Position numbers and translations under genes: made by a program. DNA of 64,000 nt from an uncultured SAR86 cluster bacterium (lineage in GTDB: Bacteria > Pseudomonadota > Gammaproteobacteria > Magnimaribacterales > D2472): NCBI GenBank assembly GCA_902586925.1, contig CACIJE010000001.1, forward strand, positions 458,104 to 522,103, in the 5' to 3' direction. Numbering within the stretch: position 1 is the stretch's first letter; every line of letters starts with the position of its first letter. Under the pieces are notes generated by a model. The model worked only from the letters and a program-made list of their open reading frames with translations, made no database searches and was not told the DNA's origin. Shown one piece after another: positions 1-64,000 of this stretch.

Positions 1-454
1 GATTAAATCTTATTGCAACATCAACGATTGTTTTTTCTTTTTTAGCTATTCTTTCAATTCTCAGCATTTCTGATTCTGATTCGATATTGAATGAAAGAAT
101 ATCTTTTTTTATTCCTTGGATAATTTCAGCATTAGTTTTTGCAATACCAGTAAAAATAATTTTTTTTGGATCAGCTCCTGCAGAAATCACTCTTTCTAAT
201 TCACCTCCTGAAACAATATCAAAACCACTACCTTTTTCATTTAATAATCTTAATATAGAAATATTACTCAGAGACTTTACGGAGAAACAAACTATTCCCT
301 CATTTTTTACAAAAGCATTTGAATAGGCATCAAAATTGTCCTCAAGAGTTTTTTTTGAATAAACATAAGATGGCGTACCATACTTTGATGCTATATCTGA
401 AACTGGCACATCTTCACAAAAAAGAACACCATTTTTATAAAAAAAATTACTCAT
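1..454 (-). CDS. lysA: Diaminopimelate decarboxylase, N-terminal part (runs off the left edge)
   Basis: LysA is the PLP enzyme that decarboxylates meso-diaminopimelate to L-lysine, the last step of lysine synthesis. The ORF track omits it because the stop lies beyond the window. Reading from the ATG at 454 gives about 151 residues of a fold-III decarboxylase. The PLP-lysine strand (CFSVKSLSN, Lys near residue 60), GSGFDIVSGGELERVISAG and IFTGIAKTNAEI are family landmarks. The usual VKAN at the PLP lysine is VKSL here. It sits 16 bp after a tiny lptM gene, the order seen in other gammaproteobacteria. The plus-strand ORF at 87-326 is its shadow. Confidence 0.93.
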   Translation of the reverse strand, partial: MSNFFYKNGVLFCEDVPVSDIASKYGTPSYVYSKKTLEDNFDAYSNAFVKNEGIVCFSVKSLSNISILRLLNEKGSGFDIVSGGELERVISAGADPKKIIFTGIAKTNAEIIQGIKKDILSFNIESESEMLRIERIAKKEKTIVDVAIRFN

Positions 455-470
455 TTATCAAAATATAATT

Positions 471-551
471 CTAGAATATCAAAGGGCCTTTTACCCCACA
501 TCCAAATACAAGGGTCAGCAAAAGTAAACAAAAAACACTTTTTAAATTCAT
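471..551 (-). CDS. lptM: LptM (YifL)-type micro-lipoprotein, 26 aa
   Basis: This gene is too short for the ORF track. It encodes 26 residues: a basic start (MNLK), a leucine-rich signal segment, a lipobox VFGC with the acylated Cys near residue 18, and then GVKGPL. The CGxKGPL string after a lipobox immediately upstream of lysA is the signature of LptM, an outer-membrane lipoprotein reported to assist assembly of the LptDE lipopolysaccharide translocon. E. coli LptM carries a long extra tail, whereas here the mature peptide would be only about nine residues. No clear Shine-Dalgarno is seen. It ends 16 bp before lysA, so co-transcription is likely. Confidence 0.82.
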   Translation of the reverse strand: MNLKSVFCLLLLTLVFGCGVKGPLIF

Positions 552-596
552 GACATTATTATGAATTTAAATAGTCAAAATTGATATAAAAGCTTT

Positions 597-1991
597 TTAG
601 TATTTATAACTTTCTTCTTTGAAAGGCCCATCTTTTGGAACATTAATATAATCTGCTTGCTCTTCAGTAAGCTGTGTTACGGTTCCTCCAAAACCTTCCA
701 CCATTAGGCTGGCCACCTCTTCATCAAGTTTTTTTGGAAGAACTTCCACTGTAATCATTTCTGCTTTTTTGTCAGCATCATTTACATTAGCAAAACCTTG
801 TTTATATAAATGAATTTGAGCCAAGACTTGATTGGCAAATGATCCGTCCATAATTCTACTAGGATGCCCTGTTGCATTACCGAGATTAACCAGTCTTCCT
901 TCGGCAAGTAAGATCACATAATTTTTACTTGAAAGATCTGGTGTTCCATCTGGAGCAGTGTCTCTAAATACTCTATGAACTTGAGGTTTTATTTCATCCC
1001 AATAATAGTTTTCTCGCATAAAAGCCGTATCAATTTCGTTATCAAAATGTCCAATATTACAGATTACAGCTGTATTTTTGAGAGTATCTATCATTGCAGA
1101 ATCACAAACGTTTACGTTTCCAGTTGTTGTTACAATAAGATCCGTATCTCCCATAACAGACATATTTATGTCTTTTGGATCTCTAGTAACAACTCCATTC
1201 TTATAGCAAGAAACAACGGAGAAGCCATCCATGCATGCTTGCATTGCACAAATCGGGTCAGATTCAACAACACTAACAATCATTCCTTCTTGCGCCAAAC
1301 TTGCTGCAGAGCCTTTACCCACATCACCGTAACCAATTACAAGACCTTTCTTTCCTGAAAGAAGCATATCTGTGCCTCTCTTTAACGCATCATTAAGACT
1401 ATGTCTGCATCCATATTTGTTATCATTTTTTGCTTTTGTTACTGAATCATTAACATTAATTGCTGGAATCTTAAGCTCACCCTTTTCAAGCATTTCTTTT
1501 AATCTATGAACGCCAGTAGTGGTTTCTTCAGATACACCATGAATAGTTTCTAACATATCTGGAAATTTTGAGTGGACCATTGAAGTAAGGTCGCTTCCAT
1601 CATCAAGAATCATATTTGCATCCCATGGTTTTCCATCTTTACATATGGTTTGCTCAATACACCATTCGTATTCCTCATCAGTTTCACCTTTCCATGCAAA
1701 AACAGGTATCCCTATTGCTGCCATTGCAGCTGCAGCATGATCTTGAGTTGAAAAAATGTTACATGACGACCACCTTAACTCTGCTCCGAGATCTACAAGT
1801 GTTTCCATTAGGACTGCAGTTTGAATTGTCATATGAATGCATCCCATTATTTTTGCCCCAGCTAGAGGTTGTTCATCTCTATATTTATCTCTGAGGGCCA
1901 TTAAGGCTGGCATTTCATTCTCAGCAAGAGATATTTCTCTTCTTCCAAATTCAGCAAGTTTTATATCAGCTACTTTGTAATCATTATCCAT
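597..1991 (-). CDS. ahcY: Adenosylhomocysteinase (S-adenosylhomocysteine hydrolase)
   Basis: AhcY hydrolyses S-adenosylhomocysteine to homocysteine and adenosine in the cytoplasm, relieving product inhibition of SAM-dependent methyltransferases. The ORF-track start adds 44 residues that read back into metK. I choose the ATG at 1991 ([17 protein letters not shown]), which has AAGGAA just upstream and gives 464 aa, normal for the bacterial family. The NAD-binding motif [13 protein letters not shown] is clear, as are [15 protein letters not shown] near the substrate site and a C-terminal Lys/Tyr tail (EESYKY). It lies 16 bp after metK, so SAM production and SAH recycling are probably one transcript. 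Confidence 0.96.
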
Positions 1992-2007
1992 ATTATTTTC
2001 CTTTTTA

Positions 2008-3165
2008 TTATAGTTGTGAGATTTCTGAAGCTTTATCAGTTTTTTCCCAAGAAAGATCAATGTCAGTCCTCCCAAAATGCCCGTATGCAGCAGTTGGAAG
2101 ATATATTGGCCTTTTAAGGTCAAGCATATTTATAAGACTCTTTGGTCTTAAGTCAAAATTTTCTTCTACTAATTTTTCAATATCTTTTTTTGATATTTTT
2201 TCACTATCAAACGTATTTACGTTTATAGAGGTTGGCTTAGCAACACCAATTGCATATGAAACTTGAATTTCACAAAAGTCAGCAAGCCCAGCTGCAACAA
2301 TGTTCTTAGCCACATATCTTGCTGCATATGCTGCAGACCTGTCTACTTTTGAGGGGTCTTTACCAGAAAAGGCACCACCACCATGTCTAGCCATCCCACC
2401 ATATGTATCCACAATTATTTTTCTTCCAGTAAGACCACAGTCACCAACTGGACCACCAATAACAAATTTTCCAGTTGGATTGATATATATCTTTGTTGAA
2501 TCTAGTATCCATTCCATTGGAACAATTGGTTTAATAATGTTTTCCATCACGCCTTCTTTAATTTCATCTTGAGTTATATCTTCATCATGTTGTGTTGATA
2601 AAACAATTGCTGAAAGGCCTTCAATTGTTTTGCCATCATCTGAATAAATAGCGCTTACTTGGCTTTTTGCATCAGGTCTCAGCCATGAAAGCTCATTATT
2701 TTTCATAACTTCTGCCTGCTTTCTTACTAATCTGTGTGATAGATCGATTGGAAGGGGCATCAATGATTCCGTTTCAGTACATGCATATCCAAACATTAAG
2801 CCCTGGTCGCCTGCACCCTGTTCTAAGTTTTCACCTTCGCCCTCAGTGACACCTTGAGAGATATCAGGCGATTGCTCAAAAACAAGGTTTGTAAATTCAC
2901 AAGTATCTCCATTGAACCCATAATCATCAGTGTTATAGCCAATATCATTGATTGTTTTTCTAACTACTGGTTCTAAATCAGGACTTCCTGAAGATGTAAT
3001 TTCACCTGCAATAAAAACCATATTATTTTTAATCATTGTTTCACACGCAACCCTGCTATTTGGATCTTCACTTAAATATGCGTCTAGCACAGCATCTGAA
3101 ATTTGATCACAAACTTTATCTGGATGGCCTGCCGACACAGATTCTGATGTAAATATATAACTCAT
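2008..3165 (-). CDS. metK: S-adenosylmethionine synthase
   Basis: MetK makes S-adenosylmethionine from methionine and ATP. The 385-residue length is standard. The start [24 protein letters not shown] holds the conserved GHPDK ATP/methionine motif. [16 protein letters not shown] and the phosphate-binding [20 protein letters not shown] are also intact. It is followed at 16 bp by ahcY and is divergent from tkt across a 179-bp spacer with two inverted repeats. I looked for SAM-II, SAM-V and SAH riboswitch-like cores in its leader and recognised none, so any feedback control is more likely by a repressor. Confidence 0.97.
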
Positions 3166-3227
3166 TTTCTTCTCTCCCTGAAATTTAACTGTGAAGAATT
3201 TTTTTGCAGATGTATTCTAAAAAAAAG

Positions 3228-3241
3228 ATTGTGATCACAAT
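3228..3241. promoter_or_regulatory. Perfect 14-bp palindrome in the metK/tkt divergent spacer
   Basis: ATTGTGATCACAAT equals its own reverse complement and lies between the divergent metK and tkt starts. It contains CRP-like half-sites (TGTGA/TCACA) but without the 6-bp spacer of a CRP site, so a different dimeric regulator is more likely. It abuts a second inverted repeat. Operator function is inferred from symmetry and position only. Confidence 0.5.
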
Positions 3242-3261
3242 TTGTATATTTTAATACAAAT
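3240..3261. promoter_or_regulatory. Inverted repeat ATTTGTAT-N6-ATACAAAT
   Basis: Two perfect 8-bp arms flank a 6-bp AT spacer, overlapping the 14-bp palindrome by two bases. It could be a second operator or, as RNA on either strand, a weak AU hairpin. AT-rich sequence makes chance symmetry more likely than for the neighbouring palindrome. Confidence 0.35.
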
Positions 3262-3344
3262 AAGAAAAATATGAAAAAATCGAATATTTCCTATGCTTTT
3301 TATTTTAAAAATATTATTATCCATAATTAATTGGGGAAATACTC

Positions 3345-5333
3345 TTGCAGCAAAAAGATCCTATAAACGCCTTAAGATTTCTTTCTATTGATGCAGTTCA
3401 AAAGGCTAATTCAGGGCATCCAGGAATGCCAATGGGCATGGCAGAGATAGCCACTGTTTTATGGAGTAATCATTTAAAACATAATCCATTAAATCCATAT
3501 TGGTTCAATAGAGATAGATTTGTACTATCCAATGGACATGGGTCTATGCTTTTGTATAGCTTACTTCACTTGACTGGATACAATCTTTCAATAGATGATC
3601 TTAAAGATTTTAGAAAACTCAAATCAAAAACTCCTGGACATCCGGAATATGATTTAGATATTGGTGTTGAGACTACCACAGGACCCTTGGGTCAAGGCAT
3701 TGCTAATGCTGTTGGTATGGCAGTATCAGAAAAGATATTAGCTGCTGAATTTAACGAAGAAGATATTAAACCTATTGATCACTATACCTATGCCTTTCTT
3801 GGTGATGGCTGTCTAATGGAAGGAATATCACACGAGGCCTGTTCATTTGCAGGAACTCATAATTTAGGAAAATTGATTTGCTTTTACGACCAAAATGGAA
3901 TTTCAATTGATGGTGAAATCAAAAATTGGTTTACAGATGATTCTGTACAAAGATTTGATAGTTATGGCTGGCAAACAATATGTGTAGATGGCCACAATTC
4001 AGATGAAATTAATAAAGCTATTTCAAAAGCAAAAAATGAAGTTAGCAAGCCCTCAATGATTTTTTGTAAAACAACTATTGGTTTTGGATCTCCAAATAAA
4101 TCTGGTACTGCTGATGTTCATGGAGCACCATTGGGTGAGGAAGAGGTAATTAAGACAAGAGAAGCCTTAAATTGGCATTATGGTGAATTCGAGATACCTC
4201 AAGAAATTTATGATTTTTGGAACTCTACTGAAAAAGGTACCGCACTTAATTCTGAATGGAATGAATTATTAAAAAGTTATGAAGAGAAATATTCTCAAAA
4301 ATCTAAAGAGTTGCAAAGGCGAATTGATGGAGATTTGCCAGAAGGATTTGAAAGTAATTTTAAAGATTTTCTATCAGAGTGTGATTCTCAAAATTCGCCA
4401 ATGGCTACAAGAAAAGCTTCGAAAGCCTGTCTTGATTTTTTTGTTAAGCAAGTACCAGAGTTAATAGGTGGTTCTGCTGATTTAACTCCATCAAATAATA
4501 CATTTTCTGCATCTAGTTCAACATTTTCAAATGAAAATCCATCAGGGAATCATATAAATTACGGTGTTAGAGAATTTGGAATGTCTGCAATTATGAATGG
4601 TATGGTTCTTCATGGTGGCATAAAACCATATGGCGCAACATTTTTAGTTTTTACAGACTATGCAAGGAATGCGGTTAGACTGTCAGCATTAATGGGGCTT
4701 CCTAATATATTTGTTTATACGCATGACTCTGTAGCTTTGGGAGAGGATGGACCCACTCATCAACCTATAGAGCATATCGTTACTTTAAGATCTACCCCTA
4801 ATTTAAATAATTGGAGACCTGCTGATCTTGTTGAGACAGCAGTTGCATGGAAAAATGCTGTTTGTTCCAAAATAACACCGACATGTCTTATTTTTAGCAG
4901 GCAGGGAACCTCAGCAATAAGACGAACACCAGAACAACTCTCTGCAATTGAAATGGGCGGATACCTTCTTAAAGAAAAAAAAGATAATGACATAACTATA
5001 GTTGCTTCTGGTAGTGAGGTCCAATTAGCCCTAGATGCAGCAAAAGAATTAGAGAATAAATCAATTAATGCAAACGTGGTTTCAATGCCTTCTTTGGATA
5101 TTTTTCTTCAACAAAGCAGTGAATTTCAAAAAATGGTTATTGATCCTCATAAACCAGTGCTGGTTGTAGAGTGTGCGCATCCAAACTCTTGGTATAAGAT
5201 CTTGAATAGAAGTGACAAAGTTATAGGAATAGAAACATTTGGAGAGTCTGCGCCTGGTGGTGAATTGCTTGAACACTTTGGATTTAATAAAGAAAAAGTA
5301 ATTCAGGCAGCAAAGTCATTAATAGATGATTAA
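3345..5333 (+). CDS. tkt: Transketolase
   Basis: Transketolase is the thiamine-diphosphate enzyme of the non-oxidative pentose phosphate pathway that moves two-carbon ketol units between sugar phosphates. The 662-residue protein matches E. coli TktA along its length: SGHPGMPMGMAEIA, DRFVLSNGHGSMLLYS, the ThDP motif starting GDGCLMEG, and the second-half motif THDSVALGEDGPTHQP. The start is a TTG at 3345 preceded by GGGGAAA, and no ATG fits better. Its last 8 bp overlap pgk. The usual epd or gap gene between tkt and pgk is absent. As a ThDP enzyme it depends on the cofactor whose uptake is encoded at the right end of the window. Confidence 0.97.
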   Translation: MQQKDPINALRFLSIDAVQKANSGHPGMPMGMAEIATVLWSNHLKHNPLNPYWFNRDRFVLSNGHGSMLLYSLLHLTGYNLSIDDLKDFRKLKSKTPGHPEYDLDIGVETTTGPLGQGIANAVGMAVSEKILAAEFNEEDIKPIDHYTYAFLGDGCLMEGISHEACSFAGTHNLGKLICFYDQNGISIDGEIKNWFTDDSVQRFDSYGWQTICVDGHNSDEINKAISKAKNEVSKPSMIFCKTTIGFGSPNKSGTADVHGAPLGEEEVIKTREALNWHYGEFEIPQEIYDFWNSTEKGTALNSEWNELLKSYEEKYSQKSKELQRRIDGDLPEGFESNFKDFLSECDSQNSPMATRKASKACLDFFVKQVPELIGGSADLTPSNNTFSASSSTFSNENPSGNHINYGVREFGMSAIMNGMVLHGGIKPYGATFLVFTDYARNAVRLSALMGLPNIFVYTHDSVALGEDGPTHQPIEHIVTLRSTPNLNNWRPADLVETAVAWKNAVCSKITPTCLIFSRQGTSAIRRTPEQLSAIEMGGYLLKEKKDNDITIVASGSEVQLALDAAKELENKSINANVVSMPSLDIFLQQSSEFQKMVIDPHKPVLVVECAHPNSWYKILNRSDKVIGIETFGESAPGGELLEHFGFNKEKVIQAAKSLIDD

Positions 5334-6480
5334 TCTTTCTTCAATAGACATATCAAAAAAAAATCTTGTAATAAGAGTTGATATGAATGTTCCAATAAGA
5401 GATGGAAATGTTCAAGATTCCACAAGAATACGATCATGCATCCCTACTATTGAATATGCATTGACAAATAATGCTAGAATTTTATTAATAAGTCACCTTG
5501 GTAGACCAACTGAAGAAAAGTTTGAGGAGAAGTTTTCTTTAAAGCCAGTAGCAGATTATCTTAGCAAAATAATTAATAAACCTTGTAAGTTAATAGGTCA
5601 CCTAGAGTCAGAAGAAATATTTGATGGGAAAACAGATATTCAGTTATTAGAAAATATAAGATTTTTTAAAGGCGAAAAAGAAAATTGCCAAGATCTGGGA
5701 AAAAAGTTAGCTGGTTTGGGAGATATATATGTCTTTGATGCTTTTGGAACTGCCCATAGAGAGCAGGCCTCAACTCATTCAGCAATTAAGAGTGCAACTA
5801 AAGCATGTGCAGGCCTTCTTTTAGAGAGAGAAACTGAATTCTTGTCAAAGGCATTAAATAATTATGATCATCCATACATAGCAGTAATTGGAGGAGCCAA
5901 AATTTCTACTAAACTTGAATTAATTAAGCATATTAATTCAGTTGCTGATCAAATAATTGTTGGTGGTGGAATAGCCAACACATTTCTTAAAGCCTCAGGT
6001 CTAAAAATTGGGAAATCTCTTGTTGAAGATTCAATGTTAGATATTGCAAAAGATTTACTTGTTCAAGGAAAAATAGTTTTACCAAATGTAATTATTACCT
6101 CTAAGACATTTGAGGGAGAGGGTATAAGAGAAACATCTGTTAAAGATGTCAAAGATGATGAGATGATTTTAGATTTACATTTAAGTGATGAAATATTAAC
6201 TTCGTTAAATCAAGCCAAAACCATTTTATGGAATGGTCCAATGGGCGTATTTGAAAATAAATTATTTTCAAAAGGTACCAAAGATCTTTCAATAGCAATA
6301 GCAAATTCTTCAGCATTTTCTATTGCTGGAGGTGGCGAAACATTGTCCGCAATAAATAAGTATATTAAATCAGATGATGTATCATATTGTTCTACAGGTG
6401 GAGGAGCCTTTTTAGAATTTATGGAGGGCAAAAATTTGTCATCAATTGATGTTTTAAATTCAAAAGAAATAGGGAGTTAA
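5326..6480 (+). CDS. pgk: Phosphoglycerate kinase
   Basis: Pgk interconverts 1,3-bisphosphoglycerate plus ADP with 3-phosphoglycerate plus ATP in glycolysis and gluconeogenesis. At 384 aa it has the expected length. The substrate-loop arginines are in DMNVPIRDG, SHLGRP and ENIRFFKGE. DAFGTAHREQAS, GGAKISTKLELI, NGPMGVFE and the glycine-rich GGGETLSAI complete the two-lobe signature. The gene overlaps tkt by 8 bp and is followed 6 bp later by fructose-bisphosphate aldolase, so translational coupling in one carbon-metabolism operon is likely. Confidence 0.97.
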   Translation: MINLSSIDISKKNLVIRVDMNVPIRDGNVQDSTRIRSCIPTIEYALTNNARILLISHLGRPTEEKFEEKFSLKPVADYLSKIINKPCKLIGHLESEEIFDGKTDIQLLENIRFFKGEKENCQDLGKKLAGLGDIYVFDAFGTAHREQASTHSAIKSATKACAGLLLERETEFLSKALNNYDHPYIAVIGGAKISTKLELIKHINSVADQIIVGGGIANTFLKASGLKIGKSLVEDSMLDIAKDLLVQGKIVLPNVIITSKTFEGEGIRETSVKDVKDDEMILDLHLSDEILTSLNQAKTILWNGPMGVFENKLFSKGTKDLSIAIANSSAFSIAGGGETLSAINKYIKSDDVSYCSTGGGAFLEFMEGKNLSSIDVLNSKEIGS

Positions 6481-6486
6481 ATAATA

Positions 6487-7503
6487 ATGATATTTAATAA
6501 TATTGAAGAAATTGCAACTTTTATAGTTAAAGATGGAAAAGGCATCCTTGCAGCTGATGAAAGCAATCCAACTTGTGGTAAAAGATTTGATTCTATTGGT
6601 GTTGAATCTACAGAAGAGAATAGAAGAGACTATAGAGAGATGCTTTTTAGATCAAAAGGAATGAAAGGAAACATTGGAGGAGTAATTCTTTTCGATGAGA
6701 CTTTAAGGCAGTCATCTAAAGACGGATCTTTGCTTAGAGATTTAATTTTGAATCAAGGCGCCCTTCCAGGAATTAAAGTTGACAAAGGATTGCAGCCAAT
6801 TGATGATTGCCCAGGCGAGACAGTAACAATAGGATTAGATGGTCTTGATGAAAGACTAAAAGAATATTCTTCAATGGGTGCGAAATTTACAAAATGGAGA
6901 GCTGTAATTAATATTGGTAATGGAATCCCAACAGATAAATGTATTGACGCAAACATGCAGGCTTTAGGTGAATATGCAAAGTGTGCTCAAGACAATGGGA
7001 TGGTTCCAATAGTAGAACCCGAAGTTTTAATGGATGGAGAACATTCTATTGAGGATTGTTTTTCTGCAACAGATCGCTCGCTAAAGTCATTATTTGCTCA
7101 CTTAGAGAAATATAGCGTTAATATTAAAGGAACCCTCTTAAAACCTAATATGGTTACCTCGGGTAAAGAATCTACTGAACAAGCAGGAATTGAAGAAGTT
7201 GCAAAGAAAACATTAGATTGTTTAGTTAAGAATGTTCCACAAGATCTTCCAGGGATAACTTTTCTTTCTGGTGGGCAGTCAGATATCTTAGCAACAGCTC
7301 ATCTTGATGCTATGAATAAAATAGGAGGCTTTTCATGGAAGTTAAGTTTTTCTTATGGCAGAGCTCTTCAAGCAGCAGCTTTAAAAGCTTGGGGAGGAAA
7401 ACAGGAAAATGTATTTATCTCACAAGATGAATTATCTCATAGGGCAGAAATGAATAAGCTTGCATCACTTGGTCAATGGAATGAGAAGCTTGAAGATGTA
7501 TAA
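6487..7503 (+). CDS. fda: Fructose-bisphosphate aldolase, class I
   Basis: This 338-residue enzyme reversibly splits fructose 1,6-bisphosphate into two triose phosphates through a Schiff base on lysine. It is the animal-like class I type rather than the zinc class II Fba common in enterobacteria. Markers are KGILAADESNPTCGKRF, VPIVEPEVLMDGEHSI, the Schiff-base lysine motif GTLLKPNMV, and LSGGQSD before the C-terminal tail. It follows pgk by 6 bp and dtd starts 3 bp later. The tkt-pgk-fda order resembles Pseudomonas, minus epd. Confidence 0.94.
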   Translation: MIFNNIEEIATFIVKDGKGILAADESNPTCGKRFDSIGVESTEENRRDYREMLFRSKGMKGNIGGVILFDETLRQSSKDGSLLRDLILNQGALPGIKVDKGLQPIDDCPGETVTIGLDGLDERLKEYSSMGAKFTKWRAVINIGNGIPTDKCIDANMQALGEYAKCAQDNGMVPIVEPEVLMDGEHSIEDCFSATDRSLKSLFAHLEKYSVNIKGTLLKPNMVTSGKESTEQAGIEEVAKKTLDCLVKNVPQDLPGITFLSGGQSDILATAHLDAMNKIGGFSWKLSFSYGRALQAAALKAWGGKQENVFISQDELSHRAEMNKLASLGQWNEKLEDV

Positions 7504-7506
7504 AAT

Positions 7507-7944
7507 TTGTTAGCTACCGTTCAAATAGTTTCGTGTGCTGAAATTTTTATAAATGGTCAAACCCTATCATCTATAGGAAGTGGTTGTTTAGCTTTTGTTT
7601 GTATTGAAGAAAATGACTCTTTAAAACAAGTTAAAGAAATGGCTGAAAAAATAATTAATTTTAGAATGTTTGATGGACCAAAAGGTATAACATCAAGTTC
7701 TTTAAAAGAGTCTGACAAAGAAATTTTAATTGTGAGCCAATTTACTCTAGCTGCGGTTACCAACAAAGGTACAAAGCCAAGTTTTCATAAGGCTGCCAAG
7801 CCAGACAATGCAAAATTACTGTATGATAAATTTGTAACTGAATTTAGGTCTTCATTTCCTAGAGTTAAAGAGGGAAAGTTTGGAGCCCTAATGGAAATTA
7901 AACTTGTAAATAAAGGACCGTTAACTTTTAACTTTAAAACTTAA
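7507..7944 (+). CDS. dtd: D-aminoacyl-tRNA deacylase
   Basis: Dtd removes D-amino acids (and glycine mischarged on tRNA-Ala) from tRNA. The 145 residues align with E. coli Dtd, including the active-site SQFTLAA and the Gly-cisPro motif in NKGPLTF. The start is a TTG at 7507, three bases after the aldolase stop. A start one codon later or upstream is not better supported. Despite being a translation-quality enzyme it sits in the sugar-phosphate operon and is probably co-transcribed. Confidence 0.93.
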   Translation: MLATVQIVSCAEIFINGQTLSSIGSGCLAFVCIEENDSLKQVKEMAEKIINFRMFDGPKGITSSSLKESDKEILIVSQFTLAAVTNKGTKPSFHKAAKPDNAKLLYDKFVTEFRSSFPRVKEGKFGALMEIKLVNKGPLTFNFKT

Positions 7945-7951
7945 ATATTTT

Positions 7952-8533
7952 ATGAACAACGTATCAATTTTTTGTGGTGCTCATGAGGGCAAAAATCCAG
8001 AATATGCTAAAGCTGCAAAGCTTGTTGCAGAACTTATCGCTAAAAAAGGTATTAATGTAGTTTTTGGAGGTGGCAATGTTGGCCTTATGAAAATCATTTC
8101 TGATACTGCTTTAGATAACGGAGTTGAGGTTTTGGGCATATCTCTTAAATCGTTACATGCGTTAGAACTAGCTAATCCACGATTGAATCAGATAGTTGTA
8201 TCAGAAACATTGCTCGATAGAAAAGACGAATTTATGTCTAGATCTGATGCATTTATTGTTCTTCCAGGTGGGGTTGGATCATTAGATGAGTTGGCAGAAA
8301 TTATGGCAAGTAACCAATTAGGTATAATAAATAAACCTGTTGGCATCTTAAATACTGAAGGATATTATGATGATCTTCTAAAGTGGTTTAGTAAAGCAGT
8401 TGATGAAGGATTTATTTCATCTGAAAATCTGAAAGAATTATTAGTCTCTGATTCTCCAGAAAAGTTAGTAGAGATGATAACAAGCCATCAAAGGCCTTCA
8501 GATGAGAATTGGACTGAGCGGCTGGGCTTATAG
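7952..8533 (+). CDS. LOG-family protein (lysine-decarboxylase-like nucleotide phosphoribohydrolase)
   Basis: This 193-residue Rossmann protein carries both LOG family motifs, VFGGGNVGLM (near residues 36-46) and PGGVGSLDEL (near residue 100). Characterised LOG and YgdH/PpnN relatives release the base from nucleoside 5'-monophosphates. The names lysine decarboxylase and cytokinin hydrolase are family labels, and the natural substrate here cannot be read from sequence. It lies 7 bp after dtd and abuts the next gene exactly, in the same operon. Confidence 0.85.
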   Translation: MNNVSIFCGAHEGKNPEYAKAAKLVAELIAKKGINVVFGGGNVGLMKIISDTALDNGVEVLGISLKSLHALELANPRLNQIVVSETLLDRKDEFMSRSDAFIVLPGGVGSLDELAEIMASNQLGIINKPVGILNTEGYYDDLLKWFSKAVDEGFISSENLKELLVSDSPEKLVEMITSHQRPSDENWTERLGL

Positions 8534-9127
8534 TTGATTTCTTTTGAAGAAATTAGAGTAATAACTGTAGTTTATTTAGCAGTTTTTTTGCCGTTAATAA
8601 TATATTTTAAAAATAAAGATAAATTACCAAATTGGATTCCCACCTTTTATATTGTTGGTGTAGTAGTTTGCTCATTAGGTTGGGAGCTGTGGTTTTCCTA
8701 TGGCTGGATAAACGGAGATGGAGTAGATTTAAGAAGATCTGAATCTCTAAATACTTGGCTGCCAAAGGATATAAATTGGCTAATGAACTCAATGGGTGAT
8801 GCAGGGACTGTGCTATTGGGAGGCACTTGGCTAATGTGGGTAACTCATAAGAAAGATCAGATAGTTTTTAAAGAATGGAAGTGGAGTGGATTTTGTGTAT
8901 TGTTAACATGGTGCGTGACTCAAAATATACTAGTTGAGTTGTTTCTTTATCAGGATCAATTAGCAGAGGATAAGCTTTTGTCCTGGGCTCCTCTATCACC
9001 ATTTGGACCCTACTTTAATCCTATTCTTTTTGAATATAATGATCGAACAATCATGCTTCAATCCCAAATGCCTTGGTTAATATTGCCTTGGTTTTTTTAT
9101 AGAACTTTAATAAATTTGAATAATTGA
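8534..9127 (+). CDS. Unrecognised polytopic membrane protein, 197 aa
   Basis: I do not recognise this family. The start is a TTG directly after the LOG-family stop codon. Four to five hydrophobic helices are visible: near residues 7-24, 36-55 (with GWELWFSYGW), 90-106 (GDAGTVLLGGTWLMW), 118-142 and 172-190. Trp is very frequent and clustered near helix ends, and an acidic GDGVDLRRSES loop follows helix 2. Its stop abuts the tatC stop on the other strand. It is the last gene of the tkt operon. A lipid-modifying or transport function is possible but unsupported. Confidence 0.6.
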   Translation: MISFEEIRVITVVYLAVFLPLIIYFKNKDKLPNWIPTFYIVGVVVCSLGWELWFSYGWINGDGVDLRRSESLNTWLPKDINWLMNSMGDAGTVLLGGTWLMWVTHKKDQIVFKEWKWSGFCVLLTWCVTQNILVELFLYQDQLAEDKLLSWAPLSPFGPYFNPILFEYNDRTIMLQSQMPWLILPWFFYRTLINLNN

Positions 9128-9829
9128 TTATTTGTTTTTTGCAAAAAATATACCAATTTCAAATAATATCCACATGGGGATTGCTAAAAACAATTGTGAG
9201 AAAATATCTGGAGGGGTTAGCAACATTCCAATGATTAAGAATAGAATTATTAGGTAAGGCCTCGCCTTAATTAAAGAAGCTTTTGAAGTTATGCCATTAT
9301 TTATTAATAAAATAGTTGCTATTGGAATCTCAAAAGCTATGCCAAAAGCAAAAACAAGTTTAAAAATAAAGCTTAGATACTGACTTATATCTGTCATGAC
9401 TTGAATAGAATCAGGCGCCATACTAATAAAGAATTTAAAAATAATCGGACAAACAACAAAAAAAGCAAAACCAATTCCACTAAAAAATAAAACAATAGTT
9501 GAAAGCATTAATGGAGCAGTAAATTTTTTTTCGTCATTATAGAGTCCTGGAGATATGAACATCCATGTTTGATAAAAAAGCCATGGCATTGAGAACAATA
9601 TAGCTACATAAACGACTAACTTTATTGGTGCCATGAATGGTGAGGCAACTTCAGTTGCAATCATGGAACTTCCATCAGGAAGTAAGTTGATTAAAGGAGC
9701 TGAAACAAAGGAGTATATTTCTCCAGCAAAAGGAATACCCCCGATTACTAAAATACCAAATAAGATAATCACTTTTATTAATCGGGATCTTAGCTCTAGC
9801 AAATGATCTGAGAAAGACTCTTTAATCAT
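9128..9829 (-). CDS. tatC: Sec-independent (Tat) translocase subunit TatC
   Basis: TatC is the six-helix receptor that recognises twin-arginine signal peptides and, with TatA and TatB, moves folded proteins across the inner membrane. The 233 residues begin with the diagnostic FSDHLLELRSRL. MPWLFYQTWMFISPGLYNDEKK is the conserved first periplasmic/cytoplasmic loop region, and six hydrophobic segments follow. The gene overlaps tatB by 8 bp. The tatABC set follows ubiB, the order also found in E. coli. Confidence 0.96.
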   Translation of the reverse strand: MIKESFSDHLLELRSRLIKVIILFGILVIGGIPFAGEIYSFVSAPLINLLPDGSSMIATEVASPFMAPIKLVVYVAILFSMPWLFYQTWMFISPGLYNDEKKFTAPLMLSTIVLFFSGIGFAFFVVCPIIFKFFISMAPDSIQVMTDISQYLSFIFKLVFAFGIAFEIPIATILLINNGITSKASLIKARPYLIILFLIIGMLLTPPDIFSQLFLAIPMWILFEIGIFFAKNK

Positions 9830-10067
9830 CTTTTGAGTTATTATTATTTTCTAGCTCTTCCATTCTTAGCTCATTGAACACATCTTTTTTAAGTTCATTA
9901 GCTCCGATGTCTTCTTCAAATTCTTTTTGGAAAATACCAAGTTTTCTCTCTATTCGTTTATAAAGCTTAATCAGAGTTTTAATGAGGTCAGGTAATCTTT
10001 TAGGACCAATAACTATTAATCCTAGAATTAAAATAATTAAAATTTCTAGAAAGCCAATTTGAAACAA
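9822..10067 (-). CDS. tatB: Sec-independent protein translocase TatB
   Basis: TatB forms the signal-peptide receptor complex with TatC. The start is TTG at 10067, two bases after the tatA stop. The protein opens with a transmembrane helix (MFQIGFLEILIILILGLIVI), then the hinge GPKRLPDLIK and an amphipathic helix. At 81 aa it is much shorter than the 171-residue E. coli protein, lacking most of the poorly conserved cytoplasmic tail. Identity is secured by the GPKRLP motif and by position between tatA and tatC. Confidence 0.93.
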   Translation of the reverse strand: MFQIGFLEILIILILGLIVIGPKRLPDLIKTLIKLYKRIERKLGIFQKEFEEDIGANELKKDVFNELRMEELENNNNSKDD

Positions 10068-10069
10068 CT

Positions 10070-10237
10070 TCAGTCTTCTTTTTCGTTTGAGTCTTCTTCT
10101 TTTAATGCTTTTTTAAAGCCTTTGATGCTGGAACCTAAATCAGATCCAAGTGATTTTAGCTTTCCACTACCAAATATAAGAAACACAACGACTAAAATAA
10201 TTAATAACTGCCATAAACTTATTCCACCAAAACCCAT
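10070..10237 (-). CDS. tatA: Sec-independent protein translocase TatA
   Basis: This gene is missing from the ORF track because it encodes only 55 residues. It starts at the ATG at 10237. The protein has a short N-terminus ([10 protein letters not shown]), one transmembrane helix, the [14 protein letters not shown] hinge and an amphipathic helix SIKGFKKAL, then an acidic/lysine tail. It matches the first half of E. coli TatA closely. TatA oligomerises to form the protein-conducting element of the Tat system. It lies 8 bp after ubiB and 2 bp before tatB. Confidence 0.95.
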
Positions 10238-10245
10238 ACATACTC

Positions 10246-11727
10246 CTAAGAAGCTATTAACACCATAGCTAAAATTATAATTATACCAATACCAAATGCT
10301 CTATTAAGAAATTTTTGTTTAGATAATTGTATTTCTAAATCTTTAACTCTGCCATTGTTTGCATTCTTACTACTTGAATAACTTCTAATTTCATCAAGAG
10401 TTTCAAAAATGATAGCCGGTATTTCCGATGCTTTTAATAAAATATCCTCTTTATTTTCAACAATATAATCTTTCAACTTTAATGGACTAAATTGTTCATT
10501 TAACCAATTATCTAGATATGGTTCTGCAATACCCCAAAAATCAAGTTCAGGATATATTTGCCTGCCCATCCCCTCAATGTGGATCAGTGTTTTTTGAAGT
10601 AATACAAGCGAGGTTTGAAGAGATAAACCATATTGTCTTGTGCTTTGAAATAAATATAGGAGCAGCTTGCCAAATTCAATTTCAGATAATGGTTTTTCAA
10701 ATATAGGTTCACAACATGCTCTTAATGTATTTTCAAGCTCAATAGAGTTCGTACTGGAATTAACCCATCCAGAACTTATAAATAGATTAGCTAAGTTTTT
10801 ATAATTTTGTTTCAGAACAGACTGCAGCATCCTTGCTAGAATGTACCTTTCTTCGTTTGATAAGGATCCTGTTATTGCACAATCAACAGCAATATATCCT
10901 GGATTCTCTATATTTGCTTTTGAAACAAATATATTGCCAGGATGCATATCTGCGTGGAAGAAATTATCTCGAAATACCTGATTAAGAAAAATCATGACAC
11001 CATTTTCAGCAAGTAATTTTTTATCTATTCCATGTTTTTCAATCTGCTCAATATCTGTACATGGTATGCCATCTATCTTTTCAAGTACCATTACCTTTGA
11101 AGTAGTAAGATCCCAATATACTTCAGGTATATAAAGTTCATTAGAATCTATAAAATTCTTTCTAGTAAGATTTGTATTAGATGCCTCAAGCCTTAAATCA
11201 AGCTCTTTCATGATTGTAGATTGATAGTCAAGAACAACATCATTAGGCTTTAGACGATAACTTTCTTTATATAAATAAGAGAATATTTTTGCAGCTGCTT
11301 TTAGTAATCTTAGATTTCTCTTTACTTTTTTTTCTATATTTGGCCTGAGGACTTTTATAACTACCTGATTGCCATTTTTTAATACGGCTGAATGAACTTG
11401 AGCTAATGATGCTGCAGCCAAAGGCTCTTCATCAAACGACTCAAAAATATTTTCAATTGAATCACCCAGTTCAGACACAACTATCCTTTTAAGTATATCT
11501 ACTCTAAATGGTTTGCAATTATCAGTTAAAGTCTCTAACTCTTTTGCTGTTTTGGCATCAAGGATGTCAGTCCTTGTTGAAAGTAGCTGCCCAAATTTTG
11601 TAAATATCGGACCCATAGATTCTAGATATGATGCAAGCTTTACTCCGTTAGGTTTATAAAATACTCCTTTCTGCAATCCAATGGCGGACATTCTTAATAA
11701 CTCAAAAATAATAATGATAAAATTCAT
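10246..11727 (-). CDS. ubiB: UbiB, ABC1/ADCK-type atypical kinase for ubiquinone synthesis
   Basis: UbiB is a membrane-bound kinase-like ATPase needed for ubiquinone synthesis. The KxGQ motif lies in [11 protein letters not shown]. The alanine-rich nucleotide loop is [14 protein letters not shown], the catalytic region is [12 protein letters not shown], and a single transmembrane segment closes the C-terminus ([15 protein letters not shown]). At 493 aa it is somewhat shorter than E. coli UbiB (546). It overlaps ubiJ by 4 bp and precedes tatA by 8 bp. Confidence 0.95.
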
Positions 11728-12236
11728 ATTTGTTTTATTGCTTCTAACCTATCAAGTCTTATAGAAATATCTCGTAGCTTTTTTTGGATATTTACGTATT
11801 CATTATCTAAGTTTTTTTTGTCAGATGTAGAAAAAAGTTTTAATAAACTATAAACAAATGTTGAAGAGATGCTGCCAAAATACTTGTCAATTATATAAAC
11901 AATATCCACTTTTGATTTTAAGATAATATTTGCAAAAACTATTGCTTTTTCAGAATCACCATTAATTAAATTCTTATTAAGCTTTCTTGAAGCCAATAAA
12001 TTAAGTAATTCGGTCAGAGTTCCATTGATTTCAAATTGATGTTCATTTGCATGAAAAGAAATATGAGAATTCGTGCCATCGATCTTAATGTATATCTTTT
12101 TGTGCCCCTTTATATTGAGACAAAACTCTACAGGTGATATTTCATTAAGAGATTTCTTTAGAGAAGGTGATGACTCTTCAAGGTCACTTAAAAACTGAAT
12201 AAAAACTTTATTGAGATTAATCATTTCTAGCAACAT
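11724..12236 (-). CDS. ubiJ: UbiJ, SCP2-domain ubiquinone biosynthesis accessory factor
   Basis: UbiJ binds hydrophobic ubiquinone intermediates through an SCP2 fold and organises the soluble Ubi metabolon with UbiK. This 170-residue protein is divergent. Its assignment rests on an SCP2-like N-terminal half (IKGHKKIYIKIDG, HEFEINGTLTELLNLL-like region), a C-terminal coiled coil (KKLRDISIRLDRLEAI) and its position between ubiE and ubiB. The ATG at 12224 (MINLNK) is an equally good start that overlaps ubiE by only 8 bp. The track start adds four residues. Confidence 0.85.
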   Translation of the reverse strand: MLLEMINLNKVFIQFLSDLEESSPSLKKSLNEISPVEFCLNIKGHKKIYIKIDGTNSHISFHANEHQFEINGTLTELLNLLASRKLNKNLINGDSEKAIVFANIILKSKVDIVYIIDKYFGSISSTFVYSLLKLFSTSDKKNLDNEYVNIQKKLRDISIRLDRLEAIKQI

Positions 12237-12966
12237 GAATGGCTACTATCCCATTAAGGAGATTGTAAAACTTACAGTCTTTAAATCCAGTCTTTAAGAC
12301 CATGCTTTTAAGAGATTCTTGATCTGGATGCATTCTTATTGATTCTGCAAGGTACTGATAGCTTTCAGAATCATTAGCAAATATTGATCCAAGCCTAGGA
12401 AGCACATTAAAAGAGTACCAATCATATACTTTTGAAAATAAGGGATTTATTGGCCTAGAAAATTCTAAAATTAACAGTTTCCCATTTTCAGATAAACATC
12501 TTTTCATCTCTAATAGACCTTTCTCTTTGTCTGTAAAGTTTCTTAAGCCAAATCCGACTGTTACTAAATCAAAAGAGTTATCCTTAAACGGTAAATTCTC
12601 GCCATTAAGCTGACAAAAAGAACAATTTGAATCGAAGCTTTCGTTAATTGCTCTATTTCTTCCTTCACTAAGCATATCAAAGTTAATGTCACTCATAAAA
12701 ATTGTTGTATTTGGATACTCTCTTGAAATCATTTTTGAAATATCTCCTGTGCCACTTGCAATGTCTAAAATGATATCTTTATCATCAATTGCAGCTAGTT
12801 CCACCATAATTTTTTTCCATAATCTATGCATTCCAAAGGACATAGCATCATTCATAATGTCATAGCTCTTCGATACTGAAGTAAAAACATCTCCAACAAA
12901 TTTACTTTTCTCAGCCTCATTAACTTCACGGTAGCCAAAATGCGTTTTTTTATTTGTATCTTTCAT
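12217..12966 (-). CDS. ubiE: Ubiquinone/menaquinone biosynthesis C-methyltransferase UbiE
   Basis: UbiE is the SAM-dependent C-methyltransferase of ubiquinone synthesis (and of menaquinone where present). I start at the ATG at 12966 (MKDTNKKTHFGYREV), which gives 249 aa like E. coli UbiE. The ORF-track version adds 17 residues that overlap rsgA. KSYDIMNDAMSFGMHRLWKK, the SAM motif DIASGTGDISK and TVGFGLRNFTDKEKGL are classic. The start still lies inside the last codons of rsgA, suggesting coupling to that gene. Confidence 0.95.
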   Translation of the reverse strand: MKDTNKKTHFGYREVNEAEKSKFVGDVFTSVSKSYDIMNDAMSFGMHRLWKKIMVELAAIDDKDIILDIASGTGDISKMISREYPNTTIFMSDINFDMLSEGRNRAINESFDSNCSFCQLNGENLPFKDNSFDLVTVGFGLRNFTDKEKGLLEMKRCLSENGKLLILEFSRPINPLFSKVYDWYSFNVLPRLGSIFANDSESYQYLAESIRMHPDQESLKSMVLKTGFKDCKFYNLLNGIVAIHVARND

Positions 12967-13819
12967 CATCTCTAAATTTAATGAAGTTATTGTATCTGCT
13001 TTGATTGATTTGACCATTATCCAAACACTTCATTACAAAACAACCTTCATTATTAATATGGTTGCAGTCTGAAAATTTACAATATTTTGAGGCATTTAGA
13101 ATTTCTTCAAAACCATAAATTATTTGTTCTTTTGGGTAGTTGTTTATCTGAATATCTCTCATCCCTGGTGAATCAATAATTTTTGTATTATTTTCTAACG
13201 CATAAAGTGATGACAAAGAAGTAGTATGAACCCCTTGATTATTTGATAGATTGTTGGTTTTTAGACTTTTACCAATAAGCCTAGATGTAAGTGAAGATTT
13301 GCCAGCGCCTGAGTTGCCAACAAAAAGAATAGATTTATTTTTTAGGAACTTTATAAGATAACTAATATTATCACCATATTTTGCTGAACAATTGATGATT
13401 GTAATATCGATTTTTCTATATACATCAAGTTTATCTTTGTATTCCTGATCTGATTCTAAATCCATCTTATTATTAATGATGAATGGCACAATATTTGATA
13501 ATTTTGACTTCAATATCCATTTATCAATAAATTCTAAAGAAGTCTTTGGACTTGGAGTTGCAATAATTCCAACATGACTTATATTTGCAGCAAACAGTTT
13601 ACTCTTATCTCCTTCTATTTTAGAAAGTTTAGTTTGCCTTTCGAGAATATTTAGAATTTTGCCTTTAAGAGCTTTACTATCTTGGATAATTTCTAATTCA
13701 ACATAGTCACCAACAACAATATTTTTTATTGCCATTGAGGAGACCTGGCCAAACTCTGTCTCAACCAGACAGCTATTTGAATAAAACTCTATTACTTGTC
13801 CAGTTTGAACTTTTTTCAT
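12950..13819 (-). CDS. rsgA: Small ribosomal subunit biogenesis GTPase RsgA
   Basis: RsgA is a circularly permuted GTPase that checks late 30S maturation. An N-terminal OB domain is followed by the G4 motif NNKMDLES before G1 (GNSGAGKSSLTSR) and G3 (DSPGMRD), the hallmark permutation. A C-terminal zinc knuckle reads CKFSDCNHINNEGC. I choose the ATG at 13819 (MKKVQTGQVIEF), 289 aa. The track's extra 20 residues would intrude into the short divergent spacer with orn. E. coli also places rsgA divergent from orn. Confidence 0.95.
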   Translation of the reverse strand: MKKVQTGQVIEFYSNSCLVETEFGQVSSMAIKNIVVGDYVELEIIQDSKALKGKILNILERQTKLSKIEGDKSKLFAANISHVGIIATPSPKTSLEFIDKWILKSKLSNIVPFIINNKMDLESDQEYKDKLDVYRKIDITIINCSAKYGDNISYLIKFLKNKSILFVGNSGAGKSSLTSRLIGKSLKTNNLSNNQGVHTTSLSSLYALENNTKIIDSPGMRDIQINNYPKEQIIYGFEEILNASKYCKFSDCNHINNEGCFVMKCLDNGQINQSRYNNFIKFRDDERYK

Positions 13820-13860
13820 AATAGGAACAAAATACACTAAAGAAGCGATTATAAAAAGAT

Positions 13861-14409
13861 ATGAAAACTTTACAATCAAGAGATAACCTTATATGGATTG
13901 ACCTAGAGATGACTGGTTTAGATCCGAATAAAGAAAAAATTATTGAAATAGCCACATTAATAACTGATTCAGATCTTAATGTTATTTCTGAAGGCCCAAA
14001 TTTAATTATTTCACAACCAAAAGAAGTTCTTGATGAAATGGATGACTGGAATCAAAATCAGCATGGTTCGACTGGATTAATTGATGAAGTTATGAAAAGC
14101 GATATTACTGAACAGGTTGCAGAAATAGAAACCTTAGAATTTGTTTCTAAATATGTTGGTGAAAAGGCTTCTCCAATGTGTGGGAATACAGTTTCTCATG
14201 ACAGACGTTTTCTCTCAAAATACATGCCTAGGTTAGAAGCATACTTTAATTACAGGCATATAGATGTTTCCTCATTTAAAGAAGTTGCAGTTCGTTGGAT
14301 GAATGAAGCACAAACATATGAAAAAAAAGGCTCACATAGAGCACTTGGGGACATAAAAGAATCTGTTGAAGAATTAAGATTTTATAAAAAATTATTCATG
14401 TCAGAATAG
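13861..14409 (+). CDS. orn: Oligoribonuclease
   Basis: Orn is a 3'-5' exoribonuclease of the DEDDh group that degrades very short RNA oligonucleotides, including the pGpG product of cyclic-di-GMP breakdown. The 182-residue length is typical. IWIDLEMTGLDP carries the first acidic pair, NTVSHDRRFL the next and HRALGDIKESVEELRFYK the last His/Asp. It is divergent from rsgA with 41 bp between starts, as in many gammaproteobacteria. Confidence 0.97.
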   Translation: MKTLQSRDNLIWIDLEMTGLDPNKEKIIEIATLITDSDLNVISEGPNLIISQPKEVLDEMDDWNQNQHGSTGLIDEVMKSDITEQVAEIETLEFVSKYVGEKASPMCGNTVSHDRRFLSKYMPRLEAYFNYRHIDVSSFKEVAVRWMNEAQTYEKKGSHRALGDIKESVEELRFYKKLFMSE

Positions 14410-14413
14410 AGAG

Positions 14414-14737
14414 CTATTTTTTGTTTGAAGGTTGTATATTGATTGGAAAAGGACTTATTTGACCTTTATTCTCTTTAATTTTAGCTTCGCCTGATTCATT
14501 CACTTGATCAATCCTTACAATCGAGTTAATAGGTATATAGCTTCTTTCAACCATTGAAAATTCATTTTTTAATTTTTCTGAGCTTGGATCTACAACTAGC
14601 TGTTTGTCTTTATTGAAGATATACTCTTCTACCTCGATAAACCCATACATATCACTTTGGTAAATTTGTTTCGCAAAAACTTCATAAATTTCACCAAGCT
14701 GAATGAAAATTATCTTGTAAACGCATTTTGTTTTCAT
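14414..14737 (-). CDS. DUF1820 family protein
   Basis: A 107-residue soluble protein of unknown function that I recognise as the DUF1820 family of proteobacteria. The landmarks are YKIIFIQLGEIYEVFAKQI, SDMYGFIEVEEYIF, the VDPSSEKLKNEF segment, and SYIPINSIVRIDQV. The protein looks all-beta with a hydrophilic Pro/Lys tail. It converges on orn with 4 bp between stops and is divergent from miaB. No biochemical role is known to me. Confidence 0.8.
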   Translation of the reverse strand: MKTKCVYKIIFIQLGEIYEVFAKQIYQSDMYGFIEVEEYIFNKDKQLVVDPSSEKLKNEFSMVERSYIPINSIVRIDQVNESGEAKIKENKGQISPFPINIQPSNKK

Positions 14738-14795
14738 AATACTTAATTATATGGGATTAAATTCAGAGAAATAAAGTTATAAATAGCTAATAAAA

Positions 14796-16121
14796 ATGAC
14801 AAAAAAATTATTTATAAAAACTCATGGCTGTCAGATGAACGAATATGATTCTGCAAAAATGTTTGATATTTTAAAAGAAAAAGAAAACTTTGAGCTCGCT
14901 AAAAACGAAGATGAGGCTGACCTTCTGATATTGAATACTTGCTCTATTAGAGAGAAGGCACAAGAAAAAGTGTTTCATCAGATAGGAAGATGGAGAAAAA
15001 TTAAGGACAAAAATCCTGATTTAAAAATAGCTATTGGTGGTTGTGTTGCATCTCAAGAAGGAGAAAATATTATTAAGAGAGCTCCCACTGTGGATATTGT
15101 TTTTGGTCCACAAACTCTTCATAAGCTGCCAGAATTATATGACGAAAAAAGCAAAACCAATCTTGATCAGATTGATGTATCTTTTCCAAAATTAGAAAAA
15201 TTCAATCATATGCTTGTTAATGGAACAGGGGAACCATCAGCATTTGTTTCAATCATTGAGGGATGCAATAAATATTGCTCCTTCTGTGTTGTTCCAAAAA
15301 CAAGAGGACATGAAGTATCTAGAAAAATTGAAGATATATTGAATGAGGTATCAGCTCTTGCAGAAAAAGGTACAAGAGAAATTCATTTGCTTGGCCAGAA
15401 CGTAAACAATTTTAAAGGTACTTATAAAGGTGAAAAGTCATCTTTAGCTAAATTAATAGAGCTAACAGCAAAAATTGATAATATTGAAAGAATTAGATAT
15501 ACAACCAGTCATCCTCATGAATTTAAAGATGACCTCGTAGAGGTTTATGACAGGGTGCCTGAACTTGTTAGCCATGTTCATCTACCTGTACAAAGTGGTT
15601 CAGATAGAATATTAAAATTAATGAGAAGAAGGTACAACATTGATAAATATCTTGGTCTTGTTAATAGAATAAGAGAAGTTAGACCAGATATGAGTTTTTC
15701 TTCAGATTTTATTATTGGCTTTCCTGGAGAAACAAATGATGACTTTTTAGATACTATGAACGTAATAAATGAAGTAAGATTTGACGAATCTTTTAGTTTT
15801 ATTTACAGCCCGAGACCAAATACAACTGCATCAGAGATGGAAGATAATGTTTCGAAGGAAGAAAAAAAAGAAAGATTAAATATTCTGCAAAGTAGAATTA
15901 ATCAACTTTCATTCGGGTACAGCAGAAAAAAAGTTGGAACAAATCAGAGTTGTTTGATATATGGACAGTCCAAGAGAGATCCTGGACAGCTTCAGGGAAG
16001 AACAATTTGTAATCGAGTAGTAAATTTTCCATCAAATGATATTGATTTAGTCGGACAATTGATTAATATTCAAATTAATGAAGCTCTTCCAAATTGTCTG
16101 AGAGGTAAATTACAGAATTAA
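14796..16121 (+). CDS. miaB: tRNA-2-methylthio-N6-dimethylallyladenosine synthase
   Basis: MiaB is a radical-SAM methylthiotransferase that adds a methylthio group to i6A37 in tRNAs reading UNN codons. The N-terminal MTTase domain has its first cluster cysteine in [12 protein letters not shown], others in NTCSIREKA and GGCVASQ. The radical-SAM triad is [13 protein letters not shown] domain ends the 441-aa protein. It begins a plus-strand run with phoH, ybeY, ybeX and lnt that is conserved in gammaproteobacteria. The phoH ATG overlaps the stop by one base. Confidence 0.97.
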
Positions 16122-17077
16122 TGCCAACTGATTCATCACTAAAAAATTTAGAATTGAAATCAAATGACGCTAATGTCATGGTTAGGTTTGTTGGTGAATT
16201 GAATGAAAATCTCAAATTTGTTGAAAAAACATTCAATGTTAAGATTTTTCAAAACGGCAATAATATTAAAATTCAAGGATCAAAGCAAAGTGTTGAACAA
16301 TCCGCAGATGCTTTAAGAAAAATTTATCATATCGCTGGCCAAGGAGAAGAAATTAATAAAGAAACCCTTCATTTATGTATTCAACAATCAGATGAAAAAA
16401 TTATGAATGATGTTAGGTTTAAGACTCCTAAAAAAAGTATTGTACCAAGGGGTAAAAATCAAAAAATTTATACTGATAATATTTTTAAATATGAAATAAA
16501 TTTTGGCATTGGACCAGCTGGCACAGGAAAAACATATTTAGCTGTCGCTGCTGCTGTTGATTATCTATTAAAAGAAAAGGTTGATAGGATTATCTTAATT
16601 CGACCAGCGGTTGAAGCTGGTGAGAAGCTTGGATTTCTTCCTGGAGACTTATCACAAAAAGTTGATCCTTATCTCCGCCCTCTTTATGACGCTTTATATG
16701 AAATGTGCGGTATTGAAAAAACAGAAAAGCTTATCGAGCGAGGCGCAGTTGAGATTGCTCCATTAGCTTACATGCGTGGAAGGACTTTAAATAATTCATT
16801 TATTATTGTTGATGAGAGTCAGAATACTACTAAAGAACAGATGAAAATGGTTTTAACAAGAATGGGTTTTGGCTCGCGTCTTGTAATTAATGGAGATCTA
16901 ACTCAAATTGATCTCCCAAAAAATATAAATTCGGGATTGTCAGATGCTATTGAGATTTTAAAGAATACTAAGGGCATTGGATTTACTAATTTTTTGTCAT
17001 CCGATGTTGTAAGACATCCCTTGGTTAAAAAAATTATAGATGCTTACAAATTTGTAGAAGATAAAATAGGTTTGTAA
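16121..17077 (+). CDS. ybeZ: PhoH-family ATPase (YbeZ/PhoL)
   Basis: A 318-residue cytoplasmic P-loop protein. An N-terminal KH-like RNA-binding segment (to about residue 100) precedes the PhoH ATPase with Walker A GPAGTGKTYLA, Walker B FIIVDESQNTT and NGDLTQIDLP. YbeZ partners with the YbeY endoribonuclease encoded immediately downstream in rRNA and RNA metabolism. The start overlaps the miaB stop (TAATG) and the next gene begins 1 bp after its stop, so the genes are translationally linked. Confidence 0.93.
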   Translation: MPTDSSLKNLELKSNDANVMVRFVGELNENLKFVEKTFNVKIFQNGNNIKIQGSKQSVEQSADALRKIYHIAGQGEEINKETLHLCIQQSDEKIMNDVRFKTPKKSIVPRGKNQKIYTDNIFKYEINFGIGPAGTGKTYLAVAAAVDYLLKEKVDRIILIRPAVEAGEKLGFLPGDLSQKVDPYLRPLYDALYEMCGIEKTEKLIERGAVEIAPLAYMRGRTLNNSFIIVDESQNTTKEQMKMVLTRMGFGSRLVINGDLTQIDLPKNINSGLSDAIEILKNTKGIGFTNFLSSDVVRHPLVKKIIDAYKFVEDKIGL

Positions 17078-17078
17078 T

Positions 17079-17525
17079 TTGAGTCTCTATATCACAGTCA
17101 CAAAAGATTTTTCTTTAAGTAAAGAATTAGAAAATAAGCTTAATAAAGCTTTTCTATTTATTTGCAACGAGGAAGAAATTTCAAACAGTTCTGTAAATTT
17201 AAAAATTTTAAATAATACAGACATCCAAGAGCTAAATAAAAAATATAGAAAAATAAATAATCCAACAAACGTATTGTCTTTTACAAATGAAGATATTTCT
17301 AAGTCTATTACAGGAGATTTGGGTGATATAGCTATTAGTTATGAATATTTACAAAAAGAATCATATCAACAAAACAAAAAATTTGATGACCATTTTATTC
17401 ACATGTTAATACATGCCGTATATCATATATTAGGGTTTGATCATAAAAATGATGAAATGGCGAAACTCATGGAAAGTAAAGAAATTAAAATATTAAAAAA
17501 ATTAAACATCAATAATCCATATTAA
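17079..17525 (+). CDS. ybeY: Endoribonuclease YbeY
   Basis: YbeY is a metal-dependent single-strand endoribonuclease involved in 16S rRNA 3'-end maturation and ribosome quality control. The metal site motif HAVYHILGFDH is clear, as is the upstream LNKKYRKINNPTNVLSF signature. The start is TTG at 17079, one base after the phoH stop. Length (148 aa) fits the family. Confidence 0.94.
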   Translation: MSLYITVTKDFSLSKELENKLNKAFLFICNEEEISNSSVNLKILNNTDIQELNKKYRKINNPTNVLSFTNEDISKSITGDLGDIAISYEYLQKESYQQNKKFDDHFIHMLIHAVYHILGFDHKNDEMAKLMESKEIKILKKLNINNPY

Positions 17526-17528
17526 TTA

Positions 17529-18383
17529 ATGAACGAAAAACAAAATCAAGAAGAAGCTCAGCCTCCGTCGGGAATTATCGGCAAACTAAAAAAATACTTT
17601 AGAAATCCATTTTTCATAAAAACTCAAAGCGTTTCTGAGGTTACTGACTTTTTGAAGGACGCAGCTGAGCAAAAAATTATTGATAAAGAAGCAGAGTCAA
17701 TTGCAACTAAAGCAATTAAATTGGGAGATATTACAGTCAAAGAGATAATGATTCCAAAAGTCGACATGGTTACTGTTCAAATAAAAGAGGATACAGATGA
17801 CATTATTAAGAAAATTATAGACTCTGGTCATTCTAGATATCCTGTACTGGGTGATGAAAGAAATGAGGTCGTTGGAATATTGTTAGCTAAGGACATATTA
17901 CCGAAACTTTTCAAAGGAATGAAAGACTTTGATATAAATGAAATGTTAAGAGATCCAAATGTAGTCCCAGAGACAAAAAAAGCAGATTCCTTGCTAGAAG
18001 AATTTAAACAAGATAGATCACATTTGGCAGTTGTAATAGATGAATATGGAGAAATTTGTGGATTGATAACAATTGAGGATATTTTAGAGGAGCTTGTTGG
18101 CGAAATAGAAGACGAACATGACATTGATGAGGAAGAAATTATAGAAATAGCTAAAAAAACATATAGTGTTGATGCAAAAATAGAACTCGAGGAGTTTATA
18201 AACTATTTTCAGATAAACATAGATCCTTTATCGATAGACGCAGAAACGTTAGGAGGATTTTTTATCTCTAAATTTGGTGTTCTTCCTAAACTTGGAGACA
18301 AGATTCAAATAGATAATATTACTGTTAAAGTTTCTGACACTGATAATCGTAGAATAAAGAAATTCATAGTTTCTCTAAATTAA
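17529..18383 (+). CDS. ybeX: CBS-domain protein YbeX/CorC
   Basis: This 284-residue soluble protein has a paired CBS domain (about residues 70-190, beginning VKEIMIPKVDMVTVQ and ending VIDEYGEICGLITIEDILEE) followed by the acidic linker EIEDEHDIDEE and a CorC_HlyC domain. It was named for a supposed role in Mg2+/Co2+ efflux. Newer work on YbeX links it to ribosome maturation, matching its placement after ybeY. It overlaps lnt by one base. Confidence 0.92.
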   Translation: MNEKQNQEEAQPPSGIIGKLKKYFRNPFFIKTQSVSEVTDFLKDAAEQKIIDKEAESIATKAIKLGDITVKEIMIPKVDMVTVQIKEDTDDIIKKIIDSGHSRYPVLGDERNEVVGILLAKDILPKLFKGMKDFDINEMLRDPNVVPETKKADSLLEEFKQDRSHLAVVIDEYGEICGLITIEDILEELVGEIEDEHDIDEEEIIEIAKKTYSVDAKIELEEFINYFQINIDPLSIDAETLGGFFISKFGVLPKLGDKIQIDNITVKVSDTDNRRIKKFIVSLN

Positions 18384-19873
18384 TGAAAATAAAAGAACTT
18401 ATCATGCCTTTTTTATTTGGTTTGATAGGTATTTTTGCATTTTCCCCCTTCTCTATTAAATTTTTAATATATTTGTCATACGCATATTTAATTCACCTAG
18501 TTTTATTTTCTAAGACATCAACATTGTCCAAAATATTCGCTTGGGGAATAGGCCATTGGGGATTCGGTATGTCATGGATAATAGTAAGTATTTACTATTA
18601 TGGAGAAACCCATATCTTTGGAGCTTTATTAATTTTTATTTTCTTAATAATTTTATTAACAATTGTATTTACTTGTCCTATATACCTCATAAGAAAACTA
18701 TCAAAATTTGTCTTTTTCAATAACATAATTACAAAAACTTTATATGTTTCATCTTTTATATTATTGATTGAGCTTACTAAATATCACTTTCTAAATGGTG
18801 TGCCATGGCTAATACCTGGTAACATTTTTCTAGATACTTATTTTCAAAATATTTATGACTATTTAGGAGTATCTTTTGCTTCCTTTACAATATATTTATT
18901 ATGTTCCCTTTTAGTTTTTAATATTGATAATAAGGCTATATATCCGATAGCACTCTTAATAGTTGTTAGCGTTATTCCAGAATCAAAAGTAGTTGATGAT
19001 GAAGTTAACTATGCTGTTTCAATAATACAACCATCATCAGATCCTTTTTTAAAATATGACGAGAATTATTCAAATAAAATAGAAGAAAATCTCATTGATT
19101 TGATTAATAAGACTTCGCTTGAAAGCAAAGTAATAGTTTTGCCAGAAGCTGAACTCCCATATGCTCTTCAAGACACAAGATTTAAAAATTTTCTTAATTC
19201 ACTACCTCATTCTAAACAAATTATCATGGGTGCATGGAGTTATGATGATTATAAACTTTACAATACTGTTTATAGCTCTAAATATGGTGATATATATAAA
19301 AAAAGACATTTAGTACCATTTGGCGAATATATACCTTTTTTTTCGTTTCTACGTGGTCTTATTGATTTTTTTGACTTGCCAATGTCAAACGTTGAAAAAG
19401 GCCCTAAAAGTCAGTTAAACATTGATTCTGTGAGAAATAATGATGGGAACCCATCAAAATTTGGCGGTATTGCAACACCAATATGTTTTGACATTGCATT
19501 TGGAAACACAGTCAGAAAAATGAACAAAAGTTCACTATATATGATAAATGTATCTAATGATACATGGTTTGGCAGGTCAATAGGTCCTCATCATCATTTA
19601 AGTATTGCAAGAATAAGAGCTATAGAAAATAACAGATGGATAATAAGAGCAGCCAATGACGGTTACTCAGCAATTATTGCAAATAATGGAACAATAGTTG
19701 ATTATTTGGATAAAGAAAGTAGAGGCGTTATCAATAGTAAAATTAATAATACTATGAAAGAAAGAACATTTTTTAACAAATATGGCTATGCTATACCTTA
19801 TTTTATAGTTTTTTTACTTATATTATGGCAATCTTACGGACTATATGTTTATTTTAATAAAAAATACTCTTAA
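18383..19873 (+). CDS. lnt: Apolipoprotein N-acyltransferase
   Basis: Lnt adds the third acyl chain to the N-terminal cysteine of lipoproteins in the inner membrane. The first 200 residues hold about six to seven transmembrane helices. A periplasmic nitrilase-like domain follows with catalytic Glu in VLPEAELPY, Lys in YKKRHLVPFGEYIPFF and Cys in TPICFDIAFG, and a last helix lies near residues 475-490. The E. coli C387-Y388-E389 reads Cys-Phe-Asp here, a conservative but unusual change. Many lipoproteins in the window (LptM, GPx, FKBP, POP) would be its substrates. Confidence 0.95.
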   Translation: MKIKELIMPFLFGLIGIFAFSPFSIKFLIYLSYAYLIHLVLFSKTSTLSKIFAWGIGHWGFGMSWIIVSIYYYGETHIFGALLIFIFLIILLTIVFTCPIYLIRKLSKFVFFNNIITKTLYVSSFILLIELTKYHFLNGVPWLIPGNIFLDTYFQNIYDYLGVSFASFTIYLLCSLLVFNIDNKAIYPIALLIVVSVIPESKVVDDEVNYAVSIIQPSSDPFLKYDENYSNKIEENLIDLINKTSLESKVIVLPEAELPYALQDTRFKNFLNSLPHSKQIIMGAWSYDDYKLYNTVYSSKYGDIYKKRHLVPFGEYIPFFSFLRGLIDFFDLPMSNVEKGPKSQLNIDSVRNNDGNPSKFGGIATPICFDIAFGNTVRKMNKSSLYMINVSNDTWFGRSIGPHHHLSIARIRAIENNRWIIRAANDGYSAIIANNGTIVDYLDKESRGVINSKINNTMKERTFFNKYGYAIPYFIVFLLILWQSYGLYVYFNKKYS

Positions 19874-20405
19874 AAAAACTTTTTTTATATTTATATCATT
19901 AAATTGTCTTGCATTAGATATAAATAATACTGAATTGATTATTGATATATCTGAGCAGCGCTTATATCTTAAAGAAAATAACAAAATTACAGAAAGCTTT
20001 CCTATCTCTAGCTCTAAATATGGCGAGGGCAGCATTGTTAACAGCCTTAAAACACCTTTAGGAATGCATGAAATTAAAGAGAAAATAGGAGATAGTGTTA
20101 TTAAAAATACTATATTTATATCAAGAATTAATACACAAAGGCTTGCTGAAATAATATCTAATGATATTGACTCACAAAATGATTATGTAACATCAAGAAT
20201 ACTTTGGCTTTCAGGCCTAGAAGATGGAAAGAATAGAGGTCCAGGAATAGATTCTTACAGTAGATACATATATATTCATGGAACTCAAGAGGAGGGCCTT
20301 ATTGGACAGAAAGCATCTGATGGGTGCATAAGAATGTTCAACGATGATGTTATATACTTGTACAAAAAGGTATCAAAAGGGACAAAAGTTTATATTAAAG
20401 CTTGA
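19845..20405 (+). CDS. L,D-transpeptidase (YkuD domain)
   Basis: A 186-residue periplasmic protein: a signal sequence (to about residue 24, LNCLALD) then a YkuD catalytic domain starting IIDISEQRLYL. The active site is the His of YIHGTQEEG and the Cys of SDGCIRM, where the usual SHGC is SDGC. Such enzymes make 3-3 peptidoglycan cross-links or attach lipoproteins to peptidoglycan; which one is not evident. The start overlaps lnt by 29 bp; the alternative would truncate the signal peptide. It converges on the fadJ-like gene with 1 bp between stops. Confidence 0.88.
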   Translation: MFILIKNTLKKTFFIFISLNCLALDINNTELIIDISEQRLYLKENNKITESFPISSSKYGEGSIVNSLKTPLGMHEIKEKIGDSVIKNTIFISRINTQRLAEIISNDIDSQNDYVTSRILWLSGLEDGKNRGPGIDSYSRYIYIHGTQEEGLIGQKASDGCIRMFNDDVIYLYKKVSKGTKVYIKA

Positions 20406-20406
20406 T

Positions 20407-22560
20407 TTAGAAATTATTTGCAACTGACGACATAGTAAAATCCAATTTTTCTTTCCTTTCTGCTTTATTTGGAGCTTCACCAAGTTTACCACCCTCTTTA
20501 GCTAGTTTTAGTAGCATATCACTTGGTTTATAGACATCATTTCCTGTGATTTCCCTATATTTTTCAAGTTTTTCGATTACTTTATCCAGTCCCATAGCAT
20601 TTGCATGGTGCATTGGACCGCCTCGCCATATCGGGAAGCCATAACCATTTATGTACACCACATCTATATCTGCAGCTCTTTGAGCTACTCCTTCAGATAA
20701 AATATCAGCACCTTCGTTTATTAGAGCTAAAATACATCTATCTACAATTTCTTCGTCTGATATTTCTCTTCTTGTAAAGCCATTCTCAGAAGATATCTTT
20801 TTATATGTTTCTTCATTTTCAGGAGCTGGATTAGGAGCTCTCGAGCCTTCTGAATAATTATAATATCCTGCTTTACTTTTTTGACCATATCTATTTTGTT
20901 CGCAGAGCTCGTCACCTATTTTTGCATGAAGTGGAGATTCTTTACCGCTAAGTTTTCTTGCTCTCCAACCTAAGTCTAAACCAACAAGATCCATCATTCT
21001 GAATGGACCCATGTTTAATCCAAAAGACTCAAGTGCCTGATCAACTTGATGAGGTAGGGCACCTTCAAGTAGTAACATATTTGCTTGAGCTGTGTACCCA
21101 AATAACATTCTATTTCCAATAAATCCAGGTGCATTCAAAGATACCACAGCAGCTTTCCTAAGTTTTTTACCAATGGCCATAACAGTTGCTAATGTTTCAT
21201 CTGATGTTTGCTTTCCTCGAACAACTTCAAGTAGCCTCATTATATTAGCAGGACTAAAAAAGTGAGTACCCACTACTAATTCAGGCCTATTTGTTACCGA
21301 TGCTATGGAATCTATGTCCAAACCAGAAGTATTACTTGCTAATATCGCTCCTTTCTTAACTATTTCATCTAATGATTTGAAAATTTCATGTTTTAATTCT
21401 AAATTTTCATAAACTGCCTCTATGACAATATCGCAATCAGATAAATCTTTATAATCTAAACCTGTAGATATAGATCCAAAAATTGTCTCTTTTTGTTCAG
21501 ATGTAAGGCGACCTCTATTAACCATAAAGTCATAATTTTTTTCAATAACTGAAATACCCCTGTCAAGATTTTCCTGGTCTTGATCAATAATATGAACAGG
21601 TATTCCTGCATTCGCAAAACACATAGCAATTCCGCCACCCATTGTTCCTGAACCAATAATTCCAGCTTTATTAATGTCCATGATTTTTGTATCTTTTGAC
21701 ACATCTGAAATTTTTGAGGCTGCTCTTTCTCCAAAAAAGATATGAATCATTGCTTCTCTCTGAGGATGAACTAAACATTCAAGAAAATAATCTCCTTCTT
21801 TCTTAAGTCCTTCATCAAAATCATCAATATTTATAGCAGCTTCTACGCATTTAATTATTTGTCCAGGCGCAAACTGGCCTTTTCTTCCTTTAGCAGCCAT
21901 TGCTTGCGCTTCGAGTAGTACTTTATCGTTTCCTCTAGCTTCAATCATTTTTTCATTAAAATCCCTAACTTTTGGGTGACTTTCAGTACTTTTTGCTTTT
22001 TCTTTTATAAATTCTATTGATTCAGCGACTATATCATCAGCAATATTATCAATTATGCCTAAATCTAAGGCTTGTTTTGCTGAAACATGTGATCCAGTTA
22101 ACATCATTTTTAATGCTTCAGCCGGTCCTGCCAGTCTTGGTAGTCTTTGTGTACCACCACCACCTGGCAGAAGTCCTAGATTAACCTCTGGAAGACCTAC
22201 AAATGCAGTTTTGCTCGCAATTCTGTAATTACAACATAATGCAGTTTCTAGACCACCACCCAAAGCAATTCCATTTATAGCTGCGACTATTGGTTTTTTG
22301 CAGAATTCTAACTTTTTAAAGACATCATTTAAGCTTATTCCTTCAACATTTCCACCAAATTCTGATATGTCTGCACCGGCAATAAAAGCCCTACCATTAC
22401 CTGTCAATACAACAGCGTCGATAGAATCATCATCTTCAACTTTAGTTATACATTCATATAAACCAGTTCTTACACCATCACTTAGTGGATTAACAGGGGG
22501 GTTATCTACAGTTAAAATAGCAACGTTTTCCTGTACTTCGTATAAAACAGTACCTTTCAA
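20407..22560 (-). CDS. fadJ: Fatty-oxidation multifunctional enzyme: enoyl-CoA hydratase/3-hydroxyacyl-CoA dehydrogenase
   Basis: This 717-residue two-part enzyme performs hydration and NAD-dependent dehydrogenation in beta-oxidation. The N-terminal crotonase domain has both catalytic glutamates (ALGGGLETAL and LPEVNLGLLPGGGGTQRL) and the oxyanion segment AFIAGADISEFGG. The dehydrogenase half starts with GSGTMGGGIAMCFANAGIPV and includes THFFSPANIMRLLEVV and NAPGFIGNRM. Length fits FadJ or the peroxisomal-type bifunctional enzyme, and the symbol is approximate. No thiolase (fadA/fadI) is adjacent. Confidence 0.9.
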   Translation of the reverse strand: MKGTVLYEVQENVAILTVDNPPVNPLSDGVRTGLYECITKVEDDDSIDAVVLTGNGRAFIAGADISEFGGNVEGISLNDVFKKLEFCKKPIVAAINGIALGGGLETALCCNYRIASKTAFVGLPEVNLGLLPGGGGTQRLPRLAGPAEALKMMLTGSHVSAKQALDLGIIDNIADDIVAESIEFIKEKAKSTESHPKVRDFNEKMIEARGNDKVLLEAQAMAAKGRKGQFAPGQIIKCVEAAINIDDFDEGLKKEGDYFLECLVHPQREAMIHIFFGERAASKISDVSKDTKIMDINKAGIIGSGTMGGGIAMCFANAGIPVHIIDQDQENLDRGISVIEKNYDFMVNRGRLTSEQKETIFGSISTGLDYKDLSDCDIVIEAVYENLELKHEIFKSLDEIVKKGAILASNTSGLDIDSIASVTNRPELVVGTHFFSPANIMRLLEVVRGKQTSDETLATVMAIGKKLRKAAVVSLNAPGFIGNRMLFGYTAQANMLLLEGALPHQVDQALESFGLNMGPFRMMDLVGLDLGWRARKLSGKESPLHAKIGDELCEQNRYGQKSKAGYYNYSEGSRAPNPAPENEETYKKISSENGFTRREISDEEIVDRCILALINEGADILSEGVAQRAADIDVVYINGYGFPIWRGGPMHHANAMGLDKVIEKLEKYREITGNDVYKPSDMLLKLAKEGGKLGEAPNKAERKEKLDFTMSSVANNF

Positions 22561-22631
22561 AGTATTTCTCCAATAAAAATTAACAAATACTATTATACCT
22601 AAAAATAATTTAAATTATTTTATAAATAATG
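22561..22631. other. AT-rich spacer upstream of the fadJ-like gene
   Basis: This is the first part of a 303-base stretch without a long ORF between the fadJ-like gene and the glutathione peroxidase. It is nearly all A/T and should contain the fadJ promoter on the minus strand. No repeat or RNA structure stands out. The rest of the stretch holds the promoter, leader structure and micro-ORF listed next. Confidence 0.4.
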
Positions 22632-22659
22632 TTGATAATTAATTATAACTATATATAAT
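22632..22659 (+). promoter_or_regulatory. Sigma-70-type promoter (TTGATA-N16-TATAAT)
   Basis: TTGATA at 22632-22637 and a perfect TATAAT at 22654-22659 are separated by 16 bp, one of the best promoter matches in the window. The predicted start of transcription near 22666 coincides with the first base of the inverted repeat at 22667, so the RNA would begin with a stem-loop. It points toward the micro-ORF and glutathione peroxidase. Confidence 0.55.
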
Positions 22660-22666
22660 AATACAA

Positions 22667-22735
22667 GTCAGCACTCCTCTCCCCTATTATATTTTGCTGA
22701 CACTCTGGAATAAATGGAGGGCTTTGTCCCTCCAT
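22667..22735 (+). ncRNA. Structured 5' leader or small RNA of unknown class
   Basis: Two helices are visible. GTCAGCA (22667-22673) pairs with TGCTGAC (22695-22701), enclosing a pyrimidine-rich loop CTCCTCTCCCC. ATGGAGGG (22714-22721) pairs perfectly with CCCTCCAT (22728-22735) around CTTTGT. The C/U loop could also pair with the G-rich arm, giving an alternative fold. The second hairpin is followed only by ATCTTTT, a weak terminator tail, so it may be an attenuator, an sRNA 3' end or a regulatory leader. I recognise no Rfam family. Confidence 0.4.
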
Positions 22736-22759
22736 ATCTTTTAAGCGAGGTGTACTTTA

Positions 22760-22846
22760 ATGAATAAATATAAAGATAATATCGAAATTATTTTCCTTAT
22801 ATGCATTTTTATTTCATCATTATCCGCTATTACGCCTTTAACATAA
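22760..22846 (+). CDS. Micro-ORF: 28-aa single-pass membrane peptide
   Basis: An ATG at 22760 is preceded by GCGAGGTG with nine bases between GAGG and the start, a better Shine-Dalgarno than most genes here have. It encodes a hydrophilic, charged head (MNKYKDNIEI) followed by about 16 hydrophobic residues (IFLICIFISSLSAITPL) and a stop, 17 bp before the glutathione peroxidase start. It could be a small membrane protein or a translated leader. No family recognised; conservation would decide. Confidence 0.45.
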   Translation: MNKYKDNIEIIFLICIFISSLSAITPLT

Positions 22847-22863
22847 GTTAAAATACAGCTTCA

Positions 22864-23388
22864 ATGAAATACTTTAACTTTTTGCCTATTTTTTTTCTTT
22901 CAGCTTATACATTATCATGCTCAGATCTATTGGACACAGAGATAAGAGTTTTGGATTCTAGCGAAACTGTTAATTTATGCGAATATACTGATCATGTTGT
23001 TCTTGTTGTAAATGTTGCAAGCAGATGCGGCTACACTTATCAATATTCTTCACTTCAAAAATTATATGAGAGCTATAAGGAAAATGACTTTGTAGTTCTT
23101 GGAGTACCTTCACGTGACTTTATGCAAGAATATTCTAACGAAGGTGATGTTGCAGAATTTTGTTCAACAGAATATGGTGTTGATTTTCCAATGTTTGCCA
23201 CATCAAAAGTAAGAGGGCAAAAAGCAAGTCCTCTTTATAAAAAGCTAATTGCACAATCTGGAGTTTCTCCAAAGTGGAATTTTAATAAGTATTTAATTTC
23301 AAGAGAGGGCAAAGTGGTCTCAACATATGGATCAAGCGTTAAACCAGACTCAATTGAATTAATTTCTAAAATAGAAGAGCTTTTATAG
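22864..23388 (+). CDS. Glutathione peroxidase-family lipoprotein
   Basis: A thiol-peroxidase-fold protein of 174 aa with a lipoprotein signal (lipobox TLSC, Cys near residue 19), so probably acting in the periplasm on hydroperoxides. The peroxidatic cysteine lies in NVASRCGYT, in place of selenocysteine. The Trp/Asn of the catalytic tetrad is kept in PKWNFNKYLI. The usual FPCNQFGGQEPG segment is replaced by VPSRDFMQEYSNEG, losing the tetrad Gln, so substrate or reductant may differ from classic GPx. It follows the micro-ORF and structured leader. Confidence 0.85.
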   Translation: MKYFNFLPIFFLSAYTLSCSDLLDTEIRVLDSSETVNLCEYTDHVVLVVNVASRCGYTYQYSSLQKLYESYKENDFVVLGVPSRDFMQEYSNEGDVAEFCSTEYGVDFPMFATSKVRGQKASPLYKKLIAQSGVSPKWNFNKYLISREGKVVSTYGSSVKPDSIELISKIEELL

Positions 23389-23393
23389 TATTT

Positions 23394-24032
23394 TCAATCC
23401 GCTACTAGAACTACATGCGGTTTATTGAAAGCAAAAATTCCGTTATCAACTACTCCAGGTATATTATTTAAAAGAGCTTCAAGTGTTTCAGGCTCTTCAA
23501 TATATAAGTTCTTCACATCTATTATTTGATTTCCTTGATCAGTTATAAAACCTTCTCTGTATTGAGGAACTCCACCAAGCGCAATGATTCTTCTAGAAAC
23601 CAAACTTCTACTCTCAGGAATTACCTCTATAGGCAGAGGGAAGGATCCTAGCTTATCAACCAATTTACTTTTATCAATAATACAAATAAACTCTTTTGCT
23701 GCAGCTGCAACAATTTTTTCTCTTGTATGAGCCCCACCACCTCCTTTGATAAGAAAATTTTCAGGAGAAACTTCATCTGCTCCATCTATATAAAGATCTA
23801 TTTGGTTAACATCATTAAGGCTAAAAACATCTATATTAAGTTCTTTTAATTGCTCTGATGATGCCTCAGAAGTAGATACCACTCCATGAAATTGATTTTT
23901 TAGAGCCTTTAATTCCTGAATAAAAAAATTTACTGTAGAACCAGTCCCTATGCCAAGTATCGTTTTTTGCGTAATTTTTTTTTCAATATGTCTTATAGCT
24001 TTTTTAGCAACACTTATCTTTGCAGCGTTCAT
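23394..24032 (-). CDS. rpiA: Ribose-5-phosphate isomerase A
   Basis: RpiA interconverts ribose 5-phosphate and ribulose 5-phosphate. Family markers are [13 protein letters not shown], the catalytic-site IDGADEV, the phosphate-loop [14 protein letters not shown] and the Lys of [14 protein letters not shown] use the ATG at 24032 ([13 protein letters not shown]), giving 212 aa; the track adds five residues from an upstream ATG at 24047. It is divergent from ilvA, a pairing also seen in pseudomonads. Confidence 0.95.
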
Positions 24033-24071
24033 ACAGTTATAATACAAGAAAATTATTGAGTGTGATTTAAA

Positions 24072-25622
24072 TTGAGATTAAAAATAAAAAAAACGGGTAC
24101 CTATAAATATTCCAAAAAGTATCTTAAGTTAATTAAAGATGCATCTGTTTATGATGTAGCTATTGATTCACCAACAACTCATGCACCAAATCTATCAATT
24201 AAGGAAAAGAATAATATTTATTTAAAAAGGGAAGACCTACAGCCAATTTTTTCTTTCAAAAATAGGGGAGCATACAACAAAATCTTTAATCTTTCTGAAA
24301 AGAAAAAATCTTTGGGGATAATAGCTGCCTCCGCAGGTAATCATGCGCAAGGAGTTGCTCTTGCATGCAAACATCTTGGCTTAAATTGTAATATTGTAAT
24401 GCCTGTAACGGCTCCAGAAAATAAATTAAATGCTGTAAAAAGGCTAGGTGCTAAAATTACACTTTTTGGTGAAAATTTAGCTCATGCACTCACTAAAGCA
24501 AAAGAAATATCAGAAAGACATAAATATACATTCGTTCATCCTTTTGATGATAAATACACCATTGCGGGACAAGGCACTGTAGGAAAAGAAATATTAACAG
24601 ATGGAATAAATTACGATTTTATATTTGTGCCTGTTGGTGGTGGAGGACTATTAGCAGGAGTATCAGCTTGGGTGAGACAAAATAAGAAAAAAATTAAAAT
24701 CATTGGAGTAGAAGTGGATGACTCTGCTTGTTTGACTGAAGCACTTAAATCTAATAAACGAGTTACTCTTGAAAAAGTAGGATTGTTTGCAGATGGAGTT
24801 GCTGTTTCACAAGTAGGTAAAAATAATCTCGACGTTATTAAAGAGTGTGTTGATGAAGTTATCACAGTAAATATTGATGAAGTTTGCGCAGCAGTAAAAG
24901 ATATTTTTGAAGATACTCGAATTCTCTCTGAACCATCTGGTGCGGTTGCACTTGCAGGACTAAAAATTTTTTCTAAAAAATTAAAAAATAAAAATCTTTT
25001 GGCAATTAGTTCCGGCGCTAATGTAAATTTTCAAAAATTAGGTTATATAGTTGAAAGATCAGAACTCGGTGAAAACCGTGAGAAAATTCTCAGCATAAAG
25101 ATACCAGAATCACCTGGCAGTTTTTTAAAACTCGCAAAGATTTTTGGCAAATTATCCATTTCAGAATTTAATTATCGCAAATCAAGTGATGTAGATGCTT
25201 TTGTACTAGTAGGTATTAGAACAACCTCAGAAGAAAATTTTAATAAGTTAAAAAACAAACTTAAGAAGTTTAAATATAAATTTAGTGACTATACTGAAAA
25301 TAAAATTTCTAATGACCACTTGAGACATATGGTTGGAGGAAGAAGCAATACTTCAAATAATACAAAAAGTGTTGAAAGAATCTTTAATGGAGAGTTCCCA
25401 GAGAAGCCTGGAGCTCTTTTGGACTTTTTAAGTAACTTTGGTCAAAAGTGGAATATATCTTTATTTCATTACAGAAACATAGGTTCTGCATATGGAAATA
25501 TTTTAATTGGAATTGAGGACCAAAATAAAAACAAAAATATTTTAATAAATCATTTAAATAAATGTGGCACTCTTTTTAAAGAAGAAACAAATAATAAAGC
25601 GTATTTAGATTTTCTTAAGTAG
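24072..25622 (+). CDS. ilvA: Threonine ammonia-lyase (biosynthetic threonine dehydratase)
   Basis: IlvA deaminates threonine to 2-oxobutanoate, committing carbon to isoleucine. The 516 residues match E. coli IlvA in length. The PLP lysine is in [10 protein letters not shown], the phosphate-binding glycine loop is [13 protein letters not shown], and two ACT-like regulatory repeats occupy residues about 335-515 ([14 protein letters not shown] and [15 protein letters not shown]), consistent with isoleucine/valine feedback. The start is a TTG at 24072. No attenuator-like leader is seen. Confidence 0.95.
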
Positions 25623-25625
25623 ATA

Positions 25626-27908
25626 TTAAAACTTTAATCTTATTTTTAAAGAAAAAATTTCGTTGCCAGGATTTTCCCAAGGATCTTTAAAAATTTGCGA
25701 AGTATCTCTTGTAATATTATCATCAAAAACTCTTCCACCTCTTGTATAGACAAGATATATGTATGACAAAGGCGCAATTTCGTATTTATACCTTACTTGA
25801 AATGACGTAATTCCATCAGAAAATGGATTAACTTCTTTATTACTCTGATTGAGATAGCCATTATCATCAACAACTAAACTACTAGGATTTTTTGCTTGTA
25901 AAGCAACAAATTGACTTTTGAGTCTTATTTCATGTTTGATGCCTCTATACCAATTCATATTAATGGAGATAATTTTTTGAGATAAATCATAAACAGCTAA
26001 ATCATTATTTTCTATCCAATTTAGCCATTCTTTCTCGTTCCTAATTCTTGTTGTGAAACCTACTTTAAAGTTATCTGATGGATAGAAAGATCCACCTATC
26101 TTTGCATACCTTCTTTTATATCCATTGGAATTAAATGACCTATATTTATCAGCATTTTCATATCCAACTCGCCAATCATACTCCCAAACTCCCAAACTTG
26201 GTGACTCATAGTCTAAGTTAAAGCTAAAACTTCCCTTCGTTTTTACATAAGGAAAATCTATATTTTTTCTTGTAATAGTTGTATCTTTTCCAGATGTTTT
26301 TAAATCCCAAGTAAATTGAAATTTTGAGGTGTTGAGGAATGTAAACTCATTTTTCTGTCCAATACGAAATGGATTTGAATTACCAGAAATATCTGAATCA
26401 TAATTAAAATCTATGCCTAATTCCAACTCTTTAATTTTTTTGAACTTACTAAAATCTATTAACGAAATATCAGATCCAATACCGATATGAAACCAATCAT
26501 TTTTTTTGAGATAACCAAAATCATTTAATATGAGATTATCATCAAAATAGAGGATGCTTCCAGATCTTCTTGATAATGGTGTTGGCTTATAATTAAATTG
26601 AGATCTATAGCCAAATCCGGTTTTCCCATCTCTTTCAGATGATATTAAGTCGTTATATATGGTTAATTTATTAGATTTTACATTTGCAAAATCTATGACG
26701 TTGACTGTTGCACTTTCATTAAGAAAATTATTTTCAACATGTGTTAAAAAATAACCTATCGTTCTATTATCAACTTTCTTTTTTGATCTAATTGCATAAA
26801 AATCTTTTCCATTTGAATATCTTTCATCCGATTCTTTTGCAATAAAAATTCCAAAGTCTAAGTTATTATTTTTTTGAGTATATCTAAGAGCATAGTCAAT
26901 ATCTGTATAATTTTTTTTTGAATTAATGCAGTCATTCTCATTCAATGTTGAGGAGCATAAATAGTTGCTTCCTGCACCTATTCTTCTTGTATTAATTATT
27001 CTGTATCTATCGTAATGATTTAAATCAAACAGGGATTGATTTTCATTAAAAAAAGCCCGCTTTTCAGAATAGAATGTTTCCTGCGCAGAAAAATTAACAA
27101 TAACTTCGTCACTCTCAGCTTGTCCAAAATCAGGATTGATTGTGAGGTTGATTTGTTTCCCAGTGCCAGTATTTAAAAATATCTCTGCACCAAGTTTATT
27201 TTCGTTAAAGCCTGTAACTGAATTGTATGTCTTTGATATAAAAGGAAAAAAGTTTAGTTTTCGTTTAGAAAAGCTATTTATTTCAATTGTTCTTAAATTA
27301 GAAAGAAAATTTGCTCTAAATAAATTTGTTTTTGTATCGTTTAACCAAACCTTTTCATTTGCTAGATATCTATAGGTTGTAATATTGATTTTTCTTTTAA
27401 TATCTATCTCAGGCTTCATTAGAACGACATTCCAAGGTATTAAAAACTCTGAAACCCAATAGCCATCATATTTTTTTGTTTGCGCTTTCCAATCTCCATC
27501 CCAATCAAATTCAGGAGAGCCGCCCAACATTCTAATTCCATCTCTTTGAATATTTGCTAGGGTGATAATAAACACGTAAGCTTTTGCTCCATCACTATCA
27601 AAATCAATAGCTATACCATTTTGTTCAGAATTTGAGCTCCACTCATCACGCAAAGATTTGTTTGAAATCATTGATGAGTTTTCTTGATAATTAATAAAGC
27701 CAACATATATTCCGTCTTCATTTGAAAAGATTTTTGTACTTGTTTTTACTTTTGCTGGACTCAGTGTAAAAGGAACAACTTCATAATATTGAGTTATTTC
27801 AAATGAACTTTCCCACTCCGATTCATCTAAATTTCCATCAAGAATTATGGTATTGCTTGATATTAGAGGAACCCAAAGAATTAATATACACTTTATGATT
27901 ATTTTCAT
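25626..27908 (-). CDS. CBM9-like/DUF5916 outer-membrane barrel protein
   Basis: A 760-residue exported protein. After a signal peptide, residues about 22-200 resemble the CBM9-like domain that opens DUF5916 proteins (LDGNLDESEWESS, FSNEDGIYVGF). The rest shows alternating aromatic/polar beta strands, FSAQETFYSEKRAFFNENQSL typical of the family, and a C-terminal aromatic ending (SLKIRLKF), indicating an outer-membrane barrel. These proteins are common in marine Bacteroidetes and Gammaproteobacteria, with unproven roles in glycan or peptide binding. It stands alone without SusC/D partners. Confidence 0.8.
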   Translation of the reverse strand: MKIIIKCILILWVPLISSNTIILDGNLDESEWESSFEITQYYEVVPFTLSPAKVKTSTKIFSNEDGIYVGFINYQENSSMISNKSLRDEWSSNSEQNGIAIDFDSDGAKAYVFIITLANIQRDGIRMLGGSPEFDWDGDWKAQTKKYDGYWVSEFLIPWNVVLMKPEIDIKRKINITTYRYLANEKVWLNDTKTNLFRANFLSNLRTIEINSFSKRKLNFFPFISKTYNSVTGFNENKLGAEIFLNTGTGKQINLTINPDFGQAESDEVIVNFSAQETFYSEKRAFFNENQSLFDLNHYDRYRIINTRRIGAGSNYLCSSTLNENDCINSKKNYTDIDYALRYTQKNNNLDFGIFIAKESDERYSNGKDFYAIRSKKKVDNRTIGYFLTHVENNFLNESATVNVIDFANVKSNKLTIYNDLISSERDGKTGFGYRSQFNYKPTPLSRRSGSILYFDDNLILNDFGYLKKNDWFHIGIGSDISLIDFSKFKKIKELELGIDFNYDSDISGNSNPFRIGQKNEFTFLNTSKFQFTWDLKTSGKDTTITRKNIDFPYVKTKGSFSFNLDYESPSLGVWEYDWRVGYENADKYRSFNSNGYKRRYAKIGGSFYPSDNFKVGFTTRIRNEKEWLNWIENNDLAVYDLSQKIISINMNWYRGIKHEIRLKSQFVALQAKNPSSLVVDDNGYLNQSNKEVNPFSDGITSFQVRYKYEIAPLSYIYLVYTRGGRVFDDNITRDTSQIFKDPWENPGNEIFSLKIRLKF

Positions 27909-27930
27909 ATATTGGCCGACATTTTATAGC

Positions 27931-28500
27931 TCAGTCATATGAAAGTACACGAGATTCAGTAATAACCACATCATATTTTATATCATGACTTCTACCAAAA
28001 CATTTATCTAAAATCTGGAAGTCATATCCTAGTCCAACAAAGAGAGGCCTGTCTTTTTCAGATTTTAATTTTTCAAGTGTTCTGTCAAAAAAACCACCTC
28101 CATATCCTAACCTATATCCATTCTTATCTACCCCTACAAAAGGTATGAACATAGTATTTAGCATTTTAGGATCGATGTAATTTTCGTTTACAGCTTCTTT
28201 TATACCGTATTTATTTTTTTTTAGAGACTCACCATCTTTATATATATTGAATCTCAATTTATTTTTAGAAACTATTTTAGGCATGAATATATTATTAGAG
28301 TGCTTTTTTAACTCACTTAGTATTTGATCTATCGCAATCTCGTTTTTATACGGAAAATAAAGAAGGGTATTTTTAGAAGACTTAACATCGATTTCATTCA
28401 ATACATTTTTTTGAATGTTATAGTTTAATTCTTCAATATCACTTTTAGATAGAAGTTGCCCCTGCTTAAAAAGTGATTTTCTGATTATATTTTTCACCAT
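27931..28500 (-). CDS. fau: 5-formyltetrahydrofolate cyclo-ligase
   Basis: Fau (YgfA, MTHFS) converts 5-formyl-THF to 5,10-methenyl-THF with ATP, recycling a folate by-product. The diagnostic substrate/ATP motif is YRLGYGGGFFDRTL. An N-terminal basic helix (IIRKSLFKQGQLLS) is usual. I choose the ATG at 28500 (189 aa); the track's TTG at 28521 would begin inside the 3' end of 6S RNA. The zapA-6S-fau order is the classic gammaproteobacterial arrangement. Confidence 0.93.
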   Translation of the reverse strand: MVKNIIRKSLFKQGQLLSKSDIEELNYNIQKNVLNEIDVKSSKNTLLYFPYKNEIAIDQILSELKKHSNNIFMPKIVSKNKLRFNIYKDGESLKKNKYGIKEAVNENYIDPKMLNTMFIPFVGVDKNGYRLGYGGGFFDRTLEKLKSEKDRPLFVGLGYDFQILDKCFGRSHDIKYDVVITESRVLSYD

Positions 28501-28519
28501 AATTATTGCAGAGGCTAAC

Positions 28520-28686
28520 AAACCAGGTCACCGCTATGTGTTATACCTGAACCGAAAGTTCAGGTGGTGAACATCTTGTCAGATCAGGCTTCCCATTATG
28601 GTAATGCTCAACAATGACAGTGGAAAATCACCTATTTTTTAGTATCGGTTCAAATTTATTAACACATTAGCAAATGAACCAGAATG
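28520..28686 (-). ncRNA. ssrS: 6S RNA
   Basis: 6S RNA binds RNA polymerase holoenzyme as an open-promoter mimic and tunes transcription in stationary phase. On the minus strand between zapA and fau, the sequence has a closing stem (ATGTGTTA near the 5' end with TAACACAT near the 3' end, continued by GGT-CA..TTGCTA with TAGCGGTGACC, with bulges). It also has GAGCATTACC..GGGAAGCCTGATCTGAC and the characteristic hairpin CACCTGAACTTTCGGTTCAGGT, all in the same order as in E. coli 6S. About 165 nt, slightly short of E. coli (184). Ends are approximate. Confidence 0.88.
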
Positions 28687-28693
28687 TATTAAG

Positions 28694-28699
28694 AGTATA
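28694..28699 (-). promoter_or_regulatory. -10 element for 6S RNA
   Basis: TATACT on the minus strand lies about 8 bases upstream of the inferred 6S 5' end, with a poor -35 candidate (TTTAAC) 17 bp further up. Its place between zapA and 6S suggests that 6S has its own promoter besides read-through from zapA. Confidence 0.45.
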
Positions 28700-28724
28700 G
28701 ATTAGATGAGATTTAAGTTAAAGA

Positions 28725-28991
28725 TTATTTTTGAAGTACTTTTTCAATTTTTTTTATAAGTTTTGAGTAATCCGTGGTTTGTTTATTATATGAACTTTGA
28801 TCATTAGTAAGAAGCTTATTAGATAACGTCAATCCAGCAATGATTAATGCATTATTTTTATCGCTAATATTATCAAGCTCTTCATTTAAAAGTGCGGCAG
28901 CTTTTAATAAATTATTCTTTTCTTTTGGGGGACAGGAGATTGTAAGATCTCTTCCAAATATTCGCAAAGAAACAGTCTCAACCTTACTCAT
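28725..28991 (-). CDS. zapA: Cell division protein ZapA
   Basis: ZapA binds FtsZ and bundles its protofilaments at the division ring. The 88-residue protein has the globular head signature VSLRIFGRDLTISCPPKEKNNLLKAA-like, then ALIIAGLTLSNKLL leading into a helix. It overlaps the upstream small coiled-coil gene by 8 bp and precedes 6S RNA, as in most gammaproteobacteria. Confidence 0.93.
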   Translation of the reverse strand: MSKVETVSLRIFGRDLTISCPPKEKNNLLKAAALLNEELDNISDKNNALIIAGLTLSNKLLTNDQSSYNKQTTDYSKLIKKIEKVLQK

Positions 28992-29178
28992 TTGTGGCTT
29001 TTCTCAAATCTCTTTCTAATTGAGATATTTCTTTTCTGTGAAGAGCTTTATCTCTCTTCCAATCTCTTTCTCTTTTAACGTAAGAATCAATAATTCCTTT
29101 TTGTTCTTCAAATCTTTTTATCAAAAGGTCAATCTTCTTCTCTAAATCTTTTGAACTTAAATCATTGTCTTTAGGCAT
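28984..29178 (-). CDS. Small coiled-coil protein, TIGR02449/ZapB-like
   Basis: A 64-residue, highly charged, fully helical protein with heptad-like spacing (LEKKIDLLIKRFEEQKGII, then KEISQLERDLRKAT). A conserved small coiled-coil family (TIGR02449) sits directly upstream of zapA in pseudomonads and other gammaproteobacteria; position, size and overlap with zapA match. A ZapB-like role in division is plausible but inferred from context. Confidence 0.7.
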   Translation of the reverse strand: MPKDNDLSSKDLEKKIDLLIKRFEEQKGIIDSYVKRERDWKRDKALHRKEISQLERDLRKATNE

Positions 29179-29240
29179 TTTTATAGTTTAATTCTACTTT
29201 AATGAATTGGAAAGTTACTTTAAATGAGTAAAATACACAC

Positions 29241-30536
29241 ATGGATAATACTATATATAAAAAAAGAAGAATTAATTTATCAGAACAGCTACCAATAAAC
29301 TCGGCTTTATTAATTCCTTCGGCTGACATTCAATATAGAAATGCTGATTCAGCTTATGCATTTAGACAAGATAGTAACTTTTATTATTTATCCGGATTTT
29401 GTGAACAAGAATCCTTAATAGTAATTTTAAAAGGTGATGATTCTTGCTCTTCGATAGTATTTGTCCCACCAAAAGATAAATTAAAAGAAATCTGGGATGG
29501 TTATAGGTCAGGTCCAATTGGCGCTGTCGATCAATATTTATTTGATAAATCATATGACAATACTGAAATAGAGAAGCTCTTGCCAGAAATACTTAAAGGG
29601 TGTGAGCAAGTTTTATACCCAATTGGCAAAAAAAATGGATTTGATCAATTGGTAATAGATTGGACAACTGAAGCAAGATCAAAGGATAGGCACAGTAAAA
29701 CAATAAATATATTAGATGCTTCATCTCTAATTGGAAATGCTCGACTTATAAAAGATGATCATGAGATATCATTGATAAGAATTGCTTGTGATATCTCAGC
29801 CAAGGCACATATCGAAGCAATGAAGAATGTTAAAGATGCTGGTTCTGAACAAGATATTGAAAGCCTTTATATTCACGAGTTTTCAAAAAATGGAGGTAGA
29901 TTTCCAGCGTATACGCCAATTGTTGCAAGTGGAGAAAATGCGTGTGTTCTTCACTACATAGAAAATAACAAAAAATTTAATAAGGAAGATTTACTGCTAG
30001 TTGATGCTGGGTGTGAATATGAAATGTACGCCTCTGACATAACAAGAACTTATCCTATAAGTGGAAAATTCTCAAAAGAGCAGCTTGAAATATATGAAAT
30101 AGTTTTAGAAGCTATGAACTCAGCTATTGATAAAGTAAAAGTAGGAAATAATATAATGGAACCTCAGGAAATCTCTGAAAAAGTTATAACGAAAGGTTTG
30201 GTAAAGCTTGGTTTGCTTGAAGGAGATCCAGAGAGACTTCATAAAGAAGGAGCTTTTAAAGACTTTTACATGCATAAAATAGGCCATTGGCTTGGACTCG
30301 ATGTACATGATGCTGGTGATTATATGGAGGGAGATGACTTTATGAAGTATAAGCCTGGCATGATTACAACCATTGAACCAGGTATTTATATTAGTAGCTC
30401 AATGGATGTAGATGATAAGTGGAAAGGAATTGGAGTAAGAATAGAAGATGATATTTTGGTGACAAAAGAAGGCAATGAAAATCTTACAAAGAAAGTTCCT
30501 TCAAACCCTGATGAGATTGAATCATTAATGTCCTAA
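29241..30536 (+). CDS. pepP: Xaa-Pro aminopeptidase
   Basis: PepP removes N-terminal residues followed by proline. The 431-aa protein has the creatinase-like N-domain (DSNFYYLSGFCEQES) and an M24B pita-bread domain with metal ligands in LLVDAGCEYEMYASDITRTYPI (two Asp), HKIGHWLGLDVHD (His), TTIEPGIYI (Glu) and GVRIEDDILVT (Glu). It is divergent from zapA and followed by ubiH at 4 bp, the pepP-ubiH pair of gammaproteobacteria; ygfB is missing. Confidence 0.95.
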   Translation: MDNTIYKKRRINLSEQLPINSALLIPSADIQYRNADSAYAFRQDSNFYYLSGFCEQESLIVILKGDDSCSSIVFVPPKDKLKEIWDGYRSGPIGAVDQYLFDKSYDNTEIEKLLPEILKGCEQVLYPIGKKNGFDQLVIDWTTEARSKDRHSKTINILDASSLIGNARLIKDDHEISLIRIACDISAKAHIEAMKNVKDAGSEQDIESLYIHEFSKNGGRFPAYTPIVASGENACVLHYIENNKKFNKEDLLLVDAGCEYEMYASDITRTYPISGKFSKEQLEIYEIVLEAMNSAIDKVKVGNNIMEPQEISEKVITKGLVKLGLLEGDPERLHKEGAFKDFYMHKIGHWLGLDVHDAGDYMEGDDFMKYKPGMITTIEPGIYISSSMDVDDKWKGIGVRIEDDILVTKEGNENLTKKVPSNPDEIESLMS

Positions 30537-30540
30537 TATA

Positions 30541-31698
30541 GTGAATCCAGTAGTTACAATATCTGGTGGTGGAATAATTGGAAATTATATTTCATTGAGA
30601 TTAGATAAAAGCAATATTAAATCAGTGATTATTGAAAAATCAAAAGGACAAAATAGTAAAAAAGAAAACATAAGAACATTAACACTTAATCGCTTTTCGA
30701 AAAAACTTTTAGATGACATTGGTATTAAGGTTCCTTTCGCAGCCATTAAAAATATTTATGTTTTTGATGGCGATGGCTCTGGAAAAATTGATTTCTCATC
30801 ATCAGAAATTGATGAAGATGATCTATCTTATGTTGTTTTCTTCAATGATCTCTATGACCAACTACAGAATCAAGAATGTCACCAGATATTCTTTGACAAT
30901 GAAATAGAAAAAATTGTAATAGATAAAGAGACAAGTACCTCTGAGGTTATTCTTTCAAGCAAAGATAAAATTAATACGAAATTTATTGCAGGCTGTGATG
31001 GAAGAAATTCTAATGTTGCGAAGATTGCTTCTCTGAATGAAAAGAAGTCAAGTTATGATCAAACAGCTATAACATTTACCGCTAAGTGTGAATTAGATAA
31101 TGTTGAGGACGCACATCAAATATTCTCTGAGAAAGGTATATTTGCAATTATGCCAGTTCCAAAAAATGAAGCTGACTCGTCTCATACCATTGTTTGGTCT
31201 GTCGATAACAAAAATATTACAGATAATAATATTGAAAACTATGTCTATAGTAATATTTCTTACTTTGAAAAAAAGCTTGCTAGAAAGATCGAAGTAAATT
31301 CAGAAATTTTAAACTTTAAACTTTTTAATCATCATTTTGAAGACTATATTTCTGATCATATTGTACTAGTTGGAGATGCTGCTCATTCTATTCATCCTTT
31401 AGCTGGACAAGGAGTAAATTTAGGATTTGCAGATGCAGACGCTTTGTGTGAGGAGATTGCAGATTCTTATGAGAGATCTATATATATTGATCAAACTACT
31501 ACATTAAAAAGATATGAAATTAGAAGAAAAAATATGAATCTACTTATGCTCAAATCTATGGATTTTTTTGTAAATCTCTTTGGTTCAAAAAATTTATATA
31601 TAAAACTACTAAGAAATTTTGGATTGTCTAGAGTAAATAAAATGCAGTTCTTAAAAAATTTTTTCATTAATCATGCTGCTGGAAAGAATAAGCTATAA
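30541..31698 (+). CDS. ubiH: UbiH-type FAD-dependent ubiquinone hydroxylase
   Basis: A class A flavoprotein monooxygenase of 385 aa that hydroxylates a ubiquinone ring precursor. It has the FAD Rossmann start ISGGGIIGNYISLRL, the middle motif AGCDGRNSNVAKIA and the second FAD motif LVGDAAHSIHPLAGQGVNLGFADA. The start is GTG at 30541, 4 bp after pepP. UbiH is favoured by neighbourhood, but UbiF/UbiI/Coq6-like site specificity cannot be read from sequence; a single enzyme may serve several positions. Confidence 0.87.
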   Translation: MNPVVTISGGGIIGNYISLRLDKSNIKSVIIEKSKGQNSKKENIRTLTLNRFSKKLLDDIGIKVPFAAIKNIYVFDGDGSGKIDFSSSEIDEDDLSYVVFFNDLYDQLQNQECHQIFFDNEIEKIVIDKETSTSEVILSSKDKINTKFIAGCDGRNSNVAKIASLNEKKSSYDQTAITFTAKCELDNVEDAHQIFSEKGIFAIMPVPKNEADSSHTIVWSVDNKNITDNNIENYVYSNISYFEKKLARKIEVNSEILNFKLFNHHFEDYISDHIVLVGDAAHSIHPLAGQGVNLGFADADALCEEIADSYERSIYIDQTTTLKRYEIRRKNMNLLMLKSMDFFVNLFGSKNLYIKLLRNFGLSRVNKMQFLKNFFINHAAGKNKL

Positions 31699-31744
31699 TT
31701 TACTTAGCACACCTAAAAGTAACTCAAATCAAATGAGGTATAAA

Positions 31745-32743
31745 ATGAAAAAAATTTCAATATTACTTTCTGTGCTTTTACTTGTTTCATGCTCAAATGA
31801 AAATGAAATAGAAGAACTCACAATATACACATCTAGACAACCACAACTATTAGAACCAATTATTGAGGACTTCTATGATGATACAGGCATCAAAGTAAAT
31901 CTGTTATCCGGAAATGCTCAAGAGCTTATGGAAAGAATTGATATTGAAGGAAATGATTCATTGGCAGATATTTTTATGACGGTGGATGCAGGAGTCTTAT
32001 GGCAAGCAGCTGAAAGAGATATTTTCTCAAAAGTTGACTCAGAAGTATTAGAAGGAAATGTGCCTTCGTATTTAAAAGATCCTGAAAATAAATGGTTTGG
32101 GCTTTCAAAAAGAGCAAGAACAATAGTATTTTCAAGTGATCAATTTACTCCAGACGACTTTTCTACCTATGAAGATTTAGCTGATCCTAAGTGGAAGGGA
32201 AAACTATGCTTAAGAACGTCAAAGAAAGTTTACAACAGATCTCTCATAGCAAGCATGATTGATGAATATGGTTTCGATCAAGCAAAAGAAGTTGTATCTG
32301 GTTGGATTTCAAACTTAGCTACTGAAGTTTTTTCAAATGATACAAATGCTTTAAAAGCTGTTTCAAGTGGACAATGTGGGATGACTATTGTTAATACATA
32401 CTATTTAGCAAGACTTTTGGATGATCCTCAATATAATAATTTGAATTTATTTTGGGCAAATCAAAATGACAGAGGAGTGCATATAAATATATCTGGAGCT
32501 GGGATTGTTAAAACTTCAAAAAATAAGGAAAATGCTATTTCTCTTTTAGAGTATCTTTCATCTGATAGAGCTCAAAATTTTTATGCTTCAGCAAATAAAG
32601 AATACCCAGTATTGATTGGTGCAAAGGCGCATGAGTCTATTCAGGCATGGGGAAACTTTAATGAAGATAATATTAATGTCAGTAAATTAGGTTCTTTGCA
32701 GAAACAAGCTGTTTTGTTAGCCCAAGAAGTTGGATATAAATGA
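31745..32743 (+). CDS. Iron(III)-type ABC transporter substrate-binding lipoprotein
   Basis: A 332-residue periplasmic binding protein of the FbpA/AfuA/IdiA type. I start at the ATG at 31745, which gives a lipoprotein signal ending LLLVSC; the track start adds 24 residues from ubiH overlap. Family features are LTIYTSRQPQLLEPII, ADIFMTVDAGVLW, and the adjacent tyrosines of VNTYYLARLL that bind Fe3+ in FbpA. No permease or ATPase gene is adjacent, so partners must lie elsewhere. Confidence 0.87.
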   Translation: MKKISILLSVLLLVSCSNENEIEELTIYTSRQPQLLEPIIEDFYDDTGIKVNLLSGNAQELMERIDIEGNDSLADIFMTVDAGVLWQAAERDIFSKVDSEVLEGNVPSYLKDPENKWFGLSKRARTIVFSSDQFTPDDFSTYEDLADPKWKGKLCLRTSKKVYNRSLIASMIDEYGFDQAKEVVSGWISNLATEVFSNDTNALKAVSSGQCGMTIVNTYYLARLLDDPQYNNLNLFWANQNDRGVHINISGAGIVKTSKNKENAISLLEYLSSDRAQNFYASANKEYPVLIGAKAHESIQAWGNFNEDNINVSKLGSLQKQAVLLAQEVGYK

Positions 32744-32750
32744 GATCTAA

Positions 32751-32987
32751 TTAGACTTTTTCGCCGCGTGCTCTTATTTCTTTAAGAACTTGGCTTATAC
32801 CTTTTTTATCAATAATTCGCATACCTTTGGCAGATACTTTTAGGTTTACAAACCTATTTTCAGATTCAACCCAAAATTTGTGCATATGTAGATTAGGAAA
32901 GAACTTTCTTTTAGTTCTATTGTTAGCGTGAGAAACGTTATTTCCTGTTTGAGGAATCTTTCCTGTTACTTGGCATTTTTTACTCAT
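32751..32987 (-). CDS. rpmB: 50S ribosomal protein L28
   Basis: The 78 residues match bL28 throughout: [29 protein letters not shown] at the start (in two family blocks), [16 protein letters not shown] and [13 protein letters not shown]. The paired zinc cysteines of some L28 proteins are absent; only Cys5 is present. rpmG (L33), usually directly downstream, is not here; the next sequence is the oppositely oriented binding-protein gene. Confidence 0.96.
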
Positions 32988-33043
32988 AGAAACGCGATTT
33001 TATAGAACAGAAGCCTACATATCAATACTATAATGCATTAAAT

Positions 33044-33538
33044 ATGAAAGAAATATATGTACTTAGACATGCTAAATCCTCATGGGACAATTCTAATCTT
33101 AGCGATTTTGAAAGACCTCTTGCAGATAGAGGCATTAGTGATGCAAAGAAGATGTCTAAATTTTTAAAAGATATGGATTTAAAGATAGATAAGGTTTTTT
33201 GTTCAAATGCTTTAAGAGCAAAAGAAACCTTTGACTTAACTGCTGATGGCTTTAACTTTGAAATTGATAAAGCAACCTATACAGACAAACTATATTTTGG
33301 TGATACAACTAATATTATTAAGAGCTTGAAAGAGCTAGATGAAAGCTTAAAAAATATTTTAATAGTTGGACATAATCCTACGCTACATTATTTAGTAGAA
33401 TTATTAACTAATAAACCAATTGACAGATTTACAACATGTAATTTGGCAATAATTTCTCATGATGGTGAATGGATTTCATTAAACTCACAACAATGTAGAC
33501 TAAAATCATTAACTAAACCAAAGGAATTAAGAAATTGA
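33044..33538 (+). CDS. SixA-like histidine phosphatase
   Basis: A 164-residue phosphohistidine phosphatase-type protein of the phosphoglycerate-mutase superfamily. The catalytic motif is [10 protein letters not shown] (the RHG motif as RHA, typical of SixA). [27 protein letters not shown] and the second His in VGHNPTLH are family features. In E. coli SixA modulates phosphorelay and PTS signalling; the target here is unknown. It overlaps dut by 4 bp. Confidence 0.87.
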
Positions 33539-33990
33539 AAAAGGTTAAAGTCAAAATATTAAATAAACTTATTGGCAATGAAATACCTATACCCAAATAC
33601 GAGACTAAAGGTTCTGCAGGTTTAGATCTTAGAGCATGCATAAAAGATAAATTAATACTGAAACCGGGAAAAACTGAAATGATTCCAATGGGATTTGCAA
33701 TGCATCTTGAGGATGAGAAATTAGCAGCTCTGGTTGTTCCAAGATCAGGCCTTGGTTCAAAACATGGGATAGTGCTAGGTAATTTAGTTGGATTGATAGA
33801 TTCTGACTATCAAGGTGAATTAATGGTTCCTGCATGGAATAGATCAGAGAGGGAGTTTGTAATTAATTCTGGCGATCGAATTGCTCAAATGATAATAGTG
33901 CCAATAGTTCAAGCAAATTTTGAAATAGTTGAAGATTTCATAAAATCAGATAGGGGTACTAAAGGTTTTGGCAGTTCAGGTATAGACTAA
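33535..33990 (+). CDS. dut: Deoxyuridine 5'-triphosphate nucleotidohydrolase
   Basis: Dut hydrolyses dUTP to dUMP, keeping uracil out of DNA and feeding thymidylate synthesis. All five trimeric dUTPase motifs are visible: [38 protein letters not shown] and [10 protein letters not shown]. It has the standard 151-aa length. The start is TTG at 33535 inside the preceding stop (TTGA overlap). Confidence 0.97.
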
Positions 33991-33992
33991 AT

Positions 33993-34238
33993 TTATTTCT
34001 TCTTACCAAATCTTTCTTCGAACTTTTGAACTCTTCCACCGGTATCAATAATCTTTTGTTTTCCAGTATAAAAAGGATGTGAGGCAGAAGAAACCTCAAC
34101 AGTGTAGTATGGGTACTCTTTTCCTTCCCATTCCTTTGTTTTATCTGTTTTCAGAGTAGAGCGAAGTAAAAAATATTCATCCACACTGATATCATGGAAT
34201 AGAACTTCGCGGTATTCAGGATGTATATCTTTTTTCAT
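33993..34238 (-). CDS. rpmE2: 50S ribosomal protein L31, type B (zinc-independent)
   Basis: The 81 residues have the L31 core ([40 protein letters not shown]) but none of the zinc cysteines of type A L31, and are longer, defining the zinc-free YkgM-type paralogue. In E. coli the type B gene is induced under zinc limitation. Here it may be the only L31, though that cannot be judged from one window. It lies 2 bp from the dut stop, convergent. Confidence 0.94.
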
Positions 34239-34296
34239 AATAAAATATATTTAGGATGAGAACTATATCAAAAATTAAATCCATTACAATTAAAAA

Positions 34297-36276
34297 ATGA
34301 ATATTTTTTACTATGATATTGCTGTTGGATTGCCTTTAAGACAATGTTTTACCTATAAATCAAAAGAAGTAATAAAAAAAGGTAAAAGGGTAATAGTTCC
34401 TTTTGGAAGCAAGTCAATTGTTGGAATAGTTGTAAAGAAAATAGCAAAACCCAAGTCACTAAAAGGCTTAAAAGAAATAATCTCAATAACCGATGAACAT
34501 TCTTGTTTTAATGGATCAATATTTGAAGCAATTACATGGGCCTCAGATTACTATCATCATCCAATTGGCGAGGTTTTCTTTTCTTTCATGCCAACCCTCT
34601 TAAGAAAACAAAACGATAAAATTATTATCGACCTTGATGATAATACTGAATATAAGTTAAATGAAGAAGACAAGAAATTAAAATTAACTAAAGAACAAAA
34701 CATTAATCTATCTGAACTTAATAAAGTTGAAAAATTTAGTCCTTCATTAATATACGGGGTTACTGGCTCTGGTAAAACAGAAATATATCTTCAGTTAGCT
34801 GAAAAATTTATTCTTCAAAATAAATCGGTTTTGATTCTAGTACCAGAAATTAATCTGATACCACAATTAGAAAAAAGATTTAAGGATCGTTTTATTGGTG
34901 ATATTGGCGTATATCATTCCAGACAAACTCCAAACCAAAGGTTGAAGGTTTGGCTGCGATCTAAATTTGGTGGAATAAGAATCGTTATTGGAACAAGATC
35001 ATCAGTTTTGATGCCGTTAAAAAATTTAGGATCAATTATTATTGATGAGGAGCATGATCAGTCATATAAGCAAGCTGAAGGTTTTAAGTTTTCAGGAAGA
35101 GATTTGGCTATAAAAAGAGCTCAGATAGAAAATATACCGGTTTTTTTAGGTTCTGCTACACCATCCCTGCAAACTCTAAAGCTTGTAAAAGAGAAAAAGT
35201 TCAAAAAGTTTGATTTATTGAGAAGAGTAGATGGCAAAAAGCCACCAAAATTAATTCCTTTGGATATTAGTGACTCTCCTCTTCTTGGAGGAATTGCTAT
35301 TCAAACCATGAGCATCATTGAAGCAGCAATCAACAAAGGAGAGCAAGTATTGATTTTCCTCAATAGAAGAGGTTTTGCTCCATTGTATGAATGTGATAAT
35401 TGTGGCTGGGTTGCAAAATGTTCATCATGCGAATCAAATTTAGTCTTTCATAAGTCAAAAAACAGACTAATTTGTCATAAATGTGAATCCGTTTATGGGT
35501 TAAATAAAACATGTCCAGATTGCCATTCAAATGAAATAAATACTCTTGGAACCGGCACTGAAAGAGTTGAAGAGGTGCTTAGAAGTACATTTAAAAAAGT
35601 ACCTGTTATTAGAATGGATTATGATTCAACAAGACTGAAGGGATCAATTGAAGCAATTTATGAAAAGGCTAATAAAAGCAACGAGGCAATATTGGTGGGA
35701 ACACAAATGCTATCTAAAGGTCATGACTTTCCTAAAGTAACGCTATGCGTAATTCTTAATGCTGATGGAGGTTTATTAAGCCCAGAAATAAATGCAATTG
35801 AAAAAATCTCACAACAATTAATTCAGGTTTCTGGTAGAGCAGGTAGAAATAATAATCTTGCAAAAGTAATTATTCAGACTAGATATCCTAATGATGAAAA
35901 TCTAAAACAAATTAAAACTGGAGACTACAGGCTGGTTTCTGAGCAATGTCTTAAAACTAACAAAGCTTTGAATATGCCTCCATACTCAACAGTTGCAATA
36001 TTAAGAGTGACCTCACCCAGTCCAGAAAGTTGCTACAAATTTTTAGATAAGGCGAACAATCTCTTAAATGATAAGAAAAATGTTTATGTTATTGGACCAC
36101 TTCCATCGATACCATTAAAGGTTAAAGGGAATACAAGAAATCATCTGATTATTAAGTCCGAAACAAGAACTTATCTAAACAGAGTGCTTAAATATCTTAC
36201 TAATGAAATTCAAAATTGGTCTGAATCAAAGAAAGTTAAATGGACTTATGACATAGATCCATATGACATGTCTTAG
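34297..36276 (+). CDS. priA: Primosomal replication restart helicase PriA
   Basis: PriA restarts collapsed replication forks by recognising fork DNA and loading DnaB. The N-terminal 3'-binding domain is short, so the protein is 659 aa against 732 in E. coli. Walker A is GVTGSGKTEIYLQ and the DEAH-type box is IIDEEHDQSYK. Eight zinc cysteines run through CDNCGWVAKCSSC and CHKCESVYG..CPDCHS. GTQMLSKGHDFPKVTL and QVSGRAGR are the later helicase motifs. It converges on amiC with 4 bp between. Confidence 0.96.
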   Translation: MNIFYYDIAVGLPLRQCFTYKSKEVIKKGKRVIVPFGSKSIVGIVVKKIAKPKSLKGLKEIISITDEHSCFNGSIFEAITWASDYYHHPIGEVFFSFMPTLLRKQNDKIIIDLDDNTEYKLNEEDKKLKLTKEQNINLSELNKVEKFSPSLIYGVTGSGKTEIYLQLAEKFILQNKSVLILVPEINLIPQLEKRFKDRFIGDIGVYHSRQTPNQRLKVWLRSKFGGIRIVIGTRSSVLMPLKNLGSIIIDEEHDQSYKQAEGFKFSGRDLAIKRAQIENIPVFLGSATPSLQTLKLVKEKKFKKFDLLRRVDGKKPPKLIPLDISDSPLLGGIAIQTMSIIEAAINKGEQVLIFLNRRGFAPLYECDNCGWVAKCSSCESNLVFHKSKNRLICHKCESVYGLNKTCPDCHSNEINTLGTGTERVEEVLRSTFKKVPVIRMDYDSTRLKGSIEAIYEKANKSNEAILVGTQMLSKGHDFPKVTLCVILNADGGLLSPEINAIEKISQQLIQVSGRAGRNNNLAKVIIQTRYPNDENLKQIKTGDYRLVSEQCLKTNKALNMPPYSTVAILRVTSPSPESCYKFLDKANNLLNDKKNVYVIGPLPSIPLKVKGNTRNHLIIKSETRTYLNRVLKYLTNEIQNWSESKKVKWTYDIDPYDMS

Positions 36277-36280
36277 GTGC

Positions 36281-37534
36281 CTATATTTCTATTCTTATTA
36301 TTTGGCCAGGAAATATAGATTTATTTTCTAAATTATTAGTTTTGTTTATTGAATCAACTGTCACGCCAAATCTAATAGCGATCTCGGATAAAACGTCACC
36401 TTTTTGAATTTCGTAATTAAGATAGTTTTGATAATTCTCTAGAAGGGTGCCTGAAACTGTCACTTCTTTGAAATAGTTGTGAATGCCAAGAAAAATCGAT
36501 CTTGCAATCATTCGTCTTCCTGCCTTAGTTTTAAGTCTTCTTGCATCATCAGGATTAGTTATAAATCCTGATTCAACTAAAACAGATGGTATATCAACCG
36601 ATTTAAGTACTCTGAAATCAGCATATTCAACATTTTGTTTATGAATTTTAGTGAACGGATCTCTTTTTAGTTGATCTAAGATCTTCGTTCCTAATTCTTT
36701 GCTTTGATCAACTTTTTTCTTATAGGTATTTGGATAAAGAACTCTTGCAGCATCTTCATTGAAATCGTAAGACTTAATATTTTTTATTTGAGCTTGAATT
36801 CTCTTCCGTTCTTTTTCTGAAAGATTTCTAGCAACACTGCTTGAAGATTCTTCAGACCATATGAAAACTGATGCGCCTTTAACAGATGCTAGTCTAAAAC
36901 CGTCTGCATGGATTGAAATGAAAGCATCTGCACCAAACTTTCTTGCATTCTGATATCTTTCATTAAGATTAACCGTACTATCATCATTTCTAATTAGCAC
37001 TGCTTCATAACCTTCTGTATCTCTAAGAGTTCTTTGTAACTCTTTAGCTATCAACAAAGTAATATCTTTTTCTAAAATATTGTTACTACTTACAGCTCCA
37101 GGATCTTTTCCACCATGGCCAGCATCAATTGCTACTACAATATCTCTTATGTTATTTTTTAGCTCCTTATTTTTTTTAACATTAATTTTTAATAAAATTC
37201 CTTCATCTGTTTTCTCTTGAGTTGGTTTACTCCAATTAACATATTCATATAAATCAATAACTATTCTTGTTAACTCCTCTTTTGACGAAGCCCTTACTAA
37301 CTTGATAGGGTAATTATATTTTTTCTCAACGTCTGACTTTAAATCACTTTGGTATACATCTATAACAATTCTTGAGGGATCTACGAGAGAATAAGATTTT
37401 ATAAATGACACCTTGTCTAAAAGAAAGGATATTTCAGAAGATTCATCATCAGAATCTTTTATTTCATAAAATGAAATTTCATTTGAGAACACAAATGAAG
37501 AAAGAACTAATAAAAAAGATAAAATTTTATTCAT
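36281..37534 (-). CDS. amiC: N-acetylmuramoyl-L-alanine amidase with AMIN and LysM domains
   Basis: A periplasmic peptidoglycan amidase that splits daughter cells. Order: signal peptide (to about residue 17), an AMIN domain (about 25-120), the zinc Amidase_3 domain (about 135-365: VAIDAGHGGKDPGAV, EKDITLLIAKEL, SIHADGF, VESGFITNPDDARRL), and a C-terminal LysM (YEIQKGDVLSEIAIRFGV). The LysM makes it AmiB-like, so the symbol is approximate. It overlaps tsaE by 8 bp, as in the tsaE-amiB pairing of E. coli. Confidence 0.92.
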   Translation of the reverse strand: MNKILSFLLVLSSFVFSNEISFYEIKDSDDESSEISFLLDKVSFIKSYSLVDPSRIVIDVYQSDLKSDVEKKYNYPIKLVRASSKEELTRIVIDLYEYVNWSKPTQEKTDEGILLKINVKKNKELKNNIRDIVVAIDAGHGGKDPGAVSSNNILEKDITLLIAKELQRTLRDTEGYEAVLIRNDDSTVNLNERYQNARKFGADAFISIHADGFRLASVKGASVFIWSEESSSSVARNLSEKERKRIQAQIKNIKSYDFNEDAARVLYPNTYKKKVDQSKELGTKILDQLKRDPFTKIHKQNVEYADFRVLKSVDIPSVLVESGFITNPDDARRLKTKAGRRMIARSIFLGIHNYFKEVTVSGTLLENYQNYLNYEIQKGDVLSEIAIRFGVTVDSINKTNNLENKSIFPGQIIRIEI

Positions 37535-37988
37535 AATGTCTAATCAAACCTGAAAATAATTCATCATTATCATTAATCAACACATTTCTTCCATCCTCGA
37601 AATGCTCAAAAGATATTTTTAAGTCAAAATTTCTTTTTATAACAAGTTTCTCTGGCCACTCAATAATTATAATTTTTTTTAAGTGAGTTTTTCTATCTAA
37701 ATCAAAAATATCAATATCCTCAGGTTCATTGGTTCTATATAGGTCAATATGCAAGAAAATTACATCTCCAAGGTCATACTCTTCACATAAGGTATAAGTT
37801 GGACTTTTTACCAAGCCCTTCCAACCTGAATTAGATATAATCGACCTAGTTAAAAATGTTTTTCCAGCACCGAGATCGCCCTCAAGATGGATCTCAATTA
37901 TAGATTTATTAATTTCTTTTAGTTTCTCAGATATATGTGCACCAAGCTTATTGGTTGACTCGTCATTTTCTAGGTAAATTTTATTCAT
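37527..37988 (-). CDS. tsaE: tRNA threonylcarbamoyladenosine biosynthesis ATPase TsaE
   Basis: TsaE is the ATPase that drives the TsaB-TsaD complex in making t6A37 of ANN-decoding tRNAs. The Walker A is GDLGAGKTFLTR; SPTYTLCEEY and FLHIDLYR are the other signatures. 153 aa is normal. It overlaps nnrD by 4 bp and amiC by 8 bp, in a conserved nnrD-tsaE-amiB order. Confidence 0.95.
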   Translation of the reverse strand: MNKIYLENDESTNKLGAHISEKLKEINKSIIEIHLEGDLGAGKTFLTRSIISNSGWKGLVKSPTYTLCEEYDLGDVIFLHIDLYRTNEPEDIDIFDLDRKTHLKKIIIIEWPEKLVIKRNFDLKISFEHFEDGRNVLINDNDELFSGLIRHYE

Positions 37989-38809
37989 TTATTAAGTAAA
38001 TCTCTTATGGTTGGTATCAATGATGATGCATTTAAGCCGATTTCACCTGTTTTATTTCTAAATTCTTCTCCTGCTCTAGCATGAACAGCAACAGAAATTT
38101 TGCAAGCATCAATAATATCAACTTTTTGGGCTATTAGGGCTGATAGAACTCCAGCAAGAACATCGCCTGTGCCTCCAGAAGATAACTCTGGCCCACCTTC
38201 AGTACATATAAATAATTCCTCGTCACCATGAGTACAAATAATCGTCTCTTTACCTTTAAGAATTACAGAAGCTGAAAATTTATTTGATATTGATTTCGCA
38301 GCACTAACTCTATCCTCTTGAACTTCATTATTTGAAATACCCAAAAGCTTTGCAGCTTCGCCTGGATGAGGAGTAAGAACTTTATCTTTGCTTGTCTCTA
38401 AATTATTCTCACCTATAAAATGAAGTGCACCTGCATCCAATATTACTACTTCAAAATTATTTACTGAAATAACTTCATTAAAGATATTTTTAGACCATCC
38501 GTCATTTTTTAATCCTGGACCGCATAGCAAAACATCAATGTTCTCAGGCATAGAAAAACTTTTTTCAATGCCATATGCCATTACTTCTGGATTTCTTTTT
38601 AGGCTTGCCTCAACATTTATTGGATGTGTACTGAGATGAACTAGTCCAGCGCCAGAAAATAAACTTGCTTCAGATGATAATATTGCGGCACCTCCCATCC
38701 CTTCCGAACCTCCAACAACCATCACTTTTCCAAAATCACCTTTATGAGAGTTACTAGATCTTTCTAGAATACTTTTTTCAAGTGAATCGAAGTCGAATTC
38801 TTTTATCAT
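37985..38809 (-). CDS. nnrD: ADP-dependent (S)-NAD(P)H-hydrate dehydratase
   Basis: NnrD repairs hydrated NAD(P)H at the expense of ADP. The 274-residue ribokinase-like protein has KGDFGKVMVVGGSEGMGGA, VLTPHPGEAAKLLG and the nucleotide motif LSSGGTGDVLAGVL. In E. coli it is fused to the NnrE epimerase as one 515-aa protein; here only the dehydratase half exists. It directly follows the paraoxonase-like gene with no spacer and overlaps tsaE. Confidence 0.92.
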   Translation of the reverse strand: MIKEFDFDSLEKSILERSSNSHKGDFGKVMVVGGSEGMGGAAILSSEASLFSGAGLVHLSTHPINVEASLKRNPEVMAYGIEKSFSMPENIDVLLCGPGLKNDGWSKNIFNEVISVNNFEVVILDAGALHFIGENNLETSKDKVLTPHPGEAAKLLGISNNEVQEDRVSAAKSISNKFSASVILKGKETIICTHGDEELFICTEGGPELSSGGTGDVLAGVLSALIAQKVDIIDACKISVAVHARAGEEFRNKTGEIGLNASSLIPTIRDLLNK

Positions 38810-40180
38810 TTAGTTAATTTCTACTATCCCTAATCTGTCAGAATGGAATGACCCTAAAAAAACTTCATCCTCTATTGGAACAGCAACGGTGGGAAGACCA
38901 AAAACAGTTTTGGAAAATGAATATTCATTTTTTATTTCTAAATTATTTCTATCTAATTGATAAATAGAAAATGGTAGGGAACAACTTTTTTTAAACTCAC
39001 AATCTCCAACATCATTTGGTTGAAAATCTGATGAGGTAATCCAAATGTCATTACCATCTATATAAGGATTATCTGGTGCCTCAATAAACTTTTTATCTAA
39101 TTTTTTATTAAGGGAAAGATCAAATTTTGTTATCGAATCACCTTGGTTATAGCTTATATAAATAATATTCGAGTTTTCATCCAAAGCAATACCATTAGGA
39201 CCGCTTCCATCGGAGCCATCTATTTTTTTAAATTTATTTTCTATCCACTCAACAAGAAACCCTGTATCAGTTTTAATTATTGAAACGAGAAGCCATTCGT
39301 TAAGAGTTATTTCCCTATCGTACATATGAGAAGCATAGAAACTTCCATTTTTTCTTAAACTAATGTCATTAAAATAAAACTCATATGGCACATCTATACA
39401 TCCCCTCCAAACCATATTCCATGAATTTTCCTTTTTTACCATCTCAAACATTTCTATAGTTTCATCTGGATAATGGTTAATGACTCCAAGTTGATAACGC
39501 CCGTCATTTCTTTTTATTAAGTCAATTCCATGAGGACCATATTTTTTATTAATTGATCTTGTGCATCCTGGGTCGCCCCAAATATTTTCTTCAATTGCAA
39601 TATTTGGAATGATTTTAGTTTTTGTTTTTAAATCTAGTAAAGCAAAGTAGCCTGACTTTTGTTCTTCATATGGACCAATGCCTCCAAATTCTGACATAAA
39701 CAGAAATTTTTTATCAGGCGTTATCACTATATCCTCAGGATTTTTAAAATTACAGATCACTTCTAATTTTTTATCAGAACTACAATTACTTATATCTTTT
39801 TGAGGTCCAACATAGTCAGAGGAAACAGTATAAAATGCCAATGCAAAAAACATTATTGAAATAGCGCTCATAAATTTAAAATAATGGTGGAAGACAAAAG
39901 GTAGAGCTTTTTTTATTTGATTAAAAAAGATCAAGACAGCTAAGCCTCTTATGATAATCAATATTCCCAAAGAAAAAGTTACAATTTTCCATACTCTTTC
40001 ATACCAATATTGATCAGTTAATGGAACGTAAACACATATCAAACCAATTATTATTGTTATACCTGCAATAATATTAATGTAATTACTTGAAGTAATTTTA
40101 TCTTTTAGAAATTCAGTAAATGGTTTAATCAAGACTACAATACCTAAAGAAATAAAAAAAAAGAAATAAAAATAGTTCAT
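38810..40180 (-). CDS. Membrane-anchored paraoxonase/SMP-30-like beta-propeller protein
   Basis: A 456-residue protein of uncertain function. Residues 1-120 form four transmembrane helices. The remainder (about 125-456) looks like a calcium-type six-bladed propeller related to paraoxonases and gluconolactonases: EDIVITPDKKFLFMSEF, YGPHGIDLIK, FYFNDISLRKNGSFYASHM, GPNGIALDENSN, IDGNDIWITSSD. The His and Asn in HGI, FNDI and PNGI match positions that hold the active His and Ca2+ in PON enzymes. Lactonase/esterase activity facing the periplasm is inferred. It lies 2 bp after an alpha/beta hydrolase gene. Confidence 0.68.
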   Translation of the reverse strand: MNYFYFFFFISLGIVVLIKPFTEFLKDKITSSNYINIIAGITIIIGLICVYVPLTDQYWYERVWKIVTFSLGILIIIRGLAVLIFFNQIKKALPFVFHHYFKFMSAISIMFFALAFYTVSSDYVGPQKDISNCSSDKKLEVICNFKNPEDIVITPDKKFLFMSEFGGIGPYEEQKSGYFALLDLKTKTKIIPNIAIEENIWGDPGCTRSINKKYGPHGIDLIKRNDGRYQLGVINHYPDETIEMFEMVKKENSWNMVWRGCIDVPYEFYFNDISLRKNGSFYASHMYDREITLNEWLLVSIIKTDTGFLVEWIENKFKKIDGSDGSGPNGIALDENSNIIYISYNQGDSITKFDLSLNKKLDKKFIEAPDNPYIDGNDIWITSSDFQPNDVGDCEFKKSCSLPFSIYQLDRNNLEIKNEYSFSKTVFGLPTVAVPIEDEVFLGSFHSDRLGIVEIN

Positions 40181-40182
40181 AT

Positions 40183-41073
40183 TTAAAATAAACGTTTTTT
40201 AACAATATCAATAATTTCCAATGGCTTATCCAATGGAACATGATGAGCCGCACCAGGAATTTCTTCAAACTCCATAATGTCTGAATACATTTTTTTAATA
40301 TTGCCAAGAATATTTCCTGACATCAATAAACTATTTGCACCATGAATAAATAGAGCAGGACATCCAAATGAAAATTGATAACCAAACAATCTTTCCAAGC
40401 TATTAAACATAGAATCATCAAACTTCCATCGCCATCCTTCATCTGTTTTTCGAACAGAATGATCTGCTATATATCTTACAAACCAATCATTAAGGCATTC
40501 CTGCTCAGGTAAAAGCCTGAACCTTTTTAAAATAGTAACCTTATCTGGATAATATTTGATCATTCTTAAAGGACCGCCTTCGTGTTGCGAAGGATCCCAG
40601 TCGGGTGGCCTTATAAAGGTATCGATCATGATTAAGCTAGAAACAAGTTCTTTTTTTTCAGAGGCAACATATGCCGCAACTTGACCACCTAGAGAATGTC
40701 CAACAATGAAGACATTATCAATGAGCTTAGCTGATTTTTCTTTTTCAATAATTGAAATAATACATTGACCAAAATCTTTGATGCTGTATTCATCTCTAAA
40801 ACCAGAATCACCCATGCCTGGAAGATCAACCGCGATCACATTAGTATTTTCTGTAAAATGTGGAGCTATTGGATACCACCATTTTTTATGTGCTCCAGTA
40901 CCATGGATAAATATAAGCAGGTTTTTACTTTCTGAGTCACAATCCCATTGTGAATAAGAGAGATTTCCTTTTGGATTCTCAATTTTGCATTCTATTGGCT
41001 CTACTTTAATGGCTTCAAAAAACCATTCAGGAGCATTTGCTATATCTTTAATTAGATTGTCAGTGATTCTCAT
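40183..41073 (-). CDS. Alpha/beta hydrolase
   Basis: A 296-residue soluble hydrolase. I start at the ATG at 41073 (MRITDNLIKDIANA); the track adds eight residues. The oxyanion HG motif is FIHGTGAHKKWW, the nucleophile elbow is VGHSLGGQVA, and a C-terminal histidine lies in GAAHHVPLDKP. Similar proteins hydrolyse esters, epoxides or C-C bonds; the substrate is not readable. Its start is 32 bp from the divergent Nudix gene, and the PON-like gene follows at 2 bp, suggesting joint ester or lactone metabolism. Confidence 0.85.
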   Translation of the reverse strand: MRITDNLIKDIANAPEWFFEAIKVEPIECKIENPKGNLSYSQWDCDSESKNLLIFIHGTGAHKKWWYPIAPHFTENTNVIAVDLPGMGDSGFRDEYSIKDFGQCIISIIEKEKSAKLIDNVFIVGHSLGGQVAAYVASEKKELVSSLIMIDTFIRPPDWDPSQHEGGPLRMIKYYPDKVTILKRFRLLPEQECLNDWFVRYIADHSVRKTDEGWRWKFDDSMFNSLERLFGYQFSFGCPALFIHGANSLLMSGNILGNIKKMYSDIMEFEEIPGAAHHVPLDKPLEIIDIVKKRLF

Positions 41074-41105
41074 AAGCAGTATTCTAAGCCATATCAATTA
41101 AACAT

Positions 41106-41897
41106 ATGAATAAAAATTTAACTCCTGCTGCAACTATTCTTGTTTTAAGGGATTCGAAAGAGGGAATTGAGGTCTTAATGGTAAAAAGATCTAAAAAACC
41201 ACCCTTTGGAAACTTATATGTTTTTCCTGGTGGAAAGATTGATGAAGATGACCTTCAAAAAGAATGGAAATCATACTGTGATGGATATAATGATTCTATA
41301 GCTTCTGAAATTCTTGGTGTAAACGAGTGCGGTTTGAGCTATTGGATAGCTTGTATTAGAGAGAGCTTTGAAGAGGTCGGAATATTATTAGCAAAAAGAA
41401 AGTCTGGAGAAAAACTTGACTTAGAAGGTAAGGATAAAAATAAGTTTGACAAATATAGAAACGATCTAATCAATCATGAGATATCTTTTTTAGAAATTTG
41501 TAAGAGAGAAGAGCTAATTCTAACTGCTAAAAATATTGCACCATTATCTCATTGGATTACGCCTGATTTTGAAATAAAACGTTTTGATACAAGATTTTTT
41601 ATTGCATATTTGCCTGAAAATCAAATTGTTCAGCATGATGGTATGGAATTAACTCATAGCTTATGGATAAATCCAAATAACGCACTAAAAAAGGCAATGG
41701 AAGGTGACATGCAGATGATTTTGCCTACAACGGAAAATCTAAAATTATGTTCAAATTTTACTTCTGCAAGAGAAATGCTTGAAAACCAAAAAAATTTAAC
41801 GAAAAATGATATAAAACCTATATTACCTAAGTTTTTTAAAGATAATGGAACATGGAATGTTTTGTTTCCAGAAGATGAAGGTTACGAGAATTACTAA
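41106..41897 (+). CDS. Nudix hydrolase with interrupted box (NUDT19-like)
   Basis: A 263-residue Nudix protein. The box is split: it opens with YVFPGGKIDEDD and its catalytic half IACIRESFEEVGILLA comes only after about 40 inserted residues. This interrupted box is known from NUDT19/RP2p, a CoA diphosphatase. Activity on CoA or acyl-CoA esters is therefore plausible. Its stop shares one base with the next start (TAATG), tying it to the MBL hydrolase. Confidence 0.85.
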   Translation: MNKNLTPAATILVLRDSKEGIEVLMVKRSKKPPFGNLYVFPGGKIDEDDLQKEWKSYCDGYNDSIASEILGVNECGLSYWIACIRESFEEVGILLAKRKSGEKLDLEGKDKNKFDKYRNDLINHEISFLEICKREELILTAKNIAPLSHWITPDFEIKRFDTRFFIAYLPENQIVQHDGMELTHSLWINPNNALKKAMEGDMQMILPTTENLKLCSNFTSAREMLENQKNLTKNDIKPILPKFFKDNGTWNVLFPEDEGYENY

Positions 41898-42700
41898 TGC
41901 ATGAACTAATAAAAAAAATTACTGCTAATAATGGGGGTGTCTTTACTGGAAGTGGTACCAATACTTATTTAATAGGATCTGAGGATATTACTTTGATTGA
42001 TCCCGGCCCAAATTTACCTGATCATGTTGAAAAAATTCTCTTAGAAGGTGGAGATAAAATTAAAAGAATTCTAGTTACTCATACTCATAAAGACCATTCG
42101 CCTGCTGCATCACCAATTGCAAAAAAACTTAATATTCCACTATTTGGCAGATTAGTTGATAGAGAGTCTCAATGGGAGGATGAAACTTTTGTTCCAGATA
42201 CAGTGTTAAGTCATGGAGATAAAATTACAACTAACGAATACTCGATTGAAGCTATACACACGCCAGGGCACGCATCCAATCATTTATGTTTTTATCTTGA
42301 AAAACAAAAGTGTTTGCTTACAGGTGATCATATTATGGATGGTTCAACTGTTGTAATTGCGCCTCCAGATGGTGACATGACCGAATATATTAACTCTTTG
42401 AAACTCCTTGAGAATTATGAAATTGATTATTTTGCACCTGGGCATGGAAATTATATGGAGGAACCATCAAAAACTATTCAATCTATAATTCGACATAGGC
42501 TATCAAGAGAAACAAAGGTTATTAGATGTGTTGAAAAAAATAAAGATTCTAGTATCGATGAGTTGTTATTACTAGTTTACGATGACGTTCCTGATATGCT
42601 TCTTCCTATTGCAAAAATGAGCTTACTGGCTCACCTAATTAGATTGGAATCGTACGGAAAGATAGAAAATATTGATAATACTTATTCATTACTTTCTTGA
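41897..42700 (+). CDS. MBL-fold hydrolase, LACTB2-like
   Basis: A 267-residue metallo-beta-lactamase-fold protein. Metal ligands are in THTHKDHSPAA, IHTPGHASNHLCFYL, LTGDHIMDGS and the final FAPGHGNYM. A C-terminal winged-helix-like region (about 215-267) resembles LACTB2, an RNA endonuclease, but a thioesterase or other hydrolase role is equally possible. It is translationally coupled to the Nudix gene and its 3' end overlaps the convergent lipoprotein gene by 19 bp. Confidence 0.85.
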   Translation: MHELIKKITANNGGVFTGSGTNTYLIGSEDITLIDPGPNLPDHVEKILLEGGDKIKRILVTHTHKDHSPAASPIAKKLNIPLFGRLVDRESQWEDETFVPDTVLSHGDKITTNEYSIEAIHTPGHASNHLCFYLEKQKCLLTGDHIMDGSTVVIAPPDGDMTEYINSLKLLENYEIDYFAPGHGNYMEEPSKTIQSIIRHRLSRETKVIRCVEKNKDSSIDELLLLVYDDVPDMLLPIAKMSLLAHLIRLESYGKIENIDNTYSLLS

Positions 42701-43026
42701 TTTTTGTTGTTATCTTGATCTTTTAAGCTAATATCAAGTTTAAATTTTTTCTTATCTTTTTTCTCATTATTGATTTTTTTTGTTTCATTTTCAGCAACTT
42801 TATTGTCAAAGCAGTCGTTAGAATCATACATTTGATTGTTAGTAACTTCATGAGATACATTAATTGGAGTTGGTGGCTGTGGGACTGGAACCTGCATACA
42901 AGATATTAAAATTTTAGAATTTACTTTGCTTAAAGTTGCAGGTTCAGCATTTGGAAGTAAAGATTTATCGTAATTTTGATTAGTGTTACATCCAAATAAA
43001 ATCAATAAAGGAATTATTTTCTTCAT
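42682..43026 (-). CDS. Small hypothetical lipoprotein
   Basis: A 114-residue protein of unknown function with a short lipoprotein signal ([13 protein letters not shown], Cys13). The mature part is low in hydrophobic residues, with a PVPQPPTPI stretch and a Lys/Asn/Asp-rich tail, so it is probably largely disordered. It overlaps acs by 4 bp at its start and the MBL gene by 19 bp at its end. Nothing suggests a specific role. Confidence 0.65.
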
Positions 43027-44945
43027 AGTTTTTTACTGTGTTTAAGAAGAGATTCTACAACTGCTGGCTCTGCTAGAGTAGTTGTATCACCAAGATTTTC
43101 AAAGTCACCTTCAGCAATTTTTCTCAAAATTCGTCTCATAATTTTACCTGATCTAGTTTTTGGCAGGCCAGGGGCATTTTGTATGAGATCTGGTTTAGCA
43201 ATAGGACCTATTTCTTTAGAAACAAATTTTATAAGGTCTTTTTCTAAGTCAATGTTAAATTCTATACCTTTCATCAAGGTTACAAATGCATAAATACCTT
43301 GACCTTTAATTGGATGATGAAACCCAACTACTGCAGCTTCTGCAACAGAGTCATGGAGAACTAAAGCACTTTCAACTTCAGCAGTTCCTAGCCTATGTCC
43401 TGATACATTGAGCACATCATCAACTCTTCCAGTTATCCAGTAATAACCATCTTTATCTCTTCTTGCACCATCACCGGTGAAATATATATTTTCATAAGTT
43501 TTGAAATAAGTAGATATCATTCTTTCATGATCGCCATATACACTTCTAATTTGACTAGGCCATGAGGATTCAATAACCAAATTACCTGAAGCTGCTCCAT
43601 CTAAAGGATTGCCTTGTTCGTCATATAAAGCTGGTTTTACACCAAAAAAAGGCAATGTTGCAGACCCGGGTTTTACTGGAGTGATGCCTGCAATAGGAGA
43701 TATTAAAACAGACCCAGTTTCTGTTTGCCACCAAGTATCAATGACATCACATGTTCCTTTACCAACTACTTTATGATACCAATCCCATGCTTCTGGGTTA
43801 ATAGGTTCACCAACTGTTCCTAAAACTCTTAGACTTTCTCTTTTTGTTTTAAGAACCGGTTCATTACCTTGTGACATTAGAGCTCTTATTGCTGTTGGGG
43901 CAGTATAAAATATATTTACATTGTATTTATCACATATTTCCCAGCATCTTGAAAAATCTGGATAGGTTGGAATTCCTTCAAACATAATAGAAGTTACTCC
44001 ATTTGAAAGAGGGCCATATAAGATATATGAATGTCCAGTTATCCAACCAACATCTGCTGTACACCAGTATATGTCAGTTTCATTTGCACCAAAAAGATAT
44101 TTGAAACTTAAATGAGCACCAAGTAAGTATCCAGCAGTTGTATGTAATACACCTTTTGGTTTTCCTGTAGAACCAGAGGTATAAAGAATGAAAAGTGGAT
44201 CCTCTGAACTCATTGGCTCAGGGTCACATGAAGTTGATACATCTTTTACAAGATCTTCATACCATAGATCTTTATCATAATTCCAGTTTATTTTATTGCC
44301 TGTTCTTTTAATTACAATTGTATTTTTAACTTTTGGACACTTTTCTAATGCTTCATCAACATTTGATTTTAAAGGAACTATTTTTCCTCCTCGAACACCT
44401 TCATCTGCTGTAATAACAATTTCACAATCAGCATCTAAAATTCTATCTTTCAAAGATTCAGGAGAGAATCCTCCAAAAACAACAGAATGAATTGCTCCAA
44501 TTCTTGAGCAAGCTAGCATTGCAAATGCAGCCTCAGGAATCATTGGCATATATATACAAACTCTTGAACCTTTAGACACTTTTAGGTTTTTTAGTACATT
44601 TGAGAATCTACATACCTCTTCATGTAATTCTTGAAAAGTGAATGATTTTGAATTTCCAGGTTCATCACCTTCCCATATCAAAGCTTTTTTTTCAGATCTA
44701 TTTTTGAGATGCCTATCAATACAATTTTCACTTACATTTATTTTCCCATCAGCAAACCATTTTGCATTTGCAAATTTATTGTTGTGAACTTCAGTAAAAC
44801 CATTTATCCAAGAGAGGTTATCATTTGCCATTTTTTTAAAAAATTCTTTAGGATTTTCAATTGATTGATCATAAAGCTTTTTATATTCATCAAAGCTTTT
44901 TAAATGTGGATTAGAAGCATGGGCTGCAATTAAATTTTCTGCCAT
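43023..44945 (-). CDS. acs: Acetyl-coenzyme A synthetase
   Basis: Acs activates acetate to acetyl-CoA via acetyl-AMP. The 640 residues include the AMP-binding loop [18 protein letters not shown], the WWQTETGS acetate/adenylate site, [20 protein letters not shown] and the acetylatable lysine near the C-terminus in [12 protein letters not shown]. It follows the deoxynucleoside kinase by 3 bp. Acetate scavenging suits an oligotrophic heterotroph. Confidence 0.97.
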
Positions 44946-44948
44946 AAA

Positions 44949-45614
44949 CTATATTATTGACGGCTGAGGGTTAATGAAATTTTTTCCTTTAGGATTAGAC
45001 ATTATCATTGAAACTAAGGACTCATAATCTGCTTCGTTTGATTCGAGATTAATATCTGCAGCATTTATTATTAATAGAGGAGCATCCTTATAGTCAAGAA
45101 AAAAACGTGAATAGGCATCATTAAGTCTCTCAAGGTATTCTAATGTTAAGTATTGTTCATTAATATTACCTCTTTTTGTAATTCTTTCTTTTAAAATTTC
45201 TATTGGAGCTTGTAAATAAATTACAAGGTCAGGTGAGGGAGCATCGATTGTAATATGTCCATAAACTTTATCATACAAATGCATTTCTTCTGGTGAAAGA
45301 GTAACCTCTGCAAATAACCTATCTTTTTCTATTATAAAATCTGCAACACGAACGTTTTCGAAAAGGCTTCTTTGCTTAAGATCTTGAATCTGTTGCATTC
45401 TTTGAAAGAGAAAAAAAAGTTGTGTTGCCAATGCTGATTGACTTGGATTTCTATAAAAATTGTTTAAAAACGGATTTTCAGCAGGTTGCTCAAGAAAGGC
45501 ATCATAGTTAAATGTCATTGCAATTTTATTTGCAAGAGTAGTTTTTCCAACACCAATTGGACCTTCAATAGCAATATATTTTGGTAAGGGTATATTGTTT
45601 AAAGCTGGCTTCAT
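44949..45614 (-). CDS. Deoxynucleoside kinase (dAK/dGK type)
   Basis: A 221-residue P-loop kinase that phosphorylates deoxynucleosides for salvage. It starts with IAIEGPIGVGKTTLANKI, has LEQPAENPFLNNFY, the specificity segment LFFLFQRMQQ, the DR catalytic motif in IIEKDRLFAEVTL, and the LID ITKRGNINEQ. Deoxyadenosine/deoxyguanosine kinase is the closest label. It occupies a place near pcnB where gammaproteobacteria often have folK. Confidence 0.88.
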   Translation of the reverse strand: MKPALNNIPLPKYIAIEGPIGVGKTTLANKIAMTFNYDAFLEQPAENPFLNNFYRNPSQSALATQLFFLFQRMQQIQDLKQRSLFENVRVADFIIEKDRLFAEVTLSPEEMHLYDKVYGHITIDAPSPDLVIYLQAPIEILKERITKRGNINEQYLTLEYLERLNDAYSRFFLDYKDAPLLIINAADINLESNEADYESLVSMIMSNPKGKNFINPQPSII

Positions 45615-45641
45615 TTAAATAAATAATATCAATCTTATAGA

Positions 45642-46874
45642 TTATATTAACTCTTTAGAGAAACCAAATGTTTTAAATGATTCTTGTATATCTTTTTCTT
45701 TAAGTGAACTTATAAGTGACTTTTTTAATTTTTCATCATTTTTTTGAAAATTAGTCCACCATTTACCAAGATTTTTTGTTTCACAAAAAGATTTTTCTCT
45801 AATAAGCATCAGGTCATATGCAGCTCTAAACCTTGGATGCTTCAAAGTTTTATAGGGCTGCTTACCAATTCGACTATGAAGCTTTAATTGCAGAACCCAA
45901 ATATCTTTTATGTATGAATGAAATTTTCTTGGGATTGCTGTAATTTTTTGTTGTTTCCTTAATATTGGATCCATAGACCTGAAAAATTTTCTTAAGTTAA
46001 TTTCCCCTTTAGTTAATGATTTATTTATTAAATTTGGCCACAACAGGGCAGCTATCAGAAAGCCTGGTGTTACAGACTGATTATTTTTAATTCTCCTATC
46101 TGTATTTCTTAGAGCTTCAAAAATGACATTATGTAAAAATTCATTTACTTTTGGCTCAATAGTTATTAAAAATTTACTTAAGCCAAAAGAGTTTAGCTTA
46201 TTAAAATTTTTTTCAGCCATGCCACTTAAAAAGATTTTACAAAATTCATCAAATATTCTTGCATTTGAAATATTTGATAAAAGATATCCTTTTTCGTAAA
46301 TTGCATTTTTTATTTTTTTGTCAATTTTAAAACTGAGTTTATTACTAAACCTAATTGCTCTTAGGCTTCTTACAGGATCTTCTGAGAATCTATGTCTTGG
46401 ATCTCCAATTGAAACAATTTTCTTTTGTTTGATATCTTTTATGCCATCCTTATGACCAATTATCTTTTTTGAAATTGGACAATAATACAGCGCATTTAAC
46501 GTAAAGTCTCTTCTGTATATATCTTGATCTAAATCACCCCAAATATTATCTCTAATTATTTTTCCAGATTGATCTTTTATTAAGTCTCCTTGATTATTTT
46601 TTTCTTCACCAGATCTAAAGGTTGCTACTTCAATAAGCTCAGATCTGTTAAAAACGTGAACCAATTTAAATCTTTTACCTATTATTCTAGATGCTTTAAA
46701 AACTTTTCTAACTTGATCAGGCGTAGCATTAGTAGCAATATCAAAATCTTTTGGCTCGATTCCACATAGAAGATCTCTCACACATCCTCCAACAAGATAT
46801 CCTTGATATTTATTACGTTTGAGTTTCTCAATAATTGAGATAGCAAATTTACTTATTTTTTTGTTGTTTATCAA
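45642..46874 (-). CDS. pcnB: Poly(A) polymerase I
   Basis: PcnB adds 3' poly(A) tails that promote RNA decay. It is a class II nucleotidyltransferase: YLVGGCVRDLLCG, catalytic aspartates in PKDFDIATNATPDQVRKVF, RIIGKRFKLVHV, and DFTLNALYY. The basic C-terminal region is present and total length is 410 aa. The extended E. coli tail is shorter here. PAP rather than tRNA CCA-enzyme is supported by the GKRFKLVHV string and proximity to dksA. Confidence 0.92.
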   Translation of the reverse strand: MINNKKISKFAISIIEKLKRNKYQGYLVGGCVRDLLCGIEPKDFDIATNATPDQVRKVFKASRIIGKRFKLVHVFNRSELIEVATFRSGEEKNNQGDLIKDQSGKIIRDNIWGDLDQDIYRRDFTLNALYYCPISKKIIGHKDGIKDIKQKKIVSIGDPRHRFSEDPVRSLRAIRFSNKLSFKIDKKIKNAIYEKGYLLSNISNARIFDEFCKIFLSGMAEKNFNKLNSFGLSKFLITIEPKVNEFLHNVIFEALRNTDRRIKNNQSVTPGFLIAALLWPNLINKSLTKGEINLRKFFRSMDPILRKQQKITAIPRKFHSYIKDIWVLQLKLHSRIGKQPYKTLKHPRFRAAYDLMLIREKSFCETKNLGKWWTNFQKNDEKLKKSLISSLKEKDIQESFKTFGFSKELI

Positions 46875-46901
46875 AATGAATTTTTGATAAAAATTTTGAA
46901 A

Positions 46902-47414
46902 TTATCCACTAAGTTGTTTTTCTTTGATCTCATCAAGAGTTTTGCAATGAATGCAATGAGTAGCAGTTGGCCTTGCTTCAAGTCTTTTTATCCCAATCTC
47001 ATCACCACATGAGTCGCACCAGCCATAGTCATCTTGTTTAATCTTCTCAATTGAAATGGCAATTTTATTTGTGAGTTTTCTTTCTCTATCTCTAGTTCTA
47101 AGTTCAAAAGCAAACTCTTCTTCTTGTGATGCACGGTCAACAGGATCAGCATATGTTTCTCCTTTTGTTTTTAAGTGATCAAAGGTTTTTTTCATCTCTT
47201 CTTTTAGATGTTCTTTCCAAAGTAGAAGAACAGCAATAAAATGTTTTTTCATTGCTGCACTCATATATTTTTCGTTTTTTTTTGGTTTATAGGGCGCAAT
47301 CTTTGACTTATTGTTTGCAATTCTTGAAGAGGGATTTGCATTTGCTTTATTAACTTTTTTAGTTGTTTTAGAAGCTTTTTTTATTGATTTCTTTTTAGTT
47401 TTTGTTGTTGCCAT
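46902..47414 (-). CDS. dksA: RNA polymerase-binding transcription factor DksA
   Basis: DksA binds the RNAP secondary channel and works with ppGpp on rRNA and amino-acid promoters. The coiled-coil tip region has DPVDRASQEEEF and the zinc finger is CDSCGDEIGIKRLEARPTATHCIHC, with four cysteines. An N-terminal Lys/Ala/Thr-rich extension of about 40 residues makes it 170 aa, against 151 in E. coli. It lies 27 bp upstream of pcnB; gluQ is not between them. Confidence 0.96.
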   Translation of the reverse strand: MATTKTKKKSIKKASKTTKKVNKANANPSSRIANNKSKIAPYKPKKNEKYMSAAMKKHFIAVLLLWKEHLKEEMKKTFDHLKTKGETYADPVDRASQEEEFAFELRTRDRERKLTNKIAISIEKIKQDDYGWCDSCGDEIGIKRLEARPTATHCIHCKTLDEIKEKQLSG

Positions 47415-47467
47415 TTGTTGATAAAAAAAATTAAGGTGAGAAAAATATCAGATACTGATTCAATTTA

Positions 47468-48469
47468 CTAGCTTTTTTTTAATTTTTTTAAAACTTCTTT
47501 ATATCCTTCAGGTGTAAGTCTTGGCCCAAAGGTTTCTACAATCTTAGATGAAGCGTAATTTGCAAATTCTGCACACTTTGATAATTCAAACCCTCTTAGG
47601 TAAGCATGCATAAATGACCCTGCATACATGTCTCCCGCACCATTTGTGTCAATTGGTTCAATTGAAACGGCTGGAGAAAATATTTCTTTACCTTTATTAA
47701 TAATAATACTTCCTTCAGATCCTTTTGTGATGACAGTCATATATGATTTATTTTTATAAAAGTTAATTGCATTACCAAAATTTTCTGCCTCAGCAAAAGC
47801 TATTGCCTCATCATCATTACAAAATATCATATCAATTCCGTAGGACTCTATTTCATTGAATTTCTCTTTAAAGCCTTGGACTATTCCAGCATCGGACAAA
47901 GATAGAGCCTTAATAGTTTCTTTATTTTTAATACTACTCAAAACTGATTTTACTGCACCAAAATTCTCATCACTTGTAACCATATAGCCTTCAATATAAA
48001 AAATTTTAGAATTTTCTACAGCATCATAACTTATATCTTTGGAACCTAGGTGGGCACTGATACCTAACATGCTACTCATTGTTCTCTTTGCATCTGGTGT
48101 AACAAATATAAGACATTTACCAGTTGGCATATTAGATTCCTCTTTACTGAAGCCTATATGTTTTACACCAGCTTTTTTTAGACTATCTAAGTATTTTTTA
48201 CCATCAATATCATCTGCAACTCTGCATACGTGGTGACAATCTGAACCATAATATGAAGCTGCAACTAAAGAGTTTGTTGCAGATCCTCCACAATCTGATA
48301 TCGAATTAACCCCCATTGATTCAAGTTTTTTTATTATAGGAGAATGCTCATCTGCAGTTGCTAGAGTCATAGAGTCAGGTTCAAGACCAATTTCATTTAA
48401 AAACTCATGATCAACCATATATTGTGTATCAACTAGAGCATTTCCAAGAGCGCTTATATCATATTTCAT
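47468..48469 (-). CDS. PfkB-family carbohydrate/nucleoside kinase (adenosine-kinase-like)
   Basis: A 333-residue ribokinase-fold enzyme. I start at the ATG at 48469 (MKYDISALGNALVDTQ); the track adds 12 residues overlapping hemL. It has the GGSATNSLVAASYYG substrate glycine pair and the catalytic DTNGAGDMYAGSF. The overall pattern is that of bacterial adenosine kinase-like PfkB proteins, but sugar specificity cannot be excluded. It follows hemL by 1 bp. Adenosine from AhcY would be a natural substrate. Confidence 0.85.
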   Translation of the reverse strand: MKYDISALGNALVDTQYMVDHEFLNEIGLEPDSMTLATADEHSPIIKKLESMGVNSISDCGGSATNSLVAASYYGSDCHHVCRVADDIDGKKYLDSLKKAGVKHIGFSKEESNMPTGKCLIFVTPDAKRTMSSMLGISAHLGSKDISYDAVENSKIFYIEGYMVTSDENFGAVKSVLSSIKNKETIKALSLSDAGIVQGFKEKFNEIESYGIDMIFCNDDEAIAFAEAENFGNAINFYKNKSYMTVITKGSEGSIIINKGKEIFSPAVSIEPIDTNGAGDMYAGSFMHAYLRGFELSKCAEFANYASSKIVETFGPRLTPEGYKEVLKKLKKS

Positions 48470-48470
48470 T

Positions 48471-49760
48471 TTACATTCCCTCATCCAAAATCTTTTTAAC
48501 AACATTTATTGTATGATTTATTTCTTTATTAGTATGTTTTGTAGAAATAAAACCTGCCTCAAATTTGGATGGCGCAAAATAAATACCATTTGCCATACAT
48601 CTATTAAGAAATTTTTTAAAGTGAATATCATTTGAATTCTCAACATCTTTGAAATTATTTGGTAATTCTTTTGAAAAAAAGAAACCAAACATTCCTCCAA
48701 TTTGGTTTGTAGTAAAGGGTATGTCTCTATTAAGGAATAGATCTTTCATCTGACTTAAGAGAGTTGAAGCTTTGAGTTCGAGATTTTTGTAAGGATTTGA
48801 TTTGATTAATAATTTTATTAATGTAGAACCTGCCGCCATTGCTAAAGGATTTCCAGATAAGGTACCTGCTTGATAAACAGGACCATTTGGAGCAAGATAA
48901 TCCATAATTTTATTTTTTCCTCCAAATGCACCAACAGGAAGACCACCCCCAATCACTTTACCAAGTGTTGTAATGTCAGGTTTTATTCCATATATTTCTT
49001 GAGCTCCACCAAGAGATACTCTAAATCCAGTCATAACCTCATCAAAAATTAATAATGATTTAGATTCATTAGTTTTTTTTCTTAGTAATTTAAGAAAAGA
49101 TTTATCACTTGGCACAAAGCCCATATTCCCTGCAATTGGTTCAATTATTACTGCTGCTAGGTCTTTTTTTACTTTATTAAAAATTTTAAGAAAGTCTTCT
49201 TTGTTATTAAATTCACAACTTAAGGTCTTTTTTGCAAGTTCATTTGGAATACCAGGAGAATCTGGAAGGCCAAATGTACTGACACCTGAACCAGCTTTGA
49301 TAAGTAAAGAGTCCACATGACCATGATAACAGCCATCAAATTTTATAATTTTATCTTTTCCTGTGTATCCTCTTGCTAATCTGATAGCACTCATAGTTGC
49401 CTCAGTACCAGAATTTACCATTCTAATTTTTTGTATTGAAGGAAAACATTCTTTTATGAGTTTTGCTGTATCTGATTCAATACTTGTCGGAGCTCCATAA
49501 CTCGTACCCAAGTTGAGTTGCTTTGTAACAGCTTTAACTATTTTTGGATTAGTATGACCCAGTATCATTGGACCCCATGAACCAATGTAGTCAATATATT
49601 TATTATCATCAGCATCGTATACATAGGGACCTGATGCTTTTTTAAAAAATATTGGATTCCCACCTATATTTTTAAATGCTCTCACAGGAGAATTTACACC
49701 ACCTGGCATGTGAATTTGAGCTTCTTTGAAAAGTTCTTGAGATTTTTTAATTTTGTTCAT
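48471..49760 (-). CDS. hemL: Glutamate-1-semialdehyde 2,1-aminomutase
   Basis: HemL converts glutamate 1-semialdehyde to 5-aminolevulinate in the C5 heme pathway. The 429-aa class III aminotransferase-fold protein has PGGVNSPVRAFKNIGG at the start, MVNSGTEATMSAIRLARG, KFDGCYHGHVDS, IFDEVMTGFRV and the PLP lysine in TTLGKVIGGGLPVGAFGG. It overlaps hemG by 4 bp (ATGA), so two heme steps are encoded together. Confidence 0.97.
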   Translation of the reverse strand: MNKIKKSQELFKEAQIHMPGGVNSPVRAFKNIGGNPIFFKKASGPYVYDADDNKYIDYIGSWGPMILGHTNPKIVKAVTKQLNLGTSYGAPTSIESDTAKLIKECFPSIQKIRMVNSGTEATMSAIRLARGYTGKDKIIKFDGCYHGHVDSLLIKAGSGVSTFGLPDSPGIPNELAKKTLSCEFNNKEDFLKIFNKVKKDLAAVIIEPIAGNMGFVPSDKSFLKLLRKKTNESKSLLIFDEVMTGFRVSLGGAQEIYGIKPDITTLGKVIGGGLPVGAFGGKNKIMDYLAPNGPVYQAGTLSGNPLAMAAGSTLIKLLIKSNPYKNLELKASTLLSQMKDLFLNRDIPFTTNQIGGMFGFFFSKELPNNFKDVENSNDIHFKKFLNRCMANGIYFAPSKFEAGFISTKHTNKEINHTINVVKKILDEGM

Positions 49761-50269
49761 AAGTTTAAGTCTTTACTAAAAATTTTTACCTCATCCCAGT
49801 CAGTAAACTCATAAGTTTGAGAAGTATCAGTTGGGCCATTAGTAACAAACATAATAAACTTGATTGCATACTTATCAAAAAATTTATATTTTGGATAATC
49901 TATCTTACCTGCAAATACAGCCATCTTTTTTGGAACCCAATTTGTTTGTTCTAAAAATTTAATCAAGTATGGATTATTTTCTGGCCTATTCTTATTAGGC
50001 TTTCTGGCAACAGCATTCACAGAAAAAAATGCGTTTTCTTTAGAGTTTAGGAGTTCTAAATTGCTTTCAATAAAATCAAAAACATCTTCTCTATATTTTC
50101 CATATCTTATACTTGCACCTATTATAATGCTTTTATATTTACTAAGTTCAATATCAGCACTTAAAGGTAATATATCTATTTCATCTTTTCCTAAATGTTG
50201 TGCTATTTTTTTACAAATAGCTTCAGTATGACCATCAATTGACGAGTATATTAAAAGAGTTCTTTGCAT
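49757..50269 (-). CDS. hemG: Protoporphyrinogen IX dehydrogenase HemG
   Basis: HemG is a flavodoxin-like enzyme that oxidises protoporphyrinogen IX with quinone as acceptor. The 170-residue protein starts TLLIYSSIDGHTEAICKKI (FMN phosphate loop), has IIIGASIRYGKYREDV and the HemG-specific insertion region KYKFFDKYAIKFIMFVTNGPTD that separates it from ordinary flavodoxins. It is co-directional and overlapping with hemL. Confidence 0.93.
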   Translation of the reverse strand: MQRTLLIYSSIDGHTEAICKKIAQHLGKDEIDILPLSADIELSKYKSIIIGASIRYGKYREDVFDFIESNLELLNSKENAFFSVNAVARKPNKNRPENNPYLIKFLEQTNWVPKKMAVFAGKIDYPKYKFFDKYAIKFIMFVTNGPTDTSQTYEFTDWDEVKIFSKDLNL

Positions 50270-50354
50270 TAATTTATATGCCCAATTAAATTGTGAGGAT
50301 TCAATTGCTATTATATTTTATACTTTGTAATAATTAAATTTATAATATTAATAT

Positions 50355-50894
50355 ATGCGGTATATTTTCATTTCAATTCTAAGTTTTAATGTTTCATATT
50401 TGATCGCAAAGGATTCTGCCTCTGACTGCTCTAAAATTAAGTCAGACATAGAAAGATTGGCTTGTTACGATAATATATTCCAAGTAAAGGAAAATTTATC
50501 AAAAGAAACAGAACCAAAAGCTCAAGAGGAACCAACTGATAATATTGAATCATCTACCGCTGAAATCAAAACTGATAAAAGATCTAAAAAAATAAACAAT
50601 CAAAAGATTGCAGAATTTGGTTTGACAGACAGTCAGAAAAAAGCCGTAAATATTCAAGTTGATAAAATAACAATTTCTACTTCTATTTTAAATGTAGTAA
50701 AATCCACTGGCGGAAAATCAAGATTTAAACTTGCAAATAAACAACTATGGGAGTCACAATCTGCGCTTTCTTCGATCAAAAAAATAAATTTCAAAGCTAA
50801 AAATGAAATTACTATTGAAGAGACTGCTTTAGGTGGATTTTGGATGATAAATAAAAAATCTAATGTAAGAATTAAAGTTAAGAGAATTACATAA
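50355..50894 (+). CDS. Hypothetical exported protein with RLACYD motif
   Basis: A 179-residue protein of unknown function. A cleavable signal peptide ends near residue 18 (VSYLIAKDS). CSKIKSDIERLACYDNIF follows; similar C..I....RLACYD motifs occur at the N-terminus of many proteobacterial secreted proteins, with two cysteines likely disulfide-bonded. An acidic, Gln/Glu-rich linker (about 45-85) leads to a basic beta-rich C-terminal half. It abuts erpA exactly (stop then ATG), so the two are co-expressed. Confidence 0.65.
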   Translation: MRYIFISILSFNVSYLIAKDSASDCSKIKSDIERLACYDNIFQVKENLSKETEPKAQEEPTDNIESSTAEIKTDKRSKKINNQKIAEFGLTDSQKKAVNIQVDKITISTSILNVVKSTGGKSRFKLANKQLWESQSALSSIKKINFKAKNEITIEETALGGFWMINKKSNVRIKVKRIT

Positions 50895-51239
50895 ATGGAA
50901 CAAGATTATAAAACTTCAATTGTTTTAACAGATAGTGCTTCAAAAAGGATTTTGCATGTAATTAAAAAAGACTCTGAAGTCAGTCCAAACTTTCGCATTT
51001 ATGTCACAGGGGGAGGTTGCTCGGGTTTTCAGTATGGATTTAAGTTTGATGATGATATTGCATTTGATGACGATGTTATTAAATTTGATAACTTTTCAAT
51101 TTTATTAGATTCTATGTCATATCCGTATATATTTGGCTCAACTCTTGATTTTGTTGAAGATTTATCAGGGTCAAAGTTCGTTATTGATAACCCAAATGCC
51201 AAAACAACCTGTGGTTGTGGAGAGTCATTCACTACTTAG
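50895..51239 (+). CDS. erpA: Iron-sulfur cluster insertion protein ErpA
   Basis: ErpA is an A-type carrier that delivers Fe-S clusters to targets such as IspG. The three ligand cysteines are in TGGGCSGFQYGF and the C-terminal TTCGCGESF. 114 aa is normal. It overlaps anmK by 8 bp at convergent ends; erpA beside anmK and a peptidase is a gammaproteobacterial arrangement. Confidence 0.95.
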   Translation: MEQDYKTSIVLTDSASKRILHVIKKDSEVSPNFRIYVTGGGCSGFQYGFKFDDDIAFDDDVIKFDNFSILLDSMSYPYIFGSTLDFVEDLSGSKFVIDNPNAKTTCGCGESFTT

Positions 51240-52251
51240 ACAAAAATAATTCACCTTTTTTTAAATAAGCAAGATAAGCGAAGCCAGCAGATTCTACGAA
51301 TTGTGATGGAACTTTGTCTTTTGAAGTTTTAACTGCTCCTGATATTTTATCTTTAATTAGCCCCATTAAAAAAATATTTCTTGTTCCTCCACCATGGATA
51401 ATTACCTCTTCAGGTTTTTCACAAAAATCATAAAAATCTTTCATTTTAAGAGCTGTAAACTCGGTAACTGTCCTAAGAATTATATTTGAGGATATATCTC
51501 TAAAAGAATTATCTAAAAGTTTATAGTAATCTTGCTTATCGTCTGCTCTTGGATAATTCATTTCACTTGATTTACTCAATAACATGTCTAAAAAATTCTG
51601 ATTTATCTCTCCTTTCGAAGCGTTTTCACCTTTATTATCAAAAGGCATATTAAATTTTTCTGTCATAACCAAGTCTATAAGACAATTTCCCGGCCCAACA
51701 TCAGATGCTATTAAAATTTCATTATTTTTTAGGTGAGTTCCGTTTGCGATACCTCCGATATTAAATATAACCTTATTTTTTTCAGGTTCTGAAAAGAGAT
51801 AGTGGTGAAATTGAGGAATTAATGGAGCCCCCATACCACCATTTTTTATATCAAAATTTCTAAAATCAGAATAAACATCAATTTCTGTCTTTGTTGCAAT
51901 ATAAGATGGATTGCCTATTTGATAGCTTACTTTGTATGTATGAAAAACTGTCTGCCCAGAAAATCCTACATACGAAATATCTGAAATATTAATTCCAGAT
52001 TTATCTATAAGAATGTTAATTAAATTAATCGTTTTTTCATTTACTTCTTTCTCTAGTCTTTGAATTATTTCTGATTCAGATGATAATTTATGTCCAAGAT
52101 TTATAGCTATCTCATAATCTCTTTTATAATTAATTTCAAAATCAAGACTTGCAGATTCAATAAACTGAAAGTCATTCTCAAAAGAGACAATACAACCATC
52201 AATTGCATCCGCACTTGTTCCAGTCATAATACCAATAAAATAATTACTCAT
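51232..52251 (-). CDS. anmK: Anhydro-N-acetylmuramic acid kinase
   Basis: AnmK phosphorylates and opens 1,6-anhydroMurNAc during peptidoglycan recycling. The family start YFIGIMTGTSADAIDG is clear, with VGFSGQTVFHTYKVSYQIGNP, FNIGGIANGT and VIIHGGGTRNIFLMGLI. 339 aa is slightly short. It overlaps the M23 peptidase gene by 8 bp, linking murein cleavage to recycling. Confidence 0.94.
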   Translation of the reverse strand: MSNYFIGIMTGTSADAIDGCIVSFENDFQFIESASLDFEINYKRDYEIAINLGHKLSSESEIIQRLEKEVNEKTINLINILIDKSGINISDISYVGFSGQTVFHTYKVSYQIGNPSYIATKTEIDVYSDFRNFDIKNGGMGAPLIPQFHHYLFSEPEKNKVIFNIGGIANGTHLKNNEILIASDVGPGNCLIDLVMTEKFNMPFDNKGENASKGEINQNFLDMLLSKSSEMNYPRADDKQDYYKLLDNSFRDISSNIILRTVTEFTALKMKDFYDFCEKPEEVIIHGGGTRNIFLMGLIKDKISGAVKTSKDKVPSQFVESAGFAYLAYLKKGELFLSK

Positions 52252-53488
52252 ATTTAGTCAAATTATAATCAATAAGTTTTTTAAGATTTGAGTTTAATAA
52301 ATTATTGAATTCATTTCTTTGTGATGAGTTTACTGGATTTGCAGATGGTAGTTTTACCTTTACTGGATCTGTTCTAACTTTGCCTTGCCAAAATTCAAAA
52401 TGGAGATGAGGGCCTGTTGCCTGACCAGAATCACCAACATATCCGATAATATCCCCTTGTTCGACATTAGTTCCTACTTTAAGTTTATTCTCAAATTTTT
52501 CTAGATGAGCATATAAAGTTTTTATATTACCGCCATGTTTTATTTCAATTGTCTTACCATATCCACTTTGTCTGCCAAGAAAAGATATAACACCATCACC
52601 AGAAGCCATAATTGGAGTATTTCTTTTTGCAGCATAATCCACTCCATTATGTGCTTTTATTTTATGTAATATTGGATGCATTCTATTTGGATTAAAGTGC
52701 GAACTTATATAGGCAAAATCAAGGGGAGCTCTTAGGAAAGCTTTTTTAACGTTTTCTCCATTTTCATTAAAATATTGTTTACCCTGTTCTTTATCAAAAA
52801 ATCTTTGTGCTACATATTTCTTGCCTTTATTAATGAATTCAGCCAATACAATGTCTCCACTTGAGATTTTTTCTCCTTCAGAATACTCGGTTTCGAAAAT
52901 AACTGAAAATTTATCACCATTTCTTACATCAAATATGAAGTCGATATCCCAACCAAAAATATATGCAAAATCCATAATAATGCTATCAGGAATACCTACA
53001 CTAAGTGCACTTTCATAGAATGAATTGTTTATTGTGCCAAAACTGTAAGATGTAATTATTTTTGTTTCTTTTTTAATTTTTTGGATTGATATATCTTCTT
53101 CTATATTTATTAGTATTGAATTAATATCATCTTTTACTATTTCTATGCTTATTAAATCACTACCAACATAACTAAACTCCATAACATCACCAGGGATAAT
53201 GTTTGATAACAAGTTATTTCTATCAAAATCAAAAATTTTGTATGCTAAATTGAGAGGTACTTTCTTATCTTCAAAAATCACAGATAGATTGTCGCCTTTT
53301 TTTACTTGGTGAATTTGTTTAGTATTAATTAAAGAAAGCTCATCATTTAATTTTTTTGAAATCGTAATTTCTTCAATCGGTAAAGGATTATTCGATGTGG
53401 TATCTACATAAATCAGTAATATTGAAAGCAAAGATAAAAAAAATATGCTTAAGACTAATTTAATTGGAGTTTTTTTAAATCCAATCAT
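52244..53488 (-). CDS. mepM: M23 murein DD-endopeptidase, MepM-like
   Basis: A periplasmic zinc endopeptidase that cuts peptidoglycan cross-links. Order: an N-terminal membrane anchor (about residues 10-27), an OapA/LysM-like segment (KQIHQVKKGDNLSVIFEDK), and a C-terminal M23 domain with zinc ligands in AHNGVDYAAKRNTPI and HLHFEFW. 414 aa matches the tyrS-linked M23 peptidases of pseudomonads. It overlaps putA by 4 bp upstream and anmK downstream. Confidence 0.92.
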   Translation of the reverse strand: MIGFKKTPIKLVLSIFFLSLLSILLIYVDTTSNNPLPIEEITISKKLNDELSLINTKQIHQVKKGDNLSVIFEDKKVPLNLAYKIFDFDRNNLLSNIIPGDVMEFSYVGSDLISIEIVKDDINSILINIEEDISIQKIKKETKIITSYSFGTINNSFYESALSVGIPDSIIMDFAYIFGWDIDFIFDVRNGDKFSVIFETEYSEGEKISSGDIVLAEFINKGKKYVAQRFFDKEQGKQYFNENGENVKKAFLRAPLDFAYISSHFNPNRMHPILHKIKAHNGVDYAAKRNTPIMASGDGVISFLGRQSGYGKTIEIKHGGNIKTLYAHLEKFENKLKVGTNVEQGDIIGYVGDSGQATGPHLHFEFWQGKVRTDPVKVKLPSANPVNSSQRNEFNNLLNSNLKKLIDYNLTKYE

Positions 53489-56400
53489 AGATCATCTTGA
53501 AGATTTAGTAACTCTGTGTTTCCACCAAAGGCTACTGAATTTTTTGAAATCACCTTTTCATTTAAAAACTGCAACAGATAATTTGGACCACCAGCTTTAA
53601 AGCCGCTCCCTGATAATCCAACTCCTCCAAATGGTTGAGAGCCCACTGTAGCTCCAATCATATCTCTGTTGATATAAATATTTCCTATATTGGACACTGA
53701 ACTAAAATGATCAGCTCTTGATTCAATTCTTGTATGAATCCCCATCGTTAAACCATAGCCGCTATTATTTATTTGATTAATTAGGCCATCAATTTGATTA
53801 GACTTGTATTTAAGAACATGGAGTATTGGCCCAAACTGCTCATCTTCCAAATCTGAGATATTTTTTATATTTATTAAAGTTGGACCAATATGACTTTTTG
53901 GATCATTAACTTCAAACTTAAGCACTTCCATGCCTTTTTTTTCACATGTTGAAATATAGTTATTTAAGTTTTCTAAAGATTTTTTGTTAATAATTGGACC
54001 AATATCTACATCAAACTCATTTGGATCGCCTAAAGTTTGTTCTGAAATACTTCCCTGTATCATACTAATTAGTTCATCATAAATTTCTTCTTGTATGCAT
54101 AAGACTCTTAATGCAGAACACCTTTGTCCAGCACTATCAAATGCAGATCTAATGACATCATCAGTCACTTGTTCTAATAGAGCACTTGAATCAACAATCA
54201 TAGTATTAATGCCTCCAGTTTCAGCAATTAAAGGTACAATTTGGTTTTGATTTTTCAACAGATTATTTTGTATTTTTTTTGCAGTTTGCAATGAACCTGT
54301 AAAAGCTACTCCATGAAGAGGAACGATTTTTGTTAATGCCTCACCATAATAACCATTACCAAGTATAAGCTCTAGCGCATCTGAAGGAATTCCAAGATCA
54401 TGAAATTTTTTAACAACTAAATAACCCAATATTGATGTATGCTCAGAAGGTTTAACTATTACCTTATTTCCACATGCGAGTGCAGCAGAAATTTGTCCTA
54501 TAAGGATCGCAACTGGAAAGTTCCAAGGACTAATACATAAGAATCTTCCTTTGGGAGTATAAGAAATTATATTTTCTTCTCCAGTAGGCCCCTCAAGTTT
54601 ACTGGTATCTGATATTTTGAGAATCTGATTAGAGTAATACCTCAAAAAATCTACAGCCTCTCTTATTTCATCAACTGCATTTTGTATAGTTTTTCCTGCC
54701 TCATTTATTAGGTAATATATAATTTCATAAGGATCTTCTTCTATATCATCTGCAATTTTATTAAGAACGACGTATCTATCCTCTGGTTTTGATTTCTGCC
54801 AGTTTGATAAAGAGTTCTTATTAAGAGACTTTATGATTTTTTCAGAATCGTCAAAAATAACTGACCCGATTTCTTTTTTAGATGAAATAGAAAATATTTT
54901 TTCATTATGAGTATTATCTTTTTCTCTTCCCTCATAGAGGGACTTAGCAATAATCAATTTATTATCAAAACTCTTAAGCTTAGTTTTAAGTTCATCTAAA
55001 TTTTCAATCTCAGATATATCTAATCCTGATGAATTTTTTCTGTTATCAAAAATATGCTTTGGAAGTGGAATTTCTTTTCTTTCACTTTCCATTCTAATGT
55101 ATGGATTTTCAGCTAACCACTCAGCACTAGTTTCAGGATCTAGTAATCTATTTATAAATGAGCTATTAGCTCCATTTTCTAAGAGTCTTCTTACTAGATA
55201 GGGTAGTAAATCCTTATAACTTCCAATTGGAGCATAGACAGATGGATCATTATTAATACCTAGAATTTGGGACGCACTTTTATATAAAAGCTCACCCATT
55301 CCATATAATCTCTGAAATTCATAATTACAATTATTTCCAATATGATGAATTGAAGAGATAGTATGAGCATTATGAGTAGCAAATTTTGCAAATATTTTTT
55401 TATTTTTTAGTATTTCTTTTGCACATGCTATGTATGCAATGTCTGTAAATGATTTTTTTGAAAAAACTGGATATCCTTCATAACCTGCAACTTGAGCATG
55501 TTTTATTTCATAATCCCAGTAAGCACCTTTTACAAGCCTTAGGTGCATCTGTTCTCTTTTCTTTAAAATATTATTTAACCAGTTAATAACATCTAATGAC
55601 CTTTTCCCATATGCTTGGAGTGCAATTCCAAATCCTGACCAATCTTTAATATTTTTTTCATATGCAATTTTTTCTATGATATAGAGGCTTAAAGAAAGTC
55701 TATCTTGTTCTTCTGCATCAATTGTTATTTCAACATTTTTTGAATATGCGTAATTTACTAATTCTTTTAATTTCGGCAATAACTCAGATTTAATTTGAGC
55801 TTTTTTTCTCATTTCATATCTTGGATGAAGTGCTGAGATTTTTATTGATACTCCATTACTCAAGTTTCTTGCTGTATTAATTTTTCCAACTTCCTCTATA
55901 GCATTTCTATATGATTCAAAATAATCATTAGCTTGTTTTGGAGTTCTTGCTGCTTCACCAAGCATATCAAAAGAAAAAACTTCTTTTTCTAAGCCAGATA
56001 TTTTATTAATATCTTTAAAATTTCTTCCAATTACAAATTCTTGACTAAGTATTTGCATAGCAGCAAGCACAGCATTTCTTATAGGCATCTCACCGGATTT
56101 TGATACTAGTTCTGAAAAAAAATTGTTTGGATTTTCTGACCATTTAGAGGGAGTTTTTACAATCTTTCCAGCAAGCAGCAAGCCCCATGTAGATGCGTTT
56201 ACAAAGATACTATCTGCTTGATTTAAATGATCTATCCACTTTCCCTCAGATAGTTTTTCAGAAATAATAAGATCTCTAGTTTTTTTATCAGGAATTCTTA
56301 ACACTGACTCGGCTAGACACATTAAAGCAATACCTTCTTTGTTATCTAAGCCGTATTCATTAAGAAATGCGTCTAGTTTTGTTCTGTCTTCTTTGTTTTT

Positions 56401-56526
56401 TCTACAAAGCTCTATTATTTTTTGTGCATTTTTAGATATTTCTTTATTTTCTAAAAACTTAGTTTCCTCAGACAAACTAGATAAAATCTTTTCTTCACAA
56501 ATAAATTTATTTTTTGCTTCAAGCAT
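53485..56526 (-). CDS. putA: Bifunctional proline dehydrogenase/glutamate-semialdehyde dehydrogenase PutA
   Basis: PutA oxidises proline to glutamate in two steps with FAD and NAD. At 1013 aa it lacks the N-terminal ribbon-helix-helix DNA-binding domain and the C-terminal extension of the 1320-aa E. coli protein. The proline dehydrogenase barrel has RLVKGAYWDYEIKHAQ and YLVRRLLENGANSSFINRL. The aldehyde dehydrogenase half has SPWNFPVAILIGQ, the Glu of AETGGINTMIVD and the catalytic Cys in GQRCSALRVL. The missing RHH domain means it should not autoregulate. Confidence 0.95.
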   Translation of the reverse strand: MLEAKNKFICEEKILSSLSEETKFLENKEISKNAQKIIELCRKNKEDRTKLDAFLNEYGLDNKEGIALMCLAESVLRIPDKKTRDLIISEKLSEGKWIDHLNQADSIFVNASTWGLLLAGKIVKTPSKWSENPNNFFSELVSKSGEMPIRNAVLAAMQILSQEFVIGRNFKDINKISGLEKEVFSFDMLGEAARTPKQANDYFESYRNAIEEVGKINTARNLSNGVSIKISALHPRYEMRKKAQIKSELLPKLKELVNYAYSKNVEITIDAEEQDRLSLSLYIIEKIAYEKNIKDWSGFGIALQAYGKRSLDVINWLNNILKKREQMHLRLVKGAYWDYEIKHAQVAGYEGYPVFSKKSFTDIAYIACAKEILKNKKIFAKFATHNAHTISSIHHIGNNCNYEFQRLYGMGELLYKSASQILGINNDPSVYAPIGSYKDLLPYLVRRLLENGANSSFINRLLDPETSAEWLAENPYIRMESERKEIPLPKHIFDNRKNSSGLDISEIENLDELKTKLKSFDNKLIIAKSLYEGREKDNTHNEKIFSISSKKEIGSVIFDDSEKIIKSLNKNSLSNWQKSKPEDRYVVLNKIADDIEEDPYEIIYYLINEAGKTIQNAVDEIREAVDFLRYYSNQILKISDTSKLEGPTGEENIISYTPKGRFLCISPWNFPVAILIGQISAALACGNKVIVKPSEHTSILGYLVVKKFHDLGIPSDALELILGNGYYGEALTKIVPLHGVAFTGSLQTAKKIQNNLLKNQNQIVPLIAETGGINTMIVDSSALLEQVTDDVIRSAFDSAGQRCSALRVLCIQEEIYDELISMIQGSISEQTLGDPNEFDVDIGPIINKKSLENLNNYISTCEKKGMEVLKFEVNDPKSHIGPTLINIKNISDLEDEQFGPILHVLKYKSNQIDGLINQINNSGYGLTMGIHTRIESRADHFSSVSNIGNIYINRDMIGATVGSQPFGGVGLSGSGFKAGGPNYLLQFLNEKVISKNSVAFGGNTELLNLQDDL

Positions 56527-56604
56527 AGAAACTATTTTAATGTTTAAGCACTAACTAGCAACTTTGTGATTCTAATAATCTTCCAAAAATACTATGATAG
56601 TAAT

Positions 56605-57792
56605 ATGAATGATGAATTAAAGCTTATTAAAAGGGGTTCTGATGAAATTTTGACTGAAGAAGACCTTCAAAAAAAGCTTCAATCAGGAAAGCAGCTTATT
56701 GTAAAAGCTGGATTTGATCCAACAGCTCCAGATCTTCACTTTGGACATACTGTTTTACTTAATAAGTTGAGACATTTTCAAGATTTAGGTCATAAGGTTA
56801 TTTTTTTAATAGGTGATTTCACTGGAAGAATTGGTGACCCATCTGGCACAAATAAAACTAGACCAATTCTTGATTCTGAAGACCTAGTTAAAAATGCAAA
56901 AACATATGAAAAACAAGTTTTTAAAATTTTAAAAAAAGAACTTACTGAGGTTAAATTTAATTCTGAATGGTGTGATGAATTAGGAGCAGACGGACTGATA
57001 CAACTCGCCTCTAAATATAATGTTGCAAGAATGCTTGAAAGAGATGATTTTAATAAGCGCTTTTCATCAAATAAAAGCATTGCGATTCATGAGTTCTTAT
57101 ATCCACTTGTTCAAGGATATGATTCTGTCTGTTTAAAAGCTGATGTTGAGTGTGGAGGAACTGATCAAAAATTTAATCTTCTAGTAGGAAGAGAGTTGCA
57201 ACGAGATTACGATCAGGAGCCCCAAGTTGTGATCACTGTTCCAATCTTAGAGGGCCTGGATGGCATAAACAAAATGTCAAAATCTTTAGATAACTATATC
57301 GCCATTGATGAAGAGCCAAATGAAATGTTTGGAAAAATTATGTCTATCTCTGATGATTTGATGTGGCGCTGGTTTGATTTGCTAAGCTTTATTCCGGAGG
57401 AAGATATCTCAAGTTTAAAAGACGAGATGCAAAATGGAAAAAATCCTAGAGATATTAAATTTTTATTAGCTGAAGAGCTTGTTGATAGATTTCATAATAA
57501 GGGCGAAGGTGAAAAATGCAGAGAAGTATTTTTAAGCAGGTTTCAAAAAGGTAATATTCCTGATGAAATCCAATCAAAAATTTTGAAAATCAATGAAAAT
57601 TCTATTTTATTGGTTAATTTGTTGAAAGAAACAGGCATGATTGAAAGTATTTCAGAGGGTAATAGATTAATTAAACAAGGTGGAATCAAAATTAATTCAG
57701 AAAAGGTTTTGGATTCAAAGTTTGAAATATCTAAGGGAACTGAAAATATCTATCAAGTTGGTAAAAGAAAGTTTCTGAAAATTAAAGTATGA
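56605..57792 (+). CDS. tyrS: Tyrosyl-tRNA synthetase
   Basis: TyrS charges tRNA-Tyr. I choose the ATG at 56605 ([15 protein letters not shown]), giving 395 aa; the track adds 13 residues from an upstream ATG. The class I HIGH motif is [13 protein letters not shown] is present as NKMSKSLDN, and a C-terminal S4 domain (about 330-395, [15 protein letters not shown]) binds tRNA. It belongs to the TyrZ-like group. It is divergent from putA and its stop overlaps the FKBP gene by 4 bp. Confidence 0.95.
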
Positions 57793-58244
57793 ATAAATTA
57801 TTTTTAGCCTTTTGTTTTTTATTAATATTATCTGGCTGTGTTCAAGATAGTCCAAATATTAAACAGATAGAAAATTTACAGTTCTTCATAGATAACAAAT
57901 CTAATAACCGTGTTATAGAAATTGAACCTGGACTTCAATACATTGAACTAAAAAAGGGAAGTTCAGATGGTATGAATCCTAAACTGAATCAGATTATTTC
58001 AGCACATTTCCATGGCACACTGACCAATGGCGAAGTCTTTTGGAGCTCATTAGATTCAGAGCCTCTAACCATTGAATTATCAAAATTAATTGTTGGATGC
58101 CAAAAAATAATTTCAATTATGGAAGTAGGCGATAAATGGAGAGCATTTATTGATCCAACTATGGCTTATGGAGAAGAAGGCAGGCCAGGCATACCTTCAA
58201 ATTCTATTCTTGTTTTTGAGATAGAATTATTAGAGGTAAATTAA
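57789..58244 (+). CDS. FKBP-type peptidyl-prolyl isomerase lipoprotein
   Basis: A 151-residue lipoprotein (lipobox ILSGC, Cys17) with one FKBP domain from about residue 55: [16 protein letters not shown], then a strand region [23 protein letters not shown] and the C-terminal signature [19 protein letters not shown]. It would act as a prolyl isomerase or chaperone at the membrane. The start overlaps the tyrS stop by 4 bp. Confidence 0.88.
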
Positions 58245-58258
58245 TTCTTTTAAAAATT

Positions 58259-58337
58259 TGGTGGGCCTGGGAAGACTCGAACTTCCGACCTCTCGATTAT
58301 CAGTCGAACGCTCTAACCAAAACTGAGCTACAGGCCC
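58259..58337 (-). tRNA. ileT: tRNA-Ile (anticodon GAU), CCA encoded
   Basis: A full cloverleaf folds on the minus strand: acceptor GGGCCTG/CAGGCCC, D-stem GCTC/GAGC, anticodon stem TTCGA/TCGAG with loop CTGATAA (anticodon GAT), T-stem GGAAG/CTTCC with TTCGAGT loop, then A-CCA. The D-loop has 11 bases (AGTTTTGGTTA), two more than usual, keeping GG. tRNA-Ile(GAU) normally sits in the rRNA spacer; here it stands alone between an FKBP gene and a membrane protein gene. The gene symbol is nominal. Confidence 0.95.
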
Positions 58338-58386
58338 TATCAAAGAAATAGCATTCTACCTTTGAATAGTAAATTCGACAATTAAT

Positions 58387-59061
58387 CTATGTAACTTTAA
58401 TTGACTTGTATAGAGTAAAGTAAATATATCCCAATGGAATAATAATGATGTATTCAGCTAAAGCTAGTGCAAATGCCTGTAAAATTCCGTCAGGCAATAA
58501 ACTGGAAAGTATTAAGGTCACAATTATTAATAATGAAATAAATAGCAAAGTAAACATGAATAATCTTGAACCATGTTCATCTGTTTTTTCCCAAGATGCA
58601 CCAATTGACTTAAAAACTTTTTTATTTTCGAACATTATATGTGCTGCAAACAAAGAAAATCTTGCTGACAGATAAATGCCAGGAAGAATTAACAGCAGAA
58701 AACCGAAGGCGGATACAATATTTACAATAATATATGCTCCAAACAACGGAAAAAATTTTGAAAGCCCTGCATAGAGAGCATTAATTGGATTAATATTTTT
58801 TTGTGAATCAAGAGCCATATAACTAACCCAAAGACCTCCAATTAGAGATATTTGTATCAATATTCCAACAACACCAACTAATGCAATGATTAAGGAATTT
58901 GTTTCAAAAAATACTATAAAATCTTCTGGTTGTGTAATTTCTTGAAGAGGTAATACAAGATATCCAGTTAAACTTTCGATTGCTATTAAAGGCATCCCTA
59001 AAACTAAAAAATACTTCCAATTAGCAAAAGAGAAACCCCATGAATTTTTAAATTGATTCAT
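58387..59061 (-). CDS. YciC/UPF0259-like polytopic membrane protein
   Basis: A 224-residue inner-membrane protein with about six helices. The segment LLLILPGIYLSARFSLFAAHIMFENKKVFKSIGASWEKT resembles the UPF0259/YciC and related families (LPGI-L..R.......E....AL..S), in which a polar re-entrant motif follows a central helix (each motif portion quoted is under 20 residues in the family signature: LILPGIYLSARFSL). No function is established. It lies 20 bp from the divergent prolyl oligopeptidase gene. Confidence 0.72.
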   Translation of the reverse strand: MNQFKNSWGFSFANWKYFLVLGMPLIAIESLTGYLVLPLQEITQPEDFIVFFETNSLIIALVGVVGILIQISLIGGLWVSYMALDSQKNINPINALYAGLSKFFPLFGAYIIVNIVSAFGFLLLILPGIYLSARFSLFAAHIMFENKKVFKSIGASWEKTDEHGSRLFMFTLLFISLLIIVTLILSSLLPDGILQAFALALAEYIIIIPLGYIYFTLYKSIKVT

Positions 59062-59080
59062 ACAGCAATTGTAAAGTAAT

Positions 59081-61189
59081 ATGCAAACTATGTATAAAGT
59101 ATGTAGAAATTTATTTTTATTGATATTGTTAATTTCTTGTTCTAACCAAGATAGCTCAGATTATCCTGAATCTAAAAAAGAAAAATTCACAGAAATAATT
59201 CATGGTTACGAAATTTCAGATTCCTATAGATGGCTTGAAGATTTTACAAGTGATGATTCAGTAGATTGGGTAGACAGACAAAATAAATTTACGAAAAGAT
59301 TTATAAATAAAAATAAGTATAAAAGTGATATAAAAAACTACCTTGAACAAATCTGGGAAAATGAATCTATTTCAATTCCATATAAAATTGAGGATAAAAC
59401 TTTTTATTACTTTAATGATGGAACTTTTCAGCAAAGCAAATTAATGATTAAAGATTGTGAAAAATGTGATGAGCGAGTGCTTATAGATCCAAATACTTTT
59501 TCAAATGATGGAACTATTTCACTTGGAGGAACCAGTGTTAATAATTCAGCAAGTTTAATTGCTTATTCAATATCAGATGGAGGTTCTGATTGGAGAGTAT
59601 GGAAAGTTATGGATATCGAAACTGGAATAGTTTTAAACGATGAGATTAAGTGGGCAAAATTTTCTGGAGCTTCTTGGGAAAATGACGATTCAGGATTCTT
59701 TTACCAAAAATATGACAAGCCAAATGGAGAGCTTTTAAAAGAAATAAATGAATCTCCAAAATTAATGTTTCATAAAATTGGTACAAATCAATCTGAGGAT
59801 TATGTTGTTTATGAGAATCCAAATCAACCAAGGTGGGGTTGGGGGATAAATGTAATAAAAGACACTAATATAAAGATCTTATCCATATCTGAGGGAACCG
59901 ATGAGAGAAACAGGCTTTATATTCAACTAAATCCAGGTAATAAATTTATACCTTTAATTGATGAATTGATTGGAGCATATAGTTTTATAGACAGTAAAGA
60001 CAATATTTTATGGTTTTATACAACAGAAGGTGCTCCAAATGGAAAAATCGTCAATTTAGAGATAAAAAATGGCTCTTTTGTATGGAATGAAGTAATTTCA
60101 GAGTCTGAAAACTCTATAAGATCAGTAAATGTTTTAAATAACTCATTTGTTATTAATTATTTAGAAGATACTTTTTCCAACATTAAAATTTTTGACTTAT
60201 CAGGAAATTTTGTTCGAGAATTGGAGTTACCAAAAAAAGGAACCATTGGTGGATTTGGTGGACAAATTGATGATATTAAAACCTACTTCTCAGTTTCAAA
60301 TTATGTTACTCCAAGAGAAATATATGAAATTAATTTAGATTCATTAGAGACAAAACTTTTTTGGAAAGAAGAAATTGATGGGTATAACGCTGAAGATTAT
60401 GTTTCTGAATTAAAATTTTATCCTACAAAAGATGGAACAAAAATTCCAATACACATTAGTTATAAAAAAGGATTAGAAATTAGTAAAGATACCCCATTGA
60501 TGTTGTATGGGTATGGAGGGTTCAATATTTCTCTTTTACCTGGCTTTAGAAAAACACAAGCTGCCTGGAAAAACTTAGATGGAGTTTATGCTGTTGCAAA
60601 TTTAAGAGGTGGAGGAGAATATGGAAGCGACTGGCATGAAGCAGGAATGCTATTAAACAAACAAAATGTTTTTGATGATTTTGCATTTGCTGCAAAATTT
60701 CTTCATGCAAATAATATTGGCTCTGAAAATACTACTGCAATTATTGGTGGTTCAAATGGAGGACTTCTTGTTGCTGCTACTATGTTGCAGAATCCAGATT
60801 TATTTAAAGTTGCTATTCCACAAGTTGGAGTTTTGGATATGTTGCGTTTTAGCAAATTTACAATTGGCTGGGCATGGGAAAGTGACTATGGGTCAGTAGA
60901 TAAAAAAGATGAATTTGAAAATCTTCTAGCATATAGCCCACTACATAATATTGAGAAAGGTAAATGTTATCCAACTACAATGGTGACAACAGCAAGTCGT
61001 GATGACAGAGTTGTCCCGTCTCATTCATATAAATTTGCAGCTAAATTACAAGAATATCAAGGCTGTGAAAATCCAATATTAATTCGTATTGAAGATAGGG
61101 CAGGACATGGTGCAGGAACTCCAAAAGATAAAATTATAAATCAGATTTCAGAAATTTATGGTTATGCTCTTAAATCTATAAATAACTGA
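59081..61189 (+). CDS. Prolyl oligopeptidase family serine peptidase (S9A), lipoprotein
   Basis: A 702-residue exported peptidase that cuts short peptides after proline. A lipoprotein signal ends ILLISC (Cys near residue 20). A seven-bladed propeller occupies about 85-420, then the alpha/beta hydrolase domain: oxyanion region LYGYGGFNISLLPGF, nucleophile Ser in IGGSNGGLLVAA, Asp in ASRDDRVVPSHS and His in EDRAGHGAG. ATG at 59090 is an alternative start. Fits peptide scavenging at the cell envelope. Confidence 0.93.
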   Translation: MQTMYKVCRNLFLLILLISCSNQDSSDYPESKKEKFTEIIHGYEISDSYRWLEDFTSDDSVDWVDRQNKFTKRFINKNKYKSDIKNYLEQIWENESISIPYKIEDKTFYYFNDGTFQQSKLMIKDCEKCDERVLIDPNTFSNDGTISLGGTSVNNSASLIAYSISDGGSDWRVWKVMDIETGIVLNDEIKWAKFSGASWENDDSGFFYQKYDKPNGELLKEINESPKLMFHKIGTNQSEDYVVYENPNQPRWGWGINVIKDTNIKILSISEGTDERNRLYIQLNPGNKFIPLIDELIGAYSFIDSKDNILWFYTTEGAPNGKIVNLEIKNGSFVWNEVISESENSIRSVNVLNNSFVINYLEDTFSNIKIFDLSGNFVRELELPKKGTIGGFGGQIDDIKTYFSVSNYVTPREIYEINLDSLETKLFWKEEIDGYNAEDYVSELKFYPTKDGTKIPIHISYKKGLEISKDTPLMLYGYGGFNISLLPGFRKTQAAWKNLDGVYAVANLRGGGEYGSDWHEAGMLLNKQNVFDDFAFAAKFLHANNIGSENTTAIIGGSNGGLLVAATMLQNPDLFKVAIPQVGVLDMLRFSKFTIGWAWESDYGSVDKKDEFENLLAYSPLHNIEKGKCYPTTMVTTASRDDRVVPSHSYKFAAKLQEYQGCENPILIRIEDRAGHGAGTPKDKIINQISEIYGYALKSINN

Positions 61190-61253
61190 TATACGGCTAT
61201 AAAAATAGCATAAGTTTTTAAAATATATTTTTCTTTATTAAGTTACTTCTAAA

Positions 61254-61280
61254 TTGTTAAAATATTTATTAAGATATTAT
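61254..61280 (+). promoter_or_regulatory. Possible promoter of the thiamine uptake operon
   Basis: TTGTTA at 61254-61259 and TATTAT at 61275-61280 are 15 bp apart, upstream of the riboswitch whose P1 arm begins at 61285. Spacing is short and the region is AT-rich, so this is tentative. Confidence 0.3.
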
Positions 61281-61284
61281 TTAG

Positions 61285-61366
61285 ATGCAAAGGGGTGGCA
61301 TTTTTGCCTGAGATCTTTTGAAACTCTTTGAACCTGATCAACACAATAGTTGCGGAGGAATTGCAT
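61285..61366 (+). promoter_or_regulatory. TPP riboswitch (THI element)
   Basis: This is a complete thiamine-pyrophosphate aptamer. P1 is ATGCAA (61285-61290) with TTGCAT (61361-61366). P2 is AAAGGGGT with ACTCTTT. P3 is GGCA-TTTT-TGCC followed by the invariant CTGAGA. P4/P5 contain GAACCTGATC and CAAC..GTTG, then the conserved GCGGAGGAA core. The GGAGG of that core is also the Shine-Dalgarno of the receptor gene, whose ATG at 61367 directly follows P1. TPP binding should therefore block translation directly. No separate terminator is visible. Confidence 0.93.
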
Positions 61367-63466
61367 ATGTATGTCAGTAACAAATTTTTATTTTTATTGC
61401 CCGTATTGTTTTCACTTATTGTCTTTTCACAAGACATTGAAGAAATAATTGTTAAAGGTGAGTATCGAGAAAAATCTATCAGTGAGGAAGATTCAAGTAT
61501 TTTTATTATTCAGTCTGAAAAAATTAAGTCACAAGCTATAAAACATTTTCAGCAACTTTCGTATCTTGTACCAAATTTAAATTATGCAGCCTCAGATTCG
61601 AGAGCAAGATATTTTCAAATACGAGGTATTGGAGAAAGATCTGGTTATCAGGGAACACCAAATTCTTCGGTTGGATTTCTTATCGATGACATTGACTATT
61701 CCGGTCAGGGAGGCATTGCAACTTTATTTGATGTTGATCAAGTTGAAGTATTTCGTGGACCCCAAGGTTCTAGAACAGGCGCTAATGCTTTAGCAGGATT
61801 AATTTATATAAAGACTAAAGATCCAACAGATAAATTTGAAGGAACTTCCGAACTAACTCTTGGAGATTATGGAACTCAAAACATTGGAGTTGCGTTTGGA
61901 GGACCATTAAAGAATAAAAAAATGAAATATCGATTAGTAATGAGAACTGACTATGCTGATGGATTTAGAAAAAATATTTACTTGAATAAATCAGATACTT
62001 CAAAAAAAGATGAGCTAACTTTGCGTTACAAACTTGATTGGGAAATTGATGAAACTACAAATATAAATTTTCTTGTTTCAAAAGTTGATATGGATGACCC
62101 AGCTGATATTTGGACAATTGATGGAAGTTTAAATACTTTATCAGATCGTCCTGGAATGGATTCACAAATAACAGACTCGATTCGAATAAAAGTAACTAAG
62201 AATTTAAATAATTTTGATATGCAAAGTTTAACAAGTTCAACAAAAACTGATGTTGTTTTCAGTTATGATGCAGATTGGGGCAATCCTGACTCACATTATC
62301 CATATACCTATGATTATTTTTCTGAAACATTAAGAAAAAGAGATACTTTTAGTCAAGAAATTCGTTTTTTGTCAAAAAATAAGGATTTTTCTCAAAATAA
62401 TCCATTTGAATGGGTCTTTGGTTTCGATTTCAGTAAATTAGATGAATCAAATGTAACCAAAGATGATGGGATTTATGGAGATCCGTCTGATCCATTTGGT
62501 CCATATGCAAGTGAATCTTTAATTTCAAGAAATTATAAATCTGAAAATTTATCAGTTTTCGGAAATATTGATTATTTTTTAACAAATAAAATTAAACTTG
62601 CTTTCGGTTTGAGATTGGAAAATTGGGATTCAAAATACAAAGATTCAAATAATGAATCTTTTAGTCCTTCAGATAATATGAGTGGTGGAAAAATTTCACT
62701 AGTCAAAAAAACCAATGATGATTCAAATATTTATTTTTCAATAGCAAGAGGATATAAACAAGGTGGATTTAATTTAGGTCTTGATGCTACAGATAACTTA
62801 GTGAAACAATCTCTTATTTACGATCCTGAATATTTAACTAATTACGAATTGGGTTTAAGTTCTTACTTAAAAGATAGCGATCTAAATTATTCACTTGTAA
62901 TATTTTTCTCTGAAAGAAAAGATCAACAAGTTTTAATATCTAGACAAGTTGATCCAAGTGATCCTAATACTTTTTCATATTTAACTCAGAATGCTGCAGA
63001 GGGAGAGAACTATGGGATTGAAATTACTTCAAATTATTTATTAACAAATAATTTATATATATATGCTAATTTAGGTTTTCTTAAAACAAAGATAAAAAAT
63101 TGGGAATCAAGAATTGATCTAGAAGACAGATCACAAGCTCACGCACCTGAGAGATCATATTCTGTAGGTGGAAATTTAAATTTCAAAAATAACTACTATT
63201 TAAAATTAGATATTAATGGAAAAAGTAGTTTTTATTATTCAGATTCACATGATAATCAGTCTAAAAGCTATCAATTAACTAACTTAACTTTTGGATATAC
63301 AAATGCTAATTTTTCTGTTGATCTGTGGATAAGAAATTTGTTTAATAAATACTATTCAACAAGAGGATTTTTCTTTGGAAATGAAGCGCCAAATTTTATT
63401 GATACTCTATATAGAAGACAAGGAGATCCTAAGCATATTGGCATATCACTTAGATATAATTTTTAA
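61367..63466 (+). CDS. TonB-dependent outer-membrane receptor, probable thiamine/precursor uptake
   Basis: A 699-residue TonB-dependent receptor. I start at the ATG at 61367; the track start at 61328 lies inside the riboswitch. A signal peptide ends near residue 22 (LIVFSQD). A TonB-box-like EEIIVKG follows, then the plug (YFQIRGIGER, VEVFRGPQGSRTGANALAGLIYI) and a barrel closing with aromatic Phe (SLRYNF). Control by a TPP riboswitch and a PnuC-type permease 5 bp downstream point to thiamine or a pyrimidine precursor as cargo; sequence alone would not tell. Confidence 0.9.
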   Translation: MYVSNKFLFLLPVLFSLIVFSQDIEEIIVKGEYREKSISEEDSSIFIIQSEKIKSQAIKHFQQLSYLVPNLNYAASDSRARYFQIRGIGERSGYQGTPNSSVGFLIDDIDYSGQGGIATLFDVDQVEVFRGPQGSRTGANALAGLIYIKTKDPTDKFEGTSELTLGDYGTQNIGVAFGGPLKNKKMKYRLVMRTDYADGFRKNIYLNKSDTSKKDELTLRYKLDWEIDETTNINFLVSKVDMDDPADIWTIDGSLNTLSDRPGMDSQITDSIRIKVTKNLNNFDMQSLTSSTKTDVVFSYDADWGNPDSHYPYTYDYFSETLRKRDTFSQEIRFLSKNKDFSQNNPFEWVFGFDFSKLDESNVTKDDGIYGDPSDPFGPYASESLISRNYKSENLSVFGNIDYFLTNKIKLAFGLRLENWDSKYKDSNNESFSPSDNMSGGKISLVKKTNDDSNIYFSIARGYKQGGFNLGLDATDNLVKQSLIYDPEYLTNYELGLSSYLKDSDLNYSLVIFFSERKDQQVLISRQVDPSDPNTFSYLTQNAAEGENYGIEITSNYLLTNNLYIYANLGFLKTKIKNWESRIDLEDRSQAHAPERSYSVGGNLNFKNNYYLKLDINGKSSFYYSDSHDNQSKSYQLTNLTFGYTNANFSVDLWIRNLFNKYYSTRGFFFGNEAPNFIDTLYRRQGDPKHIGISLRYNF

Positions 63467-63471
63467 CTTAC

Positions 63472-64000
63472 ATGTTAAATTTTATTCCTGAAATTATTGC
63501 TGTTATGACAGCAATACTCTATTTAGTCTTAGCTGCCAAAGAAGACATAAAGTGCTGGTATGCGGCAATAATTAGTTCATCTCTATACTTTTTTATAATG
63601 TTTGATGCTGGCCTAATAATGGAGTCAATTTTACAAATTTTTTATATTTCTATGGCCATTTATGGCTGGAATCAATGGAATAAGGTATCAAATGAAGGAT
63701 GTGTAATAAGGATTAAAAAATGGAAAAAAATTAAGCATGTATATGTAATAAGTTTAGTATTGATATTGGCAATAATTTCAGGAAAAGTTCTAGAAAAATA
63801 TACAAATGCAGTATTTCCATTTTTAGATGCATTTACAACATTTGGAGCCATTATCACAACATATATGGTTGCAAAAAAGATCATTGAAAATTGGATCTAT
63901 TGGTTTGTGATTGATTCAATATCTATATATCTATTTTTCTCAAGGGAGTTATATCTAACCTCATTATTATTTTTAATATATCTAATAATTATTATTTTTG
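63472..64000 (+). CDS. pnuT: PnuC/PnuT-family vitamin transporter, partial (runs off the right edge)
   Basis: The ORF track lacks it because no stop falls in the window. From the ATG at 63472 the frame is open to the end (176 residues). It has about six hydrophobic segments and the PnuC family hallmarks ISMAIYGWNQW near residue 65 and YMVAKKIIENWIYWFVIDS near 130-148. PnuC carries nicotinamide riboside, while PnuT homologues under THI elements carry thiamine. The upstream TPP riboswitch and receptor favour PnuT. The last few residues are missing. Confidence 0.88.
   Translation, partial: MLNFIPEIIAVMTAILYLVLAAKEDIKCWYAAIISSSLYFFIMFDAGLIMESILQIFYISMAIYGWNQWNKVSNEGCVIRIKKWKKIKHVYVISLVLILAIISGKVLEKYTNAVFPFLDAFTTFGAIITTYMVAKKIIENWIYWFVIDSISIYLFFSRELYLTSLLFLIYLIIIIF

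What the first reader, a model, noticed from the sequence alone, without database searches (positions are those of the whole stretch)
61285..64000. TPP-riboswitch-led uptake operon: TonB-dependent receptor plus PnuT-type permease
A complete THI element precedes an outer-membrane receptor and a PnuC-family inner-membrane carrier in one transcript, giving a full two-membrane path for thiamine or its precursor. The general omr-pnuT theme under THI elements is known from comparative genomics (mainly Bacteroidetes). In a streamlined marine gammaproteobacterium it suggests vitamin B1 scavenging and possible auxotrophy. Tkt in this same window needs the cofactor. What is downstream (thiamine pyrophosphokinase?) would complete the pathway.
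Basis: partly seen in the sequence, partly recalled or inferred. Interest (0 to 1): 0.72.

Follow-up and report, generated by a model that had tools for sequence, protein, structure and literature searches.

The report
SAR86 vitamin B1 uptake operon
A free-living ocean bacterium of the SAR86 group appears unable to make vitamin B1 and carries a three-gene set, switched off by the vitamin's active form through an RNA sensor built into the ribosome-binding site, that should pull B1 through both membranes and trap it; this is a well-supported example of a known kind of system, with two unusual details.

Summary
RF00059 scores 57.0 bits (cut-off 54.3) at 61281-61377, the only TPP riboswitch in the genome. 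It is followed by a TonB-dependent receptor (61367-63466) and a PnuC-family carrier (63472, running past the window to 64041). Beyond the window comes not thiN/tnr3 but a kinase of the choline-kinase/APH fold; a separate ThiL is present. ThiC, ThiE, ThiG and TPK models find nothing. Best reading: import of intact thiamine, phosphorylation to thiamine phosphate, ThiL makes TPP, and TPP shuts the operon. Across 80 genomes of the order (SAR86), 51 have the riboswitch, 21 have ThiG, none has both; PnuT and the kinase never occur with ThiG. PnuT groups with riboswitch-linked carriers, apart from a NadR-linked PnuC. Two details: (i) in the SAR86 leaders read, the Shine-Dalgarno GGAGG lies inside the aptamer core (a SAR86-only U-to-G change), with the start codon at the aptamer's end; (ii) the kinase scores far below the ThiK cut-off. 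The theme is known (Bacteroides OMthi-pnuT-tnr3; omr1 beside a TPP riboswitch in SAR86; RBS-in-aptamer known for TPP). New member of a known kind; interest about 0.33. Thiamine transport and kinase activity remain untested.

The parts
61281..61377 (+). TPP riboswitch aptamer (THI element)
   Evidence: RF00059 57.0 bits, cut-off 54.3; helices kept in 98.9% of cells over 20 SAR86 leaders
61286..61290 (+). P1 5' strand UGCAA; pairs with 61361-61365
   Evidence: sequence; P1 100% paired in the 20-row alignment, with C-G to U-A changes on both sides in 2 rows
61354..61359 (+). Shine-Dalgarno GGAGGA inside the aptamer; its AGG forms the 3' strand of P4
   Evidence: sequence; GCGGAGG in all 49 SAR86 leaders read, GCGUAGG in all 12 other gammaproteobacterial TPP leaders
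61361..61365 (+). P1 3' strand UUGCA, which is also the spacer between SD and start codon
   Evidence: sequence and pair counts
61367..63466 (+). TonB-dependent receptor (omr1/OMthi-like), 699 aa, ATG overlapping the 3' end of the aptamer model
   Evidence: PF00593 88.6 bits, PF07715 44.4 bits; same place in the SAR86 riboswitch loci
63472..64000 (+). pnuT, PnuC-family inner-membrane carrier, 189 aa in full; continues to 64041 outside the window (L002:2576-3145); followed outside the window by the kinase gene at 64038-64859 (L002:3142-3963)
   Evidence: PF04973 165.5 bits; tree with TPP-linked PnuT; gene order

Best explanation
This is a vitamin B1 uptake-and-trap operon. When cytoplasmic TPP is low, the ribosome can load on the GGAGGA inside the unfolded aptamer and the three overlapping or closely spaced genes are translated. 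The TonB-dependent receptor brings scarce thiamine across the outer membrane, PnuT lets it cross the inner membrane, and the choline-kinase-like kinase phosphorylates it to thiamine phosphate so that it cannot leave; ThiL, encoded elsewhere, makes TPP. TPP then folds the aptamer, locking the Shine-Dalgarno into P4 and the spacer before the start codon into P1, and shuts off translation directly with no separate expression platform. Shown by sequence: aptamer, gene order, SD and start inside the aptamer, no match to ThiC/ThiE/ThiG/TPK, presence of ThiL, mutual exclusion of the operon and ThiG across the order. Inferred: thiamine as substrate of all three proteins, the kinase product, co-transcription, repression by TPP.
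For: Riboswitch, and only one in the genome. Receptor, PF04973 carrier and APH/choline-kinase-fold kinase in one run, with pnuT and kinase overlapping by 4 nt. Genome lacks matches to ThiC, ThiE, ThiG and TPK but has ThiL at 234.7 bits, over the cut-off. Among 80 genomes of the order: riboswitch 51, ThiG 21, both 0 (Fisher 4e-13); PF04973 in 50, at one locus each, 49 with riboswitch and 0 with ThiG; kinase 40, 0 with ThiG. Operon and ThiG lineages alternate within one genus (g6) and within families f1 and f2, which speaks against one ancient split. PnuT groups 100/99 with TPP-linked carriers, away from a NadR-linked PnuC. Other gammaproteobacteria have TPP riboswitch, TonB receptor, PnuT and APH-type kinase in the same order. 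The kinase model, made from an 81%-identical relative, is confident (pLDDT 88.5); best PDB match is choline kinase LicA, TM 0.75; catalytic His-Asn-Asp, Asn and Asp are invariant in 35 sequences. Bacteroides genetics support thiamine transport by OMthi and PnuT (PMC5613172). No terminator-like site between aptamer and start.
Against: The kinase scores 45.7 bits against a ThiK cut-off of 299 and matches GntI and APH models about as well. Family f2 (nine genomes) has riboswitch, receptor and PnuT without this kinase, so the kinase is not indispensable or is replaced there. Free-energy folding does not show the SD more open without ligand (median unpaired 0.48 free, 0.50 in the aptamer fold); only P1 differs. 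The receptor's substrate cannot be told from sequence: best solved relatives are siderophore and pesticin receptors. Genome is 94.6% complete in 9 contigs; ThiD, ThiM, TenA, Thi4 and ThiDN were not searched.
Confidence: 0.86

Rival explanations
1. The carrier is a PnuC for nicotinamide riboside and the operon is chance neighbourhood behind a riboswitch.
For: NCBIfam calls it TIGR01528 nicotinamide riboside transporter PnuC, 91.2 bits, over its cut-off; the only solved relative found by sequence is PnuC 4QTN.
Against: Grouped 100/99 with riboswitch-linked carriers, away from a NadR-linked PnuC; never found in ThiG-bearing SAR86 genomes; always behind the TPP riboswitch where the contig allows.
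Confidence: 0.03
2. The operon imports HMP, thiazole or another B1 precursor or breakdown product rather than intact thiamine.
For: In SAR11 a TPP riboswitch lies beside an HMP-type transporter gene (PMC10881298); the receptor's substrate is unknown.
Against: No ThiE or ThiG match in this genome, so precursors could not be joined; the ThiG-positive, ThiC-negative SAR86 genomes, which should need HMP, lack this operon.
Confidence: 0.07
3. The kinase is a choline or ethanolamine kinase or another small-molecule phosphotransferase unrelated to B1, carried along downstream.
For: Pfam Choline_kinase and APH pass their cut-offs; nearest solved fold is choline kinase LicA; absent from f2 operons.
Against: Overlaps pnuT; found in 40 genomes of which 39 carry the riboswitch and none ThiG; same position in about five other gammaproteobacterial loci; dN/dS about 0.15-0.4, so kept by selection. 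ThiL needs thiamine phosphate, and no other source was found. E. coli ThiK belongs to the same fold (own knowledge).
Confidence: 0.1
4. The leader acts through a hidden transcription terminator or an alternative hairpin and the SD inside the aptamer is coincidental.
For: Folding energies alone do not separate the SD's two states.
Against: The start codon is at the aptamer's end in the SAR86 leaders, no terminator-like site lies there, and GGAGG is invariant.
Confidence: 0.06

Closest known systems
Bacteroides OMthi-pnuT-tnr3 operon under TPP riboswitches (Costliow and Degnan 2017, PMC5613172)
   Same: TPP riboswitch, TonB-dependent receptor, PnuT and a thiamine-phosphorylating enzyme in one operon; thiamine transport supported by deletions.
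   Different: Third gene there is Tnr3 (thiamine pyrophosphokinase); here a choline-kinase/APH-fold kinase plus separate ThiL. Bacteroides thetaiotaomicron also makes thiamine.
omr1 with nearby TPP riboswitch in SAR86 MAG clusters (PMC10881298, 2024)
   Same: Same receptor-riboswitch pairing in the same bacterial group.
   Different: That text, as searched here, has no mention of PnuT, ThiK or ThiL; the RBS placement and the trade-off with ThiG were not seen in the passages read.
Direct translation attenuation by TPP aptamers (Barrick and Breaker 2007, PMC2258182)
   Same: RBS lies within the conserved purine-rich 3' region of the aptamer; [quoted passage not shown]
   Different: Here found across a gammaproteobacterial order with a SAR86-specific U-to-G change that makes GGAGG.
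E. coli ThiK/YcfN thiamine kinase (TIGR02721)
   Same: Same fold class and expected reaction; all 35 SAR86 kinases match the model weakly.
   Different: 45.7 bits against a 299-bit cut-off; no close homology.

Membership tests
TPP riboswitch (RF00059) | Covariance-model score over the gathering cut-off | tested here: met
   57.0 vs 54.3 bits, full length
TPP riboswitch (RF00059) | Conserved helices P1-P5 with compensatory changes | tested here: met
   98.9% of cells paired; 4 of 18 pairs changed on both sides
TPP riboswitch (RF00059) | TPP binding and repression | not testable with these tools
   needs in-line probing or reporter
PnuT thiamine carriers | PnuC-family fold (PF04973) | tested here: met
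   165.5 bits vs 27.3
PnuT thiamine carriers | Groups with TPP-regulated carriers, not with NAD-linked PnuC | tested here: met
   branch 100/99; one other TPP-linked carrier (L257) falls on the PnuC side
PnuT thiamine carriers | Transports thiamine | not testable with these tools
   needs transport assay
OMthi/omr1 TonB-dependent receptors | Plug and beta-barrel domains | tested here: met
   PF07715 and PF00593 over cut-off
OMthi/omr1 TonB-dependent receptors | Orthology to Bacteroides OMthi | not tested
   31-39% full-length identity to riboswitch-linked receptors of other gammaproteobacteria only
ThiK thiamine kinase (TIGR02721) | Score over the equivalog cut-off 299.45 | tested here: not met
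   45.7 bits; so 'works like ThiK', not filed as ThiK
ThiK thiamine kinase (TIGR02721) | Choline-kinase/APH fold with HxDxxxxN and Asp | tested here: met
   H164 N165 D166 N171 D183 invariant; LicA best match
Tnr3/ThiN thiamine pyrophosphokinase | TPK catalytic domain (PF04263) | tested here: not met
   0 of 80 genomes
Nicotinamide-riboside PnuC | Clusters with NAD-linked PnuC | tested here: not met

The most novel reading that the evidence does not exclude
In SAR86 the TPP aptamer core has been re-written at one position so that P4 and P1 are themselves the whole ribosome-binding site, giving a minimal switch fixed across an order, and the trapping enzyme is a thiamine kinase family outside ThiK that takes the place of Tnr3 in PnuT operons of gammaproteobacteria.
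Probability: 0.4. Interest if true: 0.48.

Novelty: new member of a known kind. Interest (0 to 1): 0.33.

Why it matters
SAR86 is among the most abundant surface-ocean bacteria and is usually listed simply as a B1 auxotroph. The comparison here suggests three different genotypes in the order: thiamine importers with this operon, apparent full makers (ThiC and ThiG), and a ThiG-only group that should need HMP. That predicts who consumes intact thiamine and who consumes HMP, and it can be tested on isolates. The kinase gives a concrete candidate for the trapping step after PnuT, and annotation pipelines would probably name it a choline kinase or aminoglycoside phosphotransferase.

Tried and rejected
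thiN/tnr3 downstream: rejected, no TPK in any of 80 genomes. NR transporter: rejected by the tree. Energy folding to show that the SD opens without ligand: no difference in SD pairing; P1 is rarely formed without ligand (median probability 0.06) and the aptamer fold costs about 2.4 kcal/mol, so P1 may be the moving part, but this is weak. An alternative P2 extension (CAAA with UUUG) that would compete with P1 appears in the consensus fold but has a median probability of only 0.15: left as an idea. Substrate from receptor relatives: not informative. dN/dS for the convergent gene is invalid (wrong strand was read) and is not used. An unlinked APH kinase in f2 genomes behind panBC fits ThiK no better than generic APH.

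Full report
Observation. Infernal places a TPP riboswitch (RF00059) at 61281-61377 on the + strand with 57.0 bits against a gathering score of 54.3, matched from model position 1 to 105. It is the only one in the genome, whose contig 1 holds the window at 458104-522103. An ATG at 61367 opens a 699-aa TonB-dependent receptor (Plug and barrel domains), and five bases after its stop a PnuC-family protein begins at 63472. The window cuts that gene; the genome sequence shows it to be 189 aa (PF04973, 165.5 bits) and to overlap by four bases a third gene of 273 aa at window-equivalent 64038-64859. Then a gene runs the other way, so the transcript probably ends there.

The third gene. It is not thiN or tnr3. 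Pfam finds Choline_kinase and APH; the best NCBIfam model is TIGR02721 thiamine kinase, but at 45.7 bits against a cut-off of 299, nearly tied with GntI. All 35 SAR86 versions match both models. A model of an 81%-identical relative, built from 29 sequences, is confident (pLDDT 88.5, pTM 0.89), and the closest solved structures are choline kinase LicA (TM 0.75). The catalytic His-Asn-Asp, Asn and Asp are invariant. dN/dS is about 0.15-0.4, so the gene is under purifying selection, though weaker than on the receptor (about 0.1). Choline and thiamine are both alcohols beside a positive nitrogen, so the fold makes chemical sense for thiamine; that is inference.

The pathway in this genome. ThiL (thiamine phosphate to TPP) is present at 234.7 bits, over its cut-off. 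ThiC, ThiE and ThiG give no match and the thiamine pyrophosphokinase domain is absent from all 80 genomes examined. So the cell should need intact thiamine, and the kinase plus ThiL would finish the cofactor. Transketolase, a TPP enzyme, is in the window.

Distribution. Named genome contigs that carry the same kinase locus are SAR86 cluster bacteria. In 80 genomes of the order, the riboswitch is in 51, ThiC in 15, ThiG in 21; riboswitch and ThiG never occur together (Fisher 4e-13; relatives are not independent, so the number is only a guide). The PnuC-family gene is in 50 genomes, at a single locus, 49 of them with the riboswitch, none with ThiG. The kinase is in 40, none with ThiG. The eight genomes with neither are incomplete (60-84%), and some have the kinase or pnuT at a contig end. 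Both genotypes occur within one genus (g6) and within families f1 and f2, which speaks against a single ancient split. Six genomes have ThiG without ThiC and no operon; they should need HMP instead.

PnuT or PnuC. In a maximum-likelihood tree the SAR86 proteins join twelve carriers of other gammaproteobacteria, eleven of them with a TPP riboswitch found upstream (the twelfth, L243, is cut by a contig end before the place where it would lie), and this group (100/99) excludes seven carriers without a TPP riboswitch, one of which is followed by NadR. One further riboswitch-linked carrier (L257) falls with the excluded group, so riboswitch linkage is not confined to this group. Among those other gammaproteobacteria, about five loci also have an APH-fold kinase after PnuT, so the three-gene set is not peculiar to SAR86.

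The switch. In all 49 SAR86 leaders read, the aptamer carries GCGGAGG; in 48 it reads GCGGAGGAAUURCA with the ATG right at its end (the A shared, or one base later), and only G051 departs. In twelve other gammaproteobacterial TPP leaders the same place reads GCGUAGG, and most have the start codon tens of bases further down. The U-to-G change gives a strong Shine-Dalgarno at the price of one pair in P4. AGG of the SD is the 3' strand of P4, and the spacer UUGCA is the 3' strand of P1; P1 shows C-G to U-A changes on both sides. There is no terminator-like site here. The simplest mechanism is direct blocking of the ribosome-binding site by the ligand-bound aptamer, a category already described for TPP riboswitches (PMC2258182). 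Folding energies support P1 as rarely formed without ligand but do not show the SD itself opening, so this step stays inferred.

Known and new. TPP riboswitch, receptor, PnuT and a phosphorylating enzyme is the Bacteroides arrangement, with deletion phenotypes for thiamine (PMC5613172). A TPP riboswitch near omr1 in SAR86 was reported in 2024 (PMC10881298), and SAR86 is called a B1 auxotroph there and in PMC12236431. What I did not find described in the held library is the choline-kinase-like third gene, the SAR86-wide SD inside the aptamer, and the trade-off with ThiG inside SAR86; subscription papers, including the 2002 comparative study of thiamin genes, could not be read, so these may be known.

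Verdict. A real, coherent and mostly known kind of operon; interest 0.33, confidence in the mechanism 0.86.

Noticed in passing
80 genomes of the order (handles G000-G079): SAR86 is not uniformly B1 auxotrophic by gene content: 15 genomes have ThiC and 21 ThiG; six (G041, G044, G059, G062, G063, G069) have ThiG but no ThiC and no TPP riboswitch, a likely HMP-requiring type.
   Followed up: partly
G039, G042, G045, G048, G051, G054, G057, G072, G075: Family f2 genomes have riboswitch, receptor and PnuT but no kinase in the operon; an APH-fold kinase lies behind panBC in some of them (L263). What phosphorylates thiamine there is unexplained.
   Followed up: partly
L002:3944-4384 (- strand): Convergent small gene overlapping the kinase end: weak DUF6538 match at the N-terminus and a hydrophobic tail, conserved beside the operon in the genus.
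   Followed up: no
L074 and L078 (genomes G004 and G009): Mosaic divergence: the two differ more in the receptor (86.7% identity, dS 0.89) than in pnuT and kinase (94-95%, dS about 0.15), suggesting recombination inside the operon.
   Followed up: partly
L246:3327-3965 and L250:3890-4522: In two other gammaproteobacterial TPP operons a SAM-dependent methyltransferase gene sits between receptor and PnuT.
   Followed up: no
L257:4543-6012: TPP riboswitch directly before a PnuC-like carrier followed by a TatD-like hydrolase; the carrier groups with non-TPP PnuC.
   Followed up: no
L094 (G032), L080 (G011): Receptor and pnuT split in G032 and kinase frame broken in G011; decay or assembly error not resolved.
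   Followed up: no
L002:6644-7468 (- strand): Rhodopsin-like protein shortly downstream (by eye a proteorhodopsin).
   Followed up: no
28516-28688 (- strand): 6S RNA, 54.2 bits.
   Followed up: no
58262-58337 (- strand): tRNA gene, 71.1 bits.
   Followed up: no
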